IMG/VR virus record: IMGVR_UViG_3300035698_020642
Location: 1 to 30,445 of that record
Source of the DNA: a virus
Direction: 5' to 3' (one strand)
Length of the DNA stretch: 30,445 bases
Part shown: positions 1 through 30,445 of the stretch, one piece after another
Layout of the letters: each line of letters starts with the position of its first letter
How positions within the stretch are numbered: position 1 is the first letter of the stretch
Position numbers and translations under genes: made by a program
Notes under the pieces: model-generated
Database searches by the model: none
The model's input: only the letters and a program-made list of their open reading frames with translations
What the model was told of the DNA's origin: nothing

Positions 1-3000
1 GCTTCTTCTTGAACAGCGTCCCCGCAGCAATGCCAACAAAAGCACCAATCGCTGCTCCAATTGGCCCACCAACAGAACCAAACTGAGCACCCAGCGCCGC
101 GCCACCAAGCCCGCCCAAAGTAGACAGACCGCCATCGATGAGCCCATTGCCAGAACCGAGGCCAAGTAGACTTGCGGCCAAGCCCCCTATGGCGGCATAG
201 GGCAGATTGCCAGCCGCGCCACCCAACAACGATGCGCCACTTTTCTTGGCGGCCTCACCCGCAAAGAATGTGGATATGCCATCGCCGATCCCCTGGAGCG
301 TCTGCGAATAGAGACCGCCACCAGAGAAAATGTTGGTCAGGCCAGACAGATCAAAGCCTCCGCCGCCACCACCGGTTTGAATATTTCCGCCGACGCCTGG
401 GATTGTGCCCAGACCCTGACCGCCAAGGCCTTGATTGCCGAGCGTCTGATTGACTTGACCACCAGACAACCCAAAGACCCCGGTTCCAATACTCTGCAGC
501 ACCGGCACAATGATGGGTTTGGCAAATGCCTGAAAGGCAAGCTCGGCAAGCATGTCCAAGAAGCCGTCTTCGAAGGAATTCATAAGCCGGTCAAATCCGC
601 CTTCCCCTTCTCTGAAAGCAGCCTTGAACGCGTCCTTAAAGCCCGTTTCAACATTGCCTACCAGTGACTGAAAAACGTTTTCCCAGCGCTTAAATTGCTG
701 CATCTGAGCCTGCGCTTCTTTGAGCGCTACTTGCCCGGCCGTTGCAGCAGCGCGCGCCTCAGCTTCCGAGATCGTCACGCCTTCCTGCTTGGCCCGGTTC
801 AGAATTTCTCTAGTTTGAATTTCGATTTGACGTTGGTCTTCGCTCAACCGCGCAAGCCGCACCTCTTCAGCCATGGCTGCGATTTCGGCCTCGAGCAGAA
901 CCGAGCCTTCCTCACGTGCCTTGGTGCGTTGTTGCTCAGCGATTTTGAGCGCCAGTGTCTTAGTGGTCAAATTGCTTTGCGCGGCCGCCCAAGCCTCAAT
1001 CTCTGCGGCTGGCGTTCTCGCCAACGTTTTTGCGAGCGCCGCATCCAGCCCCACTTGCAACCTGGTATATTCAGCCGTCGACGGGATCACGCCGCTTTCA
1101 AGGCCTTTGTCCAGAAGCGCCAGAGCGTCTGCATAGTCTCGGATAGCAGCGCCCACAGGATCTGCGGCCTTGAGTACCGCTTCTAGTTCAGCCGCAAGAT
1201 CACCCGTGAGCCCACCGATGCCCCCAGCGCCACGGCTCCCACTTGAGCCAGTCGCTGCAGGCGTCTCGCCCAGGGCGGCGATGCGGCGCTCAATAGCCGC
1301 CACCGTGTCTGCGGCAATGTCGAGATCCGCGAGAAGAAACTCAATGTCTTCTTTCAGGCCGGTGGCGCGACCAATATGCAGCCCAACCCCGACACCGACA
1401 CCCGACGCGGCGAGCGCCTTGGCACTATCCTCGTGGAGTTTCAGCTTGGCCTGAGCCTCAAGCAAAACCGCACGGGCCACGGCTTCATGCCCATGTGCTT
1501 CTATGAGCTTCTCTGCGGCCGTCTGACGCGTCAGCGTGATGCCGCTGCGCATCTCATCGGCGAGCCGATAGAGCGTCTCCCGCTGCCGTTCAGCGGCTTC
1601 CTCGGCCGCATCAGATGCATCGCCCAGAAGGACATAGGCGGAGCCCAGCGCAATGGTCGCGACCCCAAGCGGGCCACCCGCCAGGAAGAGGGCACGTTGC
1701 GCAATGGCAAGAGCACCAGTTGCAGCAGCCTGAGCCAGCATCTGGGCCGTGGCGACACCGCTCACGCCTGCCATCATGCGAAGTTCAATAATGGCTGGAG
1801 TAATTGTAGAGGCCAGCAGACGGAAGCCCGCAGCCGCCCCGGCCGTGGTCGCCATGATGCCCATCACCTGGATAACGTTGAGCCCTACCGACTGGATGTC
1901 GTCGAAGTTTTCAAGGATCGTTTCGGCGGCCGGAGCGAGCCCGCTATTCATTGCCTCACCAGCACCCAGCGCTTCATCCGCCAGCCTGCGGAAAAGCTGC
2001 TCGATCTTGAAACCATCCTCTTCTGCGATCTTTGTAAACGCTGCTTCGGTCGCGCCAAGCTTATCGACCATTAGCTCGAGCGTTCGCTCAAGATCGTCTC
2101 CGGCGTTTCCAGCAAGCGCCAAAATCGGGACCAATGCCTCAACCCCACCGAACAAGACGCTTAGATGCTCATCGGCTCCGCCTGTCTTGGTAACAATATC
2201 ATCCAGGAACCCGGCGAACCCTTTGCCACGGATCGCCGCTGTAGAAAACTCAAGACCCAGCTCCCCTGCCAATGTGGCGGCTTCGGCCGATGGCTTGGCA
2301 ACTGCTGCCAGAACAGCGCGCAATCCTGTAATGGCGACGTTCGTGTCTAAGCCACCCTTTGTGAGCGCAGCAACCGACGCTAAGAGTGCTTCAATCGAAA
2401 CGCCGGTTGTCGCCGCCAGCGGTGCCACCTTCCCAATCTCATTTGAAATCTCGGTAATCGTGGTCTTGCCTTCTCGCATGGTGACGAACATGGCGTCCGA
2501 GACATTGTCCGCGCCACCCGCCGCGTCACCGTATGCGTTGAGCACCGAGGTCAAACCGTCGGCCGCGACTGACACGCTGGTCACCCCACCCACTGCCAGT
2601 TTATTGGCTTGCGTAAGAAGCTCTATTGCCTCCTCGGAACTCTGTGCCCCGGCCGAGATGATGTCGTAGAGCGCCTTGGCTTCATCTTCCGGCGCTTGGT
2701 TGAATTGAACCGCCAGCTCCCGCACCTTGGCACCAAGCAACCCCACATCCCGCGTCGCAAAATCAGCGAGTGTTGTGACCTCGGCCATAGACGCAGAAAA
2801 AGCGCGTGCATCGTCGGCCGCTTTCTTCAAGCCCATTGCAATAACAGCAGGACCAACCAAACGAAGCGCAGCCCGCATGGCGGCCGCCTCGGTAGAGGCC
2901 ACGCCCATACCCCGACCAAAGCCGCGCGCGTCGGTAGCGCCTGACTTTAGGTCTCTGCCGGTCTTTTGGGTTTGATTGCCAAGACCTTTGATGCCACGCG

Positions 3001-3073
3001 TATTGCTTTTTACCGTGGCCTCAAGCCCCCGGCCGTCGCCGGTTAGACGAACGCTAACTACTTTTTCTGTCAT
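1..3073 (-). CDS. Tail tape measure protein, 3' end outside window
   Basis: The frame is open on the minus strand from an ATG at 3073 to the window edge, giving about 1,024 residues with no stop. Residues about 80-200 resemble the TP901/PhageMin_Tail core, with phrases such as EVTTLADFA and ALYDIISAGAQSSEEAIELLTQA. An alanine-rich hydrophobic stretch and long helical segments follow. The last visible part is very glycine-rich (GGQGLGTIPGVGGNIQTGGGGGG) and ends in small hydrophobic repeats. In this family the protein sets tail length and is threaded through the tail tube. It begins three bases after the chaperone frame, as expected of siphovirus tail operons. The Shine-Dalgarno is weak (GGTGA). 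Family is secure; length is unknown. Confidence 0.9.
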   Translation of the reverse strand, partial: MTEKVVSVRLTGDGRGLEATVKSNTRGIKGLGNQTQKTGRDLKSGATDARGFGRGMGVASTEAAAMRAALRLVGPAVIAMGLKKAADDARAFSASMAEVTTLADFATRDVGLLGAKVRELAVQFNQAPEDEAKALYDIISAGAQSSEEAIELLTQANKLAVGGVTSVSVAADGLTSVLNAYGDAAGGADNVSDAMFVTMREGKTTITEISNEIGKVAPLAATTGVSIEALLASVAALTKGGLDTNVAITGLRAVLAAVAKPSAEAATLAGELGLEFSTAAIRGKGFAGFLDDIVTKTGGADEHLSVLFGGVEALVPILALAGNAGDDLERTLELMVDKLGATEAAFTKIAEEDGFKIEQLFRRLADEALGAGEAMNSGLAPAAETILENFDDIQSVGLNVIQVMGIMATTAGAAAGFRLLASTITPAIIELRMMAGVSGVATAQMLAQAAATGALAIAQRALFLAGGPLGVATIALGSAYVLLGDASDAAEEAAERQRETLYRLADEMRSGITLTRQTAAEKLIEAHGHEAVARAVLLEAQAKLKLHEDSAKALAASGVGVGVGLHIGRATGLKEDIEFLLADLDIAADTVAAIERRIAALGETPAATGSSGSRGAGGIGGLTGDLAAELEAVLKAADPVGAAIRDYADALALLDKGLESGVIPSTAEYTRLQVGLDAALAKTLARTPAAEIEAWAAAQSNLTTKTLALKIAEQQRTKAREEGSVLLEAEIAAMAEEVRLARLSEDQRQIEIQTREILNRAKQEGVTISEAEARAAATAGQVALKEAQAQMQQFKRWENVFQSLVGNVETGFKDAFKAAFREGEGGFDRLMNSFEDGFLDMLAELAFQAFAKPIIVPVLQSIGTGVFGLSGGQVNQTLGNQGLGGQGLGTIPGVGGNIQTGGGGGGFDLSGLTNIFSGGGLYSQTLQGIGDGISTFFAGEAAKKSGASLLGGAAGNLPYAAIGGLAASLLGLGSGNGLIDGGLSTLGGLGGAALGAQFGSVGGPIGAAIGAFVGIAAGTLFKKK

Positions 3074-3076
3074 AGA

Positions 3077-3562
3077 TCACCGCATGCGCTTGGCGCGCTG
3101 TTTTCGTTCCACGTCCAACGTGGCTTGTTCCATGACTGCCAATCCGTCCAGCAATGCATCATTCCAGGTGAGCCCAAGACCGCGCGCGGCTGCTTCGACA
3201 CCGACATAGTCAAGGCCGGTCCGAATAATTTCAGCACGTTCCATTGTGGAAAGCGTGACGATGCGCCATTGCGTTTGGCTGGAGATGAAGAGAGAGAGCA
3301 CATCCTTGTTCGCGGCCTCGAGAACAAAGACGTTCTCCCTCTCTTCGCCTGACCCATCCGCATCCCCCGATTTGCACAGGTCAGGTGTGGTCGTTTCGCC
3401 AAGCGCAATATCAATAATGTGAGCTGGTGCTTTGAAGGCCGCAAGTTGTGCCGCCACGTCTGGACCAAAGCGGCCACGCGTCTCACTCTCTCGCTCAACA
3501 TAGCCAAGAGCAATTGCACGCGCGGCCTCCTTCAGTTTTTTGCGTGGTGGCCCGCAAGACAA
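3077..3562 (-). CDS. Second tail assembly chaperone frame (gpGT-like T part, DUF1799-like)
   Basis: This frame overlaps the end of the upstream chaperone gene by about 30 bases in the -1 frame and has no good start of its own; its first possible codon is a TTG with no Shine-Dalgarno. It is best read as the C-terminal part of a fusion made by ribosomal slippage at 3535-3541, which would give a product of about 278 residues. The C-terminal half (FISSQTQWRI...TGLDYVGVEAA, then GLAVMEQATLD) resembles DUF1799 proteins of phage tail operons. Such T products are thought to bind the tape measure and recruit tube subunits during tail assembly. The tape measure gene follows directly. Independent initiation is not excluded. 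Confidence 0.8.
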   Translation of the reverse strand: MSCGPPRKKLKEAARAIALGYVERESETRGRFGPDVAAQLAAFKAPAHIIDIALGETTTPDLCKSGDADGSGEERENVFVLEAANKDVLSLFISSQTQWRIVTLSTMERAEIIRTGLDYVGVEAAARGLGLTWNDALLDGLAVMEQATLDVERKQRAKRMR

Positions 3563-3912
3563 TGTGCATACGCGGTAACACAGGCCGTCAGCGTGTCCTC
3601 ATAAGCCAACAGATTTTCGAGCTGCTCATCGCTAAAGGGAACCTCTGCCTTTTCGTCGTGATCCAGCACACCCGACCAATTGACGAGGACTTCAGGTATG
3701 CCCGTCTTATTTTTCTTCGGATCTGCGAACCGACCAAACATGCCGCCACCAAAGAGTTCGCCAACCTCCTCGCTTGGCAACACTTTGAAATGGCCCATGA
3801 AGCCCACTTCCATAAGCTCGCCCTCTGGACCAGCCGTTTGCCATTTCACTGGCCATTTGACGATGTGAGCTTTCTTCGGATCACGCATAACAAATTTGAG
3901 GCCATCAGCCAT
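3532..3912 (-). CDS. Tail assembly chaperone (gpG-like)
   Basis: This 126-residue protein has a clear Shine-Dalgarno (AGGAG, about six bases before the ATG). It lies between the tail tube gene and the tape measure gene, the invariant place for the tail assembly chaperone. The sequence is mixed charged and hydrophobic (KFVMRDPKKAHIVKWPVKW near the start; EVPFSDEQLENLLAYEDTL near the end) with no membrane segment or enzyme motif. Its last codons form a -1 slippery site, so two products are expected: this one in excess and a longer fusion. The role follows from position and the frameshift signal rather than from a recognised domain. Confidence 0.8.
   Translation of the reverse strand: MADGLKFVMRDPKKAHIVKWPVKWQTAGPEGELMEVGFMGHFKVLPSEEVGELFGGGMFGRFADPKKNKTGIPEVLVNWSGVLDHDEKAEVPFSDEQLENLLAYEDTLTACVTAYAHCLAGHHAKN
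3535..3541 (-). promoter_or_regulatory. Programmed -1 frameshift slippery site A AAA AAC
   Basis: Read on the minus strand, the upstream chaperone gene ends GCA AAA AAC TGA. A AAA AAC is a canonical X XXY YYZ heptamer in the correct phase, and the stop codon follows immediately. A -1 slip continues into CTG AAG GAG and the frame at 3077-3562. Frameshifting between two genes just before the tape measure is a conserved feature of long-tailed phages. Confidence 0.85.
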
Positions 3913-3963
3913 TTACTTCTCCTAACGTTCCCTTTGCAGGGTTGGGGGATTTCGATATTCAGA

Positions 3964-4920
3964 TCAGAGGAACTTCAAGAGCATCTCATCATCACCGGCC
4001 GCACTTTCGGTGTGCAGCAGATCAACTTGCCAGGTGCGCTCGCCTTGGTGCTCACCCATGCTTGCGCCAACCACCTGAACGGCGGGCGAGGTGAAGTGCC
4101 ACTGTTTGCCAGCTGTGGTTGACCCGTGCAGCAATGAGAAGGCAACAAGCGTTTGCGCTTTCTTCAAGGCTACCGGATTAAAAGCGGCAAGTGTCGGCAT
4201 CATAAACTCGAGGCGTGATCGGAAGTTTCTATCTCCCGCAGTAACGACCTCTTTCTGACCAGGCAGATCGCGGAAATTCACGTTGCCTGGCGCGTTCGCA
4301 CTCCAGTTGCGCAGCACAAGATCCGTGCCGCCCAGCTTGATCTCTTCTACCGTGTCGGCCTCCGCCAGTTCCGGCAACTCAAAGGCCGAATAGTCAACGT
4401 CGGCTGGCGTTGCGGTGTCCGATGGAAGGGTCAGCAGTGCGATGCCGCTGAAGGTGAAGTAAGGAACGCCACCACCTTCGAACTCATAGCCAACTGCACC
4501 GCGCAGACCGAGAAGGCGGTAAAGAATGCCGTCGAGATTTGCATAGAGCGTAGCGCTAGAGAAACCCGACGAGACAAAGGCGTAGTCCACCTCAATGGGG
4601 CTAGGCACCGCGTCCTGGATTATCGTTTCGCTATGCTGCCCTGCGAGAAAGAGCGCTGCATAGGCAGGCGGCACGCCGATTGTCCCCGAAGGTGCCGCTT
4701 CAACCTTGAACGAGCAGGTCATGTGCTGACCCGCAAAAAGAGACGGGCTCGCGCCCATGCCGGGACGATCCAGCTGGCGCTGTACTTCGCTGCCCTCAAT
4801 TGGGTTGAGGGTGAAGTCGCGCGTCAACAATGCGTTGGCACCTACTGGCGCAACGTCGGTGCCATAGGTGACCTCTTCTTTGATCAGCACGACAACCTTG
4901 TCTTTTTTGATGAAGTCCAT
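3964..4920 (-). CDS. Major tail tube protein
   Basis: This 318-residue protein starts MDFIKKDKVVVLIKEEVTYG and has Shine-Dalgarno AGGAG. The opening pattern (KE-TYGTDVAP--ANALLTRDFTLNPIEG) and the alternating short beta-like segments are typical of tail tube subunits of Mu-like siphoviruses. In the virion it would polymerise into the non-contractile tube around the tape measure. It sits between the tail terminator region and the chaperones. No sheath protein gene of the Mu gpL type is seen next to it, which argues for a siphovirus rather than a myovirus tail. The exact family name was not checked by search. Confidence 0.8.
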   Translation of the reverse strand: MDFIKKDKVVVLIKEEVTYGTDVAPVGANALLTRDFTLNPIEGSEVQRQLDRPGMGASPSLFAGQHMTCSFKVEAAPSGTIGVPPAYAALFLAGQHSETIIQDAVPSPIEVDYAFVSSGFSSATLYANLDGILYRLLGLRGAVGYEFEGGGVPYFTFSGIALLTLPSDTATPADVDYSAFELPELAEADTVEEIKLGGTDLVLRNWSANAPGNVNFRDLPGQKEVVTAGDRNFRSRLEFMMPTLAAFNPVALKKAQTLVAFSLLHGSTTAGKQWHFTSPAVQVVGASMGEHQGERTWQVDLLHTESAAGDDEMLLKFL

Positions 4921-4960
4921 CGGACCTATCTCCTATCTATGGGCAGCGACCGAACGGTCT

Positions 4961-5161
4961 CTACGTTTTGGAACCGGGCTTCACTGGCTTACCCTTGCCG
5001 CTCTTTGGCGGTTTGGCGGAAGCAGCCGGAGTGGGTTTCGGTGTTGAAGCCTTAGCTGGACGGGCTGGCTTTGCAGGCCGCGCAGCAGTAGCGGCCGGGG
5101 CACTCACGCGTACTTTCTTGCCGTCTGCTTTTTGGACGTAGCGTCCTCCGCTATTCGCCAT
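4961..5161 (-). CDS. Small basic Ala/Pro/Lys-rich tail-region protein
   Basis: This 66-residue protein has a strong Shine-Dalgarno (GAGGAG, seven bases before the ATG). The first 20 residues look folded (MANSGGRYVQKADGKKVRV). The rest is low-complexity Ala, Pro and Lys with PAKPARPAKAS-type repeats, probably disordered and very basic. Similar short proteins occur between the terminator and tube genes of Mu-like phages, but their function is not known to me. It may bind nucleic acid or a structural partner through the basic tail. Confidence 0.65.
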   Translation of the reverse strand: MANSGGRYVQKADGKKVRVSAPAATAARPAKPARPAKASTPKPTPAASAKPPKSGKGKPVKPGSKT

Positions 5162-5183
5162 GGTCTAACTCCTCGCAATTGGC

Positions 5184-5624
5184 TCAATCGAGCTTGGAAA
5201 CATGTGTCTTGTGACTAAAGCGCATCTCGTAAATGGCGAGCTGGCGTTTGGCGTCGAACTTCAGCAAACGTTCTGCAACACCCTCAACGCTTGACGCCCC
5301 CTCTGGGTGCCGCCAACCGATCAACGCCTCAAGCACGCCGTCTTTCACTTCCTGAAAGCTCTCCATCGCAGCCTTGCCGTTGGCACCCGTTCCGGTGAAA
5401 AACAGCACGACAGAAAAAATATGAGTGCGCTGCTGGCGCACGGCTCCCCCAACGACATTTGGTCCAAAGGCAGCAGCGAATGGCATGACCAGGGCAGAAG
5501 GGCTGGCCAGTGTCTTGTCAGCGCCCGCTGCAACATCAAAGCCAGCGTCTGCAGCCCGCAAGCCAGAAACGGTGTCCGCTAGATGTTTAGCAATAGGTTC
5601 AAGCGTGGGTGTGGCCACGGTCAT
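5184..5624 (-). CDS. Tail terminator / Gp37-family tail completion protein
   Basis: This 146-residue protein starts at an ATG that overlaps the stop of the gpG-like gene (ATGA), implying translational coupling. The pattern of an N-terminal helix (EPIAKHLADTV), a central beta region (RTHIFSVVLFFTG) and a late GWRHPEG...LLKFDAKRQLAIYEMRF stretch resembles the Gp37/tail terminator group. These proteins cap the tail tube and stop its growth before head joining. It lies between gpG and the tail tube gene, the usual position. The family call rests on pattern and context and is fairly good, not certain. Confidence 0.65.
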   Translation of the reverse strand: MTVATPTLEPIAKHLADTVSGLRAADAGFDVAAGADKTLASPSALVMPFAAAFGPNVVGGAVRQQRTHIFSVVLFFTGTGANGKAAMESFQEVKDGVLEALIGWRHPEGASSVEGVAERLLKFDAKRQLAIYEMRFSHKTHVSKLD

Positions 5625-6142
5625 TGTGCACCGCCAAACGAACTACCCGCGCCAAAAGCAGCGCCAATGGCATCAAGAAAGGCACCGTCAATCGCGACGT
5701 CATCTTGCGCGTCAACACCGAGAAATGGCCGCGCGGGAATTGTCACAGAGTTGACGGTCACAAAACCACCACCCGGCGATTTGAAACGAAGCGCCCCACC
5801 GCCTTTGGCAGTGATCGTTTCGCCCGTTTGGTGGACGCGTCCATAAATGACGTCGGTGCCCCAAACCACATCTGTGGGGCTCGCCTCATGGGTGATGCTT
5901 TGCACCAGGCGCGCTGTATCGACGAGTGTTTGTCCGTTGACCTCTTTCGCCCGAAGGGAGGGAGCCCAAGCCACGCCGTCCGGGCCAACGCCACTTTCGA
6001 AACGGCCCTGCGTTGAAACCACCATTGATGCACCAATGTCATCCATCACCGGCATCATGTTGCGCGACAACCCGAGAAGCGCCTCGAACCCTGCCAACAC
6101 GACGGCATCATCAATAGACATTTTCATGGACACGCCGGACAT
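5621..6142 (-). CDS. Phage virion morphogenesis protein (Mu gpG-like)
   Basis: This protein has 173 residues from the ATG at 6142, which overlaps the DUF1320 stop as TGATG. GGAGGG lies six bases upstream, so this start is preferred over the TTG just before it. Motifs match the virion morphogenesis family: STQGRFESGVGPDGVAWAPS, then LVDTARLVQSI, then YGRVHQTGE and a late IPARPFLGV. In Mu and P2 relatives this protein acts in tail completion or head-tail joining. The order DUF1320, gpG, terminator is the usual neck arrangement in these phages. Confidence 0.85.
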   Translation of the reverse strand: MSGVSMKMSIDDAVVLAGFEALLGLSRNMMPVMDDIGASMVVSTQGRFESGVGPDGVAWAPSLRAKEVNGQTLVDTARLVQSITHEASPTDVVWGTDVIYGRVHQTGETITAKGGGALRFKSPGGGFVTVNSVTIPARPFLGVDAQDDVAIDGAFLDAIGAAFGAGSSFGGAQ

Positions 6143-6570
6143 CAATAGCCCTCCATCGTGTCGCGCGAGAATGTGCGCGAAGGTGCGCTGACCTGCGGCC
6201 CACCGCTGGGGGCGGGCAGAGAGGCGGAAGCCTCATCGTCACCGAGCGACGCCTTGCCTTCTGCCAGCGCCTTCAACATCGCGACGGCGCGCTTGTAGCG
6301 TTCAGCCACTTGTTCTGGCGCGTGCTCAGAATGAAGTTTGTAGCGTGCCACATCGCACGCCAAGTTCAAGACCAGGCGCGGCACCTCGGGCAGGGGTAAA
6401 GTGAATTGGCGCGAAAGGTAGGCATTGACTTCTGCGTCGGCGTCTTCGAGCGCGCGGGTAACCACGACATCATCAATGACACCAGTTTGCGGCGACGCAC
6501 GGTCCGTCAGGCGAAGAAGTTCATTCTCACCAAACAGGTCGATCAGGTCTTGTTTTGCCGCATAGGTCAT
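6142..6570 (-). CDS. DUF1320 family head-tail connector (Mu gp36-like)
   Basis: This protein has 142 residues from the ATG at 6570 (MTYAAKQDLIDLFGE). The open frame continues 16 codons further, but family members start with this Met. The DUF1320 signature is visible: an N-terminal DLIDLFGENELLRLTD, a central ALEDADAEVNAYLSRQF and RLVLNLACDVARYKLH. Such proteins are helical neck or connector components in Mu-like virions. The C-terminal third is a Ser/Pro-rich extension. The Shine-Dalgarno is weak, so translation may depend on read-through from the small gene upstream, whose stop is 20 bases away. Confidence 0.85.
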   Translation of the reverse strand: MTYAAKQDLIDLFGENELLRLTDRASPQTGVIDDVVVTRALEDADAEVNAYLSRQFTLPLPEVPRLVLNLACDVARYKLHSEHAPEQVAERYKRAVAMLKALAEGKASLGDDEASASLPAPSGGPQVSAPSRTFSRDTMEGY

Positions 6571-6590
6571 GGCCGCTTTGCTTGTCCTGG

Positions 6591-6827
6591 TTAGTTGGTG
6601 ATGTGCTTGCAAGCCCACATCACCGCTTCTTCTAGTTTGGTTGTGGCGATTGCGGTCTCGCGAGACGGTGCGAGTTTTCCAATTTCATCCAGCATCGTTT
6701 GCCCGGCGTCTTTTACTGCAGACATCTGCGCTTTCTCTGCATCTGAAAGAACGCGGTATTGATGGCGCATCGTGTTGTTCGAAGTGCGCGCGTCCGACGT
6801 ACTGTCTAAAATTTCTTCACCTGACAT
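6591..6827 (-). CDS. Acb2/Tad1-type hairpin-domain protein, probable anti-defence nucleotide sponge
   Basis: This 78-residue protein has a strong Shine-Dalgarno (AAAGGAG, nine bases before the ATG). After a polar N-terminus, residues 21-78 form two predicted helices. They carry HQYRVLSDAEKAQM, then IKxxG-like AVKDAGQTML, then APSRETAIATTKLEEAVMWA and a final KHIT. This pattern matches the Acb2/Tad1 hairpin family as I remember it, especially the SRE-x-A-x-TKLEEAVMWA block. Characterised members bind cyclic nucleotide signals and blunt CBASS or Thoeris defence. Acb2 of Pseudomonas Mu-like phages also sits among head genes. Which ligand this one binds, if any, cannot be told from sequence. Confidence 0.7.
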   Translation of the reverse strand: MSGEEILDSTSDARTSNNTMRHQYRVLSDAEKAQMSAVKDAGQTMLDEIGKLAPSRETAIATTKLEEAVMWACKHITN

Positions 6828-6845
6828 TGCTGCTTTCTCCTTTAG

Positions 6846-6893
6846 GCCGGTGGTGGGGGAGACATGTTCTTCTCTATCCCTCCCCCACCCGGC
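6846..6893 (-). terminator. Strong GC-rich hairpin before the Acb2/Tad1-like gene
   Basis: Arms at 6846-6861 and 6880-6893 pair over 14 bp with one 2-base bulge and an 18-base loop. On the transcribed strand the stem is GCCGGGTGGGGGAG with CTCCCCCAC..CCGGC. No T-run follows; instead CCTAAAGGAG, the Shine-Dalgarno of the next gene, comes directly after. It could be an attenuator, an RNA processing or stabilising structure, or a weak terminator. Confidence 0.55.
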
Positions 6894-6923
6894 ATCATCG
6901 GTCGGCGGTTTATTTCGTGGTGC

Positions 6924-7256
6924 CTAGCGCTCCGGCTTCGACGGTGGCTCGCCTGAAATCACTTCACCGGCTGTCGGCGTGATGTTGCCACCAACATTGA
7001 CGTCAGCTTTTTTTGAGGCCGCCTTTTTGGAAGCAGCCTTTTTCGCGGCTGTCTTTTTTGCCGCAGGCGGAGCCTTCGGCGGATCTTCAACCTCAACCGC
7101 GATAGGCTCTTCGCTGACGGCACCACTTGCGAACGCTTGAGCGTGTTGCTTTTGGGTGAGGTCAACAGTATCGCCTAGACCTAGCTTCTCGCCGTCTTTG
7201 CGCATTCGGCTTAGAACATCAAAAGTGGCGGTCGGCTGTTCTTTCTTCTTTCCCAC
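6924..7256 (-). CDS. Lys/Ala-rich head-region protein of unknown function
   Basis: This 110-residue protein probably starts at a GTG with AAAAGGAG seven bases upstream. The N-terminal half (FDVLSRMRKDGEKLGLGDTVDLTQKQHAQAFASGAV) looks folded and resembles small proteins that follow the capsid gene in Mu-like phages. A histone-like linker of KK-AA-KK repeats follows (PAAKKTAAKKAASKK), then a Gly/Pro-rich tail. Internal repetition of AASKK is plain. It lies between the capsid gene and the hairpin. It may be a minor capsid or DNA-contacting protein, but this is inference. Confidence 0.6.
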   Translation of the reverse strand: MGKKKEQPTATFDVLSRMRKDGEKLGLGDTVDLTQKQHAQAFASGAVSEEPIAVEVEDPPKAPPAAKKTAAKKAASKKAASKKADVNVGGNITPTAGEVISGEPPSKPER

Positions 7257-7291
7257 GGGGGAACTCCTTTTCGAGAGTTGGGTGTAGAGCC

Positions 7292-8236
7292 CTAGGTACT
7301 GAGCACGTCGCTAAAGAGGAAGCCTGCGTCTGCGCCCACCAATTCCGGCGACCGTTCATCGGTCACACCAGCGACCCAGCTTTTGCGGCTGCGTTCCCAT
7401 GCCATCGGTTCGACAAAGGGATGCCCGGCCAGTTGGTAGGTGTAGCCATAGGACGGCACACGAGCGCTTTGCTCTGCGCCCTGCGGCACATACGCCATGA
7501 CCGCGCTATCGCCCCAGACGTCAACAAAATCGCTTGCGTCATCTTCCGCATAGACGGATCGGGCCACTGCGACTTTATCAAAACCCCAATAGCGCGCGAG
7601 AATGTCTGTCGTCAGGCTGTCGCTGGAGGTGTACTTGGTTTTTTCCTGCAGCTTGGTATTGTTGTCGAGCGCGCGGAATTGCGGCGACGTGATGACCATC
7701 ACGTTTGGATCGCGCCCCGTCCGCTTGCGCACTGCTTCTTTGCCATCATTGATTTGCGCTTTGGTGTCCGCAGCGGGATCATCCCACTGATCGCTCCCAG
7801 CAAGCGTCTGCTTGTTGTTTGCACCGTAGTTGCCAGCGGTTGTGGCAAGTTGTGCCGCCTGCACCTCTTCGTCCAATGACATCACGTCTTGAACTACGCG
7901 AACCGCTTCTTGTTGCAACCGGATGCCGGGCCCTTGTTCCGCTTCCGAGACATATTCCCGTGGCACCAGCGCATCGAGAGCATATTGGTTGAGCGCTGCG
8001 GGCAGGCCTTCGTACCCAAAGACAATCTCTTTGGTGGCGGAGCCAGGCGCGCGTCGGGTGTTATAGAGCTGGAAGCCCTCTTTCCCGAACTCAATGCGCT
8101 TGAAGCCGCGAACCGGAACCTGAACACGTGGGAAAAGGATATGCCCGATGCGTTCAGCATGAGTATAGCCACGCGCGGATTGGCTGAGGATTGGATCAAC
8201 GACGCGAGCGCCGGAAATAGTTAGAGGCGGTGCCAT
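7292..8236 (-). CDS. Major capsid protein
   Basis: This 314-residue protein has a good Shine-Dalgarno (AGGAG). The pattern fits the capsid proteins of siphovirus-type Mu-like phages: an N-terminal segment with YTHAERIGHILFPRVQVP and RIEFGKEGFQLYNTRRAPG, a central DLEEV-like helix (DVMSLDEEVQAAQLATT), TGRDPNVMVITSPQFRAL, and a late PSYGYTYQLAGHPFVEPMAW. It follows the protease/scaffold and decoration genes, the standard head order. It is not closely like Mu gpT itself. An HK97-type fold is expected from the family but not shown here. Confidence 0.85.
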   Translation of the reverse strand: MAPPLTISGARVVDPILSQSARGYTHAERIGHILFPRVQVPVRGFKRIEFGKEGFQLYNTRRAPGSATKEIVFGYEGLPAALNQYALDALVPREYVSEAEQGPGIRLQQEAVRVVQDVMSLDEEVQAAQLATTAGNYGANNKQTLAGSDQWDDPAADTKAQINDGKEAVRKRTGRDPNVMVITSPQFRALDNNTKLQEKTKYTSSDSLTTDILARYWGFDKVAVARSVYAEDDASDFVDVWGDSAVMAYVPQGAEQSARVPSYGYTYQLAGHPFVEPMAWERSRKSWVAGVTDERSPELVGADAGFLFSDVLST

Positions 8237-8272
8237 GGAAAATGTCTCCTGGTTGGCGTTAGCAGTTGTTGA

Positions 8273-8692
8273 TTAGCGGCGAAGGTGAACTTCGTGGAAC
8301 TCACCGGCCGCACCTGATGCTTCCAGCGCATCGGCAAACACATACTCTGGTAAGTCAGCACCTTCGAGCACGGCGCCATTCGCGGCACTGGAGGTCACAG
8401 CCGTGGCCCCCGCCGTAACTTCCAAAGCGCCCGTCACGGGAATTGCCCGGCCTTGCGCATCCATCATTAAGCTGTCGCCGATGGCATAGGCTGCGCCAGT
8501 TTCGGCAACACTTGTGCCGGACGTTGCAGCATCGCTGGCTTCGGCATCTGCAGCAGCGCGTTGTGCGATGCCTTGGATTTTCTGGCCAACGACCGTGGCT
8601 TCTGCCCCGTCATATCCAACGCCGCGATAGGCGCGCACGGCACCACTGGCGAGGTAAGTGAGGAACTGTTTGGGGGCTGATTGGCGTCCCAT
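8273..8692 (-). CDS. Head decoration / capsid cement protein (DUF2190-like)
   Basis: This 139-residue protein has Shine-Dalgarno AAAGGAG. The composition is Ala, Gly, Thr and Val with a beta-rich pattern: VRAYRGVGYDGAEATVV, YAIGDSLMMDAQGRAIPVTGALEVTAG, and DLPEYVFADALEASGAAGEFHEVHL. This suits the small trimeric decoration proteins placed just before the capsid gene in many phages. It would sit on the outer shell and stabilise it. The family name is from pattern and position only. Confidence 0.65.
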   Translation of the reverse strand: MGRQSAPKQFLTYLASGAVRAYRGVGYDGAEATVVGQKIQGIAQRAAADAEASDAATSGTSVAETGAAYAIGDSLMMDAQGRAIPVTGALEVTAGATAVTSSAANGAVLEGADLPEYVFADALEASGAAGEFHEVHLRR

Positions 8693-8719
8693 GATAATCT
8701 CCTTTTCCCGAGGTCGGGG

Positions 8720-9874
8720 TTAGCGCACGCCGACTGCGCTGAGCGCGGCGTCATAGGTTGTGTTTGGATGAGCCGTTTGATAGGCGAGCGCCTTGTTGTG
8801 CAACGCCAACCGTTCCGCATCGACGGTCGAACCAGTGGGGGCCGCAAAGTCAGCGGTCAATGGCCCGTCACCTTCTTCTGCAGACTGCTCAGAAAAATCG
8901 ACGAGGGTGCCGCTCTTTTTCAAGAGGCCCAGGAACCATTCGCGCGGCGTCACTTTTACAACGCCGTCGCCCTCACCAAACTCTGCGGTCGTGGCACCAT
9001 CAAGCTGAGCCATGAAATCCAAGGCCTCCTGCTTGATGCCAGGTGCAAGCGTGCCTGCATCGATCAATACCTGCAGCTCTCGCGCATTATCAGCGCGGTC
9101 GGTTTTCTTTGTTCGTTCCGAGAAATCAGCCTGCTGCTGCTTGAGAGCATCCTGATCGGCGGTGAGTTGTGTGGCCTCGGCGGCCAATTGTTCTGGTGTC
9201 TTAGGCACGGGTGTGTCCCTTCCATCATGTTCTGAAAATGCGGGGTCGTTTGTATCGGCGTTGTTGGCCTGCTCCATCAACCGTCCGGCTGTCTTGAACA
9301 GATCCTCCACCGCCCAGGTGTCGATGGCTTTATCGGCTTCTTCCTCGCCACGTTCAGAGACAAGAAACTCTCGGAACGCCTGAGCCAATCGACCAATCGA
9401 AGACATGGCCCACGACATGCTGCGCAGATTTTCTTCTTCGCCGAACTCGACAGTCATGAATTCACTGGCACCGCCCGCGAACTCAACGGGCTTCATGCCC
9501 TTAACTGCTGGAGCCGCCGCACCAAGAAAGGCGCAGTGGCGAAGGTAAAAAACATCCGGGTTGGGATTTCCAGGCACGCCCTTGAGATAGAATGAGGCGG
9601 AGCGTTTTTTGAAACGTCCACCGCTGACCATTTCCGAGAAGGCTGCGTCTACCTGGTTAGGGACCGCCATCAAATTTTCGCCATCAGCAACCAGGGATGC
9701 AACCCAACCGTATGCAGGCGCGTCATCTTTGGGGTGGCCTATTACGATGGGTGCTTCATGGAGGGCTGGATCATAAGCGGCAGCCGAGGCGGCAAGATCC
9801 GCTTCCGACAAGGTAACGCTCGCACCGGAGCTGGCAACGTGTGTACCTGATCGAAAAATTTGAAACTGCTTCAC
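8720..9874 (-). CDS. Head maturation protease/scaffold (Mu gpI-like)
   Basis: This 384-residue protein starts at a GTG. The N-terminal domain matches Mu-type gpI: IFRSGTHVASSG, LSEADLAASAAAYDPALHEAPIVIGHP, PAYGWVASL, and RFKKRSASFYL. The middle and C-terminal region is rich in Glu, Gln and Ala and probably coiled coil (AAEATQLTADQDALKQQQADF), as expected for the scaffold part. It would direct procapsid assembly and then process head proteins. It is the first gene after the 327-base gap that holds a CCCGACA palindrome, the place where Mu has its PI late promoter. Confidence 0.85.
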   Translation of the reverse strand: MKQFQIFRSGTHVASSGASVTLSEADLAASAAAYDPALHEAPIVIGHPKDDAPAYGWVASLVADGENLMAVPNQVDAAFSEMVSGGRFKKRSASFYLKGVPGNPNPDVFYLRHCAFLGAAAPAVKGMKPVEFAGGASEFMTVEFGEEENLRSMSWAMSSIGRLAQAFREFLVSERGEEEADKAIDTWAVEDLFKTAGRLMEQANNADTNDPAFSEHDGRDTPVPKTPEQLAAEATQLTADQDALKQQQADFSERTKKTDRADNARELQVLIDAGTLAPGIKQEALDFMAQLDGATTAEFGEGDGVVKVTPREWFLGLLKKSGTLVDFSEQSAEEGDGPLTADFAAPTGSTVDAERLALHNKALAYQTAHPNTTYDAALSAVGVR

Positions 9875-9939
9875 TTGTGAGCCCGCTCGTTATGTGACTT
9901 GATAGGGACACCTTCTTCCCGATCCCAAAACGAAAACAT

Positions 9940-9955
9940 CCCGACAGTTGTCGGG
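9940..9955. promoter_or_regulatory. Palindrome CCCGACA-GT-TGTCGGG, candidate activator site
   Basis: This is a 7-bp perfect inverted repeat with a 2-base centre, about 65 bases before the protease/scaffold start. The same arms with a different centre (AA) occur at 16668-16685 before the lysis operon. Both lie upstream of leading late genes and no T-run follows on the transcribed strand, so a regulator binding site fits better than an intrinsic terminator. The Mor-type protein at 16690-17070 is the obvious candidate to bind it. Confidence 0.55.
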
Positions 9956-10054
9956 GTGATCACGCTTGCCCATCCCTCGGCGGCCCCTGCCAAATCTCTG
10001 CTTTTCCAACCGTCGGATGAAACCAGCGCCCAATATCAGGCAAACAGCCCCCTA

Positions 10055-10084
10055 AACGCCTTCAAGAGCGTTGCAAAAGGCGTT
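10055..10084. repeat. Inverted repeat AACGCCTT / AAGGCGTT
   Basis: Two 8-base arms are separated by 14 bases in the gap after the gpF-like gene. TGCAACGC-type copies also occur within the loop. It could be a weak terminator for the upstream head transcript. On the minus strand no T-run follows the stem, so this is uncertain. Confidence 0.3.
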
Positions 10085-10201
10085 GCAGGATTTTTCAGCC
10101 CCAACGGTGGCAGAGCAAGACCGCTCAGGCGCTCACGAGGGCTCTATCGGGATTTAGAGAAAATGGGGGTGAGTTGCTAGAAATCAGGCGCAGATAGGAT
10201 C

Positions 10202-10918
10202 TCAGGTGCCCCGAAGACCGGGAGGCTCCGTGGCGGGCATGCCAGGGTTCCAGGCAAAGCCCGGATCAATTCCCTCTGGCACTTCGATAGCGACTTTACC
10301 TTCCGGCGTATTCACTTCCGCATCGCGCATCTTTATCTCAGGAGCCTTTTCAGAAACTTCTAAACCAAATCGTTTCAGGTCGCGCTGCCCAAGCGACTGC
10401 AGCCGACACCGGCAGCCCCACCCGTTGGGCGGACCGTGAGTTTTCCAGAAAGGATCGTCAACCGGCAGCACCGTGTCATGCCAGCTTTTGTGCTCCGGCC
10501 GCGTATTGTCATCATCAACCGCCACGTACCGCACATAAGGCCGCTGTTTTTTCAGGCGCTCGATCTGTTGCCACCGCCCGTTGGCATAGGTGGTCCGCAT
10601 GTTGGTTTGAAATATCACGCGGCTCCGCCATCCGCGCCCGCCGTTATAGCTCCACCCGTGTCGCTGCACGATCTGGTCAAACTCTTTTCGGAAGTCGCCA
10701 AGCGTCTTGCCTTCAGCAATCGCTTCCGTCACGGCCCCATGAAAGTCCGCGACCAGGTCGTCCTTCATCGCCCCCGCGATGACAAAGGATCTGGCATGTT
10801 GGTCTTGCCAAATATCGGTCCAACCACGCGTGCCCAGGCGAAGTTTAGCTTTCAAGAAATCAATGGCTTCTTTGAAATGAACCGGCTCAGCTTTCAAGGA
10901 CGCGACGGAACCGGGCAT
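10202..10918 (-). CDS. Head morphogenesis protein (Mu gpF-like, SPP1 gp7 family)
   Basis: This 238-residue protein carries the family core near residues 105-185: RVIFQTNMRTTYANGRWQQI, then DDDNTRPEHKSWHDTVLP, FWKTHGPPNGWGCRC. The paired cysteines in GWGCRC and the PEH-W-H pattern are hallmarks of the Mu F-like domain. In relatives it is a minor head component acting with the portal. At 238 residues it is short compared with Mu gpF, which has a long C-terminal extension, so this may be the minimal form. It begins four bases after the portal stop. Confidence 0.85.
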   Translation of the reverse strand: MPGSVASLKAEPVHFKEAIDFLKAKLRLGTRGWTDIWQDQHARSFVIAGAMKDDLVADFHGAVTEAIAEGKTLGDFRKEFDQIVQRHGWSYNGGRGWRSRVIFQTNMRTTYANGRWQQIERLKKQRPYVRYVAVDDDNTRPEHKSWHDTVLPVDDPFWKTHGPPNGWGCRCRLQSLGQRDLKRFGLEVSEKAPEIKMRDAEVNTPEGKVAIEVPEGIDPGFAWNPGMPATEPPGLRGT

Positions 10919-10921
10919 AGA

Positions 10922-12412
10922 TCAATTCCCATCCTCAACATCTGCACGCCCGGTAAGTTGGGCGAGCGCCATGCCTTCGCGCATCAGCGCTGCGAACTCA
11001 TCGAGCGGCAATGCTTTGCCGATTTGCTCCAGGCTTTCCTGAAACTCTGCAAGCGAGTTTGCCTTGTCGAGCGCTTTACGAACATGGGTGATCAATGCCG
11101 TTTGCACTGGCGCTGCAACGCCTTCGACATTCCCCACCAACCCGTCCACCTCATCGGGCGTATTCTCCGAAAAGGCGGGGCTTGGATTGCCGGGAAGGCC
11201 CGGCAACACCTGCGGCGCAGTTGGCGGGACAGGCACCCGCTCATAGCCGGAGCCATAGACCTCTGCCACCCGTTCCTCGGTAGGCCGATAGCCCATTTTA
11301 AAGAGCCTCTCGTCACGTTCGGAAGCCGCATTTAGATCTTCCTGCTGTTCAAGCTTGCGATAGACGCGGGGGAGCTTGGCCGTTGGATAGTTCCACTCTG
11401 TCACCCAACGCGCTGGGCCTCGGTTGAAGCTCCCGCACACCAGGTCAGCGTCTGATTTTGTGACTTCTTCCCGCACATCCATATGCGCACTGGCATTCCC
11501 GGACCCGATGCCGGTTGCCTTTGCATCCGTGGTCATGGTCTGACTTAGAATAACTTTCGTGATAGCCCCTTCGACCCGATCATAGAACGCGCCATAATCA
11601 ATCGATCCTGGGCGCGACGCCTCCAACAGGTCCAACGCCATCCCGTCTGGAATGATCAGCGCGCTGTCGGTTTGGATGGCCATCGCTGCCTGAAGCAATT
11701 TGTTCTGATCTTCCTTCGTCGCATCCTTGCCAAATTTGCCCACCGTGGTTGGCTGGCCAAACTTGTCCTGGTAGAATGCCCAGAATTTGACGTTGTTCTT
11801 TTTCAGCCATACAGGCCAGTAACAATAATACCCAAGCCCACGGCCATAGGGTTCATCGTTATTGTCGGCGCCAGCTGAGTAGCTCCAGAACTTGCGTGGC
11901 CCCAGCAACTCCCCTTCAACCTGGTCGGCAAGCGTTAGCAATCGAAGGCCGCCCTGCATGTCCCAGCGAAAGCGTTTTGCTTTGCGCACCATAATGTCGT
12001 CGATGACCCACTGCGCGCCGTCCTTCTCGTACAGGCATTCCGAAACACCGTACCCATAGAACAAGCCCTGCAGCATCATCTCGGTCGTCTCATCAAACTC
12101 AAGGTTGCTGAGTTGATCCTTGAGCGAGGCGGCCGCCATAAGGCTGGCCCTGTCATCTCCACCCGGCAGCACTTCCCATTCTGCCGCAATCACCGCGCGC
12201 TTACGCTGCTGAAAACAACTCTGCACCTGGTCGTCGCGCAGCAACTCCTCATAGACCTCCAGATTGCCACCATGGGCGGCGAGGATCGGATCGCCATTAA
12301 CACGCATCGTTCCAAAATAGCCGACCGTTATGTCGCGCCCATCTCCGCTGGTCGCAACTTGTCCGAGTTCCGGCGTGGCAACAGCTGCATCCTGGCTAAT
12401 GTCTTCGGCCAT
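10922..12412 (-). CDS. Portal protein (DUF935, Mu gp29-like)
   Basis: This protein has 496 residues from the ATG at 12412; a TTG two codons upstream is less likely. Features of Mu-type portals are visible: DPILAAHGGNLEVYEELLRDDQVQSCFQQRKRAVIAAEWEV, LQGLFYGYGVSECLYE, then FWAFYQDKFGQPTTVGKF and SQTMTTDAKATGIGSGNASAHMDVREEV. It would form the dodecameric ring at one head vertex through which DNA is pumped. It follows the large terminase gene, separated from its stop by two bases. Confidence 0.9.
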   Translation of the reverse strand: MAEDISQDAAVATPELGQVATSGDGRDITVGYFGTMRVNGDPILAAHGGNLEVYEELLRDDQVQSCFQQRKRAVIAAEWEVLPGGDDRASLMAAASLKDQLSNLEFDETTEMMLQGLFYGYGVSECLYEKDGAQWVIDDIMVRKAKRFRWDMQGGLRLLTLADQVEGELLGPRKFWSYSAGADNNDEPYGRGLGYYCYWPVWLKKNNVKFWAFYQDKFGQPTTVGKFGKDATKEDQNKLLQAAMAIQTDSALIIPDGMALDLLEASRPGSIDYGAFYDRVEGAITKVILSQTMTTDAKATGIGSGNASAHMDVREEVTKSDADLVCGSFNRGPARWVTEWNYPTAKLPRVYRKLEQQEDLNAASERDERLFKMGYRPTEERVAEVYGSGYERVPVPPTAPQVLPGLPGNPSPAFSENTPDEVDGLVGNVEGVAAPVQTALITHVRKALDKANSLAEFQESLEQIGKALPLDEFAALMREGMALAQLTGRADVEDGN

Positions 12413-12414
12413 GA

Positions 12415-13905
12415 TCAATATCCATCCATGTTGTTGCTGCCTGGCATCGTGCCCCAGCCGGTATCGGTCGCGCGCTGCGAGGAGGCCGCGCCGTAGGTGC
12501 CAGCGCTTGCTCTCTTTTGCCCGCTGCTCTGAAAATCAATGACAGACCCGCCGACCTCCGCCGCGCGGCACGCAAGCGCTGCCGCCCAAAAGAGATCTGC
12601 ATGCACCGAGCCAGTCTCCACAAGACCTGAACCAGATCCGCCTGTCCGCTTGATGGCTCGAAAATCTGCTCGGATAACGGGGTCATTGGGCCACCGGATC
12701 AACCCTGCCTCGGTGCGCTGTCGCAGCGATGTGGCAAGGTCTATTTTTGCAGGGGCGGTGAACAACTGACCCGTCACCCGCAAACTGCCGAGCCGGTTCT
12801 TTGCATCCTCGACAACTTTTTCACCCATGCCCGTCTGGTCAATCCAGCACGACGCGACCCTGTAGTCTGCGAACATCTGATCCAGTGCGTCGTCTTGGGC
12901 TTTGAATGTCGCTTTGACAGCTTCATATCGGTCGCGCAACCAAAGCACGTTGCCCACAAGTTCAAAGGGCCAAATGACGGCCTTGTCATTTCGGATTGCA
13001 ATGTCACGCCCTATATAAACCAGGCCTTGCTGGTAGAGAGCAGGCTTGCCCGCGTCCACATGTTGGCAAGCGGACACGTCTTCAGGTTTGAGCCATGCCC
13101 CTGAACCCGACTTAGGTATACAATCCAGCTCTTCACCAGCGTCGTCCCCATACAAAGAATAGATGCTCTCTATCCATTCTTTCTTTGGGAGAATTTTTCC
13201 GTGGGAGACAAGCTTGACGCGCTCATAAAGGCCGTCCGCAATAGCGTCTCGAAATGTTATTTGGTAGGCGGTTCCATCGCGCTTCTTTGCCCGCACCTCA
13301 TCGAGCAACTGGCTAAATGAGTTATCAATGCCGTCATGTGTGGAGACAATGACGACTTGGCCACCCCAGATCAGCAACGCCAGTGCTGCCTTTATGACTT
13401 CATCCAAGCTTTTGTGAAAGGCCGCTTCATCGACAATCACCAGCCCTTGCTTACCACGCAAAACGCGGGCGACGGATGGCAGCGCCACGACTTTGTGGCC
13501 CGACGCAAAACGAACACGAAACCCGGTCACATCGTCTTCGTCTTTGCCACCCTCAAAAACTTCTTCATCCTGTTCGGCGGCTGCCATGTTGAAAGCGCGG
13601 GCAAACATCGCGACCACTTCGATGAACTCGCGCGCCATCTCTTTGTCATAGCCCATGTACCAGGCATCCATACCGCCAGCCGACGTTGCAGTTGCCGCCG
13701 TAAGCGCTGCCTTTGCCGCAAGCGCCCAGGTCAACCCAATGCGGCGCGACTTTTCGATAACCAGCAACGCCGTCGTCGCCATGAGTTGAAAGGTTCGGCT
13801 TTGATAGCGAAGCAAGACCTTCCCCAAAGGTCGATTTTTCAGCCCCTCAGGGATCTCGATTTTAACTTGTGCAAAGGGGCCGACGGGATCGGTCACAGCA
13901 TTCAT
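12415..13905 (-). CDS. Terminase large subunit (Mu gp28-like)
   Basis: This 496-residue protein has an ATPase part with a P-loop-like SRRIGLTW (residues 53-60) and Walker B VIVDEAAF (156-163), followed by IVSTHDG. The C-terminal nuclease part has YIGRDIAIRNDKAVIW, CWIDQTGMGEKVVED and VHADLFWAAAL, with the spaced acidic residues of an RNase H-like nuclease. It would cut and pump DNA during headful packaging from the integrated prophage. The last residues are a Ser/Gly/Ala-rich tail. The start overlaps the small terminase stop by four bases (ATGA). Confidence 0.9.
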   Translation of the reverse strand: MNAVTDPVGPFAQVKIEIPEGLKNRPLGKVLLRYQSRTFQLMATTALLVIEKSRRIGLTWALAAKAALTAATATSAGGMDAWYMGYDKEMAREFIEVVAMFARAFNMAAAEQDEEVFEGGKDEDDVTGFRVRFASGHKVVALPSVARVLRGKQGLVIVDEAAFHKSLDEVIKAALALLIWGGQVVIVSTHDGIDNSFSQLLDEVRAKKRDGTAYQITFRDAIADGLYERVKLVSHGKILPKKEWIESIYSLYGDDAGEELDCIPKSGSGAWLKPEDVSACQHVDAGKPALYQQGLVYIGRDIAIRNDKAVIWPFELVGNVLWLRDRYEAVKATFKAQDDALDQMFADYRVASCWIDQTGMGEKVVEDAKNRLGSLRVTGQLFTAPAKIDLATSLRQRTEAGLIRWPNDPVIRADFRAIKRTGGSGSGLVETGSVHADLFWAAALACRAAEVGGSVIDFQSSGQKRASAGTYGAASSQRATDTGWGTMPGSNNMDGY

Positions 13906-14513
13906 GGGTCCGCCGAACCTTTAGGAGCATCCTCTTCGGTCGGGACACCGAGAATAAGCGCCGTCACATTATCGACAGTTTCTTTGCTCATGCCTTTCTC
14001 GCGCATCCGCTCTTCAACATCATCGCTGACCGTCTTCAAGAACTTGTCGCGTTTCAAAACAGCCGTTGCATAGTTGGTGCCCCGAGCCCGTTCAAGGCGC
14101 TGGAGCGTGAGCGCTGCCTTGCCGAGCATCTCCAAGGAACCCCCTGCGGCATCCAACGGCACATCGGAGATCGCCTCATAGACCAGTATCTTGATCGTTT
14201 CGCCAATCAACAGCCCGACGTCACCTTCCGGCTCAGCCTCCATGCGCTCTGCCCAGACACGAGCAGCCGCACGCACCTCCTTCATGGCTCGGCTATGGCG
14301 GGAGAGCTTCAGCGAGTAACGGCCGAACGAGGATCTCTTAATCCCCTTTATGCCCTTCTCCATCAACCGTTCATTAAATTCGAGGCGTATTTCTTCCGCA
14401 TCGCGGGTGCAGGCGTTCAATTCGCCAATCGCCCAATCAACGTCTACTCGGGCATAGTCTGGCAGCAAATCGATTTTGCTGAGACGACCCCGACCCCGCG
14501 AGCGGCGTGCCAT
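13902..14513 (-). CDS. DUF3486 protein, small terminase subunit (Mu gp27-like)
   Basis: This 203-residue protein begins MARRSRGRGRLSKIDLLPD, typical of DUF3486. It continues with the family pattern of an N-terminal helix-turn-helix-like segment (LNERL-like EFNERLMEKGIKGIKRSSFGRYSLKL) and a helical C-terminal half (LLIGETIKILVYEAI, AALTLQRLERA). In Mu this subunit recognises DNA for packaging. It lies directly between the winged-helix gene and the large subunit, with short overlaps, as in Mu. Confidence 0.88.
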   Translation of the reverse strand: MARRSRGRGRLSKIDLLPDYARVDVDWAIGELNACTRDAEEIRLEFNERLMEKGIKGIKRSSFGRYSLKLSRHSRAMKEVRAAARVWAERMEAEPEGDVGLLIGETIKILVYEAISDVPLDAAGGSLEMLGKAALTLQRLERARGTNYATAVLKRDKFLKTVSDDVEERMREKGMSKETVDNVTALILGVPTEEDAPKGSADP

Positions 14514-14813
14514 CTATTTGCTCCCGTATGAGGGCCGGGCGATACCGTCAATCCACTTGCGCCTGTCAAGGTGGTCAACGCCTGCGTCAGTGAGCGTGGC
14601 GATTGCGTAATCGCTGACTTCGAAGACTTTCACTGCGCCACTTTTCTCGAGCCCGACAATTAGTTCTTTCACATCTTCGCGGTTCATCCGGTGCGCATAG
14701 GCATCAAGACACTTTTGCACCATCACTTCGCTCAATGAACCGTCGTTCTCCTCATGCAAAGCGCGAAGGATAATGAGACGCTGATCTGCCAGTTTTTCTT
14801 CCAGATAACTCAT
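14514..14813 (-). CDS. Small winged-helix-like phage protein (VpaChn25_0724-like)
   Basis: This 99-residue protein's ATG overlaps the DUF2730 stop (ATGA). The sequence (EEKLADQRLIILRALHEENDG, then VQKCLDAYAHRMNREDVKELIVGLEKSGAVKVFE, then AIATLTDAGVDHL) reads as a winged helix, like ArsR-type DNA-binding domains. It matches a group of small proteins found beside the terminase of Mu-like phages. It may help in DNA recognition for packaging or regulate late genes; its exact role is unknown. Confidence 0.75.
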   Translation of the reverse strand: MSYLEEKLADQRLIILRALHEENDGSLSEVMVQKCLDAYAHRMNREDVKELIVGLEKSGAVKVFEVSDYAIATLTDAGVDHLDRRKWIDGIARPSYGSK

Positions 14814-15175
14814 TTGCCGTCCCTACTCATCAGGTGATTATCAATCCGCTCAATACCGCGCCCGAGGTTTCCCAAAAGTTCTCTCATTCCATCAACAACG
14901 CCGCTCACCTTATTGATGCTGTCGCGCATCTCGCTAACCTGAGATTGGTTCGGCAAATGATTAAACTCAGTTTCCAACCGCGTGAACTTGTCTTGCAGTT
15001 CACCTTCAGCTTTTCGACGGCGTTCGTTGTTGTCCTCAACCAATCGTCGCAGATTGTCGGTCTCCTTACGTTGCGATCTGTTCCTCGAAACGTGCCATGT
15101 GTAGACACCCGTCCCAAAAGACATCACAAGCGAGACCATCGCTACAACGGCCAAAATCCAACCAGGCTCAAACAC
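14810..15175 (-). CDS. DUF2730 membrane-anchored coiled-coil protein
   Basis: This 121-residue protein starts at a GTG that shares one base with the upstream stop (TAGTG), with GGAGAG six bases upstream. One transmembrane segment near residues 6-26 (ILAVVAMVSLVMSFGTGVY) is followed by a basic patch and a long coiled coil (LRRLVEDNNERRRKAEGELQ) to residue 110. This matches DUF2730 proteins between the lysis and packaging genes of Mu-like phages. Function is unknown; topology suggests the coiled coil lies in the cytoplasm. Confidence 0.75.
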   Translation of the reverse strand: MFEPGWILAVVAMVSLVMSFGTGVYTWHVSRNRSQRKETDNLRRLVEDNNERRRKAEGELQDKFTRLETEFNHLPNQSQVSEMRDSINKVSGVVDGMRELLGNLGRGIERIDNHLMSRDGK

Positions 15176-15438
15176 TAGTTCTCTCCGTTCACAATTTTCT
15201 CAGCATTCTCTAGACGCGCCGCGCAGTCTGCATGGGCAAACCACAGGGACTTGATCCAAGCGCGCAACTCTCCAACCGTCGCCAAGTTCGACCTGTCGGG
15301 CGCGTCGCGGCACTCAAAAACCTCTGCTGGGATTTCTCGCTCGATAGTGACAAGCCGGACCGGCCCCATCACCGTCTTCGGATCATCGACGCAGCCAGCG
15401 AGAACGAGCATTGCAAGCCCGATGCAAAAACGTTTCAT
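15175..15438 (-). CDS. Outer-membrane spanin lipoprotein (Rz1-like)
   Basis: This 87-residue protein begins with a lipoprotein signal MKRFCIGLAMLVLAGC, whose lipobox LAGC predicts lipidation at Cys16. The start overlaps the stop of the preceding Rz-like gene (ATGA). A small lipoprotein directly coupled to a membrane-anchored coiled-coil gene after the endolysin is the classic o-spanin arrangement. The mature part is not especially proline-rich, unlike lambda Rz1. With its partner it would fuse the inner and outer membranes at lysis. Confidence 0.7.
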   Translation of the reverse strand: MKRFCIGLAMLVLAGCVDDPKTVMGPVRLVTIEREIPAEVFECRDAPDRSNLATVGELRAWIKSLWFAHADCAARLENAEKIVNGEN

Positions 15439-15854
15439 GGGCTGGGCTCCCCCGCCGGCAAGTCTATTGGCAACCCAGTCGGCAAGGTTGATGGCAAGGT
15501 GGCATAGAGCAGATCAATGGTTGCCGCGACGCCAGGGGGAATGGGTTCACTATTGGCGTCACCGTCGCGCCGAATGGCTGCCTCGACCTCGCGCTCTTGA
15601 ACTCCACGCATGACAGCACCTTGCGCTCCAGCTGCAATGGCCGTGGCAATGTATTGGGCGTCCGCAATCGCGACTGCAGCCGTCGCCGCACTTTCTTCGG
15701 AAACCCTCACAGCCCCATCACGCTCACCGCGCGCGGCTTCGCCTTCACCGGCAAGGCGTTCTATTCGCCCACCCATGATTTCGAGCGTCACAAAAAAACT
15801 AGTGCCCGCTCCAACAGCCAAAAATATGAACGCGATCAGCGCATAAATTCTCAT
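15435..15854 (-). CDS. Inner-membrane spanin (Rz-like)
   Basis: This protein has 139 residues from the ATG at 15854, which shares its A with the endolysin stop (TGATG). An N-terminal transmembrane segment (RIYALIAFIFLAVGAGTSFF) is followed by a long periplasmic helical region (GGRIERLAGEGEAARGERDGAVRV, ADAQYIATAIAAGAQ) and a Pro-rich C-terminus. The topology and the coupling to the downstream lipoprotein gene fit an i-spanin. The open frame extends 11 codons upstream into the endolysin gene, but MRIYA is the sensible start. Confidence 0.7.
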   Translation of the reverse strand: MRIYALIAFIFLAVGAGTSFFVTLEIMGGRIERLAGEGEAARGERDGAVRVSEESAATAAVAIADAQYIATAIAAGAQGAVMRGVQEREVEAAIRRDGDANSEPIPPGVAATIDLLYATLPSTLPTGLPIDLPAGEPSP

Positions 15855-16432
15855 CACCGATCCGCCGCAGCCAGGCGCGCGTGCCAACCGGCAATGCGCG
15901 TCACATAGGTCAGCGTCTCATTGGCATGTCGGCCAGTGATCCGCGACAGGCACGGTGCAATCTGTGGCCAGTGCCGCGCGTTGTCGCAGGCGCGCTGCGC
16001 GTTCAAGATATTGCCCAGCCCTGCGTTATAGCTCGCCATAGCGAGGTCGTGCTTATCGAGAAGCGGACGGTTCAAATACCATTGCCGCCTGAGCCCTGCC
16101 ATATAGTAGGCACCCGCTTCAATGGCGAAGCGCGCTTGATGAGGGGAAACGCCACGCGGATAACCGAGACGACGCACAGTCTCTTCCCAAGTAGCTGGCA
16201 TGAACTGTGCGAGCCCTCGCGCCCCTACCGGCGAAACAGCGGCCGGATCAAGACGGCTTTCCTGATAGAGCTGCGCCTTCCACCAACGCGCGTCCGGCAG
16301 GTCAGGCCACCATCGCTTAACGGCCTGATCAATAGCAGCATCGTAGCTGCTAGGTAACGAAGGCCGCGCCCAGGTAGAAGACGGCAACAACGCGCAGACC
16401 GTGATAGAGAGCAAGAGCAATAGGGTCTTCAT
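15854..16432 (-). CDS. Lytic transglycosylase endolysin with export signal
   Basis: This 192-residue protein has GGGAG eight bases before the ATG. An N-terminal signal (MKTLLLLLSITVCALLPSSTWA) is followed by an SLT/lysozyme-like domain: QLYQESRLDPAAVSPVGARGLAQFMPATW, with likely catalytic Glu58, and later LAMASYNAGLGNI. Such enzymes cleave the glycan strands of peptidoglycan. The signal peptide means export by Sec rather than release through holin holes. It overlaps the holin-like gene by 83 bases and is followed by both spanins, so it is the endolysin of this phage. Confidence 0.88.
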   Translation of the reverse strand: MKTLLLLLSITVCALLPSSTWARPSLPSSYDAAIDQAVKRWWPDLPDARWWKAQLYQESRLDPAAVSPVGARGLAQFMPATWEETVRRLGYPRGVSPHQARFAIEAGAYYMAGLRRQWYLNRPLLDKHDLAMASYNAGLGNILNAQRACDNARHWPQIAPCLSRITGRHANETLTYVTRIAGWHARLAAADR

Positions 16433-16571
16433 GAATTTTCTCCCAAACGTCTTTTTTGAAGCTCAGCCCTAGCGTCCAATCGAACCAACGCAGGAGCGCC
16501 ATCGCCAACACGACGGTGACAGCTAGATAGGTCAGGCTGATGATAAAACTGAGAAGTGCAAAGTCGGTCAC
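16350..16571 (-). CDS. Small two-helix membrane protein, possible holin or pinholin
   Basis: This 73-residue protein starts at a GTG (an ATG two bases earlier runs straight into a stop), with AAGGA about ten bases upstream. Two hydrophobic segments are clear: residues 5-30 (LLSFIISLTYLAVTVVLAMALL) and 52-72 (ALALYHGLRVVAVFYLGAAF), joined by a charged loop. It is the first gene of the late operon and overlaps the endolysin gene. With a signal-bearing endolysin, a hole-forming or membrane-depolarising role is likely. No named holin family was recognised. Confidence 0.6.
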   Translation of the reverse strand: MTDFALLSFIISLTYLAVTVVLAMALLRWFDWTLGLSFKKDVWEKIHEDPIALALYHGLRVVAVFYLGAAFVT

Positions 16572-16667
16572 ATCCGGTTTTCCTTGTGGTCAGAGGTCGG
16601 CTTGCAGTCGCGACAAAGCTGCCGCAGTGTTAGCCTTCAACTTGATTGGAAATCCCGAAATTCGTAA

Positions 16668-16685
16668 CCCCGACAAATGTCGGGG
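16668..16685. promoter_or_regulatory. Palindrome CCCCGACA-AA-TGTCGGGG, candidate late activator site
   Basis: This perfect 8-bp inverted repeat with a 2-base centre lies five bases after the Mor gene stop and about 100 bases before the holin-like start. It shares its seven inner arm bases with the site at 9940-9955. On the transcribed strand it is followed by TTACGAATTT, so a weak terminator for the early operon is possible. The matched copy before the capsid operon favours a binding site. Confidence 0.55.
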
Positions 16686-16689
16686 CTAG

Positions 16690-17070
16690 TTAGAACAGGT
16701 CGTCTTGATTGCTGTTCTTTGCCAGCTTGGCGGCTACGCGCTCGACCGTGCGAGTGTGTACGCCTACGCCGCGTGCGGCCTCGCTGTGTGACACATGTTT
16801 GTCCAGCAACTCTGCAACGCGACGGCGGCGCTGTGCTGGACCAGCTGTCTCAGCCATCGGCACCATCACATTCCCGCTTCCTATTGCGTTGCAAATTGCC
16901 TTCGCTTTGTCAAACCCCACAAGCTCAGCGAGGCGATGCCCCGATTTTAACGTTGCCGGAAAATAGAGAACGCGCCCCCCCCATTCCGCCGCTACCAAAT
17001 CGGCGGCAGATTGGCCCGCGACTTCAGTGATGCGGGCGAGCAGTTCGGGTTGGGTGCGGGCGGTTGGCAT
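16690..17070 (-). CDS. mor: Mor/C-family transcription activator
   Basis: This 126-residue protein is built as in Mu Mor and C: an N-terminal helical part (ELLARITEVAGQSAADLVAAEWGG), a central strand and turn (GRVLYFPATLKSGHRLAELVGFDKAKAICNAIG), then a C-terminal helix-turn-helix (VAELLDKHVSHSEAARGVGVHTRTVERVAAKL). It is the last gene of the early block and sits just before the late operon, as in Mu, where Mor switches on middle or late transcription. Only one Mor/C-type gene is visible, so it may do both jobs here. Two matching palindromes downstream are candidate sites. Confidence 0.88.
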   Translation of the reverse strand: MPTARTQPELLARITEVAGQSAADLVAAEWGGRVLYFPATLKSGHRLAELVGFDKAKAICNAIGSGNVMVPMAETAGPAQRRRRVAELLDKHVSHSEAARGVGVHTRTVERVAAKLAKNSNQDDLF

Positions 17071-17074
17071 TGGT

Positions 17075-17830
17075 CTACTTCAGCAACGCAGTCGGTGTAC
17101 TGCCACGGCTCAAAGGCGCGCGAACATCCACATCTTGGCCAGCGCGGGCTCCGTCCCACCGGGCTTGATCTCGAAAAGCCCCGTTGGTTTTGGCCAAGCT
17201 GCGAGCAGCCCCGCCCACCGCAAAACCGTTTTCCTCCGCCATGCTCTCCATCAAAGTGTTGAGTGCATTTTGGACTTCAGGTATTCGACGTTCCGCATTT
17301 GAGCCGTAACGATGCCACAACCCATCATAAAGGTGCCGCGAAACGCTGTAGGAAAATCCCTCTTGAAACGCTTTGATCGCCAACGCCTTAGTCCGTGGTT
17401 TTCGACGGCGCCTATATGTCTCAGTTGACCGGAAATCACGTTGCGCTTCTATTGTCGCAGCCACCAAGACCGAATGAACATACTCCGCCACAACCAAATC
17501 ATTCTTTCTACCGAAAAACATGATTGACCGACGGCCCTCATCATCGTGAGAAAACAACAACACGCAATCTGCGAACACCGCCGTCGCCTTCCAAATTCTT
17601 TCTAGAGGCGAGCGCTTGCCAATGCGCTCACTCAGGAAATCGAAATCTGCCTGGACGAGTTCCGCTTCGGTTAGGCCGTGTCGAGATAATAGTTCTGCGG
17701 CTTTGTCAGCAGCAGCCATCGCCTCGGCTTCAGTGCACCCGTTCATTTTTGTTTTTTGTCGAAGAGCATGGATGAGTGTTTTGATACGTTCGACATCACT
17801 TTCCGATCTACTCGTTTCCATCAAGCTCAC
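17075..17830 (-). CDS. DUF2786 domain protein
   Basis: This protein has 251 residues from a GTG that overlaps the upstream stop (GTGA); an ATG three codons later is an alternative. The N-terminal 45 residues match DUF2786 (ERIKTLIHALRQKTKMNGCTEAEAMAAADKAAELLSRHGLTEAEL). The rest (ERIWKATAVFADCVLLFSHDDEGRRSIMFFGRKNDLVVAEYV, then AFQEGFSYSV) fits the domain that often accompanies it in phage proteins. Function is unknown. It is common in the early region of alphaproteobacterial phages and lies just before mor. Confidence 0.8.
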   Translation of the reverse strand: MSLMETSRSESDVERIKTLIHALRQKTKMNGCTEAEAMAAADKAAELLSRHGLTEAELVQADFDFLSERIGKRSPLERIWKATAVFADCVLLFSHDDEGRRSIMFFGRKNDLVVAEYVHSVLVAATIEAQRDFRSTETYRRRRKPRTKALAIKAFQEGFSYSVSRHLYDGLWHRYGSNAERRIPEVQNALNTLMESMAEENGFAVGGAARSLAKTNGAFRDQARWDGARAGQDVDVRAPLSRGSTPTALLK

Positions 17831-18003
17831 CCTCGGCCTTCCATTAGGACGGCAGTGATGGCTTCTTGCATTCGGTCTCTGTCGATGTTCACACCCTTGA
17901 GACAGACGAGGATGCGAGCCTCCGCAATCATTTCATCGGTAAAGGAGGCCGCGAATTTCGAGACCGCTGACGTAGAAGGCGCGTTGTTCTGGTTTCTATC
18001 CAT
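17827..18003 (-). CDS. Small early protein, 58 residues
   Basis: The ATG at 18003 lies within the last codons of the upstream gene, and the stop TGA overlaps the GTG start of the DUF2786 gene, so the frame fills the space exactly. GGAAAG precedes the start by nine bases. The protein is polar with one Cys (MDRNQNNAPSTSAVSKF at the start; LVCLKGVNIDRDRMQEAIT later) and a likely C-terminal helix. No domain is recognised. Support comes from the overlap pattern that runs through the whole early operon. Confidence 0.6.
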   Translation of the reverse strand: MDRNQNNAPSTSAVSKFAASFTDEMIAEARILVCLKGVNIDRDRMQEAITAVLMEGRG

Positions 18004-18298
18004 GGTTTTTTACTTTCCGAAAAAAGGGCTCTGCATTAGTCAGCGCGACCAGGCACCCAAGCCTGGCGTTGAAAATCATCCTCAACCGCCAACCGTCTAG
18101 AAGCACCATCACTGGATAGCGATCTCTGTAGGGTTGCTCATAGGCGGCGGCAGATGCGATCAGTTTTGCCTCGAGCGCATCAACCTGTTTGTTTGTCAGG
18201 CAGACACCGCAGGCGCTGGCGCTCTTTTGAAATTTCTGGCGGCACAGAGCCTTTGTACCTTCCAGCACATGAGGCCGTGGAGTGGGAGGCACGATCAT
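17996..18298 (-). CDS. Hypothetical early phage protein, 100 residues
   Basis: This protein has 100 residues from the ATG at 18298, which overlaps the stop of the zinc-cluster gene (ATGA); the longer open frame upstream is not needed. Three cysteines lie near residues 19-32 (CRQKFQKSASACGVC). A helix (LTNKQVDALEAKLIASAAAYEQPYRD) and a compact end (VMVLLDGWRLRMIFNARLGCLVAL) follow. Tight coupling to both neighbours suggests co-expression with the zinc protein. Function not recognised. Confidence 0.65.
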   Translation of the reverse strand: MIVPPTPRPHVLEGTKALCRQKFQKSASACGVCLTNKQVDALEAKLIASAAAYEQPYRDRYPVMVLLDGWRLRMIFNARLGCLVALTNAEPFFRKVKNHG

Positions 18299-18660
18299 TG
18301 GATCACCCCGAAACAATCTGTAGTCGAACACCGCGCGTGCAAATGACCATTGCAGCGGGTGAACGCGAAGCTGATCGTTCCCCCCTCGCACATTGGGCAA
18401 GGCACCTCACCCGTGTCGCCGGGATCACCTGGACCGATAAGGCCCAGAACTTTGACAAACATCTCCCACGACGCTTCTGCCTCCGCTGCGCCTTTCCTAA
18501 CCTCGGCCGCGTCGAATTCAACACGCAGTGAACATTTGCCTTCAGGGTTTCGAAGACACGCGAGTACGTTGCCATGCACTTTGCGAATATCTAGACCAGC
18601 TTTGCACTCCGGCCCATTGTCGTAGTCGTAGTGTCGGCAGCTCCCGGTGCGCGCGCTCAT
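18295..18660 (-). CDS. Small protein with two likely zinc clusters
   Basis: This 121-residue protein's ATG overlaps the GemA stop (ATGA). The first cluster is formed by Cys8, Cys19 and the cysteines of LACLRNPEGKC (CRHY...ECKAGLD pattern). The second is a C-terminal zinc ribbon (VPCPMC, then CNGHLHARC and CFGVI). The layout is seen in a common family of small phage proteins of unknown role, probably binding nucleic acid or a protein partner. A helical linker (EVRKGAAEAEASWEMFVKV) joins the two parts. Confidence 0.7.
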   Translation of the reverse strand: MSARTGSCRHYDYDNGPECKAGLDIRKVHGNVLACLRNPEGKCSLRVEFDAAEVRKGAAEAEASWEMFVKVLGLIGPGDPGDTGEVPCPMCEGGTISFAFTRCNGHLHARCSTTDCFGVIQ

Positions 18661-19289
18661 GGCCGTGCCAACTTCTTCAGCGCATGAAGCCTGTAGGCCA
18701 TACGGCGCGCGAGACCATGCGCTTCCTCAACATCCAACACCGAGCAGCGATCCATCTCGAGCGAGAAACCTTCCGCGCCTCCGTCTAAGATTTTGAGCTT
18801 TCTGTAAATGGCAATGCACACAGCGCGCTTGGCTGCTAGGCCCGGATCTACGTCACCGGGCTGCGCGTCCAAATGCAAACCCTCGCGCTTGCACCATGCC
18901 TTCAGCGCCTCGACAACGCTGTTCGCTTGGCTGGGTGAAAGCCAAAGCATCTTCTCAACACCAGTCTGACCTTTGACAAATGCATCAAGCGCACTGTCTT
19001 GTCGGTCAGAGACTGCAGCGAGCATCCATAAATCAATCCATAGCGCCACGATCAAAGCGGCCTGGCCATGTTTGGCCTCCGCGCTTGCACGGCTCCTCGG
19101 CTGGAAACCACCGCCCTTCATCTTTGCGACGACTTGTTCCAGTTGCACTTCGTTCATATCGCCACACGAGCTTAAGCCGGTGGCATTTTTCAGCAGGGCT
19201 CGGTAGGTCTCATCGTCAAGTTGCATTTCTCGCTGGGCGACATGGATCAGGCGAATGAGCCGTGTCCGAGGATCAATTAAAGCACTCAT
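18657..19289 (-). CDS. gemA: GemA/Gp16 family regulatory protein (DUF1018)
   Basis: This 210-residue protein has AAGGAG before the ATG. The DUF1018 signature occupies residues 8-60: RLIRLIHVAQREMQLDDETYRALL, then the short TGLSSCGDMNEVQLEQVVAKMKG. The long C-terminal helical half (VEALKAWCKREGL) is typical of the larger members. In Mu the homologue GemA alters host gene expression and DNA supercoiling. It sits late in the early operon, as expected. Confidence 0.88.
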   Translation of the reverse strand: MSALIDPRTRLIRLIHVAQREMQLDDETYRALLKNATGLSSCGDMNEVQLEQVVAKMKGGGFQPRSRASAEAKHGQAALIVALWIDLWMLAAVSDRQDSALDAFVKGQTGVEKMLWLSPSQANSVVEALKAWCKREGLHLDAQPGDVDPGLAAKRAVCIAIYRKLKILDGGAEGFSLEMDRCSVLDVEEAHGLARRMAYRLHALKKLARP

Positions 19290-19309
19290 GAATTTATCTC
19301 CTTGGGGGG

Positions 19310-19681
19310 TTAGAGATTGGAAACAGGGAACTCCATAGCGGCAGTGCGAAGGACCGAACGTCCAAGCACAGTCAGAGCGTCAGTTGGCTGGAGCACGCAG
19401 CTGAAACCGCCGTCGGCCTTGTCATTAAATTGCTGGGTCAGTTCGTGGGGACGCACATTCAGCGCAGCACATGCGTCCAGGCAAAGCCGGTGCAGCTCTA
19501 CTCCAGCGGCCCGGCTGTTGGTTGGCGAAACCGCACCCTTGTTGAAGTGCCCGTGACAGAGCGTGTCAGTGCCCGCCAGCCACGAAGCAACGAAGGCCGC
19601 GCGAGCGTCACCCTTCAGCACATTGCGAAGCGGAGCCGTCGTCCAAAGCAAATCGCTCAAGGCTAATTCATGAGGCGTCAT
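19310..19681 (-). CDS. Hypothetical early phage protein, 123 residues
   Basis: This protein has 123 residues from the ATG at 19681 (MTPHELALSDLLW), with GGAGGGGG upstream; the frame is open for 23 more codons into the GapR-like gene, but these are Arg-rich and out of character. It overlaps the GapR-like gene by 14 bases. Helical stretches (RAAFVASWLAG, AAGVELHRLCLDACAALNVRPHELTQQF) are visible and no catalytic motif was found. Function unknown. Confidence 0.6.
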   Translation of the reverse strand: MTPHELALSDLLWTTAPLRNVLKGDARAAFVASWLAGTDTLCHGHFNKGAVSPTNSRAAGVELHRLCLDACAALNVRPHELTQQFNDKADGGFSCVLQPTDALTVLGRSVLRTAAMEFPVSNL

Positions 19682-19988
19682 CTTCTTTTGCCCCCTCCTG
19701 TGCGCGCGCACGCGTAGCATTTTTCGTGCCAGTCTTCTTTCTGGCGCCACTTAGTGCGTTTTCATATAGCTCAATCATGACATCCGTCTCTTGCAGCTCA
19801 GCCGTATCTTGCTTGCGCCGGTTGGCAACAATTCTCATGATCTTCGTGTCGAAACCGTTGCCTTTTGCCTCCGCATAGATTTCTGACTTATCGCCATTCA
19901 GCGCGTCGATTTCTTCTTGCACGCGTTCCAGCCGCTCGAAGAAAGCCCGGAGCTGCCCATGGGGCAAATTGTGGCCGATCTTGCTCAT
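19668..19988 (-). CDS. GapR-like nucleoid protein (DUF2312)
   Basis: This 106-residue protein's ATG overlaps the upstream stop (ATGA). The DUF2312 core is nearly complete: LRAFFERLERVQEEIDALNGDKSEIYAEAKGNGFDTKIMRIVANRRKQD, followed by LQETDVMIELYENAL. The host homologue GapR of Caulobacter binds overtwisted, AT-rich DNA ahead of replication and transcription. The Lys/Arg/Ala-rich C-terminus goes beyond the usual domain. A copy in the early operon of a replicative transposing phage could help DNA topology or act on the host nucleoid; that part is inference. Confidence 0.85.
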   Translation of the reverse strand: MSKIGHNLPHGQLRAFFERLERVQEEIDALNGDKSEIYAEAKGNGFDTKIMRIVANRRKQDTAELQETDVMIELYENALSGARKKTGTKNATRARAQEGAKEDDAS

Positions 19989-20188
19989 GCGTCACCTCCG
20001 ATTTCATCGCTCGGTTTCTGCTTTGTCGGCCCCGCCTCTTTTGGCTCGGCCTCCTCGCAACGTGTTTTTCCCCAGATAAGGCGGGCTGCTGACAACGCAC
20101 CTTTTTTTGACCGTCCCGGAACCTCACCAACAAAAGCTCCTCCGCTGTCAGTGATGGTGAAAAGATCGCTAGGTTTTTTCTTGCCCAT
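19985..20188 (-). CDS. Small hypothetical early protein, 67 residues
   Basis: This protein has 67 residues from the ATG at 20188 (MGKKKPSDLFTITDSGGAF), with GGAG about eight bases upstream; it ends in an ATGA overlap with the GapR-like gene. The N-terminal half may form a small beta unit (LFTITDSGGAFVGEV) and the C-terminal half is charged and probably disordered. No family recognised. Confidence 0.6.
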   Translation of the reverse strand: MGKKKPSDLFTITDSGGAFVGEVPGRSKKGALSAARLIWGKTRCEEAEPKEAGPTKQKPSDEIGGDA

Positions 20189-20193
20189 GTCGA

Positions 20194-20853
20194 TCACTCC
20201 GCCGCAACGCGTGGTGCGCGAGCAGATGCAATATCGATGGTGACGTTTTCCCAACTGCCGGTCGGAGAGGCCCGCCGGTAGAAGCGCAAATACTGCTTGG
20301 AGCCATAAACGCGGATGCTGTCGGAAATGGCTTGCATAGCCTTCTCCCAGCGCGGGTCTTCGATCTTCACATTGCGAAGCGAAAAGATTGCCTCCCGATT
20401 GACCAACCCTTGGCTGCGTGGCTCGAAGGCGTGATCAACCAGCGCACGAATTTCGTCGCGCGAACCTTCGGACCATTCAGCAATGCACTCGTCAATCAAG
20501 TCCTTGGCAATTTGCAGTTCCGGCCCGAAACTGATTTGATCAGCTATCGCGACCTGGACCTTTAGGCAGCCATCGAAGCTGGTGAAAGTCATGTTGCCTT
20601 TTTGACCGCCGCGCTTGGCACCATACTTCTCGCCAAGCAGCGCCAGAAAAGTTGCGATGTCGTCGACACAATGACCTTTGAAGCGCGCAATCTGAGCGCT
20701 CAAATCGTCCGCGTATCCCATCACTGTTCGAACGGTTTGGTCTTCTAACTCATGCTCCGGCTTCATCAATTTGGCAGGCACATGTCGGCCCTTGGCATCA
20801 ATAAAAAATTCGGCTCCATTGATCGTAATGGTGCCTGCTGTTTGATCGGTCAT
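20194..20853 (-). CDS. DUF3164 family protein
   Basis: This protein has 219 residues from the ATG at 20853, with GGAGGG seven bases upstream; the frame is open for 64 more codons, but these overlap another small gene and look non-coding. The DUF3164 pattern is plain: GAEFFIDAKGRHVPAKLMKPEHELEDQTVRTVMGYADDL, then YGAKRGGQKGNMTFTSFDGCLKVQVAIAD and RVYGSKQYLRFYRR. The family is widespread in early regions of Mu-like phages; its biochemical role is not established. Confidence 0.88.
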   Translation of the reverse strand: MTDQTAGTITINGAEFFIDAKGRHVPAKLMKPEHELEDQTVRTVMGYADDLSAQIARFKGHCVDDIATFLALLGEKYGAKRGGQKGNMTFTSFDGCLKVQVAIADQISFGPELQIAKDLIDECIAEWSEGSRDEIRALVDHAFEPRSQGLVNREAIFSLRNVKIEDPRWEKAMQAISDSIRVYGSKQYLRFYRRASPTGSWENVTIDIASARAPRVAAE

Positions 20854-21068
20854 TTGCTGACCCTCCGTCCTGTTGATTTCGTGCAAATCCCTATGGACGA
20901 ACCGACCAGATCGGCTTGCCTCTGTTGTTGGTGCATCTGTTCGTGCTTCAACTCCCGCGCTTCGAGGCGCGCGCCACTCCATTTCCAATAGCGCGTCCTC
21001 GCGCTCTGCCAGGCAAAGTGCGAGAGCAAAACAACGGCTCGCCACAATTCACGTTTATGAGTTCGCAT
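20850..21068 (-). CDS. Small basic early protein, 72 residues
   Basis: The ATG at 21068 has AAGGAG eight bases upstream, and the stop overlaps the DUF3164 start (ATGA), so both ends are supported. The sequence is strongly basic with a short hydrophobic patch (RAVVLLSHFAW) and a Gln/His-rich middle (LKHEQMHQQQRQ). No domain recognised. It overlaps the preceding gene by 14 bases. Confidence 0.6.
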   Translation of the reverse strand: MRTHKRELWRAVVLLSHFAWQSARTRYWKWSGARLEARELKHEQMHQQQRQADLVGSSIGICTKSTGRRVSK

Positions 21069-21384
21069 CTGCGCTCTCCTTTGATAAAAATCCAATGGCG
21101 TTCAAAAGCTGAGACAATTGTTCGAGGGTCTGGTCAGCGCCTGCTTTCAGCTGCGCGTTTTCTCCCTCATCGCCGAGGCGTTTAATTTGGTGAAGCAGCA
21201 ACGCAGTGACCGAGAGCGCTTCTGTAAAATTGACCACGGCCGCTGCTAACGCCGTCACCTCATTAGTGGAGACCATCGTCGCGCGCCAGTTGCCTTGCAT
21301 GATGATCGCAGTCGCCACTTCGACAACGTCGACGGGTGCTCCCGTGCTCCCTCCCGTCGACGGGCTCCGCGCGCCGCCAATCAT
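21055..21384 (-). CDS. Hypothetical early protein, 109 residues
   Basis: The start is coupled to the upstream stop (ATGA at 21384). After a Gly/Ser-rich beginning the protein is largely helical and hydrophobic (VEVATAIIMQG, EVTALAAAVVNFTEALSVTALLLHQI), then LEQLSQLLNAIGFLS. The two strong helices might pack as a coiled coil rather than cross the membrane. Function unknown. Confidence 0.6.
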   Translation of the reverse strand: MIGGARSPSTGGSTGAPVDVVEVATAIIMQGNWRATMVSTNEVTALAAAVVNFTEALSVTALLLHQIKRLGDEGENAQLKAGADQTLEQLSQLLNAIGFLSKESADANS

Positions 21385-21701
21385 GCTGTCACCAAATTTT
21401 GGGGCGAAAAAACCAGAGACATCGCATCGCCCACAATGTCATCCACGTCTAGGCTGGTGACCTGCAACTTTTCGGCATTGATGTGATCGCAAAGCGCCTG
21501 CACTTCGTCCGCATGAAGCGAGACCGGATGGTAAGGTGGTGCCAGCATAAATGTCTCTATTTTCAGATAGCCCGGCACTGACCTATCTACGAAACAGGTC
21601 GTTCCTTCGTCCGCGTAGAGGCACACATCACCGAGCCGTTTGTTCCAATCGCTTGGCACAGAAAAACGGACCCAACTGGTTTCTGATATTTGATAGATCA
21701 T
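21381..21701 (-). CDS. Hypothetical early protein, 106 residues
   Basis: The ATG overlaps the upstream stop (ATGA). The beginning, MIYQISETSWVRFSVPSDW, suggests a small beta-rich fold, followed by YADEGTTCFVDRSVPGYLKIETFML. A helix (HADEVQALCDHINAE) lies near the end. No known family recognised. Coding is supported by exact coupling to both neighbours. Confidence 0.62.
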   Translation of the reverse strand: MIYQISETSWVRFSVPSDWNKRLGDVCLYADEGTTCFVDRSVPGYLKIETFMLAPPYHPVSLHADEVQALCDHINAEKLQVTSLDVDDIVGDAMSLVFSPQNLVTA

Positions 21702-21904
21702 GCCTTGCCTCCAACAATTAGCTCGAGCTGCCGGGCCACGCGCCGGTTCGTCGGATTGACCTGTGCCATCTCCAACCGCTCAGCTTGATCCGCTAGGTCA
21801 CGAAGGTTCTGCAAAAAGATCGCCATGAAAGCGCCCTTCAACATGTCCGCGTCGCCGTGGGCTTTAAGCCTGTCGGCGAGGAGCCTCATATCTGTTGAGA
21901 TCAT
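21698..21904 (-). CDS. Small helical early protein, 68 residues
   Basis: The ATG overlaps the upstream stop (ATGA) and its own stop overlaps the next ATG. Nearly the whole chain is predicted helical (MRLLADRLKAHGDADMLKGAF, then LQNLRDLADQAERLEMAQ). No motif recognised; a helper or regulator binding a protein partner is possible but not shown. Confidence 0.6.
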   Translation of the reverse strand: MISTDMRLLADRLKAHGDADMLKGAFMAIFLQNLRDLADQAERLEMAQVNPTNRRVARQLELIVGGKA

Positions 21905-22287
21905 GACCCGGCTCCCTTCGCACGTTTGACTGTTTCCAATCGCGAGTTCGGGCAGCTATCTCTGCAAGCGTCAAACACGCGCTTGCGCAATGGGTTTTGG
22001 AAAGTCAGCGGCTTCGCTTGTTCGGAGATGCATCGCTGGCGCGGGATTTCTTCGAGCACCGGGCAGCTAACCATCGCCGCCATATAGTGGCCACTCACGA
22101 GCCCTTCTATTTTCACCATGTCGCCGGGGTAGGCGTTCCCCAAAACACGGCTCACGACGGTCGATGATACTTTGAGCGCGCGCGCAACTTTTGCCTGGCT
22201 TGCTTTGTCGCACTCCTCCGCAAGAACCAAAATCCAATCAGGCGCGGTTCCCCATGCTGTGATCGTCTTTTCTACAATCGGGGTCAT
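21901..22287 (-). CDS. Helix-turn-helix early protein, 128 residues
   Basis: The ATG overlaps the upstream stop (ATGA). Residues 20-55 form a likely helix-turn-helix (LAEECDKASQAKVARALKVSSTVVSRVLGNAYPGD). The rest carries several Cys (VSCPVLEEIPRQRC, FDACRDSCPN) that could bind a metal. Similar HTH proteins follow mu B in Mu-like phages of this group. It may regulate early transcription; the target is unknown. Confidence 0.72.
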   Translation of the reverse strand: MTPIVEKTITAWGTAPDWILVLAEECDKASQAKVARALKVSSTVVSRVLGNAYPGDMVKIEGLVSGHYMAAMVSCPVLEEIPRQRCISEQAKPLTFQNPLRKRVFDACRDSCPNSRLETVKRAKGAGS

Positions 22288-22916
22288 GCTGCACCGCCTC
22301 TCGCAAGCGGTGCCGTGCTGAACGCGATCTCTTCGCCGCTGTTCGGGTTGAAGAGCGAGCGGCTTTTGCTTCGAAGCACGGGCGTCTGTGGCCCGAGGTC
22401 ATCGACCAACAAATAGACGTGAAACCCATTGCTCGTCGGCGCGGTGCCGCGCTCACGGTCGGAGAGTTTCTTCACTACTCCAGCGGCACGGAGGCCGCGA
22501 ACATATTTCGCCGCATTGTCATATGCCGCTTGTTCGGGCTCGTTAACCTTAACGGAATAGGCCAGCAACTCACCAAGAGTGGCGCGACGCTTTATGCGCA
22601 ATGCGCGCCAGATACGTGTCCTGAGATTGTCAGGGTTTTTCCGCTCTGCGGTGAGCGGGCCTTGCGGTCCGCTGGTGTAACCACGCTTGTGTGCGGCTCT
22701 GCCCCTCGCCGTCACCTCATAACAACCGGCGCTTCTACGAACGGCATAGCCGTCGGTGATGAGGCGGCAGATACAAGAGGTGATTTTCCGACGCGGCACC
22801 TTCGGCAAATAGACGTCCAGGTGATCAAGCGTGAGGCTCTCATTTCGATCAGCGAGCGCAGCCAAGACCTGCGCGCCCGCATTCCTACCGGTTGATTTTT
22901 GTGTTGCTTTTTTCAT
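22284..22916 (-). CDS. Early protein with two winged-helix-like segments
   Basis: This 210-residue protein's ATG overlaps the MuB stop (ATGA). Two repeated segments read as winged helices: VLAALADRNESLTLDHLDVYLPKVPRRKITSCICRLITDGYAVRR (residues about 18-62) and RTRIWRALRIKRRATLGELLAYS to VRGLRAAGVVKKLS (about 99-150). The C-terminus (PVLRSKSRSLFNPNSGEEI) resembles a conserved short tail. It is probably a DNA-binding early regulator or transposition helper; the role is not known. Confidence 0.7.
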   Translation of the reverse strand: MKKATQKSTGRNAGAQVLAALADRNESLTLDHLDVYLPKVPRRKITSCICRLITDGYAVRRSAGCYEVTARGRAAHKRGYTSGPQGPLTAERKNPDNLRTRIWRALRIKRRATLGELLAYSVKVNEPEQAAYDNAAKYVRGLRAAGVVKKLSDRERGTAPTSNGFHVYLLVDDLGPQTPVLRSKSRSLFNPNSGEEIAFSTAPLARGGAA

Positions 22917-23665
22917 GCTGCCCGCACCCGCAAAGAGCGCGCCTTGCCGTCGTTGGTCAGCAGAGAGATATCCATCTGACTGAGCGATATCGCTTCCAAG
23001 GAATTTTTCCGTGCGTGCCGTTCAACTTCGGCGACAGCGTTCATGACTTCGCGCAATCGCCCTCCCGTCCGAGCGCGAATTTCGACCATCAAGTCTTGTT
23101 CGATGTTCAAGGCCACGCCCTTTGACCGCTCAGCCAGTTTGTTACAAAGGGTCTCGACATCTTTGTCGGTGCACATCTCAAAAGTGGTGACATCTGCTAT
23201 GCGGCTATAGACCTGCTCATGGCGCTTGAGCTGTCTGTCTACGCCAGTCATGCCACCAATGATGATGTGGGTGCCCGAAAGGTCCGAGATATCGCGGAGC
23301 ATTTCGATGACCTTTGTATCGCGCATCGTGTGCTCGATTTCATCCACGACAATATCGCGGCCGCTACCGGCGAGGCGTTTCATTGCTTGTTCAAAGAGCT
23401 TGTCTGAGCGGTACGCAGGCTTTTCGCCCAGCTCCGTCACTAGGTCCGTCAAGGCCCAATGCAAGGTCCATCCGCTTTTGGCGCGAAGGTAAACATGCTC
23501 CGCCTGCTGGGTTGCCCACCATTCGAGCGTTTTGGTTTTGCCCAATCCGGGCGCGCCCATAACGAGCTGCCAGCATGCCTCGGGTGCTCCGCGCTTACTG
23601 ACCCGCTGGATGCCAGCTAGAAATCGTTTGACGTTCGTCAAATCTTGAACAAAGAGTGGCCGCAT
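22913..23665 (-). CDS. MuB-like transposition ATPase
   Basis: This 250-residue AAA+ ATPase has GGAGAG upstream. Walker A is GAPGLGKT (residues 37-44) and Walker B is IVVDEIEH, with Asp108 and Glu109. IIIGGMTG follows as a sensor-like strand, and there is an arginine-rich C-terminal lid (IRARTGGRLREVMNAVAEVERHA). It resembles the TniB/MuB class, which picks target DNA and activates the transposase. It sits 21 bases after the MuA stop, the standard order. It lacks the N-terminal HTH of Mu's own B protein, as in other short members. Confidence 0.9.
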   Translation of the reverse strand: MRPLFVQDLTNVKRFLAGIQRVSKRGAPEACWQLVMGAPGLGKTKTLEWWATQQAEHVYLRAKSGWTLHWALTDLVTELGEKPAYRSDKLFEQAMKRLAGSGRDIVVDEIEHTMRDTKVIEMLRDISDLSGTHIIIGGMTGVDRQLKRHEQVYSRIADVTTFEMCTDKDVETLCNKLAERSKGVALNIEQDLMVEIRARTGGRLREVMNAVAEVERHARKNSLEAISLSQMDISLLTNDGKARSLRVRAA

Positions 23666-23686
23666 TATCTTCTCTCCGTGTTGCCC

Positions 23687-25816
23687 TTAGGAAATGTCCA
23701 ACTCGCTGGCCCCAGCAAGTTGCACTTGGATCGCTGGGTCTTGTTCCAACTCAGCGAGATATTCAGCTTGATCGGGTGTTAGGTCTTCCAGGTGCTCACG
23801 CGCCCAGCAGAACCATGACCAATCGTCAGCGACTTCGGCTTGCTCCTCTTGCCGCAGGGGAATGACGAGTGCCGCTTCGGCCTCTTCCGCCAATTCCAAA
23901 TCTTCTGGCCTCATCGGCATCGGCGGTTGCTGCGACCGATCCATTTCTCGGACCGCATCTGCAGCGGCGTCTAGCGCCGTGGTGTTGTGAGGTTGCGTCT
24001 TTCGTGGGAACTCGATCACGCGGTCACTTTGTGCCGCTGCCAAAATCTCATCGGCGATATTGTGAACTCTGTTATCCCGCCCGATGCGCTTGAACTCTTC
24101 GCGGCTTTTTCTTTGGAGTTCTTTTTGTATTTCCTTTGCTTTGACCGCGACCTCGCGTCGGTCAAGCCCAGTCCGCTCCGGTGCTTCTGCAATGCAAATG
24201 AATTTATAGTCTTGGCCATAGACGACGATGCGCCCCATGTCTGCCGGATCTAGACGGACCTGAACTTTCTCGCCAACAAAGCCACCAAGCTCCGGCGCGA
24301 TGAACGTTGAGTTCTCAACGCGGATGCCTTTTTTGCCAACGACGCGTTGCCCACTTGTATCGGGTGCTTCTGCCAACAAAACATCCAGCGCCCGTTCATT
24401 GGAAATAGTGGAAATTGACCCCGTCCAGGAGACGGCTTTTAGCTTGGGTGTCGCACCTATCGAACTGTGGTTTCTGCGGTGGTAGATGTTCTCCACATAG
24501 TCATTGATTTTCGACTGAAGCTCTTCTGAGTTTAGCTCTACCGCTATCGCACCCTGAGGGTCACCAAAGCGCTGTGAAAAACTGCGGCGCGCTTCTATCG
24601 CTTGGCGGTCAGTTACGTTGTGACCAATGAAGCCGGGCAACAGTGAGACAAAATCATGTTGCAAGGTTTGGAAGAACCGCTCTACGTGAGGCTTTGCTTC
24701 TGGGGTAAACGGAGGACAGAACTGCTGCTCAATACCCAACCCGCCTAGCGCTCGCGCGACATGGGCGGAAGCGAAGTCCTTGCCGTTGTCCATCTTGATG
24801 GTTTCTGGCACACCCCAATCCAAAATCGCCTGCCGGATAACCAAAGTGGCGGCCGTTGCTTTGGGCGTCGGTGTCACCAATACCTTCGCACGCCGCGTCC
24901 AGACGTCAATAATGGCGACAAGGTTTAGACGGCGACCTTCTGTAGTCATGATGTCGGCAGGCGAAGCGTCTATTTCCCAAACAGAATTTGGTGATTTTGC
25001 TTTTTCGGACTGCGAGCCAAATGCGACAAGGCGTAGGTTTTTGTATGCGTCTGGGTTTGCTGCCGCTAGAAACGCGTCCGCATGTTGAATACGCGCGGTT
25101 TCCATAAATCTCTGGACCGTGCGCTTTGCAATCTTCTTGCCGAACCGGGCACCTATCATCAGCTGCAACTGAGCGGCTGTAAGGTGGGGACGCGCCGCCA
25201 TGTTGGCAATGCAGAAATCGCGCAGCCCAGCTTCGCCTGCTATTTTTCCTTTTCCCTTTCGGGTTCCATACTTACCCGCTAGGCGGTTGGCACCCTCGCG
25301 GGCCACCTGCGACTGCCAGCGCTCCACTGAGCGCAAGGCGAGCGTGCCGATCTCCTCTTGCACCCACTCTTCAACGGCTATTTCACCGGCATTGAACAGG
25401 GCTGTAAACGCCCCTCTCGCGGCAACCATTGAAAGGCCACCTTCTTCTTTGAAGGTTTTCACGAGATTGACAATGACGGTTCGCGCTGCCTGCCTTGCTT
25501 GCGCCCGTTCGCCTTTTGAAAGAGGTGTGCTCTCCGCGCCTTGTGTCCTGGGGGGAAGGTAACGCGGAGAGCGCCCAGCCAGCTGAAGGGGGGAGTTCAG
25601 CTCGACAGGGTTTTCGATTAATGCACGGCGAGCGATTTCAATTCGGGCCGCTTCAGGAATGCTAGAAATGTGATACTCGCGACCACCTCCACGTCCCTCT
25701 CGTGGACGAGACTGCCAAACTTCGCGGGTCGCCTGCCGATGTACGTCGGCACGATCCGCCGAAATGCCGGGAAGCTTTTGGATCGCCAAATCTTTGGCTG
25801 TGAACCATTCCATCAT
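23687..25816 (-). CDS. MuA-like DDE transposase
   Basis: This 709-residue protein starts at an ATG overlapping the ner stop (ATGA). An N-terminal winged helix (EWFTAKDLA...GRGGGREYHISSIP, residues 1-55) is followed by further DNA-binding domains and the catalytic core. The DDE residues are Asp283 (WEIDASP), Asp343 (KMDNGKDF) and Glu379 (KPHVERFFQ). A C-terminal beta-barrel (about 490-545) and a basic then acidic tail follow, where Mu binds MuB and ClpX. It cuts and joins phage ends both for integration and replicative growth. The second Asp and the Glu are 35 residues apart, closer than in Mu. Confidence 0.95.
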   Translation of the reverse strand: MMEWFTAKDLAIQKLPGISADRADVHRQATREVWQSRPREGRGGGREYHISSIPEAARIEIARRALIENPVELNSPLQLAGRSPRYLPPRTQGAESTPLSKGERAQARQAARTVIVNLVKTFKEEGGLSMVAARGAFTALFNAGEIAVEEWVQEEIGTLALRSVERWQSQVAREGANRLAGKYGTRKGKGKIAGEAGLRDFCIANMAARPHLTAAQLQLMIGARFGKKIAKRTVQRFMETARIQHADAFLAAANPDAYKNLRLVAFGSQSEKAKSPNSVWEIDASPADIMTTEGRRLNLVAIIDVWTRRAKVLVTPTPKATAATLVIRQAILDWGVPETIKMDNGKDFASAHVARALGGLGIEQQFCPPFTPEAKPHVERFFQTLQHDFVSLLPGFIGHNVTDRQAIEARRSFSQRFGDPQGAIAVELNSEELQSKINDYVENIYHRRNHSSIGATPKLKAVSWTGSISTISNERALDVLLAEAPDTSGQRVVGKKGIRVENSTFIAPELGGFVGEKVQVRLDPADMGRIVVYGQDYKFICIAEAPERTGLDRREVAVKAKEIQKELQRKSREEFKRIGRDNRVHNIADEILAAAQSDRVIEFPRKTQPHNTTALDAAADAVREMDRSQQPPMPMRPEDLELAEEAEAALVIPLRQEEQAEVADDWSWFCWAREHLEDLTPDQAEYLAELEQDPAIQVQLAGASELDIS

Positions 25817-26124
25817 TTGCGCAACCTAACGGCGTAGCGGCGCATGCCTTCATCGTCATAGCGCTCAGGAAAAAGTTCTTCAGGAGTAAGCCCAAGGACG
25901 TTGGCAAGCTTTTTTTCTACTTCAAAGGACGGTTGGAACAACGCCTGCCGAACGGCCGCCGGAGTTTTTTTAATGCTCGAGGCAATTTTTCCATAACTCT
26001 GATCCCGCAATTTCAGTTGGTAAGAGACCCAATAGCCGCGCTCCCGAGGATCGCTGGGCACACCGTCTCTGTCGGCGGACTGTGTATTTAGTTTTTTAGT
26101 GCGACTGTTCATGTTTTTAAGCAT
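25813..26124 (-). CDS. ner: Ner-like early regulator
   Basis: This protein has 103 residues from the ATG at 26124; ATG 26112 and a TTG at 26130 are alternatives and none has a clear Shine-Dalgarno. The core matches Ner/SfsB proteins: DPRERGYWVSYQLKLRDQSYGKIASSIKKTPAAVRQAL, then a KKLANVLGLTPEELFPERYDDEG ending. In Mu, Ner shuts down both early and repressor transcription after infection. The N-terminal 25 residues lie inside the duplicated block, so a truncated copy of this start also exists upstream. Confidence 0.85.
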   Translation of the reverse strand: MLKNMNSRTKKLNTQSADRDGVPSDPRERGYWVSYQLKLRDQSYGKIASSIKKTPAAVRQALFQPSFEVEKKLANVLGLTPEELFPERYDDEGMRRYAVRLRK

Positions 26125-26407
26125 ATGCAAATAAATATAAACGTCCAGTAGTTTTTTGGGTATTAACCATATTTTGCGCTAAAACCCTGAAATCACTGAT
26201 GTTTTTCGCTTTAAAAAAAATGAGCGAAATCGCTGGGCACACCGTCTCTGTCGGCGGACTGTGTGTTTAGTTTTTTAGTGCGACTGTTCATGTTTTTAAG
26301 CATATGCAAATAAATATAAACGTCCAGTAGTTTTTTGGGTGTTAACCATGTTTTGCGCTAAAACCCTGAAATCACTGATGTTTTTCGCTTTAAAAAAAAT
26401 GAGCGAA
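26050..26407. repeat. 179-bp tandem duplication of the lysogeny control region
   Basis: Copy 1 is 26050-26228 and copy 2 is 26229-26407, with no bases between. They are identical except at three positions: 26086 A/26265 G, 26162 A/26341 G and 26171 A/26350 G. The unit holds the first ~25 codons of ner, the whole intergenic control region and the leader before the repressor. It therefore doubles any operators, promoters and transposition enhancer present. Confidence 0.95.
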
Positions 26408-26467
26408 TATGCAACCGGTGCACAAACTGATAAACAGCTCTATTGGCACGGGCTAAAGGCAAGACAA
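26131..26467. promoter_or_regulatory. Divergent ner/repressor control region
   Basis: This AT-rich stretch separates ner from the repressor and is almost all duplicated DNA. In each copy it holds GCATATGC, an AAATATAAAC block (a possible -10), the near-palindrome TTTTGCGCTAAAA and the inverted repeat TTTCGCT/AGCGAA. The junction creates AGCGA-AA-TCGCT at 26223-26234. In Mu the matching region carries the operators and the transposition enhancer. Individual promoters could not be assigned with confidence. Confidence 0.6.
26211..26303 (-). pseudogene. Ghost 5' end of ner in repeat copy 2
   Basis: In copy 2 the ner start and first 25 codons are repeated on the minus strand. The frame crosses the junction at 26229, gains FAHFF and stops at 26211. 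It could make a 30-residue peptide from the same start context as ner. The single base change within the shared codons (AAT/AAC) is silent. It looks like a by-product of the duplication. Confidence 0.7.
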
Positions 26468-27115
26468 ATGCAAGCAATCACAGAGCGGCTTAGAAAGGTG
26501 CGAAGCCATTTTGGTTTCTCTCAGCGCGCTATGGCGACGTTCCTCAATATTTCGGCGGCGACCTGGCACGGATATGAGCAACGCGGTGACCTGCCCAATT
26601 CTACTTGCCTTGAGAATCTTGCGACCGAGAACATCAACATCAATTGGCTATTGACCGGCGATGGGGAAATGCTTCGATCCAAAGCAATTCCCACTGATGA
26701 AGAACTTGTTTACATACCGCGCTACGATGAATTGGTAGCCGCAGGTTCCGGTGCAATACCGCTAGACCACCAGGTGGCAACTCCGGTCGCTTTCTCTCGC
26801 CAATGGCTGCTCCAAGAGTTGCGCGTTACGCCAGCCGGTCTTTTCCTAATCGAAGCGCGCGGCAATAGCATGTCCGGGTTGATCGAAGACGGCGACGTTT
26901 TACTCATCGACACCAATGAGCCAAAACTGTCGAGCGATGGGATCTACGTTTTCTCCGTCGACGGCCTCTTAATCGTCAAACAACTGCGGTCGCACATTGA
27001 TAGCAAAATTGACATTCTGAACGGCGATGGAGAGATCCAACAATCTTTCTCACGAAAAAATATCGACAACATTCAAATTATCGGACGTGTCATCTGGAAG
27101 GCGGGCCGAGCATGA
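26468..27115 (+). CDS. LexA/CI-type phage repressor (HTH plus S24 peptidase)
   Basis: The protein has 215 residues from the ATG at 26468, which has AAAGG eight bases upstream and directly precedes the HTH (ERLRKVRSHFGFSQRAMATFLNISAATWHGYE). The frame is open back to a GTG at 26339, with ATGs at 26348, 26378 and 26399, all inside repeat copy 2. After a NWLLTGDGE hinge come the cleavage-site-like VAAGSGA and the S24 fold, with catalytic Ser in GNSMSG and Lys in LLIVKQL. RecA-stimulated self-cleavage, hence SOS induction, is expected. It diverges from ner and would maintain lysogeny. Confidence 0.9.
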   Translation: MQAITERLRKVRSHFGFSQRAMATFLNISAATWHGYEQRGDLPNSTCLENLATENININWLLTGDGEMLRSKAIPTDEELVYIPRYDELVAAGSGAIPLDHQVATPVAFSRQWLLQELRVTPAGLFLIEARGNSMSGLIEDGDVLLIDTNEPKLSSDGIYVFSVDGLLIVKQLRSHIDSKIDILNGDGEIQQSFSRKNIDNIQIIGRVIWKAGRA

Positions 27116-27129
27116 AGGGAAGACAGACA

Positions 27130-27444
27130 ATGAAACCGTTAATTCTTTCGCTATTGGGATTGGTACTAGCAGTGAGTGCCGCGCAAGCCTCGGGTCCATA
27201 TTTTCAGCACCAAGCTGTTGGCTGCATCAGCGACAACATGCTCGCTCAATTTGAAACGGCAGTGGAGGATGGCGACGCCGATGCCGCAATCGGAAGGCTC
27301 GACGCCGGATGCTTTCTCCTACTCAGACAAGACTTTCTCATCCTCGAAAAACAAGAGAGTGCGTCATTGGTCCGCGTGACATTCAACGCTGGTGAGCTGA
27401 ACCTTTTGGTTCCAAATAGATACCTGGAGCGCGAGCAGCAATAA
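27130..27444 (+). CDS. Small exported protein next to the repressor
   Basis: This protein has 104 residues from the ATG at 27130, with GGAAGA eight bases upstream; an ATG at 27112 overlaps the repressor stop (ATGA) and is an alternative. A signal peptide is clear (MKPLILSLLGLVLAVSAAQA, then SG), predicting a periplasmic product of about 84 residues with two Cys that could form a disulfide. It would be made with the repressor in the lysogen. No family recognised. Position and export suggest a lysogenic conversion or superinfection-exclusion role; this is inference. Confidence 0.75.
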   Translation: MKPLILSLLGLVLAVSAAQASGPYFQHQAVGCISDNMLAQFETAVEDGDADAAIGRLDAGCFLLLRQDFLILEKQESASLVRVTFNAGELNLLVPNRYLEREQQ

Positions 27445-27488
27445 CCCAAACCTAATGGGCGATTGGAAATTTCCGGCGCTAGATTTCC

Positions 27489-27538
27489 CCACATGTAAAA
27501 GGCCGCTATTGGCGGGTTTCTGCGATTTCAACATGTGG
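27489..27538. repeat. Inverted repeat CCACATGT / ACATGTGG
   Basis: Two 8-base arms (27489-27496 and 27531-27538) are separated by 34 bases that hold the small hairpin CCGC-TATTG-GCGG. It may be a terminator-like structure for the repressor transcript or part of a recombination site. Neither is shown. Confidence 0.35.
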
Positions 27539-27616
27539 TCTCGGCCCACAGGTTCGCGCCAGATGGTTTGGCGCTATGCCGAAAAGCCTCACACCCTAAC
27601 TCTTTGATTAATCTAT

Positions 27617-27632
27617 TGTTTCCCGTGAAACG
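27617..27632. promoter_or_regulatory. parS-like site TGTTTCCCGTGAAACG
   Basis: This matches the ParB site consensus TGTTTCACGTGAAACA at 14 of 16 positions; the inner 5-base arms GTTTC/GAAAC are intact. With equal base use, a match this good is expected only about 0.01 times in a window this long. It also partly resembles a Mu transposase end site (TGTTTC...AARYR), so a prophage-end role is a rival reading. Confidence 0.4.
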
Positions 27633-27653
27633 TCTTTTGCGCGAGCGCCAGTC

Positions 27654-27789
27654 TATGTGGCGCGATGCTGGCGGTTTTCGCCAATCCAAGTGGCGCGCCA
27701 ATTTTGGGGGATGCCTTTATAAACCGCGCATTCCCGCCAGTTCCCGGTTAATCCCGCTCATATCCACCCCAGCCTATCTATGTGGCGCA
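27654..27789. repeat. Repeated (TAT)GTGGCGC motifs before the integrase
   Basis: TCTATGTGGCGC occurs exactly at 27652-27663 and 27778-27789, and a third GTGGCGC is at 27690-27696. They sit 57 to 194 bases before the integrase start. Such spaced direct repeats may be integrase arm-type sites or operators. No tRNA or core attachment site was found beside them. Confidence 0.4.
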
Positions 27790-27845
27790 GTACAGGTATC
27801 GAAATAAAATTGTTGGTATCGTATGGTGACAATGGGATTTTGGAT

Positions 27846-29021
27846 ATGCCTCTTTCAGACCTCGCCTGCCGCAAAGCAAAGACGGACTCAAAACTCAAGA
27901 AACTCTCAGATGGGGGCGGCCTCCAACTTTGGGTGCAACCTTCCGGCAGTCGGCTATGGCGTTTTGCCTATCGTTTTAGTGGCAAGCAGAAGCTACTCGC
28001 ATTAGGGAGCTATCCCATTGTTTCGCTTGCTAATGCACGCCAAGCGCGCGATGACGCCAAGCGAACGCTCGCTGCAGGCATTGATCCATCAGAACAACGC
28101 AAAGAGGACGCGCGATCTACTGACGACACTTTTCGCATCATTGCAGAAGAGTATGTCGCCAAGCTCACTGCGGAGGGGCGCGCTCCGAACACCCTCAAGA
28201 AGGCTACCTGGCTCCTTTCATTGGCCTACCCGATTATTGGTGAGAAGAGCATCAGGGAAATAACTGCTCCCACAGTTCTGGATGTGCTCCGGCGCGTCGA
28301 AATACGTGGTCGCTATGAGACCGCACGTCGGCTTCGATCAACGATTGGAAGTGTATTTCGCTACGCCATCGCCACAGCCCGCGCCAACACCGATCCAACT
28401 GCTGCTCTGACAGGGGCACTCATCCGGCCCACACCCATACCCTATGCGGCGATTGTCGAGCCAAAGGCATTTGGTGCCCTGTTGCGGGCAATCGACGGCT
28501 TCGAGGGACAGCCGAGCACACACGCTGCACTCAAGCTAATGCCTTTGCTCTTTCCAAGACCTGGCGAATTGCGCGCGGCAGAGTGGTCAGAATTTGGAAT
28601 GGAGAGCAAGGTATGGACGGTCCCCCCTGCCCGTATGAAGAAGCGCCGGGAACACCGCGTACCACTTTCGAAACAGGCTATTTCAATACTCAAAGACATG
28701 CAGGAGATAACAGGCGATGGACGGTTAGTATTTCCCAGCGTTCGAAGCGTTGTTCGTCCAATCTCTGATGGCACTCTCAATGCAGCACTACGGCGCTTGG
28801 GTTACGCGAAGGATGAGGTCACCGCCCATGGTTTCAGAGCATCAGCATCAAGTCTTTTAAACGAATGTGGTAAGTGGCATCCCGACGCAATCGAACGCCA
28901 ACTGTCTCACGTTGAGAGCGACGACGTGAGGCGGGCATACGCACGCGCTGAGCATTGGAAGGAACGGATAAAAATGATGCAATGGTGGGCAAACTACCTT
29001 GATAAGCTCAAGAGCGCCTAG
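27846..29021 (+). CDS. int: P4-type tyrosine integrase
   Basis: This protein has 391 residues from the ATG at 27846 (MPLSDLACRKAK); the open frame runs 22 codons further up, but P4-type integrases start with this segment. The N-terminal arm-binding part has KLSDGGGLQLWVQPSGSRLW and LGSYPIVSLANARQ. Catalytic residues are Arg238 (RPGELR), His328 and Arg331 (TAHGFRASA), His355 (QLSHVE) and Tyr365 (VRRAYARAEH), all present, so the enzyme looks intact. It belongs to a genomic island, not to the transposing phage, which uses MuA. No tRNA is seen next to it. Confidence 0.93.
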   Translation: MPLSDLACRKAKTDSKLKKLSDGGGLQLWVQPSGSRLWRFAYRFSGKQKLLALGSYPIVSLANARQARDDAKRTLAAGIDPSEQRKEDARSTDDTFRIIAEEYVAKLTAEGRAPNTLKKATWLLSLAYPIIGEKSIREITAPTVLDVLRRVEIRGRYETARRLRSTIGSVFRYAIATARANTDPTAALTGALIRPTPIPYAAIVEPKAFGALLRAIDGFEGQPSTHAALKLMPLLFPRPGELRAAEWSEFGMESKVWTVPPARMKKRREHRVPLSKQAISILKDMQEITGDGRLVFPSVRSVVRPISDGTLNAALRRLGYAKDEVTAHGFRASASSLLNECGKWHPDAIERQLSHVESDDVRRAYARAEHWKERIKMMQWWANYLDKLKSA

Positions 29022-29383
29022 AGCTCGTCCACAGAGAAAACCCATCGGAGAACTTCCGTCCTAAGTGTTGTGTGGAGTTGAACCTGAAGACACACACTCC
29101 TGCAAACAACGCTGCTATATAGCGAACTTCGATTTCCGGAGCTGTCGATGTTTTGTAGCACCCATCCAGGGTCTCAGAATTCGTTGGTGGAGTTTCGTGT
29201 GCTGGTTTCGACATAGTGCTCTAGATCATCCTGTCTGTAGCGGCCCGCTCGGCCCAGCTTGATGAACTGATGACCCTTCCCATGGCAGCTCTACTCGTCT
29301 CTACTCCGAGTGGGAGGGCTAGTGTGTGAAATGGCAACACCCAGAAGTCCGTCAGGCTTTCTCGGAGGTCTTTTCTGTTGTAG
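29022..29383. other. Non-coding stretch with decayed gene remnant
   Basis: After the integrase there is no intact gene for about 360 bases. The only recognisable piece is the C-terminal end of an HTH protein on the minus strand. Small frames elsewhere lack start signals and family features. Confidence 0.55.
29174..29272 (-). pseudogene. Remnant of an AlpA/excisionase-like HTH_17 protein
   Basis: The minus strand encodes HQFIKLGRAGRYRQDDLEHYV and then ETSTRNSTNEF before a TGA. FIKLGRAGRYRQDDLEHYV matches the second half of the HTH_17 (AlpA/excisionase) domain, including the usual charged Ser/Thr-rich tail. Upstream in the same frame a TAG appears within ten codons and no first helix can be found. 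It is thus a C-terminal fragment of about 32 residues. It faces the integrase and was probably its recombination directionality factor. Confidence 0.6.
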
Positions 29384-29412
29384 TTGCGATTTGGGAAACG
29401 ATCGTTTTAAAT
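29384..29412 (+). promoter_or_regulatory. Candidate promoter with embedded palindrome
   Basis: TTGCGA (29384-29389) and TTAAAT (29407-29412) are 17 bases apart, each matching the sigma70 boxes at four of six positions. The spacer contains the perfect 10-base palindrome AACGATCGTT (29397-29406), and AACGAT recurs at 29413-29418. The arrangement suggests a repressed promoter for the TerB_N gene that starts 85 bases downstream. Confidence 0.4.
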
Positions 29413-29496
29413 GAACGATACGCCTAGGAAACTCCAAAATGGTGCTCTGGCACAATCAGCAAACAAAGCACCAGGGCTTAGAAGGATATTCGCGCA

Positions 29497-30216
29497 ATGG
29501 ATGTATTTTTTTGGATCATTGTTGCGCTTGTTGCGCTTATTGCGTTTTGGTTCATCCGAGATAATTTTCAGTCCGCTGACAACGATGCCCAAAACGAAAA
29601 TGGTGCTAGAACGGACAACTTCTCGTCAAGACCTTCTAGACCGGAGGCATCAGAATCGCAGAGTATCCGACGTCATAAAAGCTCTGGTTGGACCCCGAAA
29701 AGTGGCAACACAAATGTAGCTGGTCGCGATATCGGCGGAATGGTGTATGTCGGTGCTCCACCTCGATCAGGACGCTATGGAGGTACTTGCGGTGCGTACA
29801 TAGATCCCAGTCTATCTGTCGCTCGCCAAGGAGGCGATCTTGCGGGAGATGGAATGTACTACTGGCCCAATTACTCCGAGATAGATGCCAGGTCGCGTGC
29901 AACGTATTTGGATTGGTTGTCTACAGGTCGGTCAGACAATCGCTACAATCCTGGCTACATGTTTCTCTATTTCTATGGATTGGAGCGGAGGTTCTTCCTT
30001 GACGATCCAAAGGATGATGAGAAGCGTGACATATTCGAAGAGGTCAAAAGACTAAACGAGGTCTATTCGGAAAATGGTTCTGCGAGAAATTACTTAGGCA
30101 GGTTTGTTGATGTAGCGAGTATGGCGCTGTCTTCGGATGAAGAGGCCACACCGATTTATTCAAGTGCTGAATATGAGTGTCCGTCATCAAATAATTTGAG
30201 ACAGATGGCGTTTTGA
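29497..30216 (+). pseudogene. TerB_N-domain protein, truncated by an insertion element
   Basis: The open frame has 239 residues with AAGGA 11 bases before the ATG. A transmembrane segment (VFFWIIVALVALIAFWFI) is followed by a polar linker. A TerB N-terminal domain runs from about residue 77: GGMVYVG, YIDPSLSVA, YWPNYSEIDARSRATYLDWLSTGRSD, GYMFLYFYGLERRF. Full TerB_N proteins continue for hundreds more residues, often to a TerB_C domain. Here the native sequence seems to stop at residue 227 (SSAEYE), and the last 12 codons lie in an IS end. TerB-domain proteins occur in some phage defence loci. Confidence 0.75.
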
Positions 30217-30445
30217 CTTTGAGGAGTCATCGCTCATCTGGCTTTATTTAGGCAGCGGATTTAGCGTGCTGCAAGCGCCTTAGTTTCATAGTCCTCCTTT
30301 TTGTCTTTTCGCGTTCAAGCAGGATTGTGTGACCACGACCTGTGTAAACATCTGCAGGTGTGAGGTTGTTCAGGCTCTCGTGATAGCGTTGATGGTTATA
30401 GTGCCCGACGAAGGTGGCGATGTGCGCTTCAAGATCGCCGGGCAA
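30178..30445 (-). mobile_element. End of an IS3-family element, rest outside window
   Basis: The transposase end at 30248 is followed, toward lower coordinates, by about 70 non-coding bases reaching TGTCCGTCATCAAAT at 30178. An IS3-type end starts with TG and this point coincides with loss of TerB_N similarity. The boundary is inferred; the other end is not in the window, so inverted repeats cannot be compared. Confidence 0.5.
30248..30445 (-). CDS. IS3-family transposase, C-terminal end only
   Basis: This frame is open to the window edge and has at least 65 residues. LEAHIATFVGHYNHQRYHESLNNLTPADVY is the very typical end of an IS3-family OrfB integrase core (rve), followed by a basic tail (KRRTMKLRRLQH). 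The catalytic Asp and Glu would lie in the missing part. The TTG at the window edge is not a real start. Confidence 0.85.
   Translation of the reverse strand: MPGDLEAHIATFVGHYNHQRYHESLNNLTPADVYTGRGHTILLEREKTKRRTMKLRRLQHAKSAA

Follow-up and report, generated by a model that had tools for sequence, protein, structure and literature searches.

In bacteriophage Mu, the repressor and MuA have related DNA-binding domains, and for this reason the operators coincide with the transposition enhancer. The early control region of this phage, which is present in one copy (863-to-1099 spacing of about 235 bp), separates the divergent repressor and ner genes, and MuA and MuB come next. The nearest studied layout to the one described here is that of transposable phages bearing a repressor of the CI type, a family different from that of the Mu repressor. 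In RcapMu, RcWaterboi and DMS3, a CI-like repressor gene is divergent to that of a second regulator, which in RcapMu is of the Nlp/Ner type, while in Fc02, a B3-like member of the group, the pC2 and pE promoters overlap within 106 bp (PMC9936078). No duplicated control region was found in Mu, RcapMu, DMS3, HS6 or RcWaterboi. Neither did we find a phage with such a duplication in the literature, an absence which carries little weight, as most subscription papers lay outside the search. In JC polyomavirus, rearrangement of the non-coding control region (NCCR) recurs and its effects have been studied. The rearranged NCCR is a tandemly duplicated viral control region (PMC9144386, PMC3649189). This head-to-tail doubling in an unrelated eukaryotic virus serves as a comparison of workings only.

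Here, we describe a Mu-like prophage which shares the divergent arrangement of repressor and ner with the phages listed above, but whose control region is present in two adjacent copies.

The prophage and its repressor

The window, an entire virus record 30,445 bases long, comprises most of a Mu-like prophage, lying on the minus strand. Genes for head and tail proteins are leftmost and are followed by GemA, MuB, MuA and ner, next to which the divergent repressor gene is found on the plus strand (Table 1). MuA is a DDE transposase with the Mu C-terminal and Mu HTH domains, its gene adjoins that of a MuB-type ATPase, and its residues D283, D343 and E379 are invariant across five aligned sequences; together with the divergent repressor/ner control region, this places the element among Mu-like (pro)phages. 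The three CYAWGTGGCGC sites, whose motif recurs with similar spacing at the ends of the related loci L017 and L018, mark the left end of the phage at about 27790 and, as predicted MuA-type binding sites, agree with this assignment. The right end falls outside the record. Beyond the left end, the DNA is most likely that of the host; it encodes a tyrosine integrase (Arm domain included) from about 27850 on, as well as a TerB_N protein and an IS-like fragment.

Table 1. Positions of genes and sequence features in the window
Feature	Coordinates	Strand	Remarks
MuB-type ATPase	22913..23665	-	AAA_22 and phrog_296 matches
MuA-type transposase, 709 aa	23687..25816	-	PF02316, PF00665, PF09299
ner, intact; HTH_35/Nlp family, phrog_769	25813..26112	-	5' end inside copy 1
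Copy 1 of the 179-bp unit	26050..26228	.	about 63 bp of ner 5' end, intergenic DNA and repressor leader
Candidate ner promoter, copy 1, TGGACG-16-TATGCT	26120..26147	-	top minus-strand score
TTAACCA motif, copy 1, putative operator	26163..26169	+	common to L017, L019 and L020
Truncated ner ORF from copy 2, MNSRTKK...SDFAHFF-stop	26211..26291	-	lacks the HTH
16-codon junction ORF, MSEIAGHTVSVGGLCV-stop	26220..26270	+	created by the duplication
Duplication junction, AGCGAA/ATCGCT	26228..26229	.	0 bp of microhomology
Copy 2 of the 179-bp unit	26229..26407	.	G in place of the A of copy 1 at three positions
Additional ner promoter candidate, in copy 2, displaced outward by 179 bp	26299..26326	-	same scoring
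TTAACCA motif, copy 2	26342..26348	+	core unchanged; flanking bases A to G
CI/S24-type repressor	26468..27115	+	probable start ATG 26468; in-frame ATG 26399 is an alternative
Three left-end sites: CTATGTGGCGC at 27653, CCAAGTGGCGC at 27686, CTATGTGGCGC at 27778	27653..27788	+	CYAWGTGGCGC motif

The repressor matches Peptidase_S24, Phage_CI_repr and HTH_19, and not PF02316. Besides the N-terminal HTH and the S24 domain, it has Ser134, Lys171 and Ala92-Gly93, all invariant in the alignment, which we take to be the Ser-Lys dyad and the Ala-Gly cleavage site. Thus, the complete set of features expected from an autocleavable CI/LexA-type repressor is predicted and, because the dyad and the cleavage site are kept, an SOS-type induction of the prophage is plausible. 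As the four closest relatives begin to align at residue M24 (ATG 26468, MQAITERL...), preceded by a purine-rich stretch, we took this codon as the repressor start; the duplication described below then probably includes only the repressor leader. The use of ATG 26399 would place three repressor codons inside the duplicated unit. On the 3' side of the repressor gene, the segment 27112-27444 encodes a small predicted secreted protein without Pfam or PHROGs match; a clearly related protein is encoded at the corresponding position in L017/L002, and L018 and L019 may encode further relatives.

Extent and edges of the tandem duplication

Tandem Repeats Finder reported the segment 26050-26407 as 2.0 copies of a 179-bp period, with 98% matches and no indels, and an ungapped comparison showed identity at 176 of the 179 positions. 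This confirms the two adjacent copies with three differences described in the initial annotation, whose account of the unit contents (5' part of ner, intergenic DNA, repressor leader) also holds, provided that the repressor starts at ATG 26468. At the offset of 179 the self-match score was 170, the next best being 9, and no score above 11 was reached in the control region of any of six relatives with a single copy or of five reference phages; hence, a chance origin of the repeat is excluded. The flanking bases differ on both sides of the repeat (G vs A before the unit and T vs A after it), and for this reason its edges are exact and the junction is devoid of microhomology. The unit starts with TCGCT (26051-26055) and ends with AGCGA (26223-26227), so that a short inverted repeat, AGCGAAATCGCT, is formed at the junction, and it might bear on how the duplication arose.

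The doubling could in principle have been produced by the assembler, either by repeating a single control region or by merging two strain variants. The record is known as an assembled metagenomic contig, and with a unit of 179 bp, longer than a typical short read, the copy number could be wrong, a true array of more than two copies included. However, a false join based on sequence overlap has no basis at a junction which shares no bases with its flanks, the junction itself was most likely covered by reads, and the two copies are distinguishable. Moreover, assembly errors usually collapse repeats rather than expand them. We regard an assembly error as unlikely.

Single-copy relatives and the contents of the unit

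Four close relatives, L017 (Parvibaculaceae bacterium Mf 1.05b.01), L018, L019 and L020, have orthologous MuA (59-72% identity), repressor (45-63%) and ner (43-55%), with the latter two divergent, and share control-region elements with the window; yet each has one copy of this region. The distance between the two gene starts is about 150-185 bp in these loci vs 355 bp here, and subtraction of one unit leaves 176 bp, close to the 178 bp of L018. The single-copy relatives also identify the duplicated DNA as the orthologous control region. L017 differs from the window in having a second HTH gene (4655-4855) between ner and MuA; its HTH is 49% identical to that of the repressor, and it is possibly a paralogue acting as a repressor of the early operon.

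A search of IMG/VR with the MuA alignment yielded 80 loci, and a comparable duplication was present in 0 of the 77 MuA-type loci having at least 800 bp upstream. Two candidates for a parallel event were rejected: the high score of L080 came from tandem host tRNA genes, and that of L047 from an 84-bp direct repeat (827-910 and 1418-1501, 591 bp apart) which lies outside the divergent region, among short ORFs before MuA. No relatives were obtained from IMG/VR by single-sequence scans with the repressor or with MuA, or by a search with the repressor alignment, and when 398 genomes of the phylum were searched with the repressor, no additional close match emerged. The region had no BLASTN match among 50,697 phage records, and exact IMG/VR searches with the unit core and with the element shared with L018 were likewise negative, although the record itself was perhaps excluded from these searches; neither approach thus revealed another phage with this control region. 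The doubling is seen in one record only and is absent from every relative examined.

No strict promoter was found by a sigma-70 consensus scan. Scoring with textbook sigma-70 frequencies, which is looser than the consensus and constitutes weak evidence, ranked TGGACG-16-TATGCT first among the minus-strand candidates of each copy. The top candidate of L018 is TTGACG-16-TATGCT, and those of L017, L018 and L019 occupy the same place before ner; this position is therefore conserved in three of the four close relatives and is not clear in L020. When the deduced single-copy sequence was compared with L017-L020, 24 of the 27 bases of the conserved element AAGCATATGC.AATAAATATAA.CGTC matched L018, and this is the same element as the ner-promoter candidate. 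It is very likely that the ner promoter lies within the 179-bp unit and, thus, has been doubled. For the repressor promoter, no placement was obtained, as the plus-strand candidates were weak and differed among the relatives. Terminator-like matches occur in both copies, inside ner coding DNA, and an Rfam search of the region gave no match. The 16-codon ORF created at the junction has no clear ribosome-binding site and is probably not translated. About 24 bp near the ner 5' end (26060-26085) are gapped in the alignment of the relatives and present in both copies; this insertion is therefore older than the duplication.

According to the initial annotation, the equivalent DNA in Mu carries the operators and the enhancer bound by MuA. 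One might thus propose that a transposition enhancer of the Mu type was duplicated and that the doubling was selected through transpososome assembly. MuA of the window carries HTH_Tnp_Mu_1, the domain used for enhancer binding in Mu, and the unit lies between repressor and ner, where the enhancer of Mu is found. On the other hand, the repressor is of the CI/S24 type and lacks the Mu-type domain; the argument equating operators with enhancer is not directly transferable to a repressor from another family, for which such identity is not expected. In addition, the left-end consensus CYAWGTGGCGC was not found within the unit at up to two mismatches, and, to our knowledge, no enhancer has been defined in phages of this group. 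A transposition enhancer may possibly reside inside the unit, but selection of the duplication through it appears very improbable.

Origin of the doubling and its possible role

The explanation that we favour, with reasonable though far from full confidence, is that the control region was copied once, in a fairly recent illegitimate tandem duplication which doubled its promoters and presumably its operators and left both genes intact. Since the 5' sides of both outward-facing genes lie in the unit, each gene keeps an adjacent copy, which is why neither was broken. The order of events that we infer would start with head-to-tail copying devoid of microhomology, for instance by template switching during replicative transposition or repair. 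Transcription of ner would still start in copy 1 and that of the repressor in copy 2, in the order ner <-Pner1 / Pc1-> <-Pner2 / Pc2-> repressor. Such an arrangement would add a second ner promoter, displaced outward by 179 bp, together with a facing Pc1/Pner2 pair, the truncated ner ORF and, presumably, doubled operators. The basal levels of early and repressor transcription would be expected to change somewhat, and repression to become firmer owing to the greater number of operators. Rather than forming part of an established design, the duplication probably arose recently and is tolerated.

The three differences between the copies (26086/26265, 26162/26341 and 26171/26350, where copy 1 always has A and copy 2 always G) all convert TATT to TGTT and exhaust the plus-strand TATT sequences of the unit, so that none is left in copy 2. 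Such clustering is not expected from plain random drift: in a simulation, three identical substitutions occurred with a frequency of 2%, and the motif-exhausting pattern with that of 2.8e-5, the latter being tested post hoc and on three changes only. At the third difference, A is found in L017, L019 and L020, which share TTAACCA, and copy 1 therefore looks ancestral at this position; these relatives disagree at the second difference (A, A, G), and the first gives no information. Of the 50 A residues, three were changed, all to G. A diversity-generating retroelement, considered since the changes fall only at A, was regarded as an unlikely source; none of the ORFs in the list was noted as a reverse transcriptase gene.

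The loss of TATT from copy 2 could also indicate that the doubled switch has been selected, with the second copy diverging for its role. Either the repressor would then bind cooperatively by looping between operator sets positioned in phase, or the threshold between lysis and lysogeny would be shifted by the extra and facing promoters. The duplicated DNA is a conserved switch core, the TTAACCA core is the same in both copies, and 179 bp corresponds to 17.05 helical turns at 10.5 bp, so that the two presumed operator sets would face the same side of the helix. Nevertheless, in-phase spacing has a sizeable probability of arising by chance, the three changes leave most of the predicted promoters unaltered, and only one record bears the doubling. 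A selected role for the doubled switch is possible, if not very likely. The specific arrangement in which two in-phase sets of operators and promoters act together, with copy 2 specialised by TATT loss and with four outward and facing promoters, we consider rather unlikely.

If confirmed by reads, the duplication would represent a natural experiment on the way in which a phage decision switch tolerates, or uses, doubled operators and promoters, for which the single-copy relatives offer the reference state in studies on operator dosage, promoter interference and looping. Should it prove to be no more than a recent accident, it would still illustrate a simple route by which a divergent control region may be doubled with neither gene broken.
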